DNA from: Candidatus Acidiferrales bacterium
Lineage (GTDB): Bacteria > Acidobacteriota > Terriglobia > Acidiferrales > UBA7541
Assembly: GCA_035934015.1 (NCBI GenBank)
Contig: DASYYH010000008.1
Span: 62,001 to 126,000, forward strand
Direction of reading: 5' to 3'
DNA: 64,000 nt
The position numbers and the translations under genes are program-made. The notes under the pieces were generated by a model. It ran no database searches. It was given only the letters and a program-made list of their open reading frames with translations, and was not told where the DNA came from. This document shows positions 1 to 64,000 of the stretch, piece by piece. Numbering within the stretch: position 1 is the first letter of the stretch; every line of letters starts with the position of its first letter.

Positions 1-56
1 CCCCCGCCCACGAACCGCTGCTGCTCGCGATGCGCTTTACCTTTTCGATGCCAATG

Positions 57-1334
57 CTATGGAACGACGATCGCCTTGCGGACAATCCCTGTGCCGCCTC
101 TGCGATCTTGTCCCGTAATCACAATGACATGCGGCCCCGACGTCATCGGCTGCGTGAAGTGCCGGAATGTTCCATCGGGCTCGATATCCGCCACCGGCTC
201 GCCATCGATAATCAGTGCGGACCCAGGCTCCGTGCGCCCAATCACTTCGACAACCTTGCCGTGGAATTCGATATCGTCCACTTCCAGCAGCATACTCTGC
301 TCTTTGTCCTGCTCCACCAGAGTAAACTTGGAAGCTCCCGCCGGCTCGCTTTCCGTTCCTTTGGCGTCAATGGCCTTCACGGTCCAAAAATATTCTCCGG
401 CGGGCAATCCGGTGACTTCCACGGCCGTGTCCGTTGTCCGCTTATCCGCGAGCACACGATTAAACATCGATGTGTCGCCGATTTCCAGTTCGTATTCGTG
501 CGCTGAATCCACGGCCTGCCATTCAAATCGAATCGGCGTGGTTTTCGGATCAGCCACAATAATTGGCTGTAGATTCACAGGCTGGACCAGATTCGGCGGC
601 GCCAGAACGTCCGTCTTGGTGATGGGTCCGCTTCCCGTGAATGATGCGCGCTGCCATTGCGTCACCTGCACCTGCTGGCCATCATGCTGCACTTCCGCCG
701 CGCCGGCCGCCACAGTAATCTGGTTTTGCTTTGTGCCGGGGTCCGTTCTCACGTCAGCGCGGCTGTTCTCATGCAGCGATGCAACAGCATCCTGAAATGA
801 AACTTCCGCTTTCGACCCTGGAATCTGCCAGGTTCCTGTCGTCAGGTCCACCGCACCGGAGCTGATATGCATACCAACGCTCGATGCGCTATTCTGCGGC
901 ACGAAAATCTCCTCAACGGTCACGAGCGTATCAGCTTGCACGGTATACGTCGTACCGTCTGCGAACGCAATGCGCGCCACGCCGTCTGGTCCCGTTTGGA
1001 TCAAGTCGCCTTTCTCAAGCGTCAGTGAGTAGTCCGCAGTTGTCCACTGCACGGAATTCACTCGCTTCACTTCAACTTTTCCGTCGAGGTTCACAAATCG
1101 CGCGCCGCGCATATTCGTCGCGCTCGCGCTTGTGTCTTTCGGCTCCAACACCTTGGTGATGTGCCGCACGAGTCCGGCAAAAGAATCGGGGAAGACCAGG
1201 TAGCCTGCGGCGGCAAACAGAATGAAGAATGCGAGAACGTAGAGAAGTACTGTGCGGTATGTAACCGTATGCCAGTAGACCTCTACTTTATTGATCTTTG
1301 GCCGGTTCGCGTCGGTGATTTTTGGCGTCGTCAT
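57..1334 (-). CDS. FecR-domain membrane-anchored protein
   Basis: The 425-residue protein has one transmembrane helix near residues 29-50 (VLLYVLAFFILFAAAGYLVF), so most of it lies outside the cytoplasmic membrane. Residues about 80-230 resemble the FecR domain: an N-terminal strand set (VNLDGKVEVKR), then LEKGDLIQTGPDGVARIAF and a repeated beta pattern. Residues about 255-340 look like a fibronectin type III or Ig-like fold (FEWQAVDSAHEYELEI, LPAGEYFWTVKA). The last 75 residues look like a second Ig-like module. Family knowledge suggests a periplasmic or surface protein rather than the classical iron-citrate sensor, because no sigma factor or TonB receptor lies beside it. There is no convincing Shine-Dalgarno sequence before the ATG. 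The domain call is firm; the role is unknown. Confidence 0.75.
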   Translation of the reverse strand: MTTPKITDANRPKINKVEVYWHTVTYRTVLLYVLAFFILFAAAGYLVFPDSFAGLVRHITKVLEPKDTSASATNMRGARFVNLDGKVEVKRVNSVQWTTADYSLTLEKGDLIQTGPDGVARIAFADGTTYTVQADTLVTVEEIFVPQNSASSVGMHISSGAVDLTTGTWQIPGSKAEVSFQDAVASLHENSRADVRTDPGTKQNQITVAAGAAEVQHDGQQVQVTQWQRASFTGSGPITKTDVLAPPNLVQPVNLQPIIVADPKTTPIRFEWQAVDSAHEYELEIGDTSMFNRVLADKRTTDTAVEVTGLPAGEYFWTVKAIDAKGTESEPAGASKFTLVEQDKEQSMLLEVDDIEFHGKVVEVIGRTEPGSALIIDGEPVADIEPDGTFRHFTQPMTSGPHVIVITGQDRRGGTGIVRKAIVVP

Positions 1335-1553
1335 CCTAAAATTCAGCTAATTTGCGAATCTAGCATACGGGTTGGGGCCTTTCAATACAGCGGCGCGTAA
1401 GTTGCGAAATTGCTAATACTTGCCCGGAAGTACAGGGTGGGGGACCCGCCGGACGCTGGCCCCTCGGCCTTAGGAGTTGCAGTCGCCTTCGTTCTGTCCG
1501 TCAAGCTCGTGATAGGATTCCGGCAGGCGCCCTCAAGAAGTGCGCCGTGAAAT

Positions 1554-2030
1554 ATGGACGCAAAGCGTCAACTCTTGCGGCTTACCTTGGCTACTCTGGC
1601 GTATCGAGCCGGAAAAGCGCTTCGCGGCGCACCTGAAAACTTCGCCGAATTTCGTGTTTCTGAAACGACGCGCACTCCTGGCCAAATTCTGGCGCATCTC
1701 TGCGACCTCATCGATTGGGGTGTTTCCATGGCCACGGGAAAAGAGGAATGGCACAATTCTGCGCCGATGCCTTGGGCGCAAGGCTCCGAACGATTTTTTG
1801 CAGCGCTCAAGAAATTCGATGATTGTCTCGCCTCTGATTCATCGCCGAATGCGCCTGTCGAAAGGCTGTTCCAGGGTCCTATCGCCGATTCGCTAACGCA
1901 CGTCGGGCAAATCGCCATGCTGCGCCGATTGGCGGGTGCACCGGTTCGCGCTGAAAACTATTCTCGCGCCGAAATTACTATCGGCCGTGTCGGCGCGGAT
2001 CAGGCCTCGCCAAAGCGCGAGTTCGATTGA
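1554..2030 (+). CDS. DinB-like domain protein
   Basis: The 158-residue protein has the four-helix DinB/YfiT pattern. An N-terminal helix with GQILAHLCDLIDWG supplies one candidate metal-binding His, and the C-terminal LTHVGQIAMLRRLAGAP matches the usual His-x-Gly-Gln signature of this superfamily. Family members are small metal-dependent, often thiol-linked, enzymes or stress proteins whose substrates are rarely known. It is a single gene, divergent from the FecR-domain gene and convergent with the FMN oxidase gene. No clear ribosome binding site precedes the ATG, so the start is tentative. Confidence 0.7.
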   Translation: MDAKRQLLRLTLATLAYRAGKALRGAPENFAEFRVSETTRTPGQILAHLCDLIDWGVSMATGKEEWHNSAPMPWAQGSERFFAALKKFDDCLASDSSPNAPVERLFQGPIADSLTHVGQIAMLRRLAGAPVRAENYSRAEITIGRVGADQASPKREFD

Positions 2031-2119
2031 AATCCTCTCGCTGTCTTGAGTGACTTCTGAAAAAGCGGCTCTTTACAACGCGGATCGCTATCGCATCATT
2101 TCGAGGGATTCGGTTGTTT

Positions 2120-3337
2120 TTATCCGCGGAGAGTTCTGCAGCTTTCGTCATCTCCGCGCACTAGCGCAGCCGGCGAAAGCTCACGCGGAGATACGAATCC
2201 GCTCAGCGCCATCGACAGATCAAAATCCGCGAGCAGATTGAGCACGGCATCGCGTACACCAGCTTCGCCCGCCACGCCAAGCCCCCAGATGTATAGTCTC
2301 GCGACCAGCGCCGCGCGCGCGCCGAGAGCAATCGCTTTCATTATGTCCGCACCGCGGCGAATGCCACTGTCGAATAGCACGGGAATTTTGCCGCGAACTG
2401 CTTCAACCACACCAGGAAGCGCATCGAGCGCGCCAATCGCACCATCAACCTGCCGGCCGCCGTGATTTGAAACAATCACGCCGCTCGCGCCGCAATCGAT
2501 CGCGCGCAAGGCGTCATCCGGGTGCAGGATGCCTTTGAGCAGGATCGGGAGTTTCGTCTGCCCTCGCAGAAAGGCAACGTCGCTCCACGTTACCGCCGTA
2601 TTCGTGAAGATGCTCAGCCACAGCCGCACGGCTTCCGGAGGATTTTTTTCTGGAGGCTCGCGCAACGCCGCTCGAAACACAGGGTCTGTGAAATAATTCG
2701 CGAGCCCTTCGCACAGCATGAATGGCAAGTAGCCGCGCTCCAGGTCGCGCTCCCGCCAACCAAGCATCGACGTGTCCAGCGTCACGATCAGCGCCGAATA
2801 CCCAGCTCGTTCGGCGCGCTGCAGCATGCTCGCCGTCAATTCCGAATTCTTGCCCCAGTAGAGCTGAAACCACCGCGGCGACGCACCCATCGCCTGCGCC
2901 ACTTCTTCCAGGGGACGCGAGGAAACTGTGCTTAGCACAAAAGGCAGGCCAAGCGACGCTGCAGCACGCCCCGAGGCGACTTCCGCCTCGCTGTGAATGA
3001 TGCCTTGCACGCCGACGGGGCCGAGGAGGACAGGTGCGGGAAGTTTCGCTCCCAGAAGTTCGACGCTCATATCGCGAACCGAAACATTGCGCAACATTCG
3101 CGGGACGATGCGCCAGCGGTAGAAAGCCTCCAGATTCGCGCGCATCGTATTTTCGCCGCCTGCTCCTCCGGCAACGTAGTCATACGCGCGCGGGTCCATA
3201 ATTTCTTTGGCCTTCTTTTCCAGCAGAGACAGCGAAATTGGTATGGAAAGCCGCTTCGCCGCCGCACCCCGTTGATAAATTTCTATCTCACGTTCGAGGC
3301 CAAAATTCCGTGCCGGTTTGGGGCTCTCGCCTGACAT
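2120..3337 (-). CDS. FMN-dependent alpha-hydroxy-acid dehydrogenase (lactate oxidase/monooxygenase-like)
   Basis: The 405-residue protein has the full TIM-barrel FMN hydroxy-acid oxidase pattern. An N-terminal YDYVAGGAGGENTMRAN carries the active-site Tyr. GPVGVQGIIHSEAE and FQLYWGKN form flavin-pocket strands. PILLKGI carries the flavin-facing Lys, SNHGGRQVDG the catalytic His and substrate Arg, and FDSGIRRGADIMKAIALGA the phosphate loop. Such enzymes oxidise L-2-hydroxy acids such as lactate to 2-oxo acids. The long N-terminus is most like lactate 2-monooxygenases, but substrate cannot be assigned. The usual Gly-Arg-Pro after the phosphate loop reads Ala-Arg-Leu here (ALVARLYIW). A GGAG lies three bases before the ATG, and a TATAAT sequence at 3349-3354 (minus strand) may be the -10 box of a short leader. 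Confidence 0.85.
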   Translation of the reverse strand: MSGESPKPARNFGLEREIEIYQRGAAAKRLSIPISLSLLEKKAKEIMDPRAYDYVAGGAGGENTMRANLEAFYRWRIVPRMLRNVSVRDMSVELLGAKLPAPVLLGPVGVQGIIHSEAEVASGRAAASLGLPFVLSTVSSRPLEEVAQAMGASPRWFQLYWGKNSELTASMLQRAERAGYSALIVTLDTSMLGWRERDLERGYLPFMLCEGLANYFTDPVFRAALREPPEKNPPEAVRLWLSIFTNTAVTWSDVAFLRGQTKLPILLKGILHPDDALRAIDCGASGVIVSNHGGRQVDGAIGALDALPGVVEAVRGKIPVLFDSGIRRGADIMKAIALGARAALVARLYIWGLGVAGEAGVRDAVLNLLADFDLSMALSGFVSPRELSPAALVRGDDESCRTLRG

Positions 3338-3420
3338 AAGCTCCGCAGATTATACATTCGCGGCCCAGTGTGCAAGGTGAGCCTGCCTTGCCTGCGCTGG
3401 TTTTCCGATTCGAGCGCGAG

Positions 3421-3440
3421 TGCCGCCCGTTGTGGCGGCA
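3421..3440. repeat. Inverted repeat between divergent genes
   Basis: TGCCGCC and GGCGGCA form perfect seven-base arms around a six-base loop in the intergenic DNA between the FMN oxidase and VWFA genes. No T-run follows on either strand, so it is not a simple intrinsic terminator. A second dyad, GGAATT-N8-AATTCC, lies at 3468-3487. Either could be a regulatory site; function is unknown. Confidence 0.3.
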
Positions 3441-3533
3441 AGTGCGTCTACAGCTATCTAAACTTGGGGAATTCTCATCTAAATTCCTGGAAGAATATAC
3501 GTTGCGATATACATCGATCGAGGTGAACTGAAC

Positions 3534-4490
3534 ATGAAGAAACAACCGCGCATCCTCAATTTCGTGTTGGTTTTTCTGTCCGGACTGCTATTCGCTGCTC
3601 CGCTCTTTGCTCAGGATTCTCAGCCAGCTGCCCCAGGCCTCGCGCAAATAACTGTTACGGCGATGTCCACGAAATCCGGCGAAGCTGCCCCCGCGCTGGG
3701 GAAGCAAGATGTTTTATTCCGCGAAAACGGCAAGAAGGCACAGATCGTGGATTGGGTTCCAACCAACACTCCCGATTCGAAGCTCCAACTCATTATCCTC
3801 ATTGACCAGGACACGAGCACAAGGCTCGGCTCGCATTTCAACGAAATCGCATCCTTTATTCGTGCCTTGCCCTCAAATTCCACCGTCGCCGTCGCCTATG
3901 CCATGAATGGCGCGGCTGATCTGCGCACTCCATTCACAGCCAACAGAGAAGAGGTCATCAATTCACTGCATATCACCATGGGCGCTGCCGCCGGTATGAC
4001 CAGCATCTACGAGGCTCTCGCCGACCTCATCAAGCATTGGCCAGGCAATGCGCCGCGCCGCGAAGTTCTCTTACTTAGCGACGGAATTGACCCGACCTAT
4101 GGATTTCACGACACTGCGCCGTGGCAGAATCCTGCGCTCGACCATGCCACTCAAGCGGCCCAGAATGCCAATGTCACGATCTTCAGTATTTTCGTAAGAG
4201 CGGCGGGGCTGGAGGCGCGCAGCGAAGTCCTGAATCTGAATGGCCAGGGCTCGCTGAACCAGTTGACCACCGACACGGGCGGCTATTCGTTTTTTCAGGG
4301 CAGCGGCACGGCCGTCTCATTTCAGTCTTTTTTCCGCGACCTCAATGCAATGCTGAGCCAGCAATACCTTCTGACCTTCCGCCCCGCGCCGACGAAAAAA
4401 GGCGATGATCATCAACTCAAAGTGCGCACCGAGATTGCGCACGTCAAGCTACTGGCGCCATCGGAGATTTACCTGCCGGCGACGCAATGA
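3534..4490 (+). CDS. Secreted VWFA-related domain protein (acidobacterial type)
   Basis: The 318-residue protein starts with a signal peptide (FVLVFLSGLLFAAPLFA, cleavage expected near residue 25). ITVTAMSTKSGEAAPALGKQ and DVLFRENGKKAQIVDW match the N-terminal beta domain of the VWFA-related family that is abundant in Acidobacteriota. The von Willebrand A fold follows: IILIDQD in place of the first strand with a degenerate metal-site motif, then REVLLLSDGID, and TIFSIFVRA near residue 220. The C-terminus ends in a beta strand pattern (QYLLTFRPAPTKKGDDHQLKVRT). GAGGTG stands ten bases before the ATG. It is presumably periplasmic or exported; ligand and role are unknown. Confidence 0.85.
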   Translation: MKKQPRILNFVLVFLSGLLFAAPLFAQDSQPAAPGLAQITVTAMSTKSGEAAPALGKQDVLFRENGKKAQIVDWVPTNTPDSKLQLIILIDQDTSTRLGSHFNEIASFIRALPSNSTVAVAYAMNGAADLRTPFTANREEVINSLHITMGAAAGMTSIYEALADLIKHWPGNAPRREVLLLSDGIDPTYGFHDTAPWQNPALDHATQAAQNANVTIFSIFVRAAGLEARSEVLNLNGQGSLNQLTTDTGGYSFFQGSGTAVSFQSFFRDLNAMLSQQYLLTFRPAPTKKGDDHQLKVRTEIAHVKLLAPSEIYLPATQ

Positions 4491-4582
4491 TTTTTTGATC
4501 TCGCCGAGTCGTCGCTGAAAACGCAGAAGTCGCAGGCTCGGCGCCTGTTGGCACTGATTTCGTGAGTCGGGCTCGGTTGACG

Positions 4583-5308
4583 TTAGGACTTGCCTGCGGG
4601 AATGAGCGCCAATTGCTGATCAGCCTGATCCGCGGCGCCTGAATCGGGGTATTGCGCTTTGATCTGGTTATACAGCTTCGCGGCCTGCGCCGGATTCGTC
4701 TGCCGGTAATGCTGCGCCAGCGCCAGCATCACTTCAGGCTCAGGCACGAGTACCGAAGGGTTTTTCATAAGCTCATTGTATAACTGTACTGCCTGGTCGC
4801 CTTTGCCGTCGCGATCATATATCTGCGCCAGTTCAAACCGCGCCATGGCCGCGAAGTCTTGGTCCGGGCTGTTCTGCACTGAGGAGAGCTGACTGATTGC
4901 CTGTGCGTCCTGATTCAGGCGTTCGAAACACAGCGCCGCGTAATAGTGCGCCAGTTGTCCGGGTCGTGTATTTCCGTAATGGCTGGCAACATCTTGGAAT
5001 TTCTTCAGCGCGTCTTGATATTTTTTCGCGGAATCCGAATAGCTGATCTGGTTCGGTTCCGGCGCCTGGCCTGCGCCAATGACCGGCGCTTGGAAAACCT
5101 GCATCGCGTCGCTGAATCCCGCCGCCGCTTTCACGGTCTGCCGTTGCGTATAGAATCTCCAGCCGAAAATCGCTCCGCCAACGACGATAACAATCAGCGC
5201 CCCGTAGATCAGCGCCGTCTTGTGCGACAATACCGCTTCGGCGCTGTGTGACAGCGCCTCTTGAACCTGATCCGTCTTCAATTCCTGACGTGAAATATGC
5301 TTCGCCAC
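4583..5308 (-). CDS. Membrane-anchored tetratricopeptide-repeat protein (YfgM-like)
   Basis: The 241-residue protein has a short cytoplasmic N-terminus, one transmembrane helix at about residues 33-50 (ALIYGALIVIVVGGAIFGW), and TPR-like helices over residues 85-235 (LAHYYAALCFERLNQDAQAI, FELAQIYDRDGKGDQAVQLY, LALAQHYRQTNPAQAAKLY). This layout matches YfgM/ancillary SecYEG translocon proteins and related TPR_21 proteins, which bind periplasmic clients. The start is GTG, chosen because AGGAG lies seven bases upstream. No bamB or der gene lies next to it, so the YfgM role is only a family-level suggestion. Confidence 0.75.
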   Translation of the reverse strand: MAKHISRQELKTDQVQEALSHSAEAVLSHKTALIYGALIVIVVGGAIFGWRFYTQRQTVKAAAGFSDAMQVFQAPVIGAGQAPEPNQISYSDSAKKYQDALKKFQDVASHYGNTRPGQLAHYYAALCFERLNQDAQAISQLSSVQNSPDQDFAAMARFELAQIYDRDGKGDQAVQLYNELMKNPSVLVPEPEVMLALAQHYRQTNPAQAAKLYNQIKAQYPDSGAADQADQQLALIPAGKS

Positions 5309-5449
5309 TCGTCATCTCCTGCTAGAATTCGCAGTCTTTATCGTAGCACAGAACACACTGGCACTGCGGGTTGTCATGCGCGGGAACGTTCCGACCTTCT
5401 TCTTCGAGCGCCATCGCCATACAAGCGCCGAAGGCAAAGCTGCGCGCGC

Positions 5450-5656
5450 CTAGACCTTTGTTACGCTTTCGGCCTGGAACCCCTTGGGCCCTTGTTTCAC
5501 CTCAAATTCCACGAGCTGGCCCTCGTTCAGCGATTTGTATCCGTCCATTTGGATAGCTGAGAAGTGGACAAAAACATCTTCGCCCGACTGCCGTTGGATG
5601 AATCCGTACCCCTTGGCCGCGTTAAACCACTTCACCACACCCTGTTCTCGTGCCAA
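5450..5656 (-). CDS. csp: Cold-shock domain protein
   Basis: The 68-residue protein is a single five-stranded cold-shock domain with both RNA-binding motifs, KGYGFI (RNP1) and VFVHF (RNP2), and the usual ending [13 protein letters not shown]. It should bind single-stranded RNA or DNA in the cytoplasm as an RNA chaperone. The open frame runs 48 codons further upstream, but that part is Arg-rich and unlike the family. I chose the TTG at 5656 because AGAGGAG lies eight bases before it and the length then fits the family exactly. The DNA between 5657 and 5908 would be its leader region; cold-shock genes often have long regulatory leaders, but no structure was proven here. Confidence 0.9.
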
Positions 5657-5908
5657 CTGTCCTGCTCCTCTTCCCGTGAATTCCTGGGTGTCTTGCTCTT
5701 GCCGGGGAGCTGTTCGAGCGCGCCAGCATTCGCGGCGCCGTCTCCGCGGCTTGGCAAAACCGCCTAGTGCCGGGAATTCTTTCACAGAAAACTGCGCCAT
5801 GTCCAGCGCGAGAGTATTCCTTTGGACTGCCCAAAATGAGGACGAGTACGTGCGTGAACAAACCTTGCCGCAACGGAATGTGGGCCGCAGACTGAACTTG
5901 AAATGGCT

Positions 5909-6559
5909 CTAGGATTTTGGATTTGTATCCGAATTCGCAGCGTTCTGCTTCTTCGTCAGCGTCTGAACCACATCCTGTAGCGCGGAGACTTTTTGTTCCT
6001 GCGAGTGAATGTCATTTGTCTTGCTTCCGATTGCCGCTTTTTCGGAGTCGAGGTTGGCCTTGCCTTGTGTGTCCGCCGCGAAATTCGTTTGCCCGTAGTA
6101 TGTGTCGGAATCGAGCTTGTGCTGGCGCTGCAGGATTGTCAGGTCAATCTGCATCACGCCGAGCTGTTTTTTCGCCTCTTCCAGATCCGCCCTGGCCTTC
6201 GCCAAATCCGCGGCCATCTGCTTGGCATCTTCCGGACCGGTCTTGGCCGCGCCCGGTCCGCTGGAGGTCGTTCCATTGTCGTCCGCGTGTGCCGGCGGAG
6301 GGGCAGGCTGCCCCACCACGCTCACTCCGTTCGGATTTGTAGGCAGATTGTCATTTGTCCACACGGCAGGCTTGGGCTTCGCTGCCTGTTTCTTCTGGTC
6401 GGCGTCTTTGTGTGCAGCATCGGCTGTGGACTGCACCGATTGGGTTGATTGCGATGTCTGTCCCGATTGGCTCGGTTGCTGCCCTGCCATCACCACTGGA
6501 CAGCTCAAAAGCCCAAAAACCACGATCCGCGCAACACTTTTTCCATATCCCAATCCCAT
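5909..6559 (-). CDS. Secreted coiled-coil protein of unknown function
   Basis: The 216-residue protein begins with a signal peptide (SVARIVVFGLLSCPVVMAG). A low-complexity Gln/Ser/Thr-rich segment follows (residues 25-55), then a Pro-rich linker. About residues 120-210 form a charged helix with heptad spacing (MAADLAKARADLEEAKKQLG, then DLTILQRQHKLDSD), probably a coiled coil, ending in a short Lys/Asn tail. I chose the ATG at 6559 over one further upstream because it places the signal peptide at the N-terminus, with GAGG eight bases before it. I do not recognise the family. It is likely periplasmic. Confidence 0.6.
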   Translation of the reverse strand: MGLGYGKSVARIVVFGLLSCPVVMAGQQPSQSGQTSQSTQSVQSTADAAHKDADQKKQAAKPKPAVWTNDNLPTNPNGVSVVGQPAPPPAHADDNGTTSSGPGAAKTGPEDAKQMAADLAKARADLEEAKKQLGVMQIDLTILQRQHKLDSDTYYGQTNFAADTQGKANLDSEKAAIGSKTNDIHSQEQKVSALQDVVQTLTKKQNAANSDTNPKS

Positions 6560-6706
6560 GGCGGCGCCTCGAATTACCTCTCGTACATCGTAATCCCCAA
6601 TGCGCGCCAAAACCGCGCCAGCGTCCTCTGAGGCTTCCAAAGAGGTAACTGTCCCATCGCCCATTCTTGCTTTTGCTCCAAGCGCCGCATCAGGCCCGGT
6701 TCTTGT

Positions 6707-7180
6707 TCACGGGGCCACGGGAGTTTGCTGCGAGAAGAATGCGTGCCATTCGCCGTCTTTCCAGATGAAAAAATCCGCGGATCTCGTTGCCCTCAGCTTG
6801 CCGTCAGGAGCGGTAAAACTGGATAGCGCGTAGGCAACCGCCACGTTCTCGTGGATCATGACCGTGACTTCAGGGATTCGCGGAATTTTCAGGTTTTTGC
6901 CGCGATTCTTCGCCGCCATTTCCAGTTCGTCGCGAAGATACTTCAACTCTCCGTTGCGGCGAATTTCCCTGTAGTCCGGACTCAGCAAACAGCCCTCAAG
7001 TTGCGTATCTCCTGTGAGGAAGGCCATCGACCACGCATGTTCCAGATGTTGAATGGTTGCCGCGTTCTCGCGCTGGTTGGCAAGCTGCGGCAGACTGCAC
7101 GAACCGGCTGCCCACGAAGGTGCGGCTAATAAAACGAAAAGGCAAGCCAATCCCAGGATCTTGCTCTTTGTATGCTTCAT
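6707..7180 (-). CDS. Secreted NTF2-like (DUF4440/SnoaL-type) protein
   Basis: The 157-residue protein has a signal peptide (KILGLACLFVLLAAPSWAAG) and then a small alpha+beta cone fold typical of the NTF2 superfamily. Its features are helix AATIQHLEHAWSMAFLTGD, strand GCLLSPDYREIRRNGE, and C-terminal strands VAVAYALSSF and SADFFIWKDGEWHAFFSQQT. Family members include ketosteroid-isomerase-like enzymes and binding proteins, so function cannot be fixed. The ATG at 7180 was chosen over a frame 125 codons longer because that extension is Arg/Lys-rich and has no domain, whereas this start gives a clean signal peptide. A similar secreted protein is encoded at 34437-34937. Confidence 0.7.
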   Translation of the reverse strand: MKHTKSKILGLACLFVLLAAPSWAAGSCSLPQLANQRENAATIQHLEHAWSMAFLTGDTQLEGCLLSPDYREIRRNGELKYLRDELEMAAKNRGKNLKIPRIPEVTVMIHENVAVAYALSSFTAPDGKLRATRSADFFIWKDGEWHAFFSQQTPVAP

Positions 7181-7460
7181 CTTTTTCTCTCGGTTCGAAG
7201 TTTTTATGCCCTGGCTTTTGTTGGAATCGTCCGCGATTTTCTTGCCGCCGCCATGGCCCCTTGCATTACTCCTGCCTCGGCTCAGAGAGATGTTGTTATT
7301 CTCTCGATGGTTGCCGACGACACCGTGCGACCGCCATTTCTCTGGCCTCGCTCCGCAGGGAACTCGCTTGTACGCAATCGCAACTCGAAGCATAATGCCG
7401 CCACCGGACTCCGCTGACGATGCGGCTGTCTCGCGCGCTTTGCTCCTCCAAGGAGGGAAG

Positions 7461-8822
7461 ATGATTCGCTTCCGGATTCGAAATGCCCTGGCCTTGATTC
7501 CCTTTACTTTCTTGCTCGCTGCTCCGGGCGTATTTGCGAAACCTGCCGCAGTCATCTCCGCCGCTGCGCCCGCGCCTCAGACTCAGCCTCCTGTCTCCGC
7601 GCAGAAGCCAGCCAGCGAGGCCTCGGTTCAAGTGAAATCCTACACGCTCCCGCCGGACCTCTACGAAAAGGCCGTGAAGTACTCTCGCGCGCAATACGTT
7701 CTTTATTTCGTCAGCTTCGTCTGGGGCGTGATTGTGTTGTTGCTAGTGCTCGTCTGGCAGCTCGCGCCGAAATATCGCGATTGGGCTGGGCGCGTGAACA
7801 ATCGCTTTGTGCAAGCGTTAATTTTCGCTCCTTTGCTTCTGTTGACGATTGCAGTGCTCGGATTGCCTCCGGACATATTCGGCCACTGGCTCGGACGCAG
7901 TTATGGGATTTCCGTGCAAGGTTGGAACTCTTGGGCCTGGGACTGGATTAAAAGCCAAATCATCAGTTGCATCCTCGGCATCGTTCTCGTGTGGATTCTC
8001 TACGCCATCATCCGGCACAGCCCGCGCCGCTGGTGGCTTTATTTCTGGGTCATCACTTTGCCGATTCTCGTTTTCCTGGTTTTCCTGGCCCCGCTGGTGA
8101 TTGATCCTCTCTTCAACAAGTTCGAGCCGCTCCAGAATACCGACCCACAGCTTGTCACCGCGCTTGAGCAGGTGGTTCATCGCGCGAATATGGATATCCC
8201 GCCGGATCGCATGTTTCTGATGAAGGCCAGCGAGAAGACCAACGCCGTCGACGCCTATGTCACCGGCATCGGCGCTTCGAAGCGTGTCGTCGTCTGAGAT
8301 ACGACGATCCAGAAAATGACCATTCCTGAAACCATGTTCGTCTTCGGCCATGAAATGGGCCACTACGTCTTAGGCCACGTATACAAAGGTTTGGTTTTTG
8401 GCGCGCTTGTCCTTTTGGTTCTGCTCTACCTCGGATTTCGCGGGATGCTTTGGTTGCTCTCGCGCTGGGGCGGCGCTTGGGGCATCCGTGGCCCGGACGA
8501 CTGGGCGTCCTTGCCCGTATTGCTCTTGTGGTTCGCGATCCTTGGATTTGTGGCCTCTCCGATCACTAACACCTTCAGCCGTCACATTGAGCATCAGGCC
8601 GATCAGTATGGGCTCGAAGTCACGCACGGACTGATCCCGAACTCCAACCAGGTGGCTGCCCAGGCGTTTGAAATTCTCGGTGAAGTAGACTTGGCTGATC
8701 CCGACCCGAATCCATTCATCGAGTTTTGGATCTTCAATCATCCGCCGCTCACAGAACGCGTGAATTTCGCGCTGACCTATGACCCGTGGACGCAGGGCAA
8801 GCAGCCGGAATTTGTGAAGTGA
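7461..8822 (+). pseudogene. M48-family (Ste24-like) membrane metalloprotease gene interrupted by an in-frame TGA
   Basis: A strong AGGAGGG precedes the ATG at 7461. The frame encodes an N-terminal signal or membrane segment, several membrane helices typical of Ste24/CAAX proteases (residues about 75-210), and GIGASKRVVV. It then meets TGA at 8295-8297 (codon 279). The same frame continues without shift as DTTIQKMTIPETMFVF, the zinc motif HEMGH at codons 297-301, the downstream EHQAD zinc-ligand helix, and an ending at 8822. Relatives usually read VVVWDTTI here, so TGA most simply replaces TGG (Trp). As written, the protein stops before its active site. It may be a true nonsense mutation or a sequence error. 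The stop codon is one base from the end of the convergent P450 gene. Confidence 0.85.
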
Positions 8823-8823
8823 A

Positions 8824-10203
8824 TTAAGACGCAACGGATGCCTGCGCCCGGGGAACTGCAGCCCGGCGATAGATTTGCATTCGAATTCCACCGCGTGGCC
8901 GCAAGGTGATCAATGGCTCCGGCACGATCGTTTGTCCCGCTTCCAATTCGAAACTGAATTTTTGTGCCAGCTCCGCCGTCACCAGCGCTGCTTCCAGCAT
9001 CGCAAATCCCTGGCCGATACATCGCCGCGGCCCACCCCCGAAGGGAAAATAGGCGTGCGCCGGCAGCCGCGTAATCAACCCATCGAGCCATCGCTCCGGC
9101 CGAAAAACAAGCGGCTCCGGAAAATACCGCGCATCGCGATGCGTCACCCATTGCGACATAATTATGGTTGCGCCCGCGGGAAATGAATAATCTCCCAGTT
9201 GAAACGATTCGATCGATAGTCTCGCCATGATGTAAGCGGGCGGATAAAGCCGCAGCGATTCATGGATGACTGCGGCGAGATACGGAAGCGATTCCAAATC
9301 TTCCGGCCGTGGCGAACGACCCCCAAGCACGCGATCAAGTTCTTCCTGCAAGCGCGCTTCCGCAGCAGGATTTTGCGCGAGCAGATACCACGTCCAGCTC
9401 AGCGTCAGCGCCGTGGTTTCATGGCCGGCCAGAAACAGCGTCATGGTTTCGTCGCGCAACTGTTGCGGAGTCATCTGTGTGCCGTCTTCGTCCATCGCGG
9501 CAATCAAATGCGAGAGAAGATCGTTGCCCCCGCCGCCCCGTGCGCGTCGCTCTTCGATGATTCCATACACGAGCGAATCGAGATATGCAAATGCTGCATC
9601 GGCGCGCCGGTTTGCGGGGGTAGGCCAGGTCGCCGGAATTCGGATTGGCGAACGCACGCGATGGATTTGATGCCGCATCAAGCTCGTCAGATTTTCTCCC
9701 ACGCGATCGGCTTCCGGTCCGATGTCCAGCCCGAAAAGCGTTTTTACGGCAATGCCGCACGTCAACCGCGACATCTCGTCGGCGATATCGCGAACCTCTC
9801 CATCGCGCCATTGCGCCGCGTGCGCGCGGGCGTGCTCAATCATCGTAGGCACATACTCGTTGACTCGCGTTTTTTGAAATGCCGGCTGAGCGAGCCGCCG
9901 TTGCCGCCGCCAGAAATCGTCCTCGCTGTTGAGCAATCCGTTTCCGAGCAGCCGCCGCGTCGCCGCCTGCGCCATCGCGCTCTTGTGGAATTTCTGATGC
10001 TGCACGACGAGCACTTGCTCGATGAAAGCAGGATGATTAAGCAGGATGCGCTCTTGCCCGAAGGCCAATGGCAAATAAACAATGTCGCCGTAATCGCGCG
10101 CGGCGCGAACGAAGAGATTCAAGCCGTGCCTGCGCAGTTCTAGCATGACGCCGAGCAGCGGCTTGCCGCGCGGCCCGGGCGGACGATTCTTCTTGGCAGT
10201 CAT
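8824..10203 (-). CDS. Cytochrome P450
   Basis: The 459-residue protein is a complete soluble P450. It has the proline-rich start RPPGPRGKPLLG, the oxygen-activation I-helix motif AGHETT (259-264), the K-helix ExxR as ESLR (315-318), the PERF-like FRPERW (367-372), and the haem loop FGGGPRRCIG with Cys395 as the iron ligand. Its sequence style is closest to the CYP102/CYP4-like bacterial monooxygenases that hydroxylate fatty acids, terpenes or drugs, but substrate is not visible. No ferredoxin or reductase gene is adjacent, so electrons must come from elsewhere. It is divergent from the SRPBCC gene. Confidence 0.93.
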   Translation of the reverse strand: MTAKKNRPPGPRGKPLLGVMLELRRHGLNLFVRAARDYGDIVYLPLAFGQERILLNHPAFIEQVLVVQHQKFHKSAMAQAATRRLLGNGLLNSEDDFWRRQRRLAQPAFQKTRVNEYVPTMIEHARAHAAQWRDGEVRDIADEMSRLTCGIAVKTLFGLDIGPEADRVGENLTSLMRHQIHRVRSPIRIPATWPTPANRRADAAFAYLDSLVYGIIEERRARGGGGNDLLSHLIAAMDEDGTQMTPQQLRDETMTLFLAGHETTALTLSWTWYLLAQNPAAEARLQEELDRVLGGRSPRPEDLESLPYLAAVIHESLRLYPPAYIMARLSIESFQLGDYSFPAGATIIMSQWVTHRDARYFPEPLVFRPERWLDGLITRLPAHAYFPFGGGPRRCIGQGFAMLEAALVTAELAQKFSFELEAGQTIVPEPLITLRPRGGIRMQIYRRAAVPRAQASVAS

Positions 10204-10358
10204 CAGAAAGCGAGGCTCCCTCCCTTCTTTTGTACCTCAGCGCGGAACAAAATGCATGTACCGCGGTTCGCATTTGCGGGCGCGCCGCTCGCGGCAATCA
10301 ATCGAGCCGTGTTCCGAGATTGGTTCTCGCCTCCACGTCCGGTAAGATATCGCCTCCC

Positions 10359-10808
10359 ATGGCGGATTTGACTTTCACGCAAGAAATTTTGGCGCCGGCG
10401 AGAATTGTCGGTGCGTTTTTCGTCCCGCATCGTATGGGCGCCTGGTACGGCCGCGAGATGGATTTGCAATTCGAAGTGCAAGGCGGTGCAATCGAGTTCT
10501 GCAGTGGCCTCAAGGTTCGTCTAATAGGTCGGCTCGGCAAGCGCGAAGTCACGCATACCGCGGTAGTCACGGAATTCGAGCGTGGCCGCGTCCTCGAATG
10601 GCAGTTCCAGGATGCTTATGGCGTTCGCGGTATGCAGCGCTGGGAAATTGATGCCACCGCGGCGGGCTCCTGCGTCCTCATGCGCGATAGTTACGAAATG
10701 CCCGGGCGCATCCTCAAATTCCTCGATTGGCTTCTGACACGCCATGCCGTCGCGCGGCGCGACCGCGCCGAGCTCGCGCGCCTCAAGTGCTTGGTTGAGC
10801 ACGCCTGA
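10359..10808 (+). CDS. SRPBCC/START-fold ligand-binding protein
   Basis: The 149-residue protein fits the SRPBCC (polyketide cyclase/Bet v1) fold. It has an N-terminal strand and helix (LTFTQEILAPARIV, where the helix normally carries a P-A-x-x-V pattern), a run of strands (MDLQFEVQGGAIEF, LKVRLIGRLGKREVTHTAVV, RGRVLEWQFQDAYGVRGMQRW), and a long amphipathic C-terminal helix that closes the pocket. Such proteins bind hydrophobic ligands. I chose the ATG at 10359 because the family starts near this strand; the open frame runs 43 codons further upstream without such a pattern. The divergent P450 gene could act on a related lipid-like compound, but that is a guess. Confidence 0.65.
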   Translation: MADLTFTQEILAPARIVGAFFVPHRMGAWYGREMDLQFEVQGGAIEFCSGLKVRLIGRLGKREVTHTAVVTEFERGRVLEWQFQDAYGVRGMQRWEIDATAAGSCVLMRDSYEMPGRILKFLDWLLTRHAVARRDRAELARLKCLVEHA

Positions 10809-10918
10809 AAGCGCAAAGACGTTCTGCCTGAAAAAGGGGCCCCGCTATGTGATTTCCTGTAGCCGGGCCAAGAGTAAACATGCCGAGCCGCAACACGTGT
10901 TCGCTCTTGGATTATTTG

Positions 10919-10934
10919 TGTCCGTTAACGGACA
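10919..10934. promoter_or_regulatory. Perfect 16-bp palindrome, candidate operator
   Basis: TGTCCGTTAACGGACA is a perfect inverted repeat in the 286-base intergenic region upstream of the TolC-family gene, about 160 bases before its start codon. Symmetric sites of this length are typical of dimeric repressors such as TetR-family proteins that control efflux genes. No regulator gene lies beside it. A shorter perfect palindrome, AACACGTGTT, lies at 10892-10901. Confidence 0.45.
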
Positions 10935-11094
10935 TTTGCCGGCCGTTCATTGCCGCTTAAGCCTTTAATTACAATCACATACGATTGGCTGCCGTCTTGC
11001 ACCCATCCAGATGAAGTATTGTCTGTCTCGGCTGCCTGATTGATCGTTCTGAGATACATACAGTCATGCTTCAAACCATTGGAAAAAAGGGGAA

Positions 11095-13131
11095 ATGACC
11101 ATGACCGGAAGGCTGATTCGAATCGTTCTTGCCCTCTATCTCACTGCTACGCTGGCAACTGGCGTTCCGGCGTTTGCCCAGACAGCCGCGCCGCAACAAA
11201 GCGCTTCTCCGGCGAGCGCAACCACGCCTCAGTATACGTCCACGGCGTATACAAGTCTCTTTGGCGTGCGTGACTATTCCAGGGCCAAGCGTTCGTTCCC
11301 GAATATCTTTGCCCCCTACACAAGCATAACCGTGGCCCCGCCCGTCCTGACAAACGCTCCCACCATCTACGATCTGATCCATGACGGCAAGCTCGAAATC
11401 AGCCTCCAGGACGCCATATCTCTGGCCATGCAAAACAACTTGGATATCGCCGTCTCCGAATACACCCCCTGGATCGACCAAACCAACGTGCTTAACGCGG
11501 AAGGTGGCGGTACGCCGCTCGGTTCCGTCGTGATCGGCTCGGGCACGGGTGGCAGCTTCGATCCTGTAATCACAGAGAACACCAGCATCAGCGACAACTC
11601 GCAGTCCGTGAACAATCCACTTTCCAGCGGAGTGGGCACCAGTGGTGGAGCGATCACGCAGGCTACGCACGATACGCAATTTAACCTGAGTTACACTCAA
11701 GAGCTGCACAGCGGGACCACGTTCAACATCCAGCTCAACAACGACAGAACCTCGAGCTCGCCTTCGGCAAATTTTTTCAATCCTGCCCTCACATCGAGCA
11801 TTGGGGTTGAGGTTTCGCAGCCCTTGCTGAACGGATTCGGTTTTCTTCCTCACATTCGCTTTATTCTCGAATCCAAGAACACTAATAAAATTGGCGAGCT
11901 CCAATTCGAGGAGCAGATCATCAATTCCATCACGCAAATCGAGACACAGTATTGGATCCTCGTTCTTAACAGGCAGAGCGTGAATGTCGACCAACAAGCT
12001 GTCGCGGCTTATCAAAAGCTTTATGAAGATGACATGCATCTGCTCAATATTGGCAGCATGTCGCCCAGCGATGTCGTCACGGCACAATCGGCGATTGCTG
12101 CGAGCAACCAGGCTCTGCTCGGCGCGCAGGTCAATGAACATGTGCAGGAGGAGATCCTTCTCCAGCTCATCACCAAGGATCCCTCGGATCCTCGTCTCAA
12201 AGGACTCGAGCTTGTTCCCACATCGGTGCCCGAAGATACGCCCCAGGCTCCCGACATCTCTTTGGATGATGCGGAAAAAGAGGCTTCAGCCGACCGGCCG
12301 GAGTTGAAGGTCGACAAGCTCACTTTGCAGAACGACGAATACAATGTCCGCGCTACGAAGAATTCACTGCTGCCGACTCTCACTCTCTCTGGCGAATACA
12401 TCAGCCTGGGCTTGAGCGGCAATGCAGCCGGCGCATTCACTCCCAACGGAACATTTTCACCCATCACCTCGGAGCCGATCGTCGACCAGAATGGAAATCC
12501 CGTGCTTTCCGGCGGCCTTCCGACTTTTCTGGGAACTCCCAATGGCGTCATCGGTCCCGCGATTCCAGGAGGGATTAGCTCTGCTTACTCCCAGATTTTT
12601 CACAACCTTTCTCCGACTTATGCCGGCAGCCTGAGCCTCAATCTTCCGCTGCGCAACCGCTCAGCTCAAGCTACGAACGCCGAGCAGCACTTGGTGCAAC
12701 GCCAGGATCAGGTCGCCGATCAGCGCCAGAAAAGCACGATTTTCGCCAGTGTCAATGAAGCTCTTACCGCAGTGAAGCTGTACGCTTCCGAAGTTGATGC
12801 AGCAGTGAAAGCGACGCATCTCGCGCAACAGGCCTACGATTACACCATGGATAAGTTCAATTTGGGCACTGCCGACACTTTTCTGGTCGTTCAGTATGCT
12901 ACGTTGCTGAACGCCGCAAAGTTGAATGAATCGAACGTCAAGGCGAACTATGAAATCGCCCTCGCCCAATTCAATCAAGCGATGGGCCGCACCTTGACCT
13001 CGAACAACATCACCATCGCAGGCAATCGCGATCGCGGCGTCGATTTGGACGCCAATGCTCCCATGATCCCTGGCACGCTCGATGGGCGCCTCGCGGACCG
13101 AGACATCTTCAATGCCGCCGCACACCAATAG
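11095..13131 (+). CDS. TolC-family outer membrane efflux protein
   Basis: The 678-residue protein starts with a signal peptide (IRIVLALYLTATLATGVPAFA) and has the duplicated outer-membrane-factor helical repeats. ISLQDAISLAMQNNLDIAV near residue 100 is the classic start of an OEP repeat. The second repeat has VNEALTAVKLYASEVDAAVK followed by YTMDKFNLGTADTFLVVQYA and NYEIALAQFNQAMGRTL. It would form the outer-membrane channel of a tripartite export system. It is longer than E. coli TolC because of inserted Ser/Thr/Gly-rich segments (residues about 135-200 and 430-500). AAGGGGAA lies just before the ATG. No membrane-fusion or RND pump gene is adjacent, so its partner is unknown. Confidence 0.9.
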   Translation: MTMTGRLIRIVLALYLTATLATGVPAFAQTAAPQQSASPASATTPQYTSTAYTSLFGVRDYSRAKRSFPNIFAPYTSITVAPPVLTNAPTIYDLIHDGKLEISLQDAISLAMQNNLDIAVSEYTPWIDQTNVLNAEGGGTPLGSVVIGSGTGGSFDPVITENTSISDNSQSVNNPLSSGVGTSGGAITQATHDTQFNLSYTQELHSGTTFNIQLNNDRTSSSPSANFFNPALTSSIGVEVSQPLLNGFGFLPHIRFILESKNTNKIGELQFEEQIINSITQIETQYWILVLNRQSVNVDQQAVAAYQKLYEDDMHLLNIGSMSPSDVVTAQSAIAASNQALLGAQVNEHVQEEILLQLITKDPSDPRLKGLELVPTSVPEDTPQAPDISLDDAEKEASADRPELKVDKLTLQNDEYNVRATKNSLLPTLTLSGEYISLGLSGNAAGAFTPNGTFSPITSEPIVDQNGNPVLSGGLPTFLGTPNGVIGPAIPGGISSAYSQIFHNLSPTYAGSLSLNLPLRNRSAQATNAEQHLVQRQDQVADQRQKSTIFASVNEALTAVKLYASEVDAAVKATHLAQQAYDYTMDKFNLGTADTFLVVQYATLLNAAKLNESNVKANYEIALAQFNQAMGRTLTSNNITIAGNRDRGVDLDANAPMIPGTLDGRLADRDIFNAAAHQ

Positions 13132-13232
13132 ACTTCGTCTGGCGCGCAAGAAATCAATTCCGCCAGGGTTCACGAGGGGATAAGGGCGCGTTCTCCGGAA
13201 TATTGTCTTGGCGGCGTCCTGGAGCTTGTGAG

Positions 13233-14465
13233 CTACTCGACGATGACGCGCAGGAATTTCTTTTTTCCGGCTCGCAGGAGAAACGTGCAGGGCTTTGAGA
13301 AATCCACTTCTTTCCTTACGTCGTCGACGCGCTGCCCGTCGATCTCCACGCCGCCTTGTTTGATGAGCCGTTCAGCTTCAGCGCGCGACGGCGCGAGATC
13401 GGATGTGAAGATAAGTACCGACACTCGGGTTGGCCCGCTGCGAGCCATTTTTTTCACAGGCACTTCTTCAGGCGCTTGCCGCTCTCGGAAAACGCGCTGA
13501 AATTCCTCTTTTGCGCCGCGCGCCGCTTCTTCGCCGTGAAAATTGGCGATGATCATCTGCGCGAGCTGCATTTTCGCGTCCATGGGATGCAGCACGCCGG
13601 TACGAACTTCTTCCTTCAGCCGCACAATCACGCGTTCCTCCAGGTCCGTCAGCAACTCGTAGTAAGACCACATCAGTTCATCGGAAATGGACATCAACTT
13701 GCCAAACATCTCCTGCGGCGATTCCGTGATACCGACGTAATTGTTCAGGCTCTTTGACATTTTTTTCACGCCATCGAGGCCCACAAGAATCGGCATGGTC
13801 AGCACGATCTGCGGCGCCAAACCATATTCGCGCTGGATGTCGCGGTGCACGAGGATGTTGAATTTCTGCTCCGTGGCGCCCAGTTCGACGTCGGATTTGA
13901 GCGCCACGGCGTCGTAAGCCGTCAGCAGCGGATAGAGCAGCTCGTGGACGGAAATGGGCTGATTGTTTTCGAGGCGTGACCGAAAATCCTCGCGCTCGAG
14001 CATGCGCGCCAGCCGGTAATGGCCGCACAGCCGCACTACGTCGTAACTTGACATTTTCGAAAGCCATTCGCTGTTGTAGCGAACCTCTGTCTTTTCCCGG
14101 CCGAGAATCTTGTAAACCTGCGCAAGATACGTTTTGGCGTGCGCATCAACTTGCTCGCGCGAAAGCGGCGGGCGCGTTTCCGATTGCCCCGTCGGGTCTC
14201 CGATCATCGCAGAAAAATCGCCGATCAGAAAAATGGCCGTGTGCCCCATGTCTTGAAAATGTTTGAGCTTGCGCAGCACTACGGTGTGGCCGAGATGAAT
14301 ATCGGGCGCGGTGGGATCGACGCCAAGGTAAACGCGCAGCGGCTTTCCCGTCTTCGTCGATTGCTCTAGCTTTTCACGCAGCCCGGCTTCAGGAACAATT
14401 TCCGCCGCGCCTTTTCGCAGGTAGGCGAGCTGTTCGTCAACCGATTTGTGACTTCGTTCAGACAT
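13233..14465 (-). CDS. tyrS: Tyrosine--tRNA ligase
   Basis: The enzyme charges tRNA-Tyr with tyrosine. The 410-residue protein shows class I synthetase signatures: the HIGH-type motif HLGH in VDPTAPDIHLGHTVVL, the KMSKS loop in GVKKMSKSLNN, and a C-terminal S4-type RNA-binding domain (SRAEAERLIKQGGVEIDGQ). It resembles the TyrZ-type subgroup rather than E. coli TyrS. The ATG at 14465 gives MSERSHKS. It overlaps the purN stop by eight bases (ATGTCTGA), so the two are probably translated from one transcript. An in-frame start eight codons further upstream would lie inside purN and is less likely. Confidence 0.95.
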   Translation of the reverse strand: MSERSHKSVDEQLAYLRKGAAEIVPEAGLREKLEQSTKTGKPLRVYLGVDPTAPDIHLGHTVVLRKLKHFQDMGHTAIFLIGDFSAMIGDPTGQSETRPPLSREQVDAHAKTYLAQVYKILGREKTEVRYNSEWLSKMSSYDVVRLCGHYRLARMLEREDFRSRLENNQPISVHELLYPLLTAYDAVALKSDVELGATEQKFNILVHRDIQREYGLAPQIVLTMPILVGLDGVKKMSKSLNNYVGITESPQEMFGKLMSISDELMWSYYELLTDLEERVIVRLKEEVRTGVLHPMDAKMQLAQMIIANFHGEEAARGAKEEFQRVFRERQAPEEVPVKKMARSGPTRVSVLIFTSDLAPSRAEAERLIKQGGVEIDGQRVDDVRKEVDFSKPCTFLLRAGKKKFLRVIVE

Positions 14466-15093
14466 GCCTTTTCGCTGCGTCCGCCGCATTCAGAATAATC
14501 ACGCGGCGGCCCTCGATTCGATAGCGTCCTTCCAACACGATGCGCACAGCTTCGGAATAAATCCGATGTTCCTCGGCGAGAATACGCTCGGAAAGCGTTT
14601 CGGCCGTATCATCGTCGCGCACGGGAACGGCGGCCTGCAAAAGTATCGGCCCGGCGTCGAGAGTTTCATCAACGAAATGCACTGTGCAGCCCGTGAATTT
14701 CACGCCGTGTTCAAGCGCCTGCCGCTGCGCCTCGAGCCCCGGAAACGCGGGCAAGAGCGACGGATGAATATTCACGATGCGGCCGTGATATTCGTTTACA
14801 AAATATGGCGACAGTAAGCGCATGTACCCCGCGAGGCAAACCAAATCCACTTTTTTTTCGCGCATCACGGCGACGACCTGACGGTCGTAAGCGTCGCGCT
14901 CGAGCCCCTTCGAAGGAATCACTCTGGCGTCAATGCCTCGCGCCCGCGCCCGTTCTATGCCCGGCGCGCCGTCCCGATGGCTGATGACCACAGCGATTTC
15001 TGCGTTTGGGATGTGGCCGCTCGAAACGCTTTCCGCGAGCGCCTCAAAATTGGATCCGCGGCCGGAGAGCAGCACGCCAATGCGCTTCCTCAT
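14458..15093 (-). CDS. purN: Phosphoribosylglycinamide formyltransferase
   Basis: The enzyme transfers a formyl group from 10-formyltetrahydrofolate to glycinamide ribonucleotide, the third step of purine synthesis. The 211-residue protein has the nucleotide loop LLSGRGSNFEALAES at its N-terminus, the catalytic Asn-His pair region (VNIHPSLLPAFPG), and the HFVDETLDAGPIL motif with the catalytic Asp. Length matches the PurN family. It lies between purM and tyrS in the long minus-strand purine cluster, and tyrS overlaps its stop codon. Confidence 0.96.
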   Translation of the reverse strand: MRKRIGVLLSGRGSNFEALAESVSSGHIPNAEIAVVISHRDGAPGIERARARGIDARVIPSKGLERDAYDRQVVAVMREKKVDLVCLAGYMRLLSPYFVNEYHGRIVNIHPSLLPAFPGLEAQRQALEHGVKFTGCTVHFVDETLDAGPILLQAAVPVRDDDTAETLSERILAEEHRIYSEAVRIVLEGRYRIEGRRVIILNAADAAKRHV

Positions 15094-15173
15094 AATCGAG
15101 TGACGTTAGCACAATTTTTTCAGGGGGCAAAACGACTCTGCAAACAAGCTCGTTTCTCGCCATGCAGCAAAGA

Positions 15174-16223
15174 TCAGCTGACCGGCAGCGTGCCCGTAAA
15201 GCTGACTTGCGATTTCCCGGCCGGCGAGGATTCAACATGGCCGATGCAATAGAATCGCTCGCGCCGCCGCTTCAGTTCCGCCTCAATCTTCCTGAGATTT
15301 TTCGGCGGCACGACAAGAATCATGCCGATGCCCAGATTGAACGTGCGCAATAGCTCGTCCGTCTCGATCTTTCCCAGTTGCGCCAGGTAGCGAAAAATCG
15401 GCAGCACCGGCCAGGAGCCGAGTTCGATGACGGCGTGAACATTTCGCGGCAGCACGCGCGGCAGATTGCCCGGAATTCCCCCGCCGGTGATGTGCGCCAT
15501 GCCGGAAAGCCACCCACGGCCGACGACATTTTTCAGCATCGGCCAGTAGCAGCGGTGCGGCTTCAAAAGCTCCGCTCCGATTTTGTTGCTGATGGCGGCC
15601 ACGTAAGCATCGGGTTTCAGACGCGCCTCTTCGAAGACAAGCTTGCGCGCGAGCGAATAGCCGTTGGTATGCAGCCCGCTCGAGGGCAGCGCTATGAGCA
15701 CGTCGCCCGGCTTCACGCGCCGCGAATCAGCCTCGTGCCCGCGTTCGACCACGCCGACGATGAAGCCGGCGAGATCGTATTCGCCGGGTGCATACATTCC
15801 CGGCATCTCCGCGGTTTCTCCGCCGATCAGTGCGCAGCCGGCCTGCCGTGCCGCCCGGCTCATCCCATCGAGGATTTGCTCGACGACGCTCGGCTCGACA
15901 CGCGCCATCGCCAGATAATCCAGGAAAAAGAGAGGCTGAGCGCCCTGCGTCAGGATGTCGTTCACGCAGTGATTGACGATGTCCGCCCCAACAGTGGAAT
16001 GCACTCCGGCTGCCGCCGCGATTTTGAGTTTTGTCCCCACGCCATCCGCGCTGGCCACAAGCACCGGATTTCGCCAGCGCTTCGGATCCAGGTGGTAAAG
16101 CGCTCCGAAGCCGCCAATGGGCGCAAGAACCGCGCGATTGAATGTCCGGCCAGCCAGATGCCGGATGCGTTGTTTGGCCTCTTCGGCGCGGGAAATGTCA
16201 ACTCCGGCGTCGGCGTAGCGCAT
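15174..16223 (-). CDS. purM: Phosphoribosylformylglycinamidine cyclo-ligase
   Basis: This is the AIR synthetase that closes the imidazole ring in purine synthesis, using ATP. The 349-residue protein has MRYADAGVDISRAEEAKQRI at the N-terminus, SADGVGTKLKIA for the first nucleotide segment, and the family signature LIGGETAEMPGMY, followed by the C-terminal half (GLHTNGYSLARKLVF, HITGGGIPGNLPRVLP). I chose the ATG at 16223 because the family begins at the YADAGVDI segment and AGGG lies nine bases upstream. It follows the second lepB gene by 32 bases and precedes purN by 80. Confidence 0.95.
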   Translation of the reverse strand: MRYADAGVDISRAEEAKQRIRHLAGRTFNRAVLAPIGGFGALYHLDPKRWRNPVLVASADGVGTKLKIAAAAGVHSTVGADIVNHCVNDILTQGAQPLFFLDYLAMARVEPSVVEQILDGMSRAARQAGCALIGGETAEMPGMYAPGEYDLAGFIVGVVERGHEADSRRVKPGDVLIALPSSGLHTNGYSLARKLVFEEARLKPDAYVAAISNKIGAELLKPHRCYWPMLKNVVGRGWLSGMAHITGGGIPGNLPRVLPRNVHAVIELGSWPVLPIFRYLAQLGKIETDELLRTFNLGIGMILVVPPKNLRKIEAELKRRRERFYCIGHVESSPAGKSQVSFTGTLPVS

Positions 16224-16255
16224 GGATTTCGCCCTGCTCTCTGCAGAGGATGGCC

Positions 16256-16975
16256 TCAAAATGTATGGAACAATCGCTTCCAGCGCATCTCTCCGGGATG
16301 AATGAGGATGCGCAAATAGGTTCCCAGCCGTTCGCCGATGTGCCCCGGTTCCCAGACTTCTTCTGGGGCTCTGATGGACATGTAAATGAAGAGTGGCGTC
16401 CCAATGATATTCGCGCGCGGCACGTAGCCCCAGAATCGGCTGTCATTGGAATCATCGCGATTATCGCCCATCACGAAATATTCGTTCGCCGGCACGTGGA
16501 ACGGCCCCATGTTCTCCGCAGGCGCGTCCGGGTTTGGCCGCGGATTCAGATATGGCTCGTTCAGTTTCTGCCCGTTCACGTAGACTGCCCCCCGCCGCAC
16601 TTCCACCGTATCGCCCGGCAGCCCGATGACTCGCTTGATGAAATCCTCTCCGGCAGCGGCTTGCGGAGGCGCTTCAAAGACGATGATCTGCTGTCGCTTC
16701 GGCTTGCGCCATAGTGCGATGTGATGCTCCGTAAACGGAATTCCCGCATCGTATCCAAGAAGGCTGACGATAAGATGATCGCCGATCAAAATCGTATTTT
16801 CCATCGACGCGCTCGGAATCACGCGCGCTTGAATCACGAATGCTTCGATGAATAGAAACGCAAGAATCACCCAGACCCAGGAAATGATCTCACGACGGAT
16901 TTTGTCGTGGGTTGTCTGCGAAGAAGGACTTGTTTGCGGTTTGGTCTTCCTGCGTTTGGATTTATCCGCTCCCAA
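16256..16975 (-). CDS. lepB: Signal peptidase I (second of a tandem pair)
   Basis: This membrane serine protease removes signal peptides from exported proteins. The 239-residue protein has one N-terminal transmembrane helix (ISWVWVILAFLFIEAFVIQA), the catalytic Ser57 in IPSASMENTIL, the general-base Lys114 in DFIKRVIGLPGD, and the box E motif MGDNRDDSNDSRFWG. The start is TTG with GGAGGTG upstream. It is a clear paralogue of the neighbouring gene at 16993-17781; both end in a similar RLFHT motif and share the 17-base sequence at 16428-16444 and 17165-17181. It is embedded in the purine cluster. Confidence 0.95.
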   Translation of the reverse strand: MGADKSKRRKTKPQTSPSSQTTHDKIRREIISWVWVILAFLFIEAFVIQARVIPSASMENTILIGDHLIVSLLGYDAGIPFTEHHIALWRKPKRQQIIVFEAPPQAAAGEDFIKRVIGLPGDTVEVRRGAVYVNGQKLNEPYLNPRPNPDAPAENMGPFHVPANEYFVMGDNRDDSNDSRFWGYVPRANIIGTPLFIYMSIRAPEEVWEPGHIGERLGTYLRILIHPGEMRWKRLFHTF

Positions 16976-16992
16976 TCACACCTCCGAACTTT

Positions 16993-17781
16993 CTACAGCG
17001 TGTGGAACAAGCGTCCCCAGCGAACTTCGCTCGGATGCAGAAAAATATTCAGATACGCGTCGATACGCTCTCCCACATGGCCCGGCTGCCAGGCATCTTC
17101 GGAAGCGTTGATGGACATAAAAATAAACAGCGGTTCGGCGATAATATTTCTTCGCGGCACGAATCCCCAGAATCGGCTGTCGTAGGAATCCCCGCGATTG
17201 TCGCCCATCACGAAATAATCCCCCGAAGGCACCACGATCTGGCCATTCACCACATATTTGTGCATCGTGGCGGCCCATTGTGGCGTCAGGCCGTTTTGAA
17301 ATAACGGATCTCCTGTTGGCGGGAAATTCTCTAGAGCGCCGTCGCTGTCGGATGGATCGCGCAAGACGTACGGCTCTTTCAATTTCTTCCCGTTCACATA
17401 AACAAGCCCATGCTCGATCTGAATCCGATCTCCAGGAATGCCGATGACGCGCTTGATCAAGTCCTCCGTGCCGTTCACCGGAGATTGAAGGATGATAATT
17501 TGCTGCCGCTTGGGGTTGCGCCACAGTGGTACGTGCAATTCCGTATATGGAACGCAAAGCGAGTATCCGAACGGGCTGACCACGATGTGGTCGCCTACCA
17601 ATATCGTGTTTTCCATCGAGCCGCTTGGAATCAACCGGCTCTGCGCCACCGCGCCTTCGACGACAAACAGCGCCAGAAGCAGCCACACCCACGAAAGAAC
17701 CTCGCGCAGCACTTTCTGCATCGTCGTTCGCTGTGGTCTCTGCGTTTCCGTGTTTTCGGATGCGCGTTTTTCAGCAGCCAC
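16993..17781 (-). CDS. lepB: Signal peptidase I (first of a tandem pair)
   Basis: The 262-residue type I signal peptidase has a cytoplasmic tail, one transmembrane helix (SWVWLLLALFVVEGAVAQ), catalytic Ser55 in IPSGSMENTIL, Lys110 in DLIKRVIGIPGD, and box E MGDNRGDSYDSRFWG. Compared with its tandem paralogue it carries a longer insertion between boxes D and E (about residues 140-180). The GTG start at 17781 has GGAGG seven bases upstream and overlaps the purF stop by 11 bases, which argues for translational coupling with purF. The 17-base gap to the next lepB suggests one transcript. Confidence 0.95.
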   Translation of the reverse strand: MAAEKRASENTETQRPQRTTMQKVLREVLSWVWLLLALFVVEGAVAQSRLIPSGSMENTILVGDHIVVSPFGYSLCVPYTELHVPLWRNPKRQQIIILQSPVNGTEDLIKRVIGIPGDRIQIEHGLVYVNGKKLKEPYVLRDPSDSDGALENFPPTGDPLFQNGLTPQWAATMHKYVVNGQIVVPSGDYFVMGDNRGDSYDSRFWGFVPRRNIIAEPLFIFMSINASEDAWQPGHVGERIDAYLNIFLHPSEVRWGRLFHTL

Positions 17782-19195
17782 GGTGCGCCTCCACTTCCAG
17801 TTGCACTCCCTCGGTCGGATAAACGCCCGTGTAACAGGAAGTACAAAATTTCCCGTCGGTATCTTCCACGGCGGCGCGCAGGCTCTCGAGTGAAAGATAG
17901 CCGAGCGAATCCGCGCCGATGAATTCGCGGATCTGCTCGACGGAATTGTGCGAGCCGATCAGCTCGTCGCGTGTCGGAGTGTCAATACCGTAATGGCAAG
18001 GTGAGACCGTGGGCGGGCAGCTGATCCGCATGTGAACTTCGGCCACGCCGGCCTCGCGCATCATGCGCACAATCTTCCGGCTCGTCGTTCCGCGCACGAT
18101 CGAATCGTCAATCAGCACCACGCGCTGACCTTCGAGCAGCCTGCGCACAGGATTCAGCTTCAGCCGCACGCCAAAATCACGAATCTCTTGTTCCGGCTCG
18201 ATGAACGTTCGCCCGATGTAATGATTGCGGATCAATCCCATGCGAAAAGGAATCCCGGACTCCGCGGCGTAGCCAATCGCCGCAGGCACGCCAGAATCCG
18301 GAACGGGCACGACCATGTCCGCAATCGCCGGATGCTCGCGCGCCAGCAATCGTCCCAGTCGCTCGCGTGTCGGATTCACAGGCCGGCCAAAAACCAGGCT
18401 GTCGGGCCGCGCAAAATAGACATGCTCGAAAATGCAATGTTGGTGTAATTTTTCCGGCGCGAAGCGGATGGATTCGATTCCGCTCCGCGAAATTCGCAGC
18501 AGTTCACCCGGCTCGACATCGCGCACATATTCCGCGCCGATCAAATCGAACGCGCACGTTTCCGATGCCACGGTCCAGCAATCACCCCGGCGCCCGAGCG
18601 CCAGCGGCCGGAACCCTCGCGGATCGCGCACCGCGAAAACCTCATCGCGCGTCAGAATCAAAAGCGAATACGCCCCCTCCACCTGCCCAAATGCATCGGC
18701 AATCGCACCCGGCAAATTTCCCGCTTTGCTCCGCGCGATCAGATGCAGGATGACTTCGGTATCGCTCGTAGTCTGAAAAATCGAACCCTTATGCTCGAGC
18801 GTACGCCGCAGTTCGAGCGCATTCGTCAAATTGCCATTGTGCGCCAGCGCCAGCTTCCCTTTGTTGCACTCGCTCGACAGTGGCTGCGCATTCGTCAGTG
18901 TCGTGTCGCCGGCTGTCGAATAGCGCGTGTGCCCGATCGCCGCTGTTCCCGGCAGGCGCGCTAGCACCTCCGGCGCGAAAACATCCTGCACCAGCCCCAT
19001 CCCTCGCTCGACGTGAAATTGCACGCCATCGGTCGCTGCGATGCCCGCGGACTCCTGTCCGCGATGCTGCAGCGCATAGAGTCCCAGATACGTCAGTTTC
19101 GCCGCCTCTTCCTCGCCGAAAATCGCAAAAATCCCGCACTCGTCATGGAAGTGATCGTCGCTGAGACTTCGGCCGATTTGGATAAGGGAGTTCAT
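17771..19195 (-). CDS. purF: Amidophosphoribosyltransferase
   Basis: This enzyme makes 5-phosphoribosylamine from PRPP and glutamine, the committed step of purine synthesis. In the 474-residue protein, Cys20 (DECGIFAIFG) is the expected N-terminal nucleophile, exposed after removal of a 19-residue propeptide. The glutaminase domain has LYALQHRGQESAGIA. The phosphoribosyltransferase domain has VVLIDDSIVRGTTSRKIV. HCIFEHVYFARPDS, SPCHYGIDT and FCTSCYTG place Cys residues as in the 4Fe-4S PurF of Bacillus type, which is oxygen-sensitive. I chose the ATG at 19195 because it gives the normal short propeptide. Confidence 0.96.
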   Translation of the reverse strand: MNSLIQIGRSLSDDHFHDECGIFAIFGEEEAAKLTYLGLYALQHRGQESAGIAATDGVQFHVERGMGLVQDVFAPEVLARLPGTAAIGHTRYSTAGDTTLTNAQPLSSECNKGKLALAHNGNLTNALELRRTLEHKGSIFQTTSDTEVILHLIARSKAGNLPGAIADAFGQVEGAYSLLILTRDEVFAVRDPRGFRPLALGRRGDCWTVASETCAFDLIGAEYVRDVEPGELLRISRSGIESIRFAPEKLHQHCIFEHVYFARPDSLVFGRPVNPTRERLGRLLAREHPAIADMVVPVPDSGVPAAIGYAAESGIPFRMGLIRNHYIGRTFIEPEQEIRDFGVRLKLNPVRRLLEGQRVVLIDDSIVRGTTSRKIVRMMREAGVAEVHMRISCPPTVSPCHYGIDTPTRDELIGSHNSVEQIREFIGADSLGYLSLESLRAAVEDTDGKFCTSCYTGVYPTEGVQLEVEAHRGC

Positions 19196-19208
19196 TTTTT
19201 GTTCAGAC

Positions 19209-21497
19209 TCAATTTCCGTGAAGCGCGCGCTCGAGAGCGCCGGTCCAGACTTGCCGAAGTGAGTCCATCGCCCCCCGGATTTGCGGCTGGCCATTCACTC
19301 GGATGCGGAACTCGCCGCGTGTGACTTTGCCGATGGGCTGTGCTTCCACCTTGTATTGTGCCGCAATGTCCATGACGCGGGCAAGCAACTCTGCTCTCAC
19401 GGAGACAACAGCCCGCGCGCCCGACTCTTCAAAGAGCGCAAACTCTGCCGCATCGCCGTCTTGGATCGCCACGTCGGCCGACAGATTATCGCGGCCCGCA
19501 AAGCAACACTCCGCAAGCGTCACGGCCAGTCCTCCGTCGCTCACGTCGTGCGCCGACTCGATGGCGTGCTCCACCGCAAGCGCGACCAGACAATCAATCA
19601 GTCTTTTTTCTGCGGTGAGATCAATCTGCGGCGGCGCGCCCGCCACGACCCCATAAATCGCCTTGGCATATTCAGAAGACGAAAACTCCCGCCGCGATTC
19701 GCCCTCTCCGCGCTTCGCCGTCCCGCCTTGCAGCAAGAGAATCGCATCTCCCTCGCTTTGGAAACCGATCCCCAGCGCGCAATCCGCGTCTTCCAGTATC
19801 CCCAGCACGCCCAGCACCGGCGTCGGATAAATTCCCCGGCCCAGCGTCTCGTTGTAGAAGCTGACGTTCCCGCCTGTGATTGGCACGTCGAGCGCGCGGC
19901 AAGCCTCCGCGATTCCGTCAATCGCTTCGCTGAACTGGCTCATAATTTCCGGTTTTTCGGGATTCCCAAAATTCAGGCAATTCGTCGCGGCCGCGGGCCG
20001 CGCGCCGGAGCAGGCGACATTCCGCGCCGCCTCGGCCACCGCGTGCATTGCGCCGGTCCGCGGCGAAAGCTGGCACCAGCGTCCGTTTCCGTCGGTCGCG
20101 AGCGCCAGTCCGCGCTTTGATCCTTTCAAGCGAAGTACCGCTGCATCTCCTGCGCCAGGAAAGACGCGCGTGTTCGTGCGCACCATGTGATCGTACTGGT
20201 CGATAATCCAGCGCTTCGAGGCGATCGCGGGGGAGGTCAGCAGCTTGCGAAAATTTTCGTTTAGGTCCGTGCCCGCGGCGGCGAATTCAACTAACGGTGC
20301 GGACGATTCCGGTACCTGAAACGGAGCCATCGGCCGGCGATAAACCGGTCCTTCCTCTGCGAGCGCATGCGCGGGAATTTCCGCCGCAACGCGTCCGTTT
20401 TCCAGCACGCGCAATTTGCCATCATCCGTCACGCGCCCGATTTCCACCGCATCGAGTCCCCACTTGTTGAAAACTTCGAACACTTCGGCTTCGCGCCCGC
20501 GCTGCGCCACCAGCAGCATGCGCTCCTGCGATTCGCTGAGCATGATTTCATAAGGAGTCATGCCCGACTCGCGCTGCGGCACGCACGAAAGCTCAATTTC
20601 GATCCCCATCCCTCCGCGCGAAGCCATCTCGCAGGATGAGCTCGTCAATCCTGCCGCGCCCATGTCCTGAATGGCCACCACCGCTCCCGTGCGCATCACT
20701 TCGAGGCATGCTTCCAGCAGTAATTTTTCCAAGAAAGGATCGCCCACCTGCACATTGGGCCGCTTCTGCCGCGATTCCTCGCTGAATTCTGCCGACGCCA
20801 GCAGCGAAGCGCCATGAATTCCATCGCGTCCCGTTTTCGCGCCGACATAAATCACCGGATTGCCCGCGCCGCGCGCCCGCGCGAAGAAAAGCTCGTCGCG
20901 GTGCGCAATCCCCAGCGCCAGTGCATTCACCAGCGGATTGCTCGAGTAACACGGTTCGAATTCCACTTCGCCGCCCACCGTCGGCACGCCAAAACAGTTC
21001 CCGTAGGATCCGATGCCGCTCACCACGCCATCGAAAATCCGCCGGTTCCTCGCCGCTTCCGCTGCGGACACGCTCCCGGCCGCGGTCAGCGGTCCAAATC
21101 GCAGCGAATCGAGCACCGCGATCGGCCGCGCGCCCATCGTAAAAATATCGCGCAGAATCCCGCCCACGCCTGTCGCCGCTCCTTGAAACGGTTCAACGAA
21201 GCTCGGATGATTGTGCGATTCGATTTTGAAAACGGCGCAAAGCCCGTCGCCGATATCCACGACTCCCGCGTTTTCGCCCGGCCCCTGCACAACGCGCGAG
21301 CCTGTCGTCGGCAGCCGCTTCAAATGAACTTTGCTCGATTTGTACGAGCAATGCTCGCTCCACATCACGCTGAAGATGCCCAGTTCCGTGAACGAGGGAT
21401 CGCGCCCCAGGATTTTCTGTACGCGCGCAAACTCTTCCGCCGTCAGGCCATGCTCAGCAGCCACTTCTGCCGTAATTTTCGTTTCCGTCTCGATCAT
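19209..21497 (-). CDS. purL: Phosphoribosylformylglycinamidine synthase subunit II
   Basis: This is the large catalytic subunit of FGAM synthase, converting FGAR to FGAM with ATP and ammonia from PurQ. The 762-residue length is that of the small, Bacillus-type PurL, not the 1300-residue single-chain form. Signatures include [17 protein letters not shown] near the N-terminus, the metal and nucleotide segment [29 protein letters not shown], and [19 protein letters not shown] near the C-terminus. The small type normally works with PurQ and PurS. PurQ is encoded two genes upstream; no PurS gene was seen. It ends 13 bases before purF. Confidence 0.96.
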
Positions 21498-21506
21498 CCC
21501 GCAGTC

Positions 21507-22922
21507 CTATTTTGCACTCGCGAAGTCGTAAACAATATTCCAGAGAAGATGTACGCCGTCCGTATAGCTTTTCACCGGAATGCGTTCGTTGTCGCCATGA
21601 ACGCGCTCATCATCGGCATCCATCAGCGCGAAAGGCTCGAAGCCGTAGCTCACGATTCCTTTGTCACGAAAATAATGCGAGTCCGTAAAACCCGCATCCA
21701 CAGTCTGCACCACGCCCGCACCCGGATCGAGTTCGTGCACCGCTTTTTCAATCGAGGCAAAAAACGGCGTGTCCGTCGACGATGTCGCCGGCGGGAAATT
21801 CAAAATCACTTCGATCCGAATTGTCGGATCGTTGATGATGCTGCGAATCTGCGTAACCCAGCGGTCAATCGTCCATCCCGGCAAAAGACGGCAATCCAGT
21901 TCCGCGCGTGCCTCCGACGGAATGATGTTCGTCTTGTTCGAACCCTGCAGGCTCGTGATCGAAATCGTGTTCGTGAGCCGCGCCAGGATATCGGGCCGCT
22001 TTTCGAGCAAATCATATGCGTCAGGCTCAGCCAGGAATTTCTTCGGGTCCGCGAGTCGCGTGCGCCACGGTTCCTGCTCGTAAGGCGCATGGCTCCGCAG
22101 CATGGCCTCTACCGGCGGCGTCAATTCAAGGGGCGGTCTGTACTGCCGGAGCTTGTCGAGCGCAGCAATCAGATGGTTCGGCGCCGAATCGGGAATCGGG
22201 ATGGACGCATGCCCCGAACGTCCCGTGGCGATCAGCCGCAGCCACGCTGGCGTCTTTTCCGTCGGTCCAACGCCAAAGTAAATCGCCTTTCCCGAATCAT
22301 CGGCCAGCGAGCCTGCGCCTTCGGTAAGCATGAAGCCGGCGCCTTTGATCCATTCCGGACGATTCTTCACCACCCACCCCGCGCCATACACGCCGCCTGC
22401 TTCTTCGTCCGCGGTGCCAAGGAAAATCACGTCGCGGCGCAGCGGCACATTCAGCCGCTTCAATTCAAGAAATGTCAGCAGCTCGACGATGCCCAGCGAC
22501 TTCATATCAATCGACCCACGGCCCCACAGATACCCATCGCGTACAATTCCCGCAAACGGATCCACGGTCCAGTGTGACCGGCTCACCGGCACGACATCCA
22601 TGTGGTTGACGAGGATAAGCGCTGACTCCGTGCCGCTTCCTTTCAGTCGCGCAACGATGTTTCCGCGCCCTGGCGCCGATTCCGCGATTTCGTAGGGTAT
22701 TCCCTCCGCTTTGAAAATTTTCGCAAACCAATCTGTGGCGCGGACTTCATTCCCTGGCGGGTTCGTCGTGTTCACGCGGATATAATCGGAAAGTTTTTCG
22801 ACAGCCTCGCGCTGCAGCGCCTGCCAGTCGGGAGATGCGGCGGACTGCGCTCGCGTCGCTGGTGAAATCGCCAAGAGCGCGACCGGGACAAGAATCGAGC
22901 ACAAAGAGTTCTGGCGTCTCAT
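21507..22922 (-). CDS. Secreted M20-family metallopeptidase
   Basis: The 471-residue protein has a signal peptide (LVPVALLAISPATRAQS) and the M20 dizinc peptidase motifs. These are NHMDVVPV with a metal His and catalytic Asp, LWGRGSIDMKS with the bridging Asp, TADEEAGGVYG with the base Glu and metal Glu, and DSHYFRDKGIVSYG near the C-terminus. It is closest in style to the PM20D1/carboxypeptidase-like M20 subgroup that acts on N-acyl amino acids or dipeptides. AGGAGGACATTT precedes the ATG. Its place between purQ and purL is odd for an exported peptidase; co-transcription is likely from the short gaps (27 and 9 bases), but no metabolic link is evident. Confidence 0.9.
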   Translation of the reverse strand: MRRQNSLCSILVPVALLAISPATRAQSAASPDWQALQREAVEKLSDYIRVNTTNPPGNEVRATDWFAKIFKAEGIPYEIAESAPGRGNIVARLKGSGTESALILVNHMDVVPVSRSHWTVDPFAGIVRDGYLWGRGSIDMKSLGIVELLTFLELKRLNVPLRRDVIFLGTADEEAGGVYGAGWVVKNRPEWIKGAGFMLTEGAGSLADDSGKAIYFGVGPTEKTPAWLRLIATGRSGHASIPIPDSAPNHLIAALDKLRQYRPPLELTPPVEAMLRSHAPYEQEPWRTRLADPKKFLAEPDAYDLLEKRPDILARLTNTISITSLQGSNKTNIIPSEARAELDCRLLPGWTIDRWVTQIRSIINDPTIRIEVILNFPPATSSTDTPFFASIEKAVHELDPGAGVVQTVDAGFTDSHYFRDKGIVSYGFEPFALMDADDERVHGDNERIPVKSYTDGVHLLWNIVYDFASAK

Positions 22923-22949
22923 AAATGTCCTCCTGAGGAATGCACGACG

Positions 22950-23696
22950 CTAGGCCGGCACCGAGTCCTTGACCTCGGCTCCGCTCTTGGCGGAATGCGC
23001 AAGCCTGTTAGTCATCGCTTCGACCATGGAGCGGAAAATAACAAGCCCATCCGCCGACCCCAGCGCCGCCTCCACTGCGCGCTCGGGGTGCGGCATCATG
23101 CCCATCACGTTGCGCTCGCGGTTGCAGATTCCTGCGATGGCATCGAGCGAGCCGTTCGGATTTGCCGTATCGTCCAGTCGCCCGTCCTCGGTCGTATAGC
23201 GGAAAAGAATTCGTCCGTTGCGTTCCAGTTCCTTGAGCGTTTCCGCATCGCAGAAGTAATTTCCTTCGCCGTGCGCAATCGGAATCTTCAGCACTTGCCC
23301 TTTCCGCGCGGCGCAGGTGAAGGGCGAATCCGTGTTTTCAACTCGGATGTAAACATGCCGGCAGATGTAGCGCAGATCGCGATTGCGTAGCATCGCTCCA
23401 GGAAGCATGCCGGCCTCGAGCAGAACTTGAAATCCATTGCAGAATCCGGCCACGAGCCCGCCGCCGCGCGCAAACCGCTCCACTGCGCGCATCATCGGAG
23501 AAAAACGCGCAATCGCCCCGGTGCGAAGATAATCGCCGTACGCAAAGCCCCCCGGGAGAATGATCGCATCACAGCCGGAGATATCCTCGGAGGCGTGCCA
23601 GAGATATTCAACGTGTTGCCCGAGCACAGCGCCAGCGGCGTGACACGCGTCCTCGTCGCAATTCGAGCCCGGAAACACTACGACGCCGAATTTCAT
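22950..23696 (-). CDS. purQ: Phosphoribosylformylglycinamidine synthase subunit I (glutaminase)
   Basis: This glutamine amidotransferase subunit supplies ammonia to PurL. The 248-residue protein starts [20 protein letters not shown]. It has the oxyanion segment [17 protein letters not shown], the nucleophile elbow [19 protein letters not shown] with the catalytic Cys, and the His-Glu pair in [10 protein letters not shown]. The last 20 residues extend slightly beyond the usual end. GGAG lies ten bases before the ATG. It is the first purine gene of the cluster in the direction of transcription, 177 bases downstream of glmU; a GCTCAGA-N7-TCTGAGC hairpin (23742-23762) lies in that gap but has no T-run. 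Confidence 0.95.
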
Positions 23697-23873
23697 CGTT
23701 TGGATTCTCCCACACCGATTCTAACACATCGGGCGGGTACTGCTCAGACTCGAAATCTGAGCTAATTGACGAGCCGCGTGGGCTCACAGGAGAGAATTTA
23801 AATAGCGAGTCCGTTTGAATTTTCTGAATCGTGACGCAGGAAGGCAAAATTCAAACTGGCCCATTGCTCGAAT

Positions 23874-25343
23874 TTACTTCCTCTTGCGTGCCGCTTTCTT
23901 CGATCGCTTCGCACTTTTTCGAGAAGAGGCAGAAGTCGCCGTCGGATTCGAGTTGGAATCTGCCATTTTCTTCCGGCGTTCCGCAGCCCATCCGGGTTTG
24001 TTGACCTGCCGTCCCCGGGCGATCGCCAGCGCGTCGGCGGGCACGTTCTCCGTCACCGTAGATCCAGCGGCAATGTACGCGCCGTCGCCGATCGTGATGG
24101 GCGCCACAAGCGCCGAGTTGCTGCCGACAAAAACACGTTCGCCGATGCGCGTCGGGTTCTTCTTCGCACCATCGTAATTGCAGGTGATCGTTCCCGCTCC
24201 CACGTTCGTCTCTCGTCCGATGCTCGCATCCCCCAGATAGCTCAAATGCATCGCCTTGACGCCTTCGCCCAGCACGCTCTTCTTCACTTCTACGAAGTTC
24301 CCCACGCGCGCGCCCTCCTGCAATTCCGCCCGTTCGCGAAGATGTGCGAATGGCCCCACGATCGTGCGCGCGCCGATTCGGCTCTGCTCGATGATCGAGT
24401 GCTGGCGAATCATTGCGTTTTCGTCCACATCGGAATCCAAGATGACGCTCCCCGTCTGTATCGTCACGCCCGAGGCAATCCGCGTCTTGCCCAGCAACTG
24501 CACGCCCGGCTCGATCACCGTGTCCCTGCCCACCTCGACTTCCACGTCAATCAGCGCCGTCTCCGGCAAATAAATCGTCACGCCCGCATCCATCAGTTCC
24601 GCAGTTTTGCGCGCGCGAAACGCCCGGTCGATTTCCGCCAGCTCGGCGCGCGTGTTGCAGCCGAGGACTTCTTTCGAATCCGCCGCCTCCATCGCCAACA
24701 CGCGCTCGCCTTTTTCTTTCAGCATCGCAATGGTGTCGGTGAGATACAGCTCGCGGTGTGCGTTTTCCGGCCGCAATTCCGCGAGGCACGGCCATAGCTT
24801 TTCGAGCGTGAAGCAATAGATGCTCGAATTGATCTCGCGAATTTCCCGCTCGCTCTCGCTGGCCGCTTTGTCTTCCACGATGGCAACAACGCTGCCATCG
24901 GGATTTCGCACCACGCGGCCATAGCCGCTCGGGTCGTCGAGTTGCGCTGTGAGAATCGTCACCGCTGCGCGGCCGCCTCGGTGTGCATCGATCAGAGCTT
25001 GCAGCGTCGCGGTACGAATCAAAGGTGCATCGCCCGGAAGCGCCACGGCGAAGGCAGCTTTTGGCGTCAGCGCCTGCCGCGCAATCAGCATCGCGTGCCC
25101 CGTTCCATTTTGCGGTCGCTGCAAAACGGTCGTCGCGCCCAGATGTGTGACCGCGGCGCGCACAGCTTCGCCTTGGTGCCCGACGACAACCAGCACGTTC
25201 TCCGAGATCGGTTTGCACGCGCGCACCACGTGCTCGACCAGCGTCCGTCCCCCGGCGCGATGCAGCACTTTCGCCAGTTCGGACTTCAGCCGCGTGCCTT
25301 TGCCCGCCGCCAGGATCACGAAATTCAAGTCGTTTGCCGTCAT
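23874..25343 (-). CDS. glmU: Bifunctional GlmU (GlcN-1-P acetyltransferase / GlcNAc-1-P uridylyltransferase)
   Basis: GlmU makes UDP-GlcNAc for peptidoglycan and lipid A. The N-terminal uridylyltransferase of this 489-residue protein has VILAAGKGTRLKSELAKVLH, RPQNGTGHAML and LPGDAPLI. The C-terminal left-handed beta helix (from about residue 250) has the hexapeptide rhythm (GVQLLGKTRIASGVTIQTGS) and the catalytic region LSYLGDASIGRETNVGAG with TITCNYDGA. The last 30 residues are a Ser/Lys/Arg-rich tail not seen in E. coli. Its product feeds lipid A synthesis, as does the nearby lpxC. Confidence 0.95.
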   Translation of the reverse strand: MTANDLNFVILAAGKGTRLKSELAKVLHRAGGRTLVEHVVRACKPISENVLVVVGHQGEAVRAAVTHLGATTVLQRPQNGTGHAMLIARQALTPKAAFAVALPGDAPLIRTATLQALIDAHRGGRAAVTILTAQLDDPSGYGRVVRNPDGSVVAIVEDKAASESEREIREINSSIYCFTLEKLWPCLAELRPENAHRELYLTDTIAMLKEKGERVLAMEAADSKEVLGCNTRAELAEIDRAFRARKTAELMDAGVTIYLPETALIDVEVEVGRDTVIEPGVQLLGKTRIASGVTIQTGSVILDSDVDENAMIRQHSIIEQSRIGARTIVGPFAHLRERAELQEGARVGNFVEVKKSVLGEGVKAMHLSYLGDASIGRETNVGAGTITCNYDGAKKNPTRIGERVFVGSNSALVAPITIGDGAYIAAGSTVTENVPADALAIARGRQVNKPGWAAERRKKMADSNSNPTATSASSRKSAKRSKKAARKRK

Positions 25344-25461
25344 GGCTTATTTATTGTCCCTTTCCTGCTTCCATTTGGCAATTGCGCACGAATCACTTGT
25401 TTTCCAGCGCGGAAAGGTCTATCAGAAAGGTGTCTGCGACTGGGAAATCCTGGAGGCCGCC

Positions 25462-26358
25462 ATGAAACTCTGCCCAAAGTGTGGATCAAGCCTGGAGGAT
25501 TCAAGTCGCTTTTGCAGCGTCTGTGGCGCCGACGCCTCGGCAGTGGCTTCCACATCAGCGGCGAATGTTTTTCCTCCTCCTCTGGCCAGCGCACCAACAA
25601 GCGGCAAAGCCCTCGCCAGCATGATTCTCGGCATTTGCAGCTTCTTTTTCAGCATCTTGACCGGCATACCGGCCATCATTTTGGGACACGTCGCTCACGC
25701 CGAGATTCGCAGGAGCGCTGGCAGGCTTCAGGGAGAGGGAATGGCCTTGGCCGGTTTGATTCTCGGCTACGTCAGTGTCGTGTTTATTCCCATCATCCTT
25801 ATCATCGCCGCGATTGCGATTCCCAACCTGTTGCGCGCGAAGATGGCTGCGAACGAAGCGTCGGCTGTTGGCTCTCTGCGAGTGATCTATCTGGAATCCG
25901 TGAACTACAATCAAACCTATGGGCATGGTTTCCCGCCAAGCCTCGCTGCTTTGGGCCCAGCAAATGATGGCGCAGCGTCCAGCGCCGAGCACGCCGGTTT
26001 GATCGATGTGAATCTCGCGCTCGGATCCAAGTCCGGCTACGTCTTCACTTATAAAGCGACCAGCACTCGCAACGATGGCACGCTCGATGCGTTTCATGCC
26101 TACGCCGATCCCGTCGCACCTGGCACAACAGGAGTGCGACATTTTTTCGTCGATCAAAGCGGCATCATCCGCTATCAGGAAGGTGCTCCGGCAGACGAAA
26201 ACAGCCCCCCCCCTTCAGTAGCTCAAAATATTCGGAGTTTTTTTGCGGCTAATCGGCGTGGACAGGCAGGATGCTCGAAACGGCGTGCGCCGCAACTTCG
26301 TTCTGTTCGATTTCCGTCGTTTCCACCCACAGCGAGGGATCAGCCAGAAGCTGTGTGA
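25462..26358 (+). CDS. Zinc-ribbon / DUF4190 / type IV pilin-like fusion protein, possibly frameshifted near its end
   Basis: Residues 1-25 form a double-Cys zinc ribbon (CPKCGSSLEDSSRFCSVCG). Residues about 50-110 carry two membrane segments like DUF4190 (ASMILGICSFFFSILTGIPA, then MALAGLILGYVSVVFIP). They run into IAIPNLLRAKMAANEASAVG, the conserved N-terminal helix of type II secretion and type IV pseudopilins, here internal and with no prepilin peptidase site at the protein's start. The C-terminal half resembles the pilin globular head. TGGAGG precedes the ATG. A run of nine Cs at 26205-26213 shifts the frame: with eight Cs the protein would end SPPLQ at a TAG (26219-26221), before lpxC. 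As written it continues 45 more codons and overlaps lpxC by 110 bases. Confidence 0.7.
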   Translation: MKLCPKCGSSLEDSSRFCSVCGADASAVASTSAANVFPPPLASAPTSGKALASMILGICSFFFSILTGIPAIILGHVAHAEIRRSAGRLQGEGMALAGLILGYVSVVFIPIILIIAAIAIPNLLRAKMAANEASAVGSLRVIYLESVNYNQTYGHGFPPSLAALGPANDGAASSAEHAGLIDVNLALGSKSGYVFTYKATSTRNDGTLDAFHAYADPVAPGTTGVRHFFVDQSGIIRYQEGAPADENSPPPSVAQNIRSFFAANRRGQAGCSKRRAPQLRSVRFPSFPPTARDQPEAV

Positions 26359-27157
26359 CCAGCCGCGTATGCAGCGCGTGTCCCGCTTTATGCGCGACAA
26401 CCAGCGCCCGCAGCGGTCGCCCGACGAGCGCAAGATCCCCGATTAGATCGAGCGCCTTATGCCGGCTGAATTCGTCGGGGAAGCGCAAGGCGCCTTCGAG
26501 CAGCCCGTCTTCCGTAAGCACGATCGCATTTTCGAGCGACCCACCCCGAATCAAACCCATCGCGCGCAATTTATCGATCTCTGCCGTGAACGTGAAAGTC
26601 CGCGCGGCGCCAAGTTGTTCGGTGAACGTCTCCCGTCCCACGGCGATCTCGGTTTCTTGATGGCGAATCAGCGGATGCGGAAAATCGATAAAACATCGCA
26701 CGCGAAATTCATCGGCCGGATAAATCCCGATCTGCCGGTCGCCCTCTGAAATTTCCAGCGGCTTCACGACTTTCAGGTATCGCCGCTGCCGGCGCAATTG
26801 GCGTACGCCTGCCTTCTCCAGCATCTCCAGAAACGGTTGCGCCGAGCCATCCAGAATCGGCAACTCCAGCGCATCAATTTCCACGTAAACATTGTCAATT
26901 CCACAGGAGTAAAGCGCCGCCAGCAAATGCTCCGTCGTGGAGAGCAGCACGCCATTCTTCATCAAGCTCGTCGCGTAGCTCACGCGCGCTACGTTCCGCG
27001 CATGCGCCTCGATTTCGAAATTATCCAAATCTACGCGCCGGAAGACGATCCCGGTATCCGCTGGCGCGGGAACAAGCCGGATATGCGAGCGCACGGCCGT
27101 GTGCAGACCCACGCCTTGCGCTTCCACTGGCCGGAGAATCGTCAGTTGATTTGGCAT
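26249..27157 (-). CDS. lpxC: UDP-3-O-acyl-N-acetylglucosamine deacetylase
   Basis: LpxC is the zinc-dependent deacetylase that commits UDP-GlcNAc to lipid A synthesis, so the host has an LPS-type outer membrane. The 302-residue protein has the first metal His in STTEHLLAALY (His77), the HKxxD metal motif in EFSRHKALDLIGDLAL, and the catalytic His in VVAHKAGHALHTRL. It starts MPNQLTILRPVEAQGVGLHT, the usual opening. I chose the ATG at 27157 over an in-frame TTG four codons upstream. The gene is divergent from lipA and its end overlaps the open frame of the pilin-like gene. Confidence 0.95.
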   Translation of the reverse strand: MPNQLTILRPVEAQGVGLHTAVRSHIRLVPAPADTGIVFRRVDLDNFEIEAHARNVARVSYATSLMKNGVLLSTTEHLLAALYSCGIDNVYVEIDALELPILDGSAQPFLEMLEKAGVRQLRRQRRYLKVVKPLEISEGDRQIGIYPADEFRVRCFIDFPHPLIRHQETEIAVGRETFTEQLGAARTFTFTAEIDKLRAMGLIRGGSLENAIVLTEDGLLEGALRFPDEFSRHKALDLIGDLALVGRPLRALVVAHKAGHALHTRLVTQLLADPSLWVETTEIEQNEVAAHAVSSILPVHAD

Positions 27158-27462
27158 AACGAACCACAACTATAGAAGCATTCGAATGGCCGGACGCCGA
27201 GCAGTTAAGCACCTTTTATTCAACAGATTAAAGAGAGAGCCGCAACGTTGAAAGCGAGATTGTTGTATTAATGCAACACTGGACGGGGCCGAGCTGTCAC
27301 TCGAATTGGACACTTAGGCGCATCCCAGCCTGCCCTTATCGGGGCTCCTGAATGCTCAAATCGCACTGACTTCCCAGCAAGATCCCATTTTCAGCTTTTC
27401 AACCGCTGCGGTTGTTTCGCGCTGCGACCGCAGGTAAAATGAAATTTCGCTGGAGTCTTTAA
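27158..27462. other. Divergent lpxC-lipA intergenic region with three dyad symmetries
   Basis: This 305-base stretch separates divergent lpxC and lipA and must hold both promoters. I see no gene in it. It contains three dyads with CAAC/GTTG half-sites. They are the palindrome CAACGTTG (27243-27250), the near-palindrome GTTGTATTAATGCAAC (27262-27277, one mismatch), and CAACCGC-T-GCGGTTG (27400-27414, perfect). GGAG at about 27452 serves the lipA GTG. Clear -35 and -10 boxes could not be assigned. Confidence 0.4.
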
Positions 27463-28374
27463 GTGGCTGCTCCGTTCACAATTCTCTCCAATTCGCCAAC
27501 GCCTCCGCCGGACGCCCATCCTCGTCCGTCGTGGCTGCGCGTGAAATTCTTTGGCGGCCCGAACTATCAGGATTTGAAGCGCATCATGCGCACCAACGAC
27601 CTGCACACGGTTTGCGAAAGTGCGCGCTGCCCGAATATGGGCGAATGCTGGGAGCATCGCACCGCGACGTTCATGATTCTCGGAAACATCTGCACGCGCT
27701 CCTGCGGCTTTTGCGCTGTGCCTTCGGGAAAACCCATCGGTGCGCCGGACCCGGAAGAGCCCGCTCGTGTCGCGGAAGCCGTTGAAAAAATGGGCCTGCG
27801 CTACGCTGTGGTCACTTCCGTAGATCGCGACGATCAGCGCGACGGCGGCGCCGGCATTTTCGCGCGCACCGTGCAAGCGATCCATGAGCGCGTGCACGGC
27901 TGCAAAGTCGAAGTGCTCATCCCCGATTTTCGCGGCAATTGGAAGGCGCTCGCCACGGTCATCGAAGCCGGGCCGGAAGTCCTCGACCACAATGTGGAGA
28001 CGGTGCCGCGCCTCTATCGTCGCGTGCGCAAAGGCTCAGTCTACGAACGTTCGCTCGAATTGCTGCGTCGCGCCAAGGAGATGGCTCCCGCGATGCCTAC
28101 GAAAACGGGCATGATGCTCGGCCTTGGTGAAAAGCGCGAGGAAGTTCTCAGCGCCATGGAGGAAATCGCCCGGCAGCGCGTCGATATTCTCACGCTCGGC
28201 CAGTATCTCCAGCCCACGCGCGAGCATTTGCCGGTCGTGCGCTTCGTGCATCCTGACGAATTCGCCGAATACAAGCGGCTCGGCGGACAGATGGGTTTCA
28301 AGCATGTCGAAGCCGGCCCGCTCGTTCGCTCGTCCTATCACGCCTTCGAACAAGAAGCCGCCGCGCGAACCTAG
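27463..28374 (+). CDS. lipA: Lipoyl synthase
   Basis: LipA is a radical-SAM enzyme that inserts two sulfurs into octanoyl groups on lipoyl domains. The 303-residue protein has the auxiliary-cluster cysteines Cys51, Cys56 and Cys62 (CESARCPNMGEC) and the radical-SAM cysteines Cys77, Cys81 and Cys84 (CTRSCGFC). VTSVDRDDQRDGGAGIFART and VDILTLGQYLQPTREHLPV are further family signatures, and the C-terminal RSSYHAFEQE carries the Ser that ligates the auxiliary cluster. The start is GTG with GGAG eight bases upstream. lipB is not adjacent. Confidence 0.96.
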   Translation: MAAPFTILSNSPTPPPDAHPRPSWLRVKFFGGPNYQDLKRIMRTNDLHTVCESARCPNMGECWEHRTATFMILGNICTRSCGFCAVPSGKPIGAPDPEEPARVAEAVEKMGLRYAVVTSVDRDDQRDGGAGIFARTVQAIHERVHGCKVEVLIPDFRGNWKALATVIEAGPEVLDHNVETVPRLYRRVRKGSVYERSLELLRRAKEMAPAMPTKTGMMLGLGEKREEVLSAMEEIARQRVDILTLGQYLQPTREHLPVVRFVHPDEFAEYKRLGGQMGFKHVEAGPLVRSSYHAFEQEAAART

Positions 28375-28382
28375 CTTCTTCC

Positions 28383-29348
28383 CTACTGCGGCGTGCCCAG
28401 GAATTTCTCCGCAATTTGCTTCACGCGCGCCGCACACTCGGCGTCCGAAATCTCCAAATTTTCCGCCGCACGAAAATCCGCGGCGGCCAGCTCATTGCGC
28501 CCTAATTCCGTATAGAAATTGCCGCGCAAGAGCAGGAAAATCGGATTGTTTGGATATTTTTCGACGAGTGGCTGCAAGATTTCCAGCGCCCGCTCATATT
28601 GGAAATCATACGTGCGCAGGTTTTTCGCTAGATAAAATCGAGCATCCACGGGCGTCAGCTCCGCGTGCTCCATCGCATTCGTGAGTTGCGCAATTCCTTC
28701 CTTTTTGCTTCCCCCCGGAATTCCCATGAAAAACCTCAAAATCTTCACAAAGCTCGAAAGCGTATCAATATAGTAGTTATAGAGGCCAAGCCCCGTATCC
28801 TCGTCGGCGAGTGATGGGTCAAGTTTTTGCGCGCGTAAGAATTCCGTCCGCGCCGCGACGCCAGCATGCGCCGTATTTCGTCTCTCGAAACGTAAGCCAT
28901 AGAGCCTCGCCTTCAGCGCCCAGCCGAGGCCGGCGTAAATGTGCATTTCCGCGGTGTCATTTTCTTGGATTTTTGATTCGGCGAGCTGCACTGCCTTGTC
29001 CGCAAGCGCCAGATATTCAGCGTCTCCTCGTTGCTTCGCGCGGCCCCATGCTTCAACCATTCCATATTTCACGTCCAGGTTTTGGCAATACATCTCCCAC
29101 CAGCGCGCTTCTCCTTCGATTAAATAACCGAGCGGATCGTCAGGGTTTGTTTGTTCAATTTGCCGCGCCTGCGTAATACCACCGGGGAAATCGCCGCTAT
29201 CGATCGTTTCGATGGCTTCTTGCGCGTCCGTGGGAACTGCAATTTGCCTGGATATTTTACCGCCCAAAAGCAAATGTGTCCTTGCTCCAGCAAATGTCGG
29301 CGTAATAGTTAAAAGGAGGGCAAGGCAAAAGAGCGTCGCGATCCTCAC
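28383..29348 (-). CDS. Secreted TPR-repeat protein
   Basis: With the GTG start at 29348 the 321-residue protein opens with a signal peptide (IATLFCLALLLTITPTFAGA) and then contains TPR-like helices. Examples are EAIETIDSGDFPGGITQARQ, YLALADKAVQLAESKIQ, ERALEILQPLVEKYPNNP and LLRGNFYTELGRNELAAADF. GTGA makes a four-base overlap with the stop of the upstream membrane-protein gene, pointing to coupled translation. An ATG at 29396 would give a longer N-terminus inside that gene and has no ribosome binding site. It probably acts in the periplasm as a scaffold or binding protein; no specific role can be assigned. Confidence 0.7.
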   Translation of the reverse strand: MRIATLFCLALLLTITPTFAGARTHLLLGGKISRQIAVPTDAQEAIETIDSGDFPGGITQARQIEQTNPDDPLGYLIEGEARWWEMYCQNLDVKYGMVEAWGRAKQRGDAEYLALADKAVQLAESKIQENDTAEMHIYAGLGWALKARLYGLRFERRNTAHAGVAARTEFLRAQKLDPSLADEDTGLGLYNYYIDTLSSFVKILRFFMGIPGGSKKEGIAQLTNAMEHAELTPVDARFYLAKNLRTYDFQYERALEILQPLVEKYPNNPIFLLLRGNFYTELGRNELAAADFRAAENLEISDAECAARVKQIAEKFLGTPQ

Positions 29349-30265
29349 TCCATAATGCGCGGGTCGCGCGACCGGGGAATCCACCGAACAAGCCATGCGG
29401 CTGTAACGTACATCACGAAACATTCGAGCGCAAATGGAAGAAATCCCAGATAGCCCGGCGCCGGCATCTCGAAAATCTTGTAGCGCTGCAGGATCGGAAA
29501 AATGTAATGCCATTTCGCCGCCGCCCAGTAGTTCCAGAATTCCCAGAGCCAGCCGCACACCCATCCCGCGGCCAGCAGCGAATAAAATCGCGCCCGCCGT
29601 CCCCACGAAATGTCACCGAGCAGCGACGGCAACCCCAGCCTGTAATTCAGCGGATCGAGTGCCAAATAAAATCCCACCCACACCAGCGCGAAAAGGTATG
29701 CCGCAATGTGCCGCCACAGAATCAGCGGCAGCACAAGGCAAATCACGCCGATGCCCATCATGTTGCGGCAGAGTCTCGGCGAAATCGCCACTTCCTCGCG
29801 CCGCTTGAACCAGCCGAAAGATTCGATAAGCTCCGCCGTCTCTAGTATTCCCGGCGTAATCGTGGCAAAGGACCAGCAATATCCTAGCAATCCCCAGACC
29901 ATCTCCCGGGGCACTCCCGTATAGTTCCAGTTCTCAAGCCGCAGGTTGTATGCCTCGAAAATCAGCCACAGCGGAATCGACAAAAGGGCCATCTGGAAAA
30001 AGTCTCGTGGTGCATTGCGTAGCCGAGAACGCCCGGTGATTGCCCACACTGCGGAGTCAACGATCAGCAGGTACGCCGACCACGCAATCGGCGTGAAATA
30101 TGTCGCCACCGGCTCGATACCGCGAAACATGAGCCATTCCGCTCCCGCGAGCGCGGCAATTGCAAACCAGCCGGAGAGCGGATAACGCTTTTTGCGGCAC
30201 CGCAAGAATTCCAGCACCAGAATCGCCAGCGTCGCCGCCGTAACAATGACTCCGAGTTTCACCAT
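29345..30265 (-). CDS. Multi-pass membrane protein of unknown function
   Basis: The 306-residue protein has about eight or nine predicted membrane helices (for example LGVIVTAATLAILVLEFL, FFQMALLSIPLWLIFEAYNL, MGIGVICLVLPLILW, FALVWVGFYLALDPL, YSLLAAGWVCGWLWEFWNYW and FALECFVMYVTAAWLVRW). Notable conserved-looking residues are clustered aromatic/charged pairs in the helices, such as EAYNLRLENWNY and LWEFWNYWAA, which suggest a buried polar site. I do not recognise the family. It overlaps the downstream TPR gene by four bases, so the two likely work together. The ATG at 30265 was preferred over one ten codons upstream, because the helix then starts directly. Confidence 0.65.
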   Translation of the reverse strand: MVKLGVIVTAATLAILVLEFLRCRKKRYPLSGWFAIAALAGAEWLMFRGIEPVATYFTPIAWSAYLLIVDSAVWAITGRSRLRNAPRDFFQMALLSIPLWLIFEAYNLRLENWNYTGVPREMVWGLLGYCWSFATITPGILETAELIESFGWFKRREEVAISPRLCRNMMGIGVICLVLPLILWRHIAAYLFALVWVGFYLALDPLNYRLGLPSLLGDISWGRRARFYSLLAAGWVCGWLWEFWNYWAAAKWHYIFPILQRYKIFEMPAPGYLGFLPFALECFVMYVTAAWLVRWIPRSRDPRIME

Positions 30266-30358
30266 AGGCGCAAAAGTGTAGCGCAGTTCTCGCAAACTTT
30301 ATCACCGGCGCATTCCGGTTCTTTGCTATCCTTTGGCGCCCGGCGTCATCTCATCCTT

Positions 30359-31711
30359 ATGAACATGCGCCAGCCCATCAAACTTGAGCGTGGCCTCGGC
30401 CTGAAAGAAGCCACGGCCCTCAACATGATCGACATGGTGGGCATTGGCCCATTCATCGTCATTCCCCTGGTGATTAAAGACATGGCTGGCCCACAGTGCC
30501 TGCTCGCCTGGGCCGTCGGCGGTGTTCTCGCTCTTATCGACGGCTGCGTTTGGGCCGAACTCGGTGCCGCCATGCCCGAGGCTGGCGGCAGTTACGTGTA
30601 CTTGCGCGAGGCTTACGGTCCCGCGAAGTGGGGCCGCCTGCTTTCCTTCCTCGTGATTTGGCAGACGATTTTTCAGGCGCCGCTCGTCATCGCTTCCGGC
30701 GCGATTGGCTTCGCTGAATATCTCGCCTACCTTGTGCCGCTCGGCTACTACAGCCAGAAAGCCGTCGCGGGTGCAGTCGTGATTGCTCTCGCGATTTTGC
30801 TGTATCGCCGCATCACGAGCATCGGTAAGATCTCCATGCTTCTGTGGATCGGCGTGTTTGGAACGATCCTTTGGCTGATCGCCGCGGGCCTAACGCACTT
30901 TCATCCCGCGCTCGCCTTCCGCTATCCCGCGCACGCCTGGAGCCTCAATTGGCTCTTTTTCGCCGCGCTCGGCAGCGCCACAATCCAAACGATCTATACC
31001 TATTGGGGCTACTACAACGTCTGCTTTCTCGGGGGCGAAATTCGCCAGCCTGAGCGAAACATTCCGCGCACGATTTTTCTTTCCATCATTGCCATTGGCA
31101 TTCTGTATCTCGCTATGCAGACCTGCATTCTCGGTGTCGTGTCGTGGCAGGAAGCGCAGCATTCGGAATTCATAGTCAGTCTGTTTTTCCAGCGCATCTA
31201 CGGCCCGCACGCGGCGCAATTCGCCACCATACTCATTCTGTGGATCGCTTTCGCCTCGCTTTTTTCCGCAACGCTCGGCTATTCGCGCATTCCTTATGCC
31301 GCAGCGCTCGATGGCAACTTTTTCTCCGTTTTCGGGCGCGTCCATCCCACAAAGCATTTTCCCCACGTTTCGCTGCTCACGCTCTGCGCCGTGGCCTTCA
31401 TTTTCAGCCTGTCATTCAAGCTTGAGACGGTTATCACTGCGATTGCCGCCATGCGTATTCTGGTTCAGTTTGTCGGCCAGGCCGTTGGAGTGATTTTGTT
31501 GCGCTGGCGCTGGTCCGGCGAGCGTCTGCCCTTCAAAATGTGGCTTTTCCCCATTCCCGCCGGAATCGCTATAATCTTATGGCTCGCGCTTTTTGCGGCT
31601 ACGGGCCGGCGAATGCTCTTTGGTTTGTTCGCCATTCTTGCCGGTGTCATCGTCTTTCTAATTCGGTCGAAGCATTCCAACCGATGGCCTTTTGCGGAGG
31701 CAACAGAATGA
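30359..31711 (+). CDS. APC-superfamily amino acid permease
   Basis: The 450-residue protein has about twelve membrane helices and the APC opening LKEATALNMIDMVGIGPFIV, whose GIGPF loop is the usual substrate-binding helix 1 break. AELGAAMPEAGGSYVYLREAYG is the family signature of helix 3, and CFLGGEIRQPERNIPRTIF that of the helix 6-7 region. It should import an amino acid or polyamine by proton or cation coupling; substrate is not visible. Two ATGs (30359 and 30365) lie close together and the first was taken. Its TGA overlaps the start of the PIG-L deacetylase gene (ATGA), suggesting coupled expression. Confidence 0.88.
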   Translation: MNMRQPIKLERGLGLKEATALNMIDMVGIGPFIVIPLVIKDMAGPQCLLAWAVGGVLALIDGCVWAELGAAMPEAGGSYVYLREAYGPAKWGRLLSFLVIWQTIFQAPLVIASGAIGFAEYLAYLVPLGYYSQKAVAGAVVIALAILLYRRITSIGKISMLLWIGVFGTILWLIAAGLTHFHPALAFRYPAHAWSLNWLFFAALGSATIQTIYTYWGYYNVCFLGGEIRQPERNIPRTIFLSIIAIGILYLAMQTCILGVVSWQEAQHSEFIVSLFFQRIYGPHAAQFATILILWIAFASLFSATLGYSRIPYAAALDGNFFSVFGRVHPTKHFPHVSLLTLCAVAFIFSLSFKLETVITAIAAMRILVQFVGQAVGVILLRWRWSGERLPFKMWLFPIPAGIAIILWLALFAATGRRMLFGLFAILAGVIVFLIRSKHSNRWPFAEATE

Positions 31712-34242
31712 AAATTCGGGGGTACACAAATCTCGCGGCTGCGGTAGCCGCCATCCTTTTCTTGTCTCCGGTGGCGAGAGCGCAATCCGTCGCTCAGGTG
31801 GTGGATGCCATCGACCATGCGCGCATCACCACGCGCGTTCTTTACGTCACCGCCCATCCCGATGATGAGCACGCCGCCGTCCTGACGTATCTCTCCAAAG
31901 GACTCGGCGACGATGTGGCTCTCTGCTCCACGACGCGCGGTGAAGGCGGCCAGAACGCCATCGGCCCTGAACTCGGCCCCGCGCTCAAGATCCTTCGCAC
32001 CGATGAGCTCTATCGCGCCACGCAGGCTTACGGCGCGGAGCTCTTCTTTACCCGCGTTCCCGACTTCGGATTCTCTAAGAGCGCCGACGAAACCCTGCGC
32101 ATTTGGAACGGTATCGGCAAGGAGGATCTTGTCCGCATCATTCGCACGTTTCGTCCTGGCATAATCATCAATCAATGGGGTGGCGTCCACTCCGGCCACG
32201 GCCAGCACCAGGCCACCGGCATCATCACTTCGCAAGCGGCCGCAGCCGCCGCCGATCCCACGCAATATCCGGATCAATTGAAGGAAGGCCTCCGTCCTTG
32301 GACCGTCGCTCACGTCCTGCAATATGCGCGCAACGGTCAGGAAGATCAGCAAAGGGTTGTTAAGCTTCCTATCGGCAAAATCTCTCCGCTCTGGGGCCAG
32401 AGCTACTCCAATCTCGCCATGGTCGGCTTTGCCAACCATCGCTCGCAGGGCATCACGCGCATTCTCGACTCGCCTTTTTTCAGCCGTCCGGTTTCGCTGG
32501 TTGATCCCCAGGGCGGAGATATCAGCATCGACGACTTCACGCAGTCGCTCTTCTCCATTTCCAAGAACGCGAGTCAGATGGAAGTTCCCCTGGGTGCTGC
32601 CGATGGCGCGCTCGTCGCCGCGCGGCAAGCAGCCCTCCGCCTGGACTGGCCCTCCGCCGTGAAATATCTCGCTGCCGCCGGAAAAGAAATGGACAAGGCT
32701 ATCGAGCAAGCCCGCAACTCCGCGACCGCGGACGCCGATGTTCTTTGGGAATTAAGGCAGCAGCGCCAGAAGATCGATAACGCTCTAGCCGAAGCTGTGG
32801 CTCTCAACGTGAATGCTGAGGCAGATCAAAATGCTCTCATCGCCGGCGGCAATTTTTCCGTGCGCGTTACTTGGAGATCTCGCAGCGATGTTGGCGCGGA
32901 TATTTCCGCTCCCTCGCTGGAGACTCCTCAGGGTTGGAGAGTCACTCCTGCCGCTTCCCAGAACGACCAGCAAACCTTCATTTCGGAGATGTCTTTTCAA
33001 GTCAGCATTCCATCCGGGGCCACGCCTCCCGTATCGCCGCAGGACGCAATTTTGCCTTGGCCTCCTCCGCTCGTCGAAGCGCATATCACCGGCACGGCCG
33101 GCGGCTACACATTCTCCGTCGAAAAGCCGGTCATCTCCCGCGACTACACTTCAACAACCGTCGAAACCATGCCGCTCGAACTTGTTCCGGCTGTCACACT
33201 GACTGTCGACCCGCAGCAGATCATCCTGCCTGTGAATCGTTCCGCGAAGACGTTCCAGTTGCTCATGCGCGTCAGCTATCACGGAGCAGCCGCTGCGCAA
33301 GTCGCCCCCGGCGTTCTCGCTCCCGATGGCTGGACCGTCAGTTCCGTCGCACCTCTCGACTTCGCCAAGCCCGGCGACCGTCTGGTGCGCTTTTCCATAA
33401 CACCTCCGGCCGGCATCTCCGAGTCAGCATACGTCTTGAAACCCTATGCGCGCCTGGGTGGCCAAACTTTCGCCACTTCTTACGAGGCGTTGCCTTCGCT
33501 TCCTTCGCGCCACGTCAGCGAACCGGTCGTCGCCACCGCGCACGTACTCGATCTCGCGATTCCGCAGCGCCTTCGCGTCGGTTACATCGCCGCGGGTATC
33601 GATCCCGTCCCGCAGTCGCTGCAGCAGCTCGGCATTGACGTCGATATGCTCGACGAAGCAGCTCTCGCTTTTGGCGACCTCAGCCAGTATGACGCCATCG
33701 TCGTCGGCATTCGCGCCTATGAACTTCGCCCCGATCTGATGAGCGCAAACAGCCGTCTGCTCGATTACGTCCAGCACGGCGGCACGCTCGTCGTTCAATA
33801 CGAGCGCGACTTTGCCTGGAATAAGCTCCTCCCCGCGCCCTTTTCGGCCACGGAGGGCAAGCCGATGGACGGCCGTCCCGGCCAATACACCTCTGCTGAG
33901 CGTGTCACCGACGAAACTGCTGCGGTTCGTTTCCTCGATCCTTCCTGTCCTCTGCTGAATTTCCCGAACCGCATCACCGAGGATGATTTCAAGGACTGGA
34001 TTCAGGAGCGCGGCCTTTATTTCTGGGGTCAGTGGGATCCGCGATACAAGGCTGTCTTCGCCATGCATGACCCCGGCGAGCAAGATGCCCTCGGCAGCCT
34101 TGTTTATGCGCACGACGGCAAAGGGATTTACATCTACACCGGCCTGGCGTTCTTCCGCCAGCTTCCGGCTGGCGTCCCGGGAGCCTATCGCTTGTTCGTC
34201 AACTTGCTGAGCGCCTCGAAAGCGGGAGCCCCGTCGCAATAA
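31708..34242 (+). CDS. Secreted PIG-L (LmbE-like) deacetylase with long C-terminal extension
   Basis: The 844-residue protein has a signal peptide (YTNLAAAVAAILFLSPVARA) and then a PIG-L/LmbE domain. Its zinc motif is AHPDDEHAAVLTYLSKG, and the second zinc His site is HSGHGQHQATG. Such domains deacetylate N-acetylglucosaminyl or similar groups. Residues about 400-640 look like beta-rich NEW3/Ig-type domains. About 660-840 resemble a ThuA/class I amidotransferase-like domain (LRVGYIAAGIDPVPQSLQQL, YDAIVVGIRAYELRPDL, LVVQYERDF). It is much longer than plain LmbE proteins of about 230-270 residues, so it probably acts on an external glycan. GGAGG lies eight bases before the ATG. Confidence 0.85.
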   Translation: MKIRGYTNLAAAVAAILFLSPVARAQSVAQVVDAIDHARITTRVLYVTAHPDDEHAAVLTYLSKGLGDDVALCSTTRGEGGQNAIGPELGPALKILRTDELYRATQAYGAELFFTRVPDFGFSKSADETLRIWNGIGKEDLVRIIRTFRPGIIINQWGGVHSGHGQHQATGIITSQAAAAAADPTQYPDQLKEGLRPWTVAHVLQYARNGQEDQQRVVKLPIGKISPLWGQSYSNLAMVGFANHRSQGITRILDSPFFSRPVSLVDPQGGDISIDDFTQSLFSISKNASQMEVPLGAADGALVAARQAALRLDWPSAVKYLAAAGKEMDKAIEQARNSATADADVLWELRQQRQKIDNALAEAVALNVNAEADQNALIAGGNFSVRVTWRSRSDVGADISAPSLETPQGWRVTPAASQNDQQTFISEMSFQVSIPSGATPPVSPQDAILPWPPPLVEAHITGTAGGYTFSVEKPVISRDYTSTTVETMPLELVPAVTLTVDPQQIILPVNRSAKTFQLLMRVSYHGAAAAQVAPGVLAPDGWTVSSVAPLDFAKPGDRLVRFSITPPAGISESAYVLKPYARLGGQTFATSYEALPSLPSRHVSEPVVATAHVLDLAIPQRLRVGYIAAGIDPVPQSLQQLGIDVDMLDEAALAFGDLSQYDAIVVGIRAYELRPDLMSANSRLLDYVQHGGTLVVQYERDFAWNKLLPAPFSATEGKPMDGRPGQYTSAERVTDETAAVRFLDPSCPLLNFPNRITEDDFKDWIQERGLYFWGQWDPRYKAVFAMHDPGEQDALGSLVYAHDGKGIYIYTGLAFFRQLPAGVPGAYRLFVNLLSASKAGAPSQ

Positions 34243-34436
34243 AATAGAAAAACGAAATCGTAACCGGCGCGTACGGCGCGGCTGGTCCGCGCATCGCCCG
34301 CCGCTGCGTGTTTCCACTTCGTCAACACACCACTCTCCCTCTGCTCAATCGCAAAAAACGCTTGTGCTATGCTCTGCTTGCACTTTGCATCGGCGGCCGA
34401 TTTTTGTCTTCTTGCGGCCGCAGCCAAGGGGGAATC

Positions 34437-34937
34437 ATGAAAAGCAAATCCGTATTGGTAATCGCAATGGTCGCTTTTTTTGCGCTGATACCTTCCGCTC
34501 AATCGCAGCAGAAGCAAAAAACTCCAGAGAGCATGATTCCGGAATCTCCCGCCGCTGTGGTTGCCCGGGAACTCGATCAGGACATTGGCAAAATGCTGGC
34601 CGCCTGGCAGTTGGGCAACATTGAGGAAATGCACAAATATTATGCCGACGACGCGACCTGGGTCTCTGGAGCTTATGCTCCGCCGATCGTGGGCTGGGAC
34701 AACTACGTCGCCGTCTACAAGCAGGAAGTCAGTCGAATCTCCGGCGGGCAGCTCATTCGCCGCAACACCAATTTCTTCCATTACAACGACACCGCCTGGG
34801 TGTGCTATCAGTGGGAGTTCGATGCCAATGTGGATGGCCGCGCTTCAACCACGCGGGGACAAACAACTCTCGTCTTTGTAAAAGCCGGCAATCACTGGCT
34901 GATTGTCCACAATCACACTTCTCAAATCTACCCCTGA
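34437..34937 (+). CDS. Secreted NTF2-like (DUF4440/SnoaL-type) protein
   Basis: The 166-residue protein has a signal peptide (SVLVIAMVAFFALIPSAQSQ) and an NTF2-like cone fold. Helix MLAAWQLGNIEEMHKYYADD is followed by TWVSGAYAPPIVGWDNYVAV, then strands WVCYQWEFDANVDG, RGQTTLVFVKAGNHWLIVHN and HTSQIY. AAGGGGGAATC precedes the ATG. This resembles calcium/calmodulin kinase II association-like or ketosteroid isomerase-like proteins of unknown substrate. It is a single gene and a family relative of the product of 6707-7180. Confidence 0.72.
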   Translation: MKSKSVLVIAMVAFFALIPSAQSQQKQKTPESMIPESPAAVVARELDQDIGKMLAAWQLGNIEEMHKYYADDATWVSGAYAPPIVGWDNYVAVYKQEVSRISGGQLIRRNTNFFHYNDTAWVCYQWEFDANVDGRASTTRGQTTLVFVKAGNHWLIVHNHTSQIYP

Positions 34938-34979
34938 ACGGGGCATTCGACGCAGGAACGGATCAGTTCAGTACGAAAA

Positions 34980-35261
34980 TTAGAAGCTTTTTAATCCCTG
35001 CCAGATCCATAGACCAGCGCTCGTCAGCGCCAGTACGATCCAGACGATCATCACATTGCGGATGACGGGATTGATTCTTTCAATGCGCGCGACAATTTCT
35101 CGCTGCTCCCGTGCCAGTCCCTCTTCCGCTTTATCCAGAAAGATTTGATCACCTTCGCGTGTTTCCAGCGTCCCGCGGTAGATGATCAGGCAGAACCAGG
35201 CGACGAGAGCAACTCCACAGGCACTGAGAACGGCAAATAGGACCACGTTTTGCGTGTCCAT
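34980..35261 (-). CDS. Small two-helix membrane protein of unknown function
   Basis: The 93-residue protein has two predicted membrane helices (VVLFAVLSACGVALVAWFCL near the N-terminus and RNVMIVWIVLALTSAGLWIW near the C-terminus). A charged cytoplasmic or periplasmic helix (RIERINPVIRNV preceded by EGLAREQREIVA) joins them. GGAGG lies five bases before the ATG, which is why this start was taken rather than an in-frame one 60 codons upstream in non-coding-looking DNA. I do not recognise the family. Confidence 0.6.
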   Translation of the reverse strand: MDTQNVVLFAVLSACGVALVAWFCLIIYRGTLETREGDQIFLDKAEEGLAREQREIVARIERINPVIRNVMIVWIVLALTSAGLWIWQGLKSF

Positions 35262-35425
35262 CGTTGCCTCCATGCCCCGGGGCCGGAGGACTGCCCCAAA
35301 ACCAACCCCGAAGGACCCTTCTAAGCCGGGATTATAGCACCGCGCTCGCCCGTGGCTGCTGCAAAATGCCGTTCGCCCCCTTCTATTAATGCGTTGGTAA
35401 ACAAGTTGTGATTTGAGGTGCCTCG

Positions 35426-35454
35426 TTGACAAACGGCCCATCCGGCGGCAAAAT
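35426..35454 (+). promoter_or_regulatory. Sigma70-type promoter of tRNA-Leu
   Basis: A perfect -35 box TTGACA (35426-35431) and a -10 box CAAAAT (35449-35454, four of six matches to TATAAT) are separated by the ideal 17 bases. Transcription would start near 35461, about 22 bases before the mature tRNA end. This is the best promoter seen in the window. Confidence 0.65.
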
Positions 35455-35482
35455 CATTTCGCTGCAATTTGCCCCACGTTTG

Positions 35483-35569
35483 GCCCGGATGGCGGAATTG
35501 GCAGACGCGCCAGCTTCAGGAGCTGGTTCTCGCAAGGGAGTGGAGGTTCGAGTCCTCTTCCGGGCACCA
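35483..35569 (+). tRNA. tRNA-Leu (anticodon CAG)
   Basis: The 87-base sequence folds as a class II tRNA. The acceptor stem GCCCGGA (35483-35489) pairs with TCCGGGC (35559-35565). The anticodon stem CCAGC/GCTGG holds the loop TTCAGGA, whose anticodon CAG reads CUG. A long variable arm follows, and the T arm contains GGTTCGAGTCC. The discriminator is A and the CCA end is encoded. It lies 16 bases from the convergent aas stop codon. Confidence 0.97.
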
Positions 35570-35585
35570 TTCATTGGCGAACGCC

Positions 35586-38500
35586 TCACGCATCGCTGGA
35601 TAACTTGAGTGCAATCTCTCGAAGCCGCCGCAGATCCAGCTTCCCTGTGCCCAGGTACGGCAAATTCTCGATGCGTGCGAACTGATCCGCTCGCGGCCTC
35701 CAGAGCGCCGGCAATTCGCACTGCGCCAGGTGTTGCAGGCATTCAAGCAACGCTTCTTCCGGCAGCGTGTGCAGCACAAACAGCCGCTCACCCTTCTTCT
35801 CATCGGGAATCGATGTCACCGCAAACACCTGCTCCGCGCTCCCTGACAACTCCTGCAATTTTTCTTCGATTTTAATATGCGGCACCATTTCGCCGCCAAT
35901 CTTGCTGAAGCGGTTCAGCCGGTCCGTAATCCGAATGAACCCATCTTCATCGATCGTCGCAATGTCGCCGGTGTTGTACCAGCCCCCCTGCAGCACTTCC
36001 GCCGTTTTCTCCGGTTGATTCAAATAACCATTCATCACGTTCGGCCCGCGCACAAAAAGCAAGCCCGATTGATCGCTACCGCGCGGCTCTTTTGTTTCCG
36101 GATCGAGAATCTTCGCGCTCATCCCCGGCAGCGGATGCCCGATGCTGCCTCGCTTCGCGCCCACTTGACGGAAATTCGCCGCGCGAAAATCCCGCGTATT
36201 CACCGCCACCACCGGCGAGCATTCCGTGCAGCCGTAACCTTCCAGCGGCCGGATTCCGAAATGATCTTCAAACGCCTGCGCAATGCGCTCCGGCATTTTT
36301 TCCGCGCCAGCCATGACGAATCGCAGGCTGCCGAAATCTTCCGGCGCGCAGCGTCGCGTGTACGTCTGCAAAAATGTTGGCGTGGCCAGTAGCATCGTGA
36401 TCTTGTATCCGCTCACGAGCCCGCCAATCGTTCGCGAATCGAGCGGATTCGGATGGAACACCACTCCCACGCCCGCAATCAGCGGCAAGCAGAGCGTTCC
36501 TGTAAATCCAAATGAATGGAAGAACGGAAGTATCCCCAGGATGCGCTCGTCTTTGTACAGCAAGAAGACCTGCATCAGTTGCTCGACGTTGGCCCCAATG
36601 TTGTAGTGCATCAGCACAACGCCTTTCGGTTCTCCCGTCGAACCGCTCGAAAAAATGATCGTCGCTGTATCATCGAGCTGCGGTGCCCGCACGGCTCCTG
36701 CAATCTTCTCCACAATGCGCGCGGGAAAAAACAGCGCCGCAATCGCTGCGATCAGCTTCTCGCCGAAGCTGGGATTCGCCGCTGCTTCTTCGATGAAAAT
36801 CGCCCGCGCCGGCGGTTTGACGTGCACGCGTTCCAGAAATTCCCGCGACGTAATCACCGTTTCCAGTTGGCATTGCCTCGCGCATGATTCCAGCGATTCA
36901 TTCGACGCTGTGTAATTCAAGTTCACAGGGATTTTCCCCGCCAGCATTGCCCCCAGATTCGCCAGCGCCCCGCCCACCGAAGGCGGCAGCAGGATGCCCG
37001 TCATTTCCTGCCCGCGCCATTCGCTTCGCAGTCGTCGTGCCAGGAAAATTGCCTTTGCCACTGCGCTGATGGAACGCACCTTCGGCGTTCGTCCGTCGGC
37101 CATCGCCAGCCGCCTTGGATAACGCCTTGCCGTTTGCAGAATCGAACGGTGCAGCGTTTTCATGTAGCGCTTGCGGTGTTCAAACGCCTCGACGCCCACG
37201 TCCTGCACCGCCTGTCGCGCTTCCTGCGAAGTCGCCGTCGGTGGCAAAGGCTTGCCGAACGTGACGCTCACCGGATACGGAATCCGCCGCGGGAACTTCC
37301 AGAAGAAATGCCCTCTTGAGAAACTGAAAACGGATCCCCAGATGCCGTCGATATGCACCGGGATGATTGGCGCCTCCACGCCTTTCATGATTCGTTCCAT
37401 TCCCCGGCGAAAGGGCAGCATCTGCCCGATCCGCGTCATTTGCCCTTCGGGAAAAATGCAGACTACGTCTCCGTTGTGCAGAGACTCGGTCGCTTCGCGC
37501 AGCGAATGAATCATTTCCCGCGGGCGCTGTTGCGGCGAAATCGGAATCACGCGGAGAATCTTCGCGAACGGCCGGATTAGCGGATGCTCGTAAATATCCT
37601 TGAACATCAGAAACCGCACGAATCGGTCTGTCGACGCGATCAGCAGCGCCGCATCCACGAACGAAGCGTGGTTTGGAACCAGCAGCGCCCCGCCTTTTTC
37701 CGGAACATTCTCTCGTCCGCGAACCTCGATGCGGTAAATCGTGTGCGTCGCCAGCCACAGCAAGAGTCGCAGCAGAGAATCGGGGAGCAGATAGAGAAGG
37801 TATGCGCCGGCGAAAAGCGTTGCTATCGCTGCCCAGAAGAAAATCGCCGCCGGTCCCAGATGCAAGAAACTTGTTAGGACGTAATAAACTCCCGACGCCG
37901 CAAATATGCCGACAAACGACAGAAGATTTGCCGTCGCAATCACTCCGCCTTTGTTTGCTTCGTCCGGCCGGTGCTGAATCAGCGCATTCACCGGCACGAC
38001 GAAAAATCCTCCAGCGAATCCCACCGCAGCCAGCAGCACGAGCACCGTCGCAAACGGAAGCCCCCGCGCTGCCAGCGCAAAGGCAAACCCGGTCATCCCC
38101 ATCGCCCCCAGCGGCACGAGTCCATATTCGATTTTCCCGTCGGAAAAATATCCTGCAGCCAGGCATCCCAGTCCGATTCCCACTGCCGCTCCTGCTTGCA
38201 GAATTCCATCGTGAAAATCGCTCGTTCGCAGCACGTACTTCCCATAAAACACGATGTCGAATTGCAGCAGCGCGCCGAAAAACCAGAAGTACGTATTTCC
38301 CAGCACGGCAAGCCACAGTACGCGGTCCCGGCGGATCAATCTCCCTTGCGACCATAAATCGCCCAGAAAATTCGCCCGGAATTTCTTCTCGACATCCGCC
38401 GCCGGTACGCGCGTGATCGTGTAACTCGTCGCCAGTCCCAGCATCGAACAACCGAAAAAGATCAGCCCCGGGATTTCTTGCCGCGTGCGGAAAAAATCGG

Positions 38501-38990
38501 CCATGAACGCGCCTGCCACGCTTCCCGCGATGATCGCGAGAAACGTTCCCAGCTCCAGTACGCCATTCCCCCACGAGAGCAATTTTTCCGGCAGCAGTTC
38601 CGGCAGGAGTCCGTACTTCGAAGGCCCGAAAAGAGCGCCCTGCGTGCTCGCCAGAAACACGCACAAAAGCGCCAGGTTCAGGCTGTGCCAGGCAAACGCC
38701 GCCGTCGCCAGCAGCATCAGCGTAATTTCAAAATATTTGATCCAGATGGTGACGCTTCTTTTGCTGAATCGGTCGGCCAGGTATCCGCCGCTCATCGAAA
38801 AGATAATAAAAGGAAGGGAAAAGAGCGCGCCGACAAGCAGGACTTTCCGGTCCTCGTTGGTTTTGCTCAGGTTCATTCCGAGGACCAGATAAATGACGAA
38901 ATACTTCAGCCCGTTTTCGTTGAACGCTCCCTGGAATTGCGTCGCAATCAGGCTCCAGAAACCGCGCCGCCATCGGGACTTTTCCGGCAT
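35586..38990 (-). CDS. aas: Three-domain lysophospholipid flippase / acyltransferase / acyl-ACP synthetase
   Basis: The 1134-residue protein fuses three functions that re-acylate lysophospholipids. Residues about 1-410 form an MFS-type LplT transporter (LVLGMNLSKTNEDRKVLLVG, then twelve helices) that moves lysophospholipid to the inner leaflet. About 420-620 is a PlsC acyltransferase with the catalytic NHASFVD motif and IFPEGQMTR. About 640-1120 is an AMP-binding acyl-ACP synthetase (IIFSSGSTGEPKGVVLM, GYGCTECSPVVAVN, WYNTGDIATIDEDGF). In E. coli LplT and Aas are separate proteins; this fusion matches family members in other phyla. GAGAGGATACG precedes the ATG. The gene is convergent with the tRNA. 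Confidence 0.92.
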   Translation of the reverse strand: MPEKSRWRRGFWSLIATQFQGAFNENGLKYFVIYLVLGMNLSKTNEDRKVLLVGALFSLPFIIFSMSGGYLADRFSKRSVTIWIKYFEITLMLLATAAFAWHSLNLALLCVFLASTQGALFGPSKYGLLPELLPEKLLSWGNGVLELGTFLAIIAGSVAGAFMADFFRTRQEIPGLIFFGCSMLGLATSYTITRVPAADVEKKFRANFLGDLWSQGRLIRRDRVLWLAVLGNTYFWFFGALLQFDIVFYGKYVLRTSDFHDGILQAGAAVGIGLGCLAAGYFSDGKIEYGLVPLGAMGMTGFAFALAARGLPFATVLVLLAAVGFAGGFFVVPVNALIQHRPDEANKGGVIATANLLSFVGIFAASGVYYVLTSFLHLGPAAIFFWAAIATLFAGAYLLYLLPDSLLRLLLWLATHTIYRIEVRGRENVPEKGGALLVPNHASFVDAALLIASTDRFVRFLMFKDIYEHPLIRPFAKILRVIPISPQQRPREMIHSLREATESLHNGDVVCIFPEGQMTRIGQMLPFRRGMERIMKGVEAPIIPVHIDGIWGSVFSFSRGHFFWKFPRRIPYPVSVTFGKPLPPTATSQEARQAVQDVGVEAFEHRKRYMKTLHRSILQTARRYPRRLAMADGRTPKVRSISAVAKAIFLARRLRSEWRGQEMTGILLPPSVGGALANLGAMLAGKIPVNLNYTASNESLESCARQCQLETVITSREFLERVHVKPPARAIFIEEAAANPSFGEKLIAAIAALFFPARIVEKIAGAVRAPQLDDTATIIFSSGSTGEPKGVVLMHYNIGANVEQLMQVFLLYKDERILGILPFFHSFGFTGTLCLPLIAGVGVVFHPNPLDSRTIGGLVSGYKITMLLATPTFLQTYTRRCAPEDFGSLRFVMAGAEKMPERIAQAFEDHFGIRPLEGYGCTECSPVVAVNTRDFRAANFRQVGAKRGSIGHPLPGMSAKILDPETKEPRGSDQSGLLFVRGPNVMNGYLNQPEKTAEVLQGGWYNTGDIATIDEDGFIRITDRLNRFSKIGGEMVPHIKIEEKLQELSGSAEQVFAVTSIPDEKKGERLFVLHTLPEEALLECLQHLAQCELPALWRPRADQFARIENLPYLGTGKLDLRRLREIALKLSSDA

Positions 38991-39051
38991 CGTATCCTCT
39001 CTTCAGGAAACGCGGGCGGATCATCCTCGTCCGGCGGCCGCCGGAGAAGAA

Positions 39052-39798
39052 TTACGAGTTTCGCTTCCTGATGAATTCCTTCAGCCAACGGCCCGCGTTG
39101 CGGATGTGGAGTTCCAGCAGAGCGCAGGCGGCTTCCGTATCGCGATTGCGGCACAGTTCCAGAAGTGTGCGATGCTGCTCGTTGGCCCGGCTGAATTCGC
39201 GCGTCAGGTACAATTGCAACCGCATGTAACGGTCGGAGTTGTTATTGATCTGCTGAATCATTGCCATGAACCGTGGCCGCCCGGCGCGCGAATAAAGCGT
39301 CGAATGGAATTGCCAGTTCAGTTGGCCCCAGTTGGTCACTTCTTCATTCATCTCCAGCGCATTTTCATACCGCTTCAGGATCGCTTCCGCCTTCTGGAAG
39401 TCAGATTCCCTTAGGTTCGGAATCGAACAGCGCAGCACGTCGCATTCCAGCAGCACGCGCATGTCAAACAATTCGCCGATTTCATCCGCCGAAAGCGCCG
39501 CCACCACCGCCCCGTGGTGCGGAACAATGCGAATCAATCCTTCCGCATCGAGCTGCCGCATGGCTTCGCGCACCGGGATTCGGCTCACGTTCAGATCCGT
39601 GGCAATCACGTCCTGGCGAAGTTGTTCGCCTTCTTCAATCTGCCCCCGGATAATCATCTCCCGCAGTTTTTCGGCCACTGCCGACGCAAGCGACAGTCTG
39701 GGTATTCCTTGCTCCCGCGGCTCGCGAGAATTGTCTTCTCTCATTTCGATTTCCAGTTTCGAATACATGTTGTTCTTCATCCCTGAAAGGGGCGGCAT
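39052..39798 (-). CDS. GntR-family (FCD subfamily) transcriptional regulator
   Basis: The 248-residue protein has a GntR winged helix at about residues 35-100 (LASAVAEKLREMIIRGQIEE, VSRIPVREAMRQLDAEGLI). It also has an all-helical FCD effector domain with the metal-ligand pattern: Asp/Arg in FDMRVLLECDVLR, His in NWQFHSTLYSRAG, and His in NEQHRTLLELC. FCD regulators often repress sugar-acid or amino-acid catabolism and are released by a pathway intermediate. Its position beside the hydroxyproline genes suggests it controls them, possibly through the dyads at 41013-41030 and 41102-41123. Several in-frame ATGs exist near the N-terminus, so the exact start is uncertain. Confidence 0.85.
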   Translation of the reverse strand: MPPLSGMKNNMYSKLEIEMREDNSREPREQGIPRLSLASAVAEKLREMIIRGQIEEGEQLRQDVIATDLNVSRIPVREAMRQLDAEGLIRIVPHHGAVVAALSADEIGELFDMRVLLECDVLRCSIPNLRESDFQKAEAILKRYENALEMNEEVTNWGQLNWQFHSTLYSRAGRPRFMAMIQQINNNSDRYMRLQLYLTREFSRANEQHRTLLELCRNRDTEAACALLELHIRNAGRWLKEFIRKRNS

Positions 39799-39920
39799 CG
39801 GCCCCGATTGAAATCCGTCTCAGCGGGAGACCATACCATACTATTTCTTGTTTATCGCGCTCCGCGAACTTGCGTAGCCGTCTTGGTCGGATCCCCGCTT
39901 TCGGAAAGAGTCGCCGCAAC

Positions 39921-40985
39921 TTATCTCATATTTCCCCAAATGTCTCCAACCGTAAATCCCGCGGGAAATGGGTCGCTCGGCTCCACAACGTATTGCGCGA
40001 ATCCCGTGATCCACGCGCGTCCGCTGATCGCGGGAATCACTGCGCGGTAGGGGCCCACGCGCGTTTCGCCCACCAGCCGTCCCGTAAACGTCGTTCCCAG
40101 AATCCCCTCATGAACAAAATCCTGTTGCAGCGGTAGCTGTCCTTTTGCATGCAGCGCCGCCATCTTCGCGCACGTTCCTGTGCCGCATGGCGAGCGGTCC
40201 AGCGCGCCGGTCCATGATGCTGGCTTGTCCCAGTCCACCTTCCCCGTGGAGACAATCACGGCATTCTGTCGGTGAACGCCCGGCATTTTCGACGGCGCGG
40301 AAAGCTGCGCAATCGTAATCCCTGAAATCTCTGGATTTTCAGGATGTGCAACGGGAAGCTGCTCCGTCGCCGCCGCTTTGATCATTTCTCCCGCACGCGC
40401 AATGTCATGAGCTTCATCCGGCGTCAAGCGCAGGCCCAGCGACTCCGCATCCGCGATCACATAAAACATCCCCCCGTAGGCCACATCCACTTTCACGGTT
40501 CCGAGTTTGCGTACTTCAATCGGTTTGTCGAGATGCACCGCAAACGCCGGCACATTTTGAAACGTTACCCTCGTCACTTTGCCATTGTCCGTTTCGGCCT
40601 CCACTTCCACAAGTCCCGCTGGCGTGTCCAGCTTCAGGCGCATGATGCGGTCGTGGATCGGAATCATTCCCGTCTCGAGCAGCACCGTCACAACGCAAAT
40701 CGTGTTCGTGCCCGACATCGGCGGGTATTCGACCTGCTCCATGATCACGAATCCTGCATCCGCACGAGGGTCCGCTGGCGGAAGAATCAAATTGCAGTTC
40801 GATGCCGGATACCCGCGCGGCTCGCGCAGCATCAGTTTGCGCAAGTCATCTCCATGCTTTTCCAGATAGTTTTTTTTCTCGAACATCGTCTTGCCGGGCA
40901 CGTCGAGCACCCCGCCGGTAATGACGCGCCCTGGTTCGCCGCACGCATGGGCGTCCACCGCCATGATCAGCCGCGAAATTTGCAA
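39921..40985 (-). CDS. Proline racemase-superfamily protein with Ser/Cys active site, possible trans-3-hydroxyproline dehydratase
   Basis: The 354-residue protein is a clear member of the proline racemase superfamily (DAHACGEPGRVITGG, DRSPCGTGTCAKMAALHAKG). The second catalytic Cys is present (Cys267), but the first is replaced by Ser91 (YPPMSGTNTIC; codon TCG at 40713-40715). Proline racemases and 4-hydroxyproline epimerases use two Cys; members with Ser or Thr plus Cys include trans-3-hydroxy-L-proline dehydratases. Dehydratase is therefore the better guess, though unproven. The TTG start has GGAG six bases upstream; an ATG seven codons later is the alternative. It is divergent from the hydroxyproline operon, 186 bases away. 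Confidence 0.8.
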   Translation of the reverse strand: MQISRLIMAVDAHACGEPGRVITGGVLDVPGKTMFEKKNYLEKHGDDLRKLMLREPRGYPASNCNLILPPADPRADAGFVIMEQVEYPPMSGTNTICVVTVLLETGMIPIHDRIMRLKLDTPAGLVEVEAETDNGKVTRVTFQNVPAFAVHLDKPIEVRKLGTVKVDVAYGGMFYVIADAESLGLRLTPDEAHDIARAGEMIKAAATEQLPVAHPENPEISGITIAQLSAPSKMPGVHRQNAVIVSTGKVDWDKPASWTGALDRSPCGTGTCAKMAALHAKGQLPLQQDFVHEGILGTTFTGRLVGETRVGPYRAVIPAISGRAWITGFAQYVVEPSDPFPAGFTVGDIWGNMR

Positions 40986-41012
40986 AGAAAACTCCTCGAC
41001 CCCAGCGTTATC

Positions 41013-41030
41013 CTCAATACTACAATTGAG
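41013..41030. promoter_or_regulatory. Inverted repeat, candidate operator of the hydroxyproline genes
   Basis: CTCAAT-N6-ATTGAG is a perfect inverted repeat in the divergent region between the racemase-family gene and the 4-hydroxyproline epimerase gene. It would suit a dimeric winged-helix regulator such as the nearby GntR/FCD protein. No binding motif for that protein is known, so the assignment is inference. Confidence 0.35.
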
Positions 41031-41101
41031 TTACACAAAGGCGAATTTTTTCTCTCGCCCGCCTGTGGTTGCGCGTGACGCAGCGCATAAAGGCGTTGCA
41101 T

Positions 41102-41123
41102 AATATATCCGAAAGCCTATATT
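41102..41123. promoter_or_regulatory. AT-rich inverted repeat upstream of the epimerase gene
   Basis: AATATA-N10-TATATT is a perfect inverted repeat about 50 bases before the likely epimerase start. The AT-rich composition stands out in GC-rich surroundings, and CATAAT (41099-41104) beside it could be a -10 box. It could be a promoter element, an operator, or both. Confidence 0.3.
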
Positions 41124-41171
41124 CGCTCTTTCTCGTTTCCTTTGGCGCCGGTTTTTTCCGGCCACAAGTCT

Positions 41172-42134
41172 ATGCCGTCACAAATGGATCGTGTCCGTGT
41201 CGTTGATTCCCATACTGAAGGCGAACCCACGCGCTTGGTTATCGCCGGAGGCCCGCCGCTCGGCACTGGCTCTTTGGCCTCGCGCGTGGAGCGTTTTCGC
41301 CGCGAGTTCGATTGGTTTCGTTCCGCCGTCGTCAACGAGCCGCGTGGCTCAGACGCCATCGTCGGCGCGCTTCTCTGCGAGCCCGTGGACAAATCCTGCG
41401 CCGCAGGCGTGATCTTCTTCAACAATGTCGGCTATCTCGGCATGTGCGGCCACGGCACCATCGGCCTCATCGTCACCCTCGCCTATTTGGATCGCCTCAA
41501 GCCCGGCGAGCATCGCGTCGAGACTCCGGTTGGCATTGTCATGACGCATTTTCACGAGTCCGGCGAAGTCTCCGTCGACAACGTCCCAAGCTATCGCCAT
41601 GCCGCCGATGTTGCCGTAGACGTTCCCGGTCACGGGCGCGTCGTCGGCGACATCGCCTGGGGCGGAAACTGGTTTTTTCTCGTCGAGCAGCAGGATGGCC
41701 ATCCCGGCCTCGAACTCGAATTCTCCAATATCGACCGTCTCACCGAATTCACATGGGCCATTCGCAAGGCGCTCGAAGACCATCACATCACCGGCGCGCA
41801 CGGCGAAGTCATCGACCACATCGAACTTTACGCTCCTTCCCGCCTTGCCCGCGCCAATAGCAAAAATTTCGTCTTGTGCCCGGGGAAAAGTTACGACCGT
41901 TCGCCCTGCGGAACCGGAACCAGCGCGAAGATGGCCTGCCTCTACGCCGAAGGCAAATTAAAGGAAGGCCAAGTCTGGCGGCAGGAGAGTATCGTCGGCA
42001 GCATGTTTGAAGGCAGCATTTCGATTCGCAATGGCGAGCTTCACCCGACAATCAAGGGACGCGCCTACGTAAACGCGGAAAGCGAATTGATTCTCGACCG
42101 CCGCGATCCCTTTTGCTTCGGCATCACAAAATGA
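41172..42134 (+). CDS. 4-hydroxyproline 2-epimerase
   Basis: The enzyme would convert trans-4-hydroxy-L-proline to cis-4-hydroxy-D-proline, the first step of bacterial hydroxyproline catabolism. The 320-residue protein has both catalytic cysteines of the proline racemase superfamily, Cys92 in GYLGMCGHGTIG and Cys246 in YDRSPCGTGTSAKM, and the N-terminal VVDSHTEGEPTRLVIAGGPP. The epimerase rather than proline racemase assignment rests on its neighbours, which encode the next four steps. Starts at 41172 and 41184 are both possible. Its stop overlaps the next start (ATGA). Confidence 0.9.
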   Translation: MPSQMDRVRVVDSHTEGEPTRLVIAGGPPLGTGSLASRVERFRREFDWFRSAVVNEPRGSDAIVGALLCEPVDKSCAAGVIFFNNVGYLGMCGHGTIGLIVTLAYLDRLKPGEHRVETPVGIVMTHFHESGEVSVDNVPSYRHAADVAVDVPGHGRVVGDIAWGGNWFFLVEQQDGHPGLELEFSNIDRLTEFTWAIRKALEDHHITGAHGEVIDHIELYAPSRLARANSKNFVLCPGKSYDRSPCGTGTSAKMACLYAEGKLKEGQVWRQESIVGSMFEGSISIRNGELHPTIKGRAYVNAESELILDRRDPFCFGITK

Positions 42135-43270
42135 GCCGTGCTTCCTGCGATGTCGTAGTCATCGGCGCGGGCATTGTCGGCGCTGCATGCGCCTTGGCCT
42201 GCGCCCGCGAAGGGTTGCGCGTCGCCATCGTCGAAGCGGAAACCGTCGGCGGCGGGGCCACGGCCGCCGGCATGGGCCATCTCGTCGTGATGGACGACTC
42301 CGAAGCACAATTCGCTCTCACGCATTATTCCCAGCTTCTCTGGCAAAAACTCGCACCCGAGCTTCCGGCCGATGTCGAATTCGAATCCTGCGGCACGATT
42401 TGGGTCGCTGCAGACGAAGAAGAAATGGCCGCTGCGAAACAGAAAAAAAACTTCTACGAATCGCGCGGCGTGCATGCCGAGATTCTCGATGCAAAATCCC
42501 TGCGCGAAGCCGAGCCGAATTTGCGTGAGGGTCTTCCCGGTGGCCTTCTCGTTCCCAGCGACGCCGTAATTTATGCGCCTTGCGCCGCGCGTTTCCTCGT
42601 CGAGCAAGCCCAGTCGCGCGGCGCGCAGTTGTACCTTCCCGCCGTGGTTACGGAGATCACCGCGGACGCCGTCTGTCTCAACAATGGCTCAGCGCTCTCC
42701 GCTCGCTGGGTTGTCAACGCCGCCGGCAGTTGGTCGTCTTCGCTCACGCCGGGAATCGAAGTCAAAAAGCGCAAAGGCCACTTGCTCATCACCGATCGTT
42801 ATCCCGGCTACGTGAAGCATCAGTTGGTCGAGCTTGGCTATCTGAAAAGCGCCCATTCCTTCACCGCGGAATCCGTGGCTTTCAATGTTCAACCGCGTCT
42901 CACGGGCCAGATGCTCATCGGTTCCTCGCGCCAATTCGGCGTCGAAGGTAAGGAAATCAATTCCGCCATGCTTGCCCGCATGCTCGCGCGCGCAGAAGAT
43001 TTTCTTCCTGGCATAGCCAGGCTCTCCGCCATTCGCAGTTGGACCGGTTTTCGCGCCGCCACGCCCGATAAACTGCCTTTGATTGGCCCTTACTCCGCGC
43101 GCGAAGGCGGCGCCGATAATTTGTTCTTGGCCACTGGCCACGAGGGTCTTGGCATCACCACGTCGCTCGGCACCGCCGCGCTTCTTGTCGATCAGTTGCT
43201 CGACCGGCCATCCCAAATCCCCGTCGCGCCGTATCTCCCGTCGCGCGCTCGCGAGAATGTCCATGCCTGA
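42131..43270 (+). CDS. D-hydroxyproline dehydrogenase, DAAO-like FAD subunit
   Basis: The 379-residue protein is a D-amino-acid-oxidase-type flavoprotein. Its N-terminal dinucleotide motif is VVVIGAGIVGAACALACARE, followed by the acidic end of strand 2 (VAIVEAE). C-terminal NLFLATGHEGLGITTSLGTA is the second FAD segment. It matches the HcnC-like/beta subunit of the three-component dehydrogenase that oxidises cis-4-hydroxy-D-proline to pyrroline-4-hydroxy-2-carboxylate. The ATG at 42131 overlaps the epimerase stop by four bases, and its own stop overlaps the next gene by eight. The two following genes encode the partner subunits. Confidence 0.88.
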   Translation: MSRASCDVVVIGAGIVGAACALACAREGLRVAIVEAETVGGGATAAGMGHLVVMDDSEAQFALTHYSQLLWQKLAPELPADVEFESCGTIWVAADEEEMAAAKQKKNFYESRGVHAEILDAKSLREAEPNLREGLPGGLLVPSDAVIYAPCAARFLVEQAQSRGAQLYLPAVVTEITADAVCLNNGSALSARWVVNAAGSWSSSLTPGIEVKKRKGHLLITDRYPGYVKHQLVELGYLKSAHSFTAESVAFNVQPRLTGQMLIGSSRQFGVEGKEINSAMLARMLARAEDFLPGIARLSAIRSWTGFRAATPDKLPLIGPYSAREGGADNLFLATGHEGLGITTSLGTAALLVDQLLDRPSQIPVAPYLPSRARENVHA

Positions 43271-43523
43271 CGCTATCTCCATCACCGTCAACGGAACGGC
43301 CGTTCACGTGCCGCCAAACACCACCGCTCTCGCCGCGATTCTCATGAGCCGCGCCTCATCTTCCGTTCCATTCGTTCGCCGCTCCGTCACGGGCGAGCCG
43401 CGCGGCCCTCTCTGCGCCATGGGCGTTTGTTTCGAATGCCGCGCCACGATCAATGGTCAGCATCACAGCCGCACATGCCTCATTCTTTGCGCGCCAGGAA
43501 TGGACATTCGCACCGATGACTAG
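43263..43523 (+). CDS. D-hydroxyproline dehydrogenase, small 2Fe-2S subunit
   Basis: The 86-residue protein is a ferredoxin-like subunit with beta-grasp strands (ISITVNGTAVHVPPNT). The cysteine set is LCAMGVCFECRATINGQHHS followed by RTCL, so the cluster ligands follow C-x4-C-x2-C with a distal C, as in HcnA/SoxA-like small subunits. It should carry electrons in the dehydrogenase complex. It starts eight bases inside the preceding gene (ATGCCTGA) and its end overlaps the next gene by eight bases (ATGACTAG), which argues for equal, coupled synthesis of the subunits. Confidence 0.88.
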   Translation: MPDAISITVNGTAVHVPPNTTALAAILMSRASSSVPFVRRSVTGEPRGPLCAMGVCFECRATINGQHHSRTCLILCAPGMDIRTDD

Positions 43524-44814
43524 CGCGAGCCGCAGATTCGACATCCTAATCGTCGGCGCTGGTCCCGCGGGCATTGCCGCCGCATGCTGCGCTGCCGAAA
43601 GCGGTCTTCGCGTCGGCATCGTCGACAATAATTCGCATCCCGGCGGTCAAATCTGGCGCGCCGCCTCGCAGGACTCTGCTGTTCCCGAAGCCGTTTCCTG
43701 GTATGAAAAACTCGCCGCCTCGCGCGCGGAGTTTCTCTCCAGCACGGAAATTTATGACCACCCCGCGCCCGGCGTACTCCTCGCCGCATCTCCCAGTGGA
43801 GTTTGCGAACTCTCTTACGCGAGATTGATTCTCTGCACTGGCGCGCGCGAACACTTCCTCCCGTTTCCAGGTTGGACGCTTCCCAACGTCATCGGCGCAG
43901 GCGGCCTGCAAGCGCTTGTCAAATCCGGTTTCTCCGTCGCAGGCAAGAAAATCATCGTCGCCGGCAGCGGCCCGCTTCTTCTCGCTGTCGCCGCGTATCT
44001 TCGCGAGCATGGCGGCGATGTGCGCCTGATCGCCGAGCAATCTTCCTGGCCGCGCCTGATTCGTTTCGGTTTCGCGCTCGCGTTTCAAAAAGAAAAACTC
44101 GCGCAATCGTTTCAATTGAAGCGCCAGCTCTCCGGCATTCCTTATAAAGCCGGCTGCTGGCCCGTCGCCGCCGAAGGCAATGGCCGCGTCGAAAGCGTTA
44201 CTCTGCGCCGCGGAAATAAAACGTGGAGTGAAGCGTGCGACTATCTCGCCTGCGGTTTTTTCCTCGTGCCCAATGTCGAGCTTCCCTCGCTTCTCGGCTG
44301 CGAACTTCGCGTCGGCTTCGTCCGCGTCGATGACTTTCAGCAGACCACGGTCTCCGAAGTCTATTGCGCCGGCGAACCGACCGGCATCGGCGGCCTTGAG
44401 CTTTCGCTCGTTGAAGGTCGGATCGCCGGCCACGCCGCCGCGGGCAATCGTGAAGCCGCTCGCAAGCTTTTTGCCGAGCGTCATCGTGCGCGCGGCTTCG
44501 CCGCCGCGCTTCAGCGCGCCTTTTCTTTGCGCGGCGAGTTACGCTCCCTCCCCGTCGCCGCAACTTTCATCTGCCGTTGCGAGGATGTTACGCTCGCGCG
44601 CTTGCGGAAACATTCTTCCTGGCGCGCCGCCAAACTGCAGACGCGCTGCGGCATGGGCCCGTGCCAGGGGCGAATCTGCGGTCCGGCGGTCGAATTCCTG
44701 CTTGGCTGGAAGCCGGAATCCGTCCGTCCGCCGATTTATCCCGTTTCCGTCGCCAGCCTTGCGAAAAATATCTCAATCGAATCACAATCTTCACTTCAAG
44801 AGGAGCTTCGATGA
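43516..44814 (+). CDS. D-hydroxyproline dehydrogenase, FAD/NAD-binding and 2Fe-2S subunit
   Basis: The 432-residue protein resembles the HcnB-like alpha subunit. It has two dinucleotide folds, ILIVGAGPAGIAAACCAAES at the N-terminus and IIVAGSGPLLLAVAAYLRE at mid-protein. The C-terminal BFD-type 2Fe-2S domain has cysteines in FICRCEDVTLARL and TRCGMGPCQGRICGPAVEFL. Such subunits pass electrons from the DAAO-like flavin to the respiratory chain. The ATG at 43516 was chosen because the family starts at the strand before GAGPAG and it overlaps the upstream gene. Its TGA overlaps the next start by four bases. Confidence 0.88.
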   Translation: MTSASRRFDILIVGAGPAGIAAACCAAESGLRVGIVDNNSHPGGQIWRAASQDSAVPEAVSWYEKLAASRAEFLSSTEIYDHPAPGVLLAASPSGVCELSYARLILCTGAREHFLPFPGWTLPNVIGAGGLQALVKSGFSVAGKKIIVAGSGPLLLAVAAYLREHGGDVRLIAEQSSWPRLIRFGFALAFQKEKLAQSFQLKRQLSGIPYKAGCWPVAAEGNGRVESVTLRRGNKTWSEACDYLACGFFLVPNVELPSLLGCELRVGFVRVDDFQQTTVSEVYCAGEPTGIGGLELSLVEGRIAGHAAAGNREAARKLFAERHRARGFAAALQRAFSLRGELRSLPVAATFICRCEDVTLARLRKHSSWRAAKLQTRCGMGPCQGRICGPAVEFLLGWKPESVRPPIYPVSVASLAKNISIESQSSLQEELR

Positions 44815-45731
44815 ATTGGACAGGCGTAATTCCCGCGATCACCACGTGCTTCGACCAGAACTACAAAATCGATCACAGCTTTATGGCCAGGCATTGCCGC
44901 TGGCTGGTCGAAAGCGCTTGCACGGGCATCGTCCCTCTCGGCTCGCTCGGCGAAGGCTCGACGCTCGAGTACGCGGAAAAACTCGCCGTCATCGAGACTT
45001 GCGTTCGCGCCGTCGGCTCGCAAGTTCCTGTCGCTGCCGCGATTGCTTCGCTGCGCACCGCCGAAGCGGTGGATCTCGCCAAAGCCGCCGCTGACAAGGG
45101 CTGCTCCGGTCTGATGATTCTTCCTCCTTACGTGTATCGTGGCGATTGGCGCGAGATGAAGTCCCACGTCGCCGCTGTCCTTCGCGCTACGAACCTTCCT
45201 TGCATGCTCTATAACAATCCTGTCTCCTACGGCACGGATTTTTTCCCCGAGCAGATTGCCGAACTCGCTCGCGAACACGCCAATCTTGCATCCGTAAAGG
45301 AATCCAGCACTGACGTCCGCCGCGTCACCGCCATTCGCGCTCTGCTCGGCGATCGCCTCGCGATTCTCGTCGGCGTGGACGACGCCATCGTGGAAGGCAT
45401 CCGCGTCGGCGCCGTCGGATGGATCGCTGGTCTCGTCAACGCCTTTCCGCAGGAGTCCGTGGATCTGTTCAACTTTGCCGCCGCCGGCGACTTCGACAAA
45501 GCTTTCGGCATCTATAAGTGGTTCCTGCCGCTCTTGCGCATGGACACCGTTCCGAAATTTGTGCAGCTCATCAAGCTCGCACAGCAAGAAGTCGGCATGG
45601 GCAATGCGCGCGTCCGCGCTCCGCGTTTGGAACTTACCGGCGAAGAGCTCGCCGAAGCAAAGGCCATCATCCGTCGTGCAATGGAAACGCGTCCGCATTC
45701 GCGCGCTGCTCACGAAGCGGCTCGCTCGTAA
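44811..45731 (+). CDS. DapA-family lyase, likely pyrroline-4-hydroxy-2-carboxylate deaminase
   Basis: The 306-residue TIM-barrel protein belongs to the dihydrodipicolinate synthase/N-acetylneuraminate lyase family. The Schiff-base Lys163 lies in LASVKESSTDVRR and Tyr134 in MLYNNPVSYG; GSLGEGSTL matches the carboxylate-binding GxxGE motif. In hydroxyproline pathways this family converts pyrroline-4-hydroxy-2-carboxylate to 2-oxoglutarate semialdehyde with loss of ammonia. The context, directly after the dehydrogenase genes and before an aldehyde dehydrogenase, supports that role over lysine synthesis. AAGAGGAGC precedes the ATG; the start overlaps the previous stop by four bases. Confidence 0.9.
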   Translation: MNWTGVIPAITTCFDQNYKIDHSFMARHCRWLVESACTGIVPLGSLGEGSTLEYAEKLAVIETCVRAVGSQVPVAAAIASLRTAEAVDLAKAAADKGCSGLMILPPYVYRGDWREMKSHVAAVLRATNLPCMLYNNPVSYGTDFFPEQIAELAREHANLASVKESSTDVRRVTAIRALLGDRLAILVGVDDAIVEGIRVGAVGWIAGLVNAFPQESVDLFNFAAAGDFDKAFGIYKWFLPLLRMDTVPKFVQLIKLAQQEVGMGNARVRAPRLELTGEELAEAKAIIRRAMETRPHSRAAHEAARS

Positions 45732-45770
45732 TTTTCATCGCGCGCTTAAAAGAGCAAAAAGGGAGGCCCC

Positions 45771-47408
45771 ATGACACTGACAGGAAGATCAATCATCGGC
45801 TCGCAACTCGCTGAGCCTCGCGGAAAACTTTTTCGCGCCGTCAATCCTGCCACCGGAGAAACGCTTGAGCCTGCGTATTATTCTGCCTCCGATGCCGATG
45901 TGAATCTAGCTGCTGCCGCTGCTGCGCGCGCATTCCCCGTTTATAGTCGCGCCACAGGCAAAGCCAAAGCGGCATTCCTTCGCGAAATCGCCGAAAAAAT
46001 CGAAGCTCTCGGCGACGATCTCGTCAATCGCGCCGTCGTGGAGACTGCCCTGCCTCCGGCGCGCATCAAGACGGAAATCGGCCGCACCTGTTTTCAGCTT
46101 CGCATCTTCGCGCAGCTCGTCGAAGAAGGCTCTTGGGTTTCCGCGCGCATTGACCGCCCCGATCCCAACCGCGCTCCGATTCCCAAGCCCGACATGCGTT
46201 CGCTCGAACGCCCGCTCGGCCCTGTAGCCGTTTTCTGTGCTTCGAATTTTCCTCTCGCCTATTCCGTCGCTGGCGGCGACACGGCCTCCGCGCTCGCTGC
46301 AGGCAATCCCGTCGTCGTTAAGGGCCACAACGCTCATCCGGGCACTGCCGAAATGGTCGGCCAGGCGGTCCGCGATGCCGTTCGTGACTGCGGCTTGCCC
46401 GAAGGAGTTTTTTCCATCGTCTTCGACGCCGGCATCGAAGTCGGCATCGCTCTCGTCAATCATCCCGAAATCAGGGCCGTCGGCTTCACTGGTTCGCGCC
46501 CGGGCGGCCGCGCCTTGATGAACGCCGCCGCCGCGCGCCCGGTGCCGATTCCTGTTTACGCCGAGATGAGCAGCGTGAATCCGTTTTTCATTCTCCCCGG
46601 CGCGATGAAGGAACGCGGCGCCGAAATCGCCAAAGGTCTGCACACTTCCGTCACCGTCGGCGCCGGCCAGTTTTGCACCAAACCCGGCGTCATTATTCCC
46701 GCCAGCGACCTCGAAAATTCCGCGCCTGTGCGCGAATTCGTCTCCAGCTTTGGCGAATTAATGAAGGCGCCCGCCGATTTCATGCTTCTCACCGAGCGCA
46801 TCCATTCCGCTTATTTCGAAGGCGTTCGCGCCCGCGGCGGCAAGCAAGGCATCAGTTTTCTCGCGCAGAATTCGCCTGCGGAAAATGCCGCCGGCTTCCG
46901 CGTCGGTACTTCGCTTTTTGAAATCGAAGCATCGAACTTTCTCGGCGACTCCAGCCTGCAGGACGAAATTTTTGGCCCTTCAACTCTTCTTGTTCGCCAT
47001 TCTTCGCGCGAACAACTCTTCGAAATCGCCCGCAATCTCGAAGGCCATCTCACCGCCACGATTCACGGCACCGAAGAGGATTTGCGCGAATACGCTGATC
47101 TTGTCGCTCTTCTCGAATCCAAAGTCGGCCGCCTGATTTTTAATGGCTATCCCACCGGCCTCGAAGTCGGCCACGCCACCGTCCACGGCGGCCCGTATCC
47201 CGCCACGTCCGACGGCCGCACAACTTCCGTTGGCACGCAGGCCATTCATCGTTTCGCGCGCTTGGTCTGCTACCAGAATTTTCCCGATGCTGCGCTGCCT
47301 GACGAATTGAAGAATAACAATCCGCTCGGCATCTGGCGCCTCATCGATGGCCAAATGACCCGAGACGCCGTCGCCAGCGGCCCCAAAGTTCAGGCGAAAT
47401 CGACGTAG
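45771..47408 (+). CDS. 2-oxoglutarate-semialdehyde dehydrogenase (aldehyde dehydrogenase family)
   Basis: The 545-residue protein is an NAD(P)-dependent aldehyde dehydrogenase. The catalytic nucleophile is Cys302 in GAGQFCTKPG, the base is Glu265 in VYAEMSSVNPFF, and PLAYSVAGGDTASALAAGNP plus FTGSRPGGRAL form the cofactor site. This sequence style is that of the ketoglutaric-semialdehyde group. It would oxidise the semialdehyde to 2-oxoglutarate, completing hydroxyproline catabolism and feeding the TCA cycle. GGGAGG precedes the ATG, and the gene follows the lyase by 39 bases. It is probably the last gene of the operon. Confidence 0.9.
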   Translation: MTLTGRSIIGSQLAEPRGKLFRAVNPATGETLEPAYYSASDADVNLAAAAAARAFPVYSRATGKAKAAFLREIAEKIEALGDDLVNRAVVETALPPARIKTEIGRTCFQLRIFAQLVEEGSWVSARIDRPDPNRAPIPKPDMRSLERPLGPVAVFCASNFPLAYSVAGGDTASALAAGNPVVVKGHNAHPGTAEMVGQAVRDAVRDCGLPEGVFSIVFDAGIEVGIALVNHPEIRAVGFTGSRPGGRALMNAAAARPVPIPVYAEMSSVNPFFILPGAMKERGAEIAKGLHTSVTVGAGQFCTKPGVIIPASDLENSAPVREFVSSFGELMKAPADFMLLTERIHSAYFEGVRARGGKQGISFLAQNSPAENAAGFRVGTSLFEIEASNFLGDSSLQDEIFGPSTLLVRHSSREQLFEIARNLEGHLTATIHGTEEDLREYADLVALLESKVGRLIFNGYPTGLEVGHATVHGGPYPATSDGRTTSVGTQAIHRFARLVCYQNFPDAALPDELKNNNPLGIWRLIDGQMTRDAVASGPKVQAKST

Positions 47409-47484
47409 TGGCGCGAGCGTCGCCGTTATTCTCGACTGCCGTGATCAATCGCAACCGAACGCGCCAGACTCACGAACAACGCCC

Positions 47485-48184
47485 ATGAGCGGCTTAAACA
47501 AGCAGGAACAATTCGCCATCGCAGCCGTCGCCAGGCGTTTTTCCGCGACGCTCGAAAAGAGCCGCGATCCCGCGCACGCCCGCATCATCGTTGAGGGGAA
47601 ACGCGTCACCCTCGACATCGCGACTCTCAAACCGTGCGGCGCTCGCCAAACGAACGTCGCCAGGCCTCATTTGCGCTTCGACAAAGTTGTCATCAGGCTC
47701 ATGGACTGCCTGCAAGCAACGATTGCCAAAACCGCGCCAGACGGCACAACAGTCTTGCTGACTGTCACCGCTCCTATCCGTTTGGCGTCCAAAACCGCCG
47801 CCGCGCTCGAAGCCAAAATCCATGCTCTTCTCCAGCGCAAATCGCCGTGCCGCGACGTCAAAGACACGATCCACAAAAATCGCATCCACATCCGGATTCT
47901 GCGCGGGCCGTCCGCGTCATCGCCAAAAATGATCGGTTTCGTCCACAATCCCGATTCCGATCCGCTTTTGCTTTTGAATCTGTCTCAGGAATTGCTCGGT
48001 CTCGCCGGCCATCAGCCGCGCGACGCCGCGGACGGACGATCGCTGGCTCGTTGTGCTCAGCCCCCGCACAATTTCATGCTTGGAGGCCTGCCGCTACATC
48101 TATTCCCATCTGCGCACGCCCGCCATCTTCAAAAAAATTCTCATTGTCTTCAGCAGTGGTCAAGTCGAGGCCCTCACGAAATAA
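47485..48184 (+). pseudogene. Unknown protein gene with apparent +1 frameshift
   Basis: The first 170 residues read well in the frame from 47485 (VAHIRF-like strand pattern, for example HARIIVEGKRVTLDIATL, TTVLLTVTAPIRLASKTAAA and MIGFVHNPDSDPLLLLNLSQ). After about 48000-48020 that frame turns into low-quality Pro/His/Arg-rich sequence and runs into pyrF. The frame one base later instead gives TPRTDDRWLVVLSPRT, CLEACRYIYSHLRTPAIFKK and ILIVFSSGQVEALTK before a TAA at 48182-48184. A one-base change near 48000-48020 would join them into a protein of about 232 residues. I do not recognise the family. It may be a pseudogene or a sequence error. Confidence 0.6.
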
Positions 48185-48317
48185 ATCCACTTCGCCCCCG
48201 GGTCGCCGGCGCAGGTAACGCGTTGTTGCCCGCCCCGCCGCTCCTTACCGCTCAGCCTTCAGGTCGCAGTTCACGCTTCCTTGGCCTCGTGATAGAATCC
48301 GCCGCCGAACTCGCCCT

Positions 48318-49265
48318 ATGAAACCATTCTCCGATCGGCTCATCGCGCGTGTGTGTGAAGTCGGCAATCCCTGCGTCGTCGGCCTCGATCCGCGCATCGA
48401 TCTAATGCCTGCATTCGTCAAGTCCGGCCGCGGCCGTCCCACGAGAGAAGTTGTCTGTTCGATCATCTCCGATTTCCACGAACTCGTCCTCGACGTCGTC
48501 TCCGGCCTCGTCCCCGCCGTGAAGCCCCAACTCGCTTTCTTTGAGCAATACGGCTCCGCCGGCATCGAAGCGTTCGAAGGCACGGTTCGCGCCGCGAAAG
48601 CTCGCGGCTTTCTCGTCATCGCCGACGCCAAGCGCAACGATATCTCCTCCACTGCCGAAGCTTACGCCTCCGCTTATCTTGGTGGCGTGAACGTCCTCGG
48701 CGAGCGGCAAACCACCTTCGACGCCGACGCCATGACCGTAACACCATATCTCGGCCGCGATACTCTGCTTCCTTTCGTGCAGGCCTGCGCCAGGCATTCC
48801 AAAGGCATCTTCGTCGTCTTGAAAACCTCCAATCATGGCTCGCGCGAATTTCAGGATCAAATCCTTCGCTCCACCGGACGCCCGCTCTATGAGTCCGTCG
48901 CCTCGGCCATCGTGAGTGTCGGCGGCGATCTCATCGGCGAATCATCTTATAGTTCTGTCGGTGCTGTTGTCGGCGCCACGTTCACCGAAGCCGCCAGAAA
49001 CCTGCGTGCTCTGATGCCTCACGCGCTCTTCCTCGTCACCGGCTATGGTGCGCAGGGCGCTCGCGGCAATGAAGCCGCTGTTTGCTTCAATTCCGATGGC
49101 CTCGGCGCCATCGTCAATTCCGCGCGGGGAATCACGTACTCCTATCGCCACGCCGGTATCTCGCGCGACGAATTTGTCCGCGGTCTTCGCGAAAATACGC
49201 TTCGCATGATCGAAGACGTGACCTCCGCCATCGCCCATCGCTCGCGCCAGCTCGCCGCCATCTAG
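48318..49265 (+). CDS. pyrF: Orotidine 5'-phosphate decarboxylase (type 2)
   Basis: PyrF converts orotidine monophosphate to UMP, the last step of pyrimidine synthesis. The 315-residue protein has the catalytic signature VIADAKRNDIS, with Lys105 and the Asp pair, the phosphate-binding end (FLVTGYGAQGARG, NSARGITYSYRHAG), and CVVGLDPRIDLMPAF near the N-terminus. Length and motif style fit the longer type 2 PyrF group rather than the E. coli type. No other pyr gene is adjacent. The ATG at 48318 has no strong ribosome binding site. Confidence 0.95.
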   Translation: MKPFSDRLIARVCEVGNPCVVGLDPRIDLMPAFVKSGRGRPTREVVCSIISDFHELVLDVVSGLVPAVKPQLAFFEQYGSAGIEAFEGTVRAAKARGFLVIADAKRNDISSTAEAYASAYLGGVNVLGERQTTFDADAMTVTPYLGRDTLLPFVQACARHSKGIFVVLKTSNHGSREFQDQILRSTGRPLYESVASAIVSVGGDLIGESSYSSVGAVVGATFTEAARNLRALMPHALFLVTGYGAQGARGNEAAVCFNSDGLGAIVNSARGITYSYRHAGISRDEFVRGLRENTLRMIEDVTSAIAHRSRQLAAI

Positions 49266-49397
49266 CCTGACTCCCCGGACCTTCCGTCATTTCCACAGGG
49301 AAATGCTGGCAAATCGCTCTTTTTCGTTTATGATTCGCGCTTCCGGCCGCATCGTATTGCACGCCGGGCGATCTCCAACTGGGGAGGAGAATTCCAA

Positions 49398-52148
49398 ATG
49401 AAGTGTGCACATTCGTCTGCGGAAAAATCTGTTTTCTGGATCAGTCTGATTACTTTTCTTTTTCTCGCGAGCGTTCTTACTGTGGGCGTTCTTGCCCAAA
49501 ATGACCCTTCGCAGTCGATGCAAGACGATGCTGGCGCGCGAGGATCGCGCAGCGACTCTTCGTATCCCGCCCGTCCCAATTTTACTCTCGCCGAGCGCTT
49601 CGTTCCTTCCGCGGTCGAGAAGCTCGTTTTTGATATGAGCGTTACGCCGCATTGGTTCGAACTTTCCGATCGCTTCTGGTACAGCTATGAAACTCCCGAG
49701 GGCACGAGCTACTGGGTCGTTGATCCGCTCAAGCGCACCAAGACTCCTCTCTTCAACAACGCCAAGCTCGCCGCGCAGTTGTCCACGCTCACCGCCTACG
49801 CCTACGACGCGCAACACTTGCCCATCAAGAATTTGAAGCTCGTCAAGAGCGACACGGCTCTTCAATTCGAAGTCGAGGTCTCGAAGGACGCCGTCATTCC
49901 CAACGAAACCAGGAAAGCCCAAACCAACGAAGAAGAAACAATTCAAGAAGACAAAGAGCATCAGCAAATGGGCCAGCAAAATCAGCAGAATGGCGAAGGC
50001 CAGGAAGGCCAAGAAGCCAAGCCGCCCGCCACGCGCACCATTTATTTCGAACTTGATCTCGCCACCGGCAAAGTCACTCGCCTTGACGGCATGGAAGCGC
50101 CGCTCAAGAAGCCCATGTGGGCCTCCGTTTCTCCCGATGGCAAAACCATCGTTTTCGCCCGCGGTTTCAATCTCTATATGATGGACGCCGACAATTACAA
50201 AAAAGCCCAGAAAAATCCCGGCGATAAATCCATCGTCGAAACGCAGCTCGCCACTGACGGTGTCGACCGCTTCAGCTACGCCCGCCTCCTCGTCGACGAG
50301 GAAAAAGAAGCGCTCAAGAAATATCAGAAGGGCGATGCAAATCCTGTTGGCCCGCGCACCGTTCCCATTTCAATTTCTTGGTCCAAGGACTCCAAAAAAT
50401 TCGCCGTCGTTCGCTCCGACAATAGAAAAGTTGCCGACCTCTGGGTCATCCACACGCTCGCCAATCCGCGTCCCACGCTCGAAACATATCCCTACGCCAT
50501 GGCCGGCGACGTCAACGTCCCGCAATACAAAATGCAAGTTTTCGACGTGGCCACCAGGCAGTATCTCGTGATTCAAACCGCCGGCTTTAAGGATCAGACC
50601 GTCTCCATTTCCACCGATCGCATCCTCGCGCGCGATCGCGAACACGAATTGCAGCAGACCGAAGGCGAGCAGCGCAATTTCGGCGGTTTCGGCGCGCCGA
50701 TGGTCGGCCCATGGGTCTCCGACACTTCCGACAAGCTCTATTTCGTCCGCAGCAGCCGCGATCTCCATCGCATCGACGTCTGCGTCGCGGACACCTCCAC
50801 GGGCGCGTCGAAAGTTCTCATTCAAGAACGCTCCAATGCCTACATGGACGATCGCCCCTTGCGCCTCATCAATAATGGCCAGGAGCTCATCTGGTGGTCC
50901 GAACGCGACGGCTGGGCGCACTATTATCTTTACGACTCCGAGGGCCACCTGAAAAACCAAATCGACTCCGGCGAATATATGGCCGACCAGATCCTCGACA
51001 TCGATTCCAAAACGCGCGAAATGTACTTCACCGCCACCGGCCACGAGTCCGGCGAAGATCCCTATTACGTCCATCTCTACAGAATTAATCTCGATGGCTC
51101 CGGCCTGAAGCTTCTCGACCCCGGCAATTTCAACAACGCCTTCAGTGCCTCGGATTCCGGCAAATATTTCATCGACACGTATTCGCGCGTCGATACCGCT
51201 CCCATCTCCGTCCTTGATGACGATCAGGGTTTGAAACTCCTCGATCTCGAAACCACCGACGTCAGTCGCCTGCTTCAGGCCGGCTTCAAATATCCCGAAA
51301 CATTCCACGTCAAGGCCGCCGACGGCATCACCGATCTCTATGGCGTGATGTACAAGCCTTTCGATTTCGATCCGTCGCGTAAATATCCCATCATCGAATA
51401 CGTCTATCCCGGTCCGCAGACCGAAAGCGTCACGAAATCCTTTTCGCCCAAAAATCAGGATGTCGCGCTCGCGCAGCTCGGATTCATCGTCATCGAAGTC
51501 GGCAATCGCGGCGGCAGCCCGCAGCGCGACAAGTGGTACGACACGTACGGCTACGGCAACCTCCGCGATTACGGCCTTGCCGATAAAAAGGCCGCTGCCG
51601 AAGAGCTTGCCGCCATTCATCCGTATATCGACATCGACCGCGTCGGCATCTGGGGCCATTCCGGCGGCGGCTTCATGACTGCCGCGGCCATGCTTCAGTA
51701 TCCCGATTTCTTCAAGGTCGGCTGGTCGGAATCAGGCAATCACGAAAACAACGTCTACAACAAATTCTGGAGCGAGAAATATCACGGCATCAAGGAAACC
51801 GACGAAAAAGACGGCACCGTGAAGTTCCTCTATCACATCGACAAAAATTCCGAACTCGCCAGAAATCTCAAGGGCCATCTCATGCTCACCACCGGCGACA
51901 TGGACAACAACGTCCACATGGCCAACACCATGCGTCTTGCCAACGCGCTCATCAAAGCCAATAAGCGTTTCGACATGTTTGTCCTGCCCGGCATGCGTCA
52001 CAGCTACATGCCCGTAGCCGAATATGTTTTCTGGATGCGCGCGAATTATTTCTGCCGCTGGCTCCTCGGCTCGTCGGAAACTGGACCCGACGTCCTCGAG
52101 CTCCAGCGCAAGGAGCAAGCCACTCCGAGCCACAAACTCGAGCAGTGA
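49398..52148 (+). CDS. Secreted S9-family peptidase (dipeptidyl peptidase IV-like)
   Basis: The 916-residue protein has an N-terminal membrane or signal helix (SLITFLFLASVLTVGVLAQ in this frame region), a beta-propeller DPP-IV-type domain (about residues 60-640, with SPDGKTIVFARG and the low-complexity Gln/Glu-rich insert near 190-215), and an alpha/beta hydrolase domain. The catalytic triad is Ser755 (WGHSGGGF), Asp in TTGDMDNNVH, and His in GMRHSYMPVAE. Such enzymes cut dipeptides, often after Pro or Ala. Standing two genes from the hydroxyproline operon, it might release proline-containing peptides for uptake, but this is inference. GGAGGAG precedes the ATG. Confidence 0.92.
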   Translation: MKCAHSSAEKSVFWISLITFLFLASVLTVGVLAQNDPSQSMQDDAGARGSRSDSSYPARPNFTLAERFVPSAVEKLVFDMSVTPHWFELSDRFWYSYETPEGTSYWVVDPLKRTKTPLFNNAKLAAQLSTLTAYAYDAQHLPIKNLKLVKSDTALQFEVEVSKDAVIPNETRKAQTNEEETIQEDKEHQQMGQQNQQNGEGQEGQEAKPPATRTIYFELDLATGKVTRLDGMEAPLKKPMWASVSPDGKTIVFARGFNLYMMDADNYKKAQKNPGDKSIVETQLATDGVDRFSYARLLVDEEKEALKKYQKGDANPVGPRTVPISISWSKDSKKFAVVRSDNRKVADLWVIHTLANPRPTLETYPYAMAGDVNVPQYKMQVFDVATRQYLVIQTAGFKDQTVSISTDRILARDREHELQQTEGEQRNFGGFGAPMVGPWVSDTSDKLYFVRSSRDLHRIDVCVADTSTGASKVLIQERSNAYMDDRPLRLINNGQELIWWSERDGWAHYYLYDSEGHLKNQIDSGEYMADQILDIDSKTREMYFTATGHESGEDPYYVHLYRINLDGSGLKLLDPGNFNNAFSASDSGKYFIDTYSRVDTAPISVLDDDQGLKLLDLETTDVSRLLQAGFKYPETFHVKAADGITDLYGVMYKPFDFDPSRKYPIIEYVYPGPQTESVTKSFSPKNQDVALAQLGFIVIEVGNRGGSPQRDKWYDTYGYGNLRDYGLADKKAAAEELAAIHPYIDIDRVGIWGHSGGGFMTAAAMLQYPDFFKVGWSESGNHENNVYNKFWSEKYHGIKETDEKDGTVKFLYHIDKNSELARNLKGHLMLTTGDMDNNVHMANTMRLANALIKANKRFDMFVLPGMRHSYMPVAEYVFWMRANYFCRWLLGSSETGPDVLELQRKEQATPSHKLEQ

Positions 52149-52211
52149 ATCATCGTTCGGCGCTCGCCTGGCCACGCGCTCTCAGGCCGGCGAGCGTCAG
52201 CCTCTGTCGCT

Positions 52212-53738
52212 TCAGTTCTGTGCTGGCGCGCTGTGCGTTCGGTTTCTCCGCGCGCTTTCGAGAGCCACTGCCAGCCGCTCGACTCCCCGCCGCAACTCTC
52301 TTGCGTCGACCGCCGCAAATCCCAGCAACAGTCCTTCGCCCACTCGATGCTTGATCGCGAATTGTCCTATGGTCATGACTTCAATGCCTAACGCTGCTGC
52401 CGCTGCCGCCGCACTTTTTGCTGATATCTCCGATTCGAGCCATCCCACCGTCGTCATGCCCGCTTCGATCTCCTGGATGCGCAGCACTCCCGCCAGTTTT
52501 TGCTGTGCCGCTTCTTGCAGCACCGCGAGCCGTTCCGCATAAAGCTCGCGCATGGATCGGATGTGTCGTGCGAAATGACCCTCCGTCATGAAGTCGCAAA
52601 GCGTCGCCTGCTCGATCGTCGCGGAAGAAAAGTCCGCAATGAATTTCGCGGCGGCGAATTTTTCAATCAGCGTCTCTGGCACGATCAAATAGCCCAGCCG
52701 CAGCCCGGGAAAGAGCACTTTGCTGAAGCTGCCCGCGAACACCACCGAGCCTGTTTGGTCCAATCCTTGCAGCGCCGGGATCGGCCGTCCCGAATAACGA
52801 TATTCGCTGTCGTAATCGTCTTCGAAAATCAATCCTCTCGTCCGTCGTGCCCAGTTGAGCAGCGCAAGCCGTCGTTCGAGCGACATCGTTGAGCCTAGAG
52901 GAAACTGATGCGCCGGTGTCACATAGGCTAGCTTCGCCTGTTCGTAGTCGCGCTGTCCTTCCTCAATGCAAATCCCGTGCGCGTCAACGGGCACGGGAAT
53001 AATTTTCGTTCCGGCGGCCCGGAGCAAAAATCTCGCGCCGAAATAGCACGGGTCTTCCACCAGCACAGCGTCGCCCTCATCGAGCGTCACCTGTGCCGTC
53101 AGGCTCAATGCCTGTTGCGTTCCCGATATAATGACGATTTGCTCCGCCGTGCATCGCACGCCGCGCGCCGTTCCCGCATAGCTGGCGATTGCTTCGCGCA
53201 ACGGCCGGTAGCCGCGCGGATCGATATCTCCCAGCAGCTTTCCCGCGCCTTGCTGCAAGCGTCGTGCCGCAATTTGCATCCAGGCGCGCGCTGGAAATTC
53301 ATCCAGCGCAGGCTCCCCTCCGCGAAATGCTCGCGCAGGTTGCGGCCGGGCGTGAAGACCGGTCGGCAATCGCCGCGCAAATCGGGAAAGCCGCGGAGTC
53401 CTTCGCGCTCGTTTCGTCGCTCCGTCGTTCGTCCGCCTCGCATGCAGCATGTCCTCCGGCAGCAGCCGGTTGACGTACGTCCCCGAACCAGTTTTTCCCT
53501 CGAGGTATCCTTCCGAATGCAATTGCTCAAACGCCGCCACGGCCGTCCCGCGCGATAATCCATACTGTCGCGCCAGTTCTCTCGTTGAAGGCAGCCGCAT
53601 TCCGCGCTGGATGCGATTCTCCAGGATCGCCCGTCGCAGCTCCTCGCAAAGCCATTCCAGCATTCCGCTCTTCGCGGCCCGTTCGCCCAGTGTGACTTCG
53701 AAAGATGCCGCGCTTTTTGTCATCCCTAAATGGTACAT
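52212..53738 (-). CDS. MocR/GabR-type PLP-binding transcriptional regulator
   Basis: The 508-residue protein joins a GntR winged helix (residues about 25-95: LCEELRRAILENRIQRGMRL, STRELARQYGLSRGTAVAAF) to a fold-type I aminotransferase-like domain. The latter has SGTQQALSLTAQVTLDEGDA, EDDYDSEYRYSGRPIPAL, and the PLP Lys in FAGSFSKVLFPGLRLGY. MocR proteins sense PLP or an amino compound and control divergent transport or metabolic genes. It lies back to back with the DoxX/cupin pair, sharing a region with an inverted repeat at 53754-53773. Starts at 53738 and 53723 are both possible; the former places a TGG half-site over its start codon. Confidence 0.88.
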   Translation of the reverse strand: MYHLGMTKSAASFEVTLGERAAKSGMLEWLCEELRRAILENRIQRGMRLPSTRELARQYGLSRGTAVAAFEQLHSEGYLEGKTGSGTYVNRLLPEDMLHARRTNDGATKRARRTPRLSRFARRLPTGLHARPQPARAFRGGEPALDEFPARAWMQIAARRLQQGAGKLLGDIDPRGYRPLREAIASYAGTARGVRCTAEQIVIISGTQQALSLTAQVTLDEGDAVLVEDPCYFGARFLLRAAGTKIIPVPVDAHGICIEEGQRDYEQAKLAYVTPAHQFPLGSTMSLERRLALLNWARRTRGLIFEDDYDSEYRYSGRPIPALQGLDQTGSVVFAGSFSKVLFPGLRLGYLIVPETLIEKFAAAKFIADFSSATIEQATLCDFMTEGHFARHIRSMRELYAERLAVLQEAAQQKLAGVLRIQEIEAGMTTVGWLESEISAKSAAAAAAALGIEVMTIGQFAIKHRVGEGLLLGFAAVDARELRRGVERLAVALESARRNRTHSAPAQN

Positions 53739-53753
53739 CCAATTTCTTCATAA

Positions 53754-53773
53754 TGGACCTTTTCAATGGTCCA
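53754..53773. promoter_or_regulatory. Inverted repeat, candidate MocR operator
   Basis: TGGACC-N8-GGTCCA is a perfect inverted repeat between the divergent MocR and DoxX genes. Related half-sites TGGTAC (53731-53736) and TGGTCC (53767-53772) on the same strand suggest additional direct-repeat contacts, as MocR-family proteins usually require. CATAAT (53749-53754) just upstream could be a -10 box for the DoxX gene, which would place this site over the start of transcription. Confidence 0.45.
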
Positions 53774-53809
53774 CTTCTTGTCTATCTTCCGAGTCGGAGG
53801 GTGAAACTC

Positions 53810-54283
53810 ATGGCTGCCGGCGCGCAATCACATTCAGCTCCATTTCTTGCCGGCGCCGGCCTTCGCTTCCAAAAAACCGCGCTCGTCTATGCCCGCGTTG
53901 CGCTGGCTGCCGCCTTTCTCTCCTCCGTCGCGGATCGTTTCGGCTTTTGGGGTCCGCCGGGGGAATTCGGCGTGTCTTGGGGCAATTGGAAGAGTTTTGT
54001 GGCCACCGTCGCGTACATGAATCCTTTCCTTCCTCGGAGCGCGGCTCCGATTCTCTCCGTCATCGTGACGTGCTTGGAGTTGGGGCTGGCTACATTGTTG
54101 CTTTTGGGCGTCTGGCGGCGGGAGGTTGCCGCGGCTTGTTCCGCATTGCTCTTTTTGTTTGCTACTTCGCTGGCGGTTTTCGTCGGAGTTAAAACCGCGC
54201 TCGCCTATTCCGTCTACTCCGCTTCCGCCGCCGCGCTCCTTCTCGCGCTGGCTTCTCCATGTGGCAAAGAAGGGGCCTCCTGA
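53810..54283 (+). CDS. DoxX-like membrane protein
   Basis: The 157-residue protein has four predicted membrane helices (TALVYARVALAAAFLSSVAD, APILSVIVTCLELGLATLLL, VAAACSALLFLFATSLAVFV, YSVYSASAAALLLALASPCG). The pattern FGPPGEFG in the first loop matches DoxX/MauE-type proteins of small redox or oxidative-stress membrane systems. I chose the ATG at 53810, with GGAGG about nine bases upstream, over an in-frame ATG at 53753 that would lie in the operator region. Its TGA shares one base with the next gene's ATG (TGATG), so it is co-translated with the cupin. Confidence 0.68.
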   Translation: MAAGAQSHSAPFLAGAGLRFQKTALVYARVALAAAFLSSVADRFGFWGPPGEFGVSWGNWKSFVATVAYMNPFLPRSAAPILSVIVTCLELGLATLLLLGVWRREVAAACSALLFLFATSLAVFVGVKTALAYSVYSASAAALLLALASPCGKEGAS

Positions 54284-54726
54284 TGCGATCCATCGCGCGA
54301 TTCTGGCAGCTCATCTTCCTCGCCATCGCCGCACTCGCTCTATGCGCGCAGACCGGCGCGCAACACTCCCCGGCTGCGCGGGCAAAACCCCTTCCGCCTA
54401 TGTTCACTCAGGCTCTGCCCGCTCTCGATGGCCATCATTTGCTCGTGGATTTCCTCGAATTGAATTACGCCCCCGGCCAGTCCACTCCTCCGCACACGCA
54501 TTCCTGTCCCATCATCGCCCACATCGCCGAAGGCGCCATGCGTGTTCAGATTCAAGGCCAGCCCGCGCACATCTACAAAGCCGGAGATACGTTTTACGAA
54601 GCCCCTCATGGCATTCATCTAATCGCGCAAAACGTCAGCCAAAAAAATCCTGCGAAGGTGCTCATTTTTGTCGTTTGCGACCATCCCGGCCCCATCGCAT
54701 TGCCCGTGAACACAGGCTCTCACTGA
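54283..54726 (+). CDS. Secreted cupin-domain protein
   Basis: The 147-residue protein has a signal peptide (QLIFLAIAALALCAQTGAQ) followed by one cupin barrel. Cupin motif 1 is THSCPIIAHIAEGAMRVQIQ with the HxH preceding it (PPHTHS), and motif 2 has GDTFYEAPHGIHLIAQN with the remaining metal ligands. It is likely periplasmic and metal-binding, possibly an oxygenase or sensor of a small molecule. It forms an operon with the DoxX-like gene under the divergent MocR regulator. Its own substrate is unknown. Confidence 0.8.
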   Translation: MRSIARFWQLIFLAIAALALCAQTGAQHSPAARAKPLPPMFTQALPALDGHHLLVDFLELNYAPGQSTPPHTHSCPIIAHIAEGAMRVQIQGQPAHIYKAGDTFYEAPHGIHLIAQNVSQKNPAKVLIFVVCDHPGPIALPVNTGSH

Positions 54727-54788
54727 TCCCTGGGCCGCGCGGTGTTCACGCGTTTCTGCTGTGCAGAAGACAACGAAGGAATGTCCAC

Positions 54789-54826
54789 AAAAAATAAGGA
54801 GGCGGAACTGGTCGGAACCGCCTCCT
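54789..54826 (-). terminator. Intrinsic terminator on the minus strand
   Basis: A perfect nine-base stem, AGGAGGCGG (54797-54805) with CCGCCTCCT (54818-54826), closes a 12-base loop. Read on the minus strand it is followed by TATTTTTTG. This is a typical rho-independent terminator, but no minus-strand protein gene lies upstream of it within 4 kb, so it probably ends a small RNA or antisense transcript. On the plus strand there is no T-run. Confidence 0.6.
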
Positions 54827-54920
54827 GCGTCCCTGGGGTGTGAGTCTCCGCCCGCCGCCTAGGGAGGCGCGTGGCGGTTGCAACTCCTCCCCTGAACCCT
54901 GCCTCCACAAAAAAGTTGCG
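54797..54920 (-). ncRNA. Candidate small structured RNA (unidentified)
   Basis: The 291-base gap between the cupin gene and rnr has no coding frame of quality but strong secondary structure. Besides the terminator hairpin, GGGG-GAGT (54835-54845 region) can pair with ACTC-CCCC (54883-54892 region) to enclose CGCCT-AGGG-AGGCG (54856-54869) and flanking CCGC/GCGG pairs, making a long rod. The terminator on the minus strand suggests the RNA is read from that strand. No known RNA family was recognised by eye, and boundaries are approximate. Confidence 0.35.
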
Positions 54921-55017
54921 CGAGATTTTCTCGCCGCGCCATACAATGGCCGCGCGTGTCGCCGCGCCATTTCATTCGCTGTCGCGGAAAAGGCCCTTCA
55001 GGAACGTTCGGGAAACA

Positions 55018-57513
55018 ATGAAAAAACGCCGCTTCGGTTCCGAGGAAATCCCCAGAGACAAGCCCCGCCACGAAGAAATTGACGAAGCCGGTCTTCTCGC
55101 CTATCTCGCCACCATTTCTCGGCCTGAAAGCATTCGCGAAATCGCTCGCGGCCTATCCATGCGCCACTGGGGCCGCCGCGCGCTGCCCAAGCTTCTCAAG
55201 CTCCTCATTCGCCGCGGCGACGTCGAGGAAAATCACGATCGATATCGCCTCGCCGGCCAGCGCCCCACGCGAAAAGCTGCTCCTCGCGCCGATTCACCGG
55301 CCGAAAAATCAAGCGCCGCCGCTCATCGCTCGCCGCATGCACAGCCCGCCTCAAAGCAGGACCCGAATTTAATTTCCGGTCGCCTCGTCGCTCATCGCGA
55401 TGGCTATGGCTTCGTCGTTCCCGATCATCCTGTTCGCGGCATGGAGGGCGATCTTTTCATCAGTCCGGATGCCATGGGCGACGCCCTTCATGGCGACAAA
55501 GTTCTCGCGCGCATTGGTCGTCGCCGTCCTGATGCTCGCTTCGAGGGCCGCATCGAAAAAATCCTCGAACGCGCCAATCCCACCGTTGTCGGCCTGTTTC
55601 GCTATGGCCCGCACGCGAACGTTGTCTTGCCTTACGAAACGCGCATCGCCCACGAGATCATCATTCCTGCCGGCGCCGAACTCACGCCCGAATTGCAGCA
55701 GAAGCTCGGCGCTGCCTCCGGCGAATTGCCGCGCGCCAGCCGCCGTTTGCGTCTGCCGGAGCTGGATGGCGCCGTCGTCAACGTCGAATTGACGCGTTTC
55801 CCGCGCGGCGGCGTCGTTCCCGCCGGACGCGTCGTCGAAATTCTTGGCCGCCATGGCGAAATGGGCGTCGACGTCGAAATCGTCATCCGCAAGCATCATC
55901 TCCCGCACGTCTTTGACGAAGAAGTTCTCGCGCAAGCTCGCGCCGTCGCTCACCCCCTCACGGAAAATGATCTTCGCGGCCGCCGCGACTTTCGCCATCT
56001 TCCCATCGTCACCATTGATGGCGAAACCGCCAGGGATTTCGATGACGCCGTTTACGTCGCGCCGCGCCCCGACGGCGGCTATGAACTCCAGGTCCACATC
56101 GCCGACGTCGCTCATTACGTTCATCGTGGCTCCGCGCTCGATGCCGCAGCCCGCCTCCGCGGCACTTCCGTTTATTTTCCCGATCGCGCCGTCCCCATGC
56201 TTCCCGAGGAGCTTTCCAACGGCATCTGCTCGCTCAATCCGCGCGTCGATCGTCTGGTGATGAGCGCCATTCTTCAGCTCGATAGCTCCGCTGAAGTTCT
56301 CAGCGCTGAATTCACGCCCGGTGTCATTCGCTCCGCCGAACGCATGACTTACACCAACGTCAATAAAGTCCTCGAATCCGATCCCGAAATGTCCACCCGT
56401 TACGCTTCCTTGGCCGGTCATTTCCGCCGCATGCGCGATCTCGCCCTCGCCTTGAATAAACGCCGCGTCGCTCGCGGCTCTATCGATTTCGATTTGCCCG
56501 AGCCGGTCATCGAATTCGATCCCGCGGGGCGCATGATCGGCATTTCCCGCAGCGAGCGCAATATCGCCCATCGCCTCATCGAGGAGTTCATGCTCGCCGC
56601 CAACGAAGCAGTCGCTGGCTATCTCGAGCGCCGTAAAATCCCTTCGCTCCATCGCGTTCACGAAAAGCCCGATCCGAAAAAAGTCCTCGAATTTGAAGAG
56701 CTTGCCCGCGCCTTCGGTTATTCTCTCGGCGTCGAAGATTTATCCGAGCGCCGCGTCACCGTTCGTCACGGCCATGTACGCGCGCCCGGCCGCGGCCGCT
56801 ACGCTCGCATGCGTCCCATGGAAATTTCTCTTCCGCCGGAAGAGATCGACATCCGCCCGCAGCATTATCAGCGCCTCACCGCGCAAATTGCTGGCAAACC
56901 CGAGGAGCGCATCGTCTCCTATTTAATGCTGCGCTCTCTCAAGCAGGCGCGTTACGCCGCTGAATCTCTCGGCCATTTTGCTCTCGCCGCTCCCGAATAC
57001 ACGCATTTCACTTCGCCCATTCGCCGCTATCCCGATCTCATCGTTCACCGCGCGCTCAAATGGGCGCTCGAAAATCCCTCCGCGAAAAATGGCCCTTATC
57101 GCGAAGTCGAGCTTCAAGAAATCGCCTCAGAGACCTCCGAAGCCGAGCGCCGCGCCGACGCCGCCGAGCGCGAGCTGATGGACTGGAAAACCGCTCAATA
57201 TATGGAGGGTCATCTCGGCGAAGAATATGACGCGCTCATTATCTCTGTGCAGAAATTCGGCTTCTTCGTCGAGCTGATCGACGTCTTCGTCGAAGGCCTC
57301 GTTCCCATGGATCGTCTCGAAGCTACATTTGGCCACACCTTCCATTACCGCGAAAGTGACCATGCCATCGTCGCCGAATCTCATCGTTCCCGCCGCCGCC
57401 GCGGCTCCTCCGCGGACTCCCACCGCGAATTCACCCTCGGCCAAAAAGTTCGCGTCCGCGCCGAGCGCATTGATCCGCTTCGCAATCGCGTCGAATTCAG
57501 CGTTGTGCCCTGA
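55018..57513 (+). CDS. rnr: Ribonuclease R
   Basis: RNase R is a processive 3'-to-5' exoribonuclease that degrades structured RNA. The 831-residue protein has an N-terminal winged-helix domain (EIDEAGLLAYLATISRPESI), two cold-shock-type RNA-binding domains, and the RNB catalytic domain with metal-binding Asp residues (TARDFDDAVYVAPRPDG, LQVHIADVAHYV). It ends in an S1 domain (EEYDALIISVQKFGFFVELI) and a short basic tail. I chose the ATG at 55018 because upstream in-frame sequence is unlike the family. A TACAAT sequence near 54951 could be a -10 box. It is divergent from the candidate minus-strand RNA. Confidence 0.94.
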   Translation: MKKRRFGSEEIPRDKPRHEEIDEAGLLAYLATISRPESIREIARGLSMRHWGRRALPKLLKLLIRRGDVEENHDRYRLAGQRPTRKAAPRADSPAEKSSAAAHRSPHAQPASKQDPNLISGRLVAHRDGYGFVVPDHPVRGMEGDLFISPDAMGDALHGDKVLARIGRRRPDARFEGRIEKILERANPTVVGLFRYGPHANVVLPYETRIAHEIIIPAGAELTPELQQKLGAASGELPRASRRLRLPELDGAVVNVELTRFPRGGVVPAGRVVEILGRHGEMGVDVEIVIRKHHLPHVFDEEVLAQARAVAHPLTENDLRGRRDFRHLPIVTIDGETARDFDDAVYVAPRPDGGYELQVHIADVAHYVHRGSALDAAARLRGTSVYFPDRAVPMLPEELSNGICSLNPRVDRLVMSAILQLDSSAEVLSAEFTPGVIRSAERMTYTNVNKVLESDPEMSTRYASLAGHFRRMRDLALALNKRRVARGSIDFDLPEPVIEFDPAGRMIGISRSERNIAHRLIEEFMLAANEAVAGYLERRKIPSLHRVHEKPDPKKVLEFEELARAFGYSLGVEDLSERRVTVRHGHVRAPGRGRYARMRPMEISLPPEEIDIRPQHYQRLTAQIAGKPEERIVSYLMLRSLKQARYAAESLGHFALAAPEYTHFTSPIRRYPDLIVHRALKWALENPSAKNGPYREVELQEIASETSEAERRADAAERELMDWKTAQYMEGHLGEEYDALIISVQKFGFFVELIDVFVEGLVPMDRLEATFGHTFHYRESDHAIVAESHRSRRRRGSSADSHREFTLGQKVRVRAERIDPLRNRVEFSVVP

Positions 57514-57537
57514 TGCTTCATCGAACAATCTCGTTTC

Positions 57538-57581
57538 TATACGTTTTCCACAGAGTATCTCTATCGTATTTATACGTTTTC
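57538..57581 (+). repeat. 11-base direct repeat with a dyad in the rnr downstream region
   Basis: TATACGTTTTC occurs at 57538-57548 and 57571-57581, a start-to-start spacing of 33 bases or about three helix turns. A dyad CGTAT-TT-ATACG (57565-57576) overlaps the second copy. This AT-rich patch sits between rnr and the small gene at 57639 and stands out against GC-rich surroundings. It looks like a regulatory region, but no factor can be named. Confidence 0.35.
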
Positions 57582-57638
57582 AATACACGGGCGTTTCGTA
57601 CTATTGACGTCTCTCCAGCGTCTCCGTACGCTATTTTC

Positions 57639-57878
57639 GTGTCCAAGTTCGCCTCTTTTTTGGGCAAGCGCGTCGAAGTCAGTTATCGTGCCGGTGAGAT
57701 TCACATGAACGCCATCGGCACTCTCGTCGTGGACTCTGGCCAGTCCATTCGCGTTGAAGATCGCTTCGAGCAATCCGGCCGCGAGAAGACCGTGCGCGTC
57801 GAAATCCCCTATCCCGTGATTGTCCGTGTGCGTGAAATTATCGTTCAGCGCGAAAAACAGCCTCTCCCCGTTTCCTGA
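57639..57878 (+). CDS. Small conserved-looking protein of unknown function
   Basis: The 79-residue protein read from GTG at 57639 has a compact beta pattern: FASFLGKRVEVSYRAGEIHM, NAIGTLVVDSGQSIRVEDRF, and TVRVEIPYPVIVRVREIIVQ. It has no signal peptide and no Cys. Codon use and the periodic strands make it look real. I did not recognise a named family. There is no Shine-Dalgarno sequence. TTGACG (57604-57609) with TACGCT (57627-57632) 17 bases later would place transcription near the GTG, so leaderless translation is possible. A longer frame to 57513 lacks these features in its extra part. Confidence 0.55.
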   Translation: MSKFASFLGKRVEVSYRAGEIHMNAIGTLVVDSGQSIRVEDRFEQSGREKTVRVEIPYPVIVRVREIIVQREKQPLPVS

Positions 57879-57985
57879 TTTTTCTTCTGTCATCTTGCGA
57901 ACCGAGCCTCGCTCGCTTTCCTTGTATTTTGATTTTCTCTCGTGCCTTTCGCCGCTATATTGATTCCTTCTCACGAGGAGGATTC

Positions 57986-58855
57986 ATGAAGCCGAAGGTC
58001 GGACTGATTGGCTTGGGCCTGATGGGTTTGCCGATGGGCCGCAATCTTTTGAAAGCCGGATTTCCATTGACCGTCTGGAATCGCACGCGCGACAAAGCCG
58101 AAAAACTCGCCGCCGAAGGCGCCGCCATCGCCGCTTCTCCGCGCGATGTCGCCGCTGCATCCGACGTTCTCATCACCATCGTCAGCGATCCGCCCGCTCT
58201 CGAAGAGATTCTTTGGGGAAAGGAAGGCGCGTTATCTGCGCTGAAAAAAGGCAGCGTCTATATCGATTCCAGCACAGTCACGCCCAGTCTTGCGCGCCGC
58301 ATCGCCTCGGCCTGCGCCGAGCGTGGCGCCGATTTTCTCGACGCGCCCGTCACAGGAGGCACGTGGGGCGCTGAAAAAGGCGAACTGGTTTTTATGATTG
58401 GCGGGAAGAAACAAGTCCTCGATCGCGTCGAGCCTGTGCTTCAAGCTGTCGGTAAGCGTTTTTTCCTTCTCGGTCCGAATGGCGCTGGCCAGACCGTAAA
58501 GCTCGCCATGAACATGATTCTGGCGCTCGAAGTCGAAGCCCTCGCGGAAGGTCTGGAGCTCGTCACGCGCTCCGGCGTGCCCGCCGAGCGCCTCATCGAA
58601 GTTCTGCAATCCAGCATGGGCCGCGCGCCGGTGCTCGACGTGAAAGCGCCCGTCATCCTCAAGCGCGATTTCACGCCCAGCTTTCCGCTGCGTCTCATGC
58701 ACAAGGACATGCGTCTCGCGCTCGAGCTCGCGAAAGAAAATGGCGTCGAACTTCCCGCTGGCGCCGCCGCTTTCGCCGCCTACTCCGCCGTCAAGGCCGC
58801 CGCGCAAGGCGACGTCGACTACGCCGCCATCGCCAACTACTGGCGCGAAAAGTGA
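57986..58855 (+). CDS. 3-hydroxyisobutyrate dehydrogenase-family oxidoreductase
   Basis: The 289-residue protein is a beta-hydroxyacid dehydrogenase. It has the dinucleotide fold GLIGLGLMGLPMGRNLLKAG, the substrate loop FLDAPVTGGTWGAEKGELVF, and the catalytic Lys in NGAGQTVKLAMNMI. The C-terminal all-helical domain (residues about 165-289) completes the family. Members reduce or oxidise beta-hydroxy acids such as 3-hydroxyisobutyrate, tartronate semialdehyde or small aldehydes; the substrate is not visible. CGAGGAGGATTC precedes the ATG, a strong ribosome binding site. It appears to be a single gene. Confidence 0.9.
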   Translation: MKPKVGLIGLGLMGLPMGRNLLKAGFPLTVWNRTRDKAEKLAAEGAAIAASPRDVAAASDVLITIVSDPPALEEILWGKEGALSALKKGSVYIDSSTVTPSLARRIASACAERGADFLDAPVTGGTWGAEKGELVFMIGGKKQVLDRVEPVLQAVGKRFFLLGPNGAGQTVKLAMNMILALEVEALAEGLELVTRSGVPAERLIEVLQSSMGRAPVLDVKAPVILKRDFTPSFPLRLMHKDMRLALELAKENGVELPAGAAAFAAYSAVKAAAQGDVDYAAIANYWREK

Positions 58856-59077
58856 GGACTATGCCCCATCATCCTGGGCAGAATTCCAGGCGGCCAGTGC
58901 AAAGTTCCTAGACGGCCTAACCGAACGACCTACCTTTTTTTATGCGGGATCATAGTGGGAGCCGCATGCCCCGTTTCAAAGAATTGGTGGCTGAGCGTCG
59001 CTCAACAGGCAGGAGGCTGGCTCACGCCTTGTGCGCCTTTGCTGACCACTGGTCACTCACCACTGACCGCTGTCTTC

Positions 59078-60088
59078 TCACGCATTCGCCGCAAAATAAC
59101 TCAGCGGCAATTCCCGTGCCGTACGCAGTCCCGCCGGCGCCGCCAGAATGTCCGGAATCGCATTCACGGCCACGGCCGCCGTCGCAATATCTCCGTGCGT
59201 CCCGCCCGGAATCGTCAAGCTGATATTCGGTTCGCCTCTCAGCTCAACCGTATCCGCAGGGTTTTTCGCGCCTACGTACATCCTCAACTCCATAAAAATC
59301 TTTTCGCCGCCCGCGCCCGTTCCTCGCGCGATTTGATGCACGCCCGCGACTTGCCCCGCGGCCACTTCGAGAAACGGCGTCTTCACCATTTCCTCCGCAA
59401 TCATCGGTTCAATCGTCTCCGTGATGTGATCCACCGCCAGCCCCATCCCGTCCGCCACCATCGCCACCGATTCTGGCAATCCATGATGTTTGATGATTCC
59501 CGCCGCCACTTTCTCGCGAAATTCCTCCGGTGTCATTCCCGCGCCGATTTTCTTCTGCAACGGCAGCCGCCGCTTCGACGCATCCACAATCCGTGTCACG
59601 CGCACCGAATCCACGCGCTGCGCCACGGCCGCCAGCGTCAGGGCCAGTTTGTCCATCACAAATCCCGGATTCACGCCCGTGCCCACCACGGCCACGCCTT
59701 CCTCTTTGGCAGCCTCATCCAGTTTCCGCGAAAGCTCCGGATGCTTCCGAAAGGGATACGCCAGCTCCTCGCACGTCGAAACGACACAGCAGCCCGCCTC
59801 CACGCACGCCAGCAGTTGCCCCATCACGTCCTTCAAATACGACGACGTGCAGTGAATCACCGCATCCACCTGCCCGCGCAGCGCCGCCGCCGCATCCGCC
59901 CAAACTCCAATCCCCCACGGCGCATCCGCCGCGCCCACCACTTCGCCCAAATCCCGCCCCGCCTTCGCCGGATCGGAATCCACCGCGCCCACGATCTCGA
60001 GCGCGCTCTTCTCGCGCATCAGTTTCACGATCGATGCTCCGATCGGCCCCACGCCATACTGCACCACGCGAATCTTCTTTTTTGTCAC
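59078..60088 (-). CDS. Dihydrodipicolinate reductase-like NAD(P)-dependent dehydrogenase
   Basis: The 336-residue protein has an N-terminal Rossmann fold (IRVVQYGVGPIGASIVKLMR, LEIVGAVDSDPAKAGRDLGE). A dihydrodipicolinate reductase-like catalytic domain follows (TGVNPGFVMDKLALTLAAVA, and C-terminal IPGGTHGDIATAAVAVNAIP). This pattern matches the 2,4-diaminopentanoate dehydrogenase-like group rather than true DapB, so the substrate is open. The GTG start at 60088 was chosen because GGAG lies six bases upstream and it begins at the Rossmann strand; the longer frame to 60226 adds a Cys/Arg-rich stretch without homology pattern. No related genes flank it. Confidence 0.8.
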   Translation of the reverse strand: MTKKKIRVVQYGVGPIGASIVKLMREKSALEIVGAVDSDPAKAGRDLGEVVGAADAPWGIGVWADAAAALRGQVDAVIHCTSSYLKDVMGQLLACVEAGCCVVSTCEELAYPFRKHPELSRKLDEAAKEEGVAVVGTGVNPGFVMDKLALTLAAVAQRVDSVRVTRIVDASKRRLPLQKKIGAGMTPEEFREKVAAGIIKHHGLPESVAMVADGMGLAVDHITETIEPMIAEEMVKTPFLEVAAGQVAGVHQIARGTGAGGEKIFMELRMYVGAKNPADTVELRGEPNISLTIPGGTHGDIATAAVAVNAIPDILAAPAGLRTARELPLSYFAANA

Positions 60089-60348
60089 CGTCGGCTCCGT
60101 CTTGGTCGATTTGCGAAGCCTGTACCTTAATTCCGAATCGCATGCCGCGCAAGCATTCGTGCGAACCGGTCGTGCATCGGTTTGGATTTTTTTGTTCCTG
60201 AGGATGATCCCGAAGGCGGGCGTCATGCGGCTCTGCCTGACCGGTCCGACCTAGACAACTGGAGCATCGGATGCCAGACTTGACCGTCTGAGAGAGCGCC
60301 TGTCTGTTCGCTTCCCGACCATAAGGCACGATCTTGCCGAGGTGGATC

Positions 60349-60798
60349 ATGGCTGCACCTGTTACGAGCGCAAACGTGAAGCAGGCGGTTCCCTTTTTCG
60401 GTGTAACCAACATGGAAGCGTCACTGCGATTTTATGTCGAGGGACTGGGATTCCAAATGAAGCGTTCGTGGATTCCGGATCGCACGGAGGAAAACTGCCC
60501 TCCTGACGGGCGGATACGCTGGTGCTGCTTACAGCGTGGTGATGCCGCCATCATGCTTCAAGAGTTTTGGCCGGGGCGGCAACCGAGCGAAGCGCGCGGC
60601 ACGGGAGTAAATGTCTGTTTCCAGTGCGAGGACGCTCTGGCGCTCTACCGCGAATTCAAATCACGCGGAGTGCAAATGCAGAAACGCCCGTTTGTTGGGA
60701 ACCAAATGTGGGTTGTGCCGGTGAACGATCCGGATGGATACCGCATGGAGTTCTCGAGCCCGACCGATGCGCCAGAGGAAAGCGAATTTGAAGAATAG
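60349..60798 (+). CDS. VOC-superfamily (glyoxalase/bleomycin-resistance-like) protein
   Basis: The 149-residue protein is one VOC domain made of two beta-alpha-beta repeats. They are AVPFFGVTNMEASLRFYVEG with LGFQMKRSW, and NVCFQCEDALALYREFKSRG with PVNDPDGYRMEFSSPTD. The NDPDGYRMEF ending is typical of the group, with the metal Glu in it. Roles range from glyoxalase and dioxygenase to antibiotic binding. The ATG at 60349 has GAGGTGG upstream and was preferred to one five codons earlier. Confidence 0.88.
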   Translation: MAAPVTSANVKQAVPFFGVTNMEASLRFYVEGLGFQMKRSWIPDRTEENCPPDGRIRWCCLQRGDAAIMLQEFWPGRQPSEARGTGVNVCFQCEDALALYREFKSRGVQMQKRPFVGNQMWVVPVNDPDGYRMEFSSPTDAPEESEFEE

Positions 60799-61026
60799 CG
60801 ACTCCGTCACATTTCACCATCCGCGATCGGGCGAAAACACGACTTGTTCGCGTCGTTGCTGTAGGGTTGAGATGGAGGAACATCGACAACGCATCGTTCG
60901 ATTATTATTCGCAGTCGAAATATAAACTGACCATCGCCTGAAGCCGAATCTCCAGAAGTGAATTTTCTTTGCATCCTTGCTCGCCGCGCTTGTCGCTTCG
61001 CGCCGTGAGCCCCATAATGCGTCATC

Positions 61027-62103
61027 ATGCCCGGCACCGTGGAACCGCATCCCGCGCAATCCCGCCCCGAGCCTCGCGCGCATCGTCATTCCCGTTCGCG
61101 CGCCATCCAGCATCCCGTCCTGCGCATGATTTTCCGCATTGGCGGCAGCATTCTCGCTCTCTTTCTGCTTTTTCATTTCCTCCCGCTCAGCGAAGTTTGG
61201 ACGACGCTCCGCCATCTTCCCGCTTATCTTTGGCTCCTCATTCTCGCTGGCTATTTGGCCGCGCATGTTGTCGCCATCAATAAATGGCGGCTGATGATCA
61301 ACGTCGGTGGCGCGGGCCTGAGTTTCCGCCACGCCGTGCGCTGCTATTTCTCTGGCCTCTTCGGCACGCTTTTCCTGCCTTCCATCGTCGGCGGCGATTT
61401 CATCCGCAGCAGCCTGGCCATGCGGTTCGGCGCGGGCCGCGCCGCCATCATCCTTGGCGGTTTTCTCGACCGCGTTCTCGACTTCGTCGTCCTGATGTTT
61501 CTCGCCGCTCTTGGCGCGCTGCTCGTTCCCGGCGCGCTCGATCCGCGCACGCGTCACGTTTTCGTCTCCATCGGCGTTGTCATCCTCGTTGCGCTCGCTG
61601 TCTTGGGCCCGCTGGTCTTCTGGTTTCCCGCGCGGCACTTCTCTTTCCGCATTCGCCGTGGCATCGTGCGCTTGCGTCAGGCCGCGCGCCCCATGCGCCG
61701 CAGCCCGCGGACCGTTTTCGCCGCTTTATGTTTGGGATTATTCGCGCAGGGAAGCTTCATCTGGCTCACCGCTCAGGTCGCTAACGTCAGCGGCTTGCGT
61801 CTGCCGTTCCGCGCCTGGCTTTTCGCTTGGCCGCTCGCGAAAATTTCCGCCGTCATTCCCGTCACGCAAGGCGGCATCGGCGTGCGCGAAGCTGCGCTCG
61901 CCGCGCTGCTCGTTCCTTTCGGCGCTCGCGCCGTGAAGACCGTCGCCGTCGGCCTCGCTTGGGAAGCCATCATCATCACCGGCGGCCTCATCGCCGGCCT
62001 CACCGCATTTCTCCTCGGACGCCTGCCTGCCGCCCGCGCCGCTGTCGCGCAAACCAAATCCTCCGCAGAAAATCCCTCGCGCTCGGACTTGGAACCACTG
62101 TAA
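61027..62103 (+). CDS. Flippase-like (lysylphosphatidylglycerol synthase TM-type) membrane protein
   Basis: The 358-residue protein has about eight membrane helices in the arrangement of the LPG synthase transmembrane family. It starts with IFRIGGSILALFLLFHFLPL, and contains the conserved RCYFSGLFGTLFLPSIVGGD, the RAAIILGGFLDRVLDFVVLM helix, and SAVIPVTQGGIGVREAALAA near the C-terminus. Relatives transfer or flip lipids or polyprenyl-linked sugars across the membrane. There is no synthase domain, so it is not MprF. The start at 61027 has no clear ribosome binding site, and the methionine at codon 34 (MIFRIGG) is a plausible alternative. It is a lone gene. Confidence 0.82.
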   Translation: MPGTVEPHPAQSRPEPRAHRHSRSRAIQHPVLRMIFRIGGSILALFLLFHFLPLSEVWTTLRHLPAYLWLLILAGYLAAHVVAINKWRLMINVGGAGLSFRHAVRCYFSGLFGTLFLPSIVGGDFIRSSLAMRFGAGRAAIILGGFLDRVLDFVVLMFLAALGALLVPGALDPRTRHVFVSIGVVILVALAVLGPLVFWFPARHFSFRIRRGIVRLRQAARPMRRSPRTVFAALCLGLFAQGSFIWLTAQVANVSGLRLPFRAWLFAWPLAKISAVIPVTQGGIGVREAALAALLVPFGARAVKTVAVGLAWEAIIITGGLIAGLTAFLLGRLPAARAAVAQTKSSAENPSRSDLEPL

Positions 62104-62203
62104 GTTTGAATTTAGAAAAGGAAGTTACGAGGAAGGAACGCTGCCGAACCCTGACTCCGTCTTGTTTGTCCCGAATTCGTCTGCCGGTCGTGAAGCAATT
62201 TCC

Positions 62204-63370
62204 TCAGCGCAGCATCTCCGCCGCCGTCAGCGCATAGACCAACGCGCATTGTGCGATGTTGCGAATCGGAATGAACTCGTTCGGCCCGTGCGACACCGTC
62301 AGTAATCCTGGTCCGTAGGCGAACGCCGGCACGCCGCGCGCCGCGTAGAATCGCGTTTCGAGCAGGCCCGGGCACATCTCGAATTTCGGTTCCTTGCCCG
62401 TCACGCTTCCAATGTGGCGTGACAGTATTGCCCCAAGTCTGTCTTCTGCCGGAGTCGCCGCTGCCGCTTCCTCTTGAAGTACCTCAATTTCGAAACCTTC
62501 TAGCGCCTCGCGCAATCGCCGCTTTTCTTCTTCCAGATTTTCCTCCGGATTGATCCGCCGGTCGATCGTGAAAGAACAGAATTCCGGCGTCACATTGAAA
62601 TTCGTCCCTGCCTCGACGCGCCCGCCGATCATCAGTATGGATTTGCGGGCCGCCGCCGGAGCTATCTTCTGTCGTGTTTCGCGAAGCTCCACTTCGTTTT
62701 TGATTTCTGCTAGGCGAGCCATCGCAGGCAACGCGCGCTCGAACGCATTCACGCCCTCGAATTGCCGCCCGACGTGCGCGGCTTTTCCGCGCATCGTGGC
62801 GCGCAGCGAAATCGCTCCGCGATTGGCATTCCAAATCACGCCGCCTGTCGGCTCCGGAGTGAGCATCCCGATCCCTTCGCGCCCCAGCAGCCCGCGCGCA
62901 TTCAGATCGCGCGATCCGCGCGGCCCGGCCGTCTCTTCGTCCGGTACCAGCACGATCCCGATTCGGCCCGCGTTCAGCAATCCTTCATCGCGCGCTGCTG
63001 CCGCTGCATGAATCATCGCCGCCAGCCCGCTCTTCATGTCCGACGACCCGCGCCCGAACAGATTCGCGCCTTCGACGCGCGGCTCGAATTGCTCGCTCCT
63101 CTGCGCCGGTACAACGTCGTAGTGCCCGCTGAAATATAGTGTTCGCGTGCTGGTTCCCGCCGACGCCAAAACGCACGCGCCTTCGCGTCTCGCGTCGCCG
63201 AACCCGAGCTTGTTTAACTCCTCGACGAGCGTTCGCGCGCATTCTTCGTAATGATTTCCGGGTGGGTTTTCCGATGGAATTGCGATCAGCCGCTTCGTCA
63301 GCTCCAGCATCGCTGGCTCGGAAAACCTTTGGCGCAGTCGGCTGCTCAGTTGCTCCGTATCCAGAGTCAC
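62204..63370 (-). CDS. M20-family peptidase (ArgE/DapE/CPG2-like)
   Basis: The 388-residue cytoplasmic protein has the M20 dizinc motifs: FSGHYDVVPAQ, GRGSSDMKSGLAAMIHAAAA, VLVPDEETAGPRGSRD and MLTPEPTGGVIWNANRGAI. The dimerisation domain lies between about residues 180 and 300, and the last metal His is in LTVSHGPNEFIPIRN. It removes acyl or amino-acid groups from small substrates, as in ArgE or DapE, but no arginine or lysine genes are adjacent. The start is GTG with GAGG six bases upstream. It has no signal peptide, unlike the other M20 gene at 21507-22922. Confidence 0.9.
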   Translation of the reverse strand: MTLDTEQLSSRLRQRFSEPAMLELTKRLIAIPSENPPGNHYEECARTLVEELNKLGFGDARREGACVLASAGTSTRTLYFSGHYDVVPAQRSEQFEPRVEGANLFGRGSSDMKSGLAAMIHAAAAARDEGLLNAGRIGIVLVPDEETAGPRGSRDLNARGLLGREGIGMLTPEPTGGVIWNANRGAISLRATMRGKAAHVGRQFEGVNAFERALPAMARLAEIKNEVELRETRQKIAPAAARKSILMIGGRVEAGTNFNVTPEFCSFTIDRRINPEENLEEEKRRLREALEGFEIEVLQEEAAAATPAEDRLGAILSRHIGSVTGKEPKFEMCPGLLETRFYAARGVPAFAYGPGLLTVSHGPNEFIPIRNIAQCALVYALTAAEMLR

Positions 63371-63484
63371 TTTCGCCTCGCGAATTTCCTTATCGCCAAA
63401 TGTTATCGGAGTGTTTCAGGAATGTGCCACCACGCAGCGCTCGCGCTAAAAGACATTTTGGCCTGCTTCTTCCGCCGCTTCCGT

Positions 63485-63919
63485 TCAGCGTTTCGTCCGT
63501 TTTGCCCTGCGCTTCTTCGCCGCTTTTTTCGCTCGCTTCACCGCAATCCCTTGTATCTCGAACTTCGCGCCAAAAAGCAGCGGCCCGGAACCCAGAAATG
63601 CTCGCGCCGGAAAATCGCCCGAAAAATAACCGCGATAAATCGCATTGAACTTCTCAAAGAGCGAGACGTCCGAGCAGAAAATCTGCACGTAAACCAAATC
63701 ATCCATCGCCAGATTCGCGCGCCCCAGCGTTGCGCGGAAGCCATCGAGCAGCAGCCGCGCTTCCTGCTCCGCATCTGTGGGTGGTTTTCTCGTGGCCGGG
63801 TCCAGCCCGATGTGCCCGCTCACGTAATATGTATTGCCCACGAGCACGCCGCTCGAAAACGGCAGCGGCCCGAGACTCGCCGCCACCGGGAAATAAGTTC
63901 GCTTCTCATCCGTCGGCAT
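63485..63919 (-). CDS. RidA-family enamine/imine deaminase
   Basis: The 144-residue protein has the RidA (YjgF/YER057c/UK114) fold: LPFSSGVLVGNTYYVSGHIG, DGFRATLGRANLAMDDLVYV and FPARAFLGSGPLLFGAKFEI, where the Arg is the usual imine-binding residue. Such enzymes hydrolyse reactive enamines and imines formed by PLP enzymes. The last 20 residues (RAKKAAKKRRAKRTKR) are an unusual basic tail not common to the family. GAGGAGG precedes the ATG. The upstream partial gene overlaps this start by about 14 bases. Confidence 0.9.
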   Translation of the reverse strand: MPTDEKRTYFPVAASLGPLPFSSGVLVGNTYYVSGHIGLDPATRKPPTDAEQEARLLLDGFRATLGRANLAMDDLVYVQIFCSDVSLFEKFNAIYRGYFSGDFPARAFLGSGPLLFGAKFEIQGIAVKRAKKAAKKRRAKRTKR

Positions 63920-64000
63920 AAATTCCTCCTCGAAATCTCATCAGATGCGCATCCGCGTCCAGCGATTCTCCTTCGCAAAAGTAAAACGGCTCGCCGCATC
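63906..64000 (-). CDS. C-terminal end of an unidentified protein (partial)
   Basis: The frame ending at TGA 63906-63908 reads CGEPFYFCEGESLDADAHLM then RFRGGIYADG and overlaps the RidA start. The clean codon usage and tight overlap suggest the end of a real gene that continues past the window. Thirty residues are too few to name it. It may be co-transcribed with RidA. Confidence 0.5.
   Translation of the reverse strand, partial: CGEPFYFCEGESLDADAHLMRFRGGIYADG

Follow-up and report, generated by a model that had tools for sequence, protein, structure and literature searches.

The M48A CAAX prenyl protease 1 (Ste24p and human ZMPSTE24; PDB 4il3 and 4aw6) combines an M48_N membrane region with an M48 domain carrying the HExxH motif. 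A gene with these shared features is located on the forward strand at positions 7461..8822 of the window, i.e. the whole 64,000-nucleotide stretch analysed here (C8:62001-126000 of genome G000), and the solved structures closest to its product are those of human ZMPSTE24 and Ste24p (4il3 and 4aw6, E about 1e-24). The present gene differs from Ste24p/ZMPSTE24 in being bacterial, in its signal-like N terminus, and in the presence of an in-frame TGA 18 codons before HExxH. With recent single-nonsense bacterial pseudogenes it shares the solitary stop, the frame intact on both sides, the low dN/dS and the intact orthologues within the genus, whereas it differs from them in that the base itself is unproven, being known from the assembly alone. 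Bacterial selenoprotein genes, such as selD of the same genome, likewise have an in-frame TGA in a selenocysteine (Sec)-decoding organism; the M48 site, in contrast, lacks a SECIS element and Cys-containing homologs and is not a redox site. The locus is an ordinary case: a gene of known type carries either a recent single-base nonsense change or a base error. TGA is not being read in a new way here, even though the organism decodes this codon as Sec elsewhere.

The gene comprises 453 codons and a stop. Its intact 5' part (7461..8294, 278 codons) encodes the signal-like N terminus and the Peptidase_M48_N membrane region (PF16491), and is followed by the internal TGA (codon 279, 8295..8297) and by a 3' part with an intact frame (8298..8819, 174 codons), which encodes the Peptidase_M48 domain (PF01435) with the zinc-binding motif HEMGH (codons 297-301, 8349..8363). 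The internal TGA is the sole stop ahead of the terminal one (8820..8822), which is likewise a TGA. When it is read through, Pfam matches PF16491 (95.6 bits) on its 5' side and PF01435 (92.4 bits) on its 3' side, with no frameshift between them. Since M48 homology in the relatives continues across the TGA, the interrupted frame is not a product of chance. The first-pass annotation had described an M48 frame intact on both sides of the TGA, with HEMGH and an ATG at 8316 (codon 286) beyond it, and all of its coordinates proved correct.

Analysis of codon 279 at 54 relative loci, read with regard to strand and including a few genes fetched twice from two collections, reveals TGG in 49, TAC in three, TTC in one and AAC in one, i.e. 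Trp, Tyr, Phe and Asn, respectively, and Cys in none; one additional locus has a gap at this position. The Trp that the first-pass annotation had expected is thus borne out, and the possibility it raised that relatives also end here finds no example, as none of the 54 loci has a stop at this codon. Among the loci read, TGA is confined to G000, and each of the other four genomes in the genus possesses an uninterrupted protease gene with TGG at codon 279. The difference from TGG amounts to a single-base change, a transition. Intact orthologues together with a lesion unique to one genome are what characterizes a recent nonsense pseudogene.

The G000 assembly (3.37 Mb in 28 contigs, 98.6% complete) has its relatives among Candidatus Acidiferrales and other MAGs of Acidobacteria. 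The first 14.4 kb of the window align end to end with contig C219 of the nearest relative, G003, at 80% DNA identity, and collinearity continues for about another 9 kb upstream of the window, giving about 23 kb in all. Within this block we found no interrupted true gene besides the M48 gene. Other G000 reading frames with stops, one at 6600-6971 and three located upstream of the window, were rejected as candidates because a longer open frame either overlaps each of them or runs antisense to it. Between G000 and G003 the dN/dS ratio (Nei-Gojobori) is 0.084 before the TGA and 0.068 after it, and that of the whole gene (0.079) falls within the range of six intact neighbors (0.052-0.120). In the 3' part, the changes that could be assigned to a branch, which are few, comprise eight synonymous and four non-synonymous on the G000 branch and six and four on the G003 branch, so that the former exhibits no non-synonymous excess over the latter. 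Selection has acted on the gene before and after the stop up to very recent times, if it does not continue today. With dN/dS low in both parts and similar to that of intact neighbors, the stop is either very recent, leaving as yet no time for decay, or an error of the assembly.

The reading we favor, by little more than an even judgment, is a recent loss-of-function allele of the M48 CAAX protease gene due to a single nonsense change. It would have arisen by the TGG to TGA substitution in an otherwise intact gene that was selected until recently. If the base is real, translation would stop after the N-terminal membrane helices, yielding a 278-residue protein devoid of the zinc site, and the protease would therefore be inactive in this strain; we infer both that the base is real and that the product is inactive. 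The TGG codon and the absence of a stop in four of four genomes of the same genus speak for such an allele, which would be very young and would affect a gene apparently dispensable in the family. Among 89 genomes of the family, 15 (six of the 50 of high quality) have no match to the gene, and several of the orthologues present are themselves broken. That in G087 (L086) has a TAG at residue 141, those in G010 (L087) and G097 (L089) have a change of frame with loss of the HExxH region, and those in G096 (L088) and G095 (L091) also have frame changes. These breaks in related MAGs suggest either repeated loss or assembly faults. As a control, tyrosyl-tRNA synthetase (TyrRS) was searched in the same 89 genomes, and one strong match contained an isolated in-frame stop, a TAG (G075:C117:4573-5595), which indicates that isolated errors or lesions occur in these assemblies at about one per 80 genes. 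M48 breaks outnumber those in TyrRS by too little for a firm conclusion. Independent breaks in several MAGs, combined with absence from others, suggest that the family tolerates losing the protease, as far as draft MAGs and a small difference from the control allow. If the base is real, G000 would add another case of loss to this family of uncultured Acidobacteria, in which the CAAX-type protease gene is repeatedly broken or missing.

The main competitor of the nonsense allele, and one to which we assign a probability a little short of even, is a base error in the assembly or an artefact of strain mixture, in which case the true genome encodes Trp and a full-length protease. All but one base of the gene is intact and under purifying selection, the one exception is a transition at a codon that is TGG in all of the nearest relatives, and the TyrRS control likewise contains an isolated stop in one draft genome; moreover, the young age and intact flanks that the nonsense allele entails are equally expected from an error. 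Against this, there is no direct sign of error, the assembly is good by the contig number and completeness given above, and no second interrupted gene accompanies this one in the collinear block. The literature was searched for reports of stop-codon errors in assembled metagenomes, with no useful result. The real nonsense allele and the base error are hence close to equally likely, and we give the nonsense allele a slight edge in view of the good assembly and the apparent dispensability of the gene. Of the explanations put forward at the outset, recent loss and base error are those that survive tests of recoding, Sec insertion and restart.

We consider it highly improbable that UGA 279 is instead translated, whether as Trp through readthrough or as Sec via an unrecognised signal, to give a full-length membrane protease, and each of the two routes even more so. 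A new selenoprotein deserves consideration here as the genome contains the Sec machinery: a tRNA-Sec gene with anticodon TCA (G000:C11:322690-322784, L044), SelB (G000:C6:121038-122918) and SelD (G000:C8:23885-24829, L075), the latter two scoring above the cut-off, while FdhA, sought as a Sec control, gave no good match. The presence of tRNA-Sec and SelB identifies the organism as Sec-decoding. The selD gene, located outside the window on the same contig, has one in-frame TGA near its start, about 46 kb upstream of the M48 TGA. Downstream of this codon lies a strong hairpin, with a folding energy of -26.9 kcal/mol over 50 nt and the apical loop GGUCU about 19 nt away. It agrees with the published bSECIS model (as summarised in PMC13188914), in which a small apical loop 16-37 nt from the TGA has a G at its first or second position, and thus serves as a positive control; with its in-frame TGA and textbook bSECIS hairpin, selD is by its sequence evidently a selenoprotein gene itself. 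After the M48 TGA, in contrast, no hairpin fits the model, the following 41-66 nt fold no better than shuffled sequences (z +0.75 to +1.45), and an Rfam search around the codon returned nothing. Some bSECIS elements depart from the model (PMC13188914), hence failure in the hairpin test is not by itself conclusive. Cys homologs exist for nearly all selenoproteins (PMC13188914; see also PMC1794560), and the lack of Cys or Sec at codon 279 in all 54 relative loci, where Trp or another residue is found, provides a second, independent argument from the alignment; furthermore, residue 279 is not catalytic. Without a SECIS element, and with the TGA replacing Trp rather than Cys, Sec at this position is very unlikely, and with selD as the control we rejected it. 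The organism could in principle recode UGA, but the M48 TGA lacks the signals. The locus may serve as a calibration case, in that even in a Sec-decoding genome an isolated in-frame TGA needs both a SECIS element and Cys homologs before recoding is called.

Partial readthrough by near-cognate tRNA-Trp, which would maintain some full-length protease, has an equally slight probability. It would restore the usual residue, as the lost codon specified Trp, but the tRNA-Trp found in G000 has the normal CCA anticodon and, as we read its D stem, a C at position 24 instead of the A of an A24-type (Hirsh) change; RF2 is present; and no relative shares the stop at codon 279. On the same observations we rejected a suppressor tRNA and reassignment of TGA to Trp, for which a tRNA-Trp with anticodon UCA and loss of RF2 are expected. 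Genome-wide recoding, already judged unlikely in the first-pass annotation, is excluded by RF2, the CCA anticodon of the tRNA-Trp found and the terminal TGA of the M48 gene itself; TGA is also the commonest stop (24) among the 51 long frames of the window, some of which are not genes.

The proposal made earlier that translation restarts at the ATG at 8316..8318, giving a separate 168-residue catalytic fragment and a split protease, is the least probable of all and finds no support, because, although this ATG starts 19 bases after the TGA ends and ahead of HEMGH, the 20 bases before it (GAGATACGACGATCCAGAAA) contain no Shine-Dalgarno-like GGAGG, Met286 is unremarkable and frequently conserved in stop-free relatives, and the fragment would be missing the initial portion of the M48 domain together with every M48_N helix.

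We also found three further proteases with an M48 domain in the same genome, which have another architecture and which we read as HtpX-like and periplasmic types.
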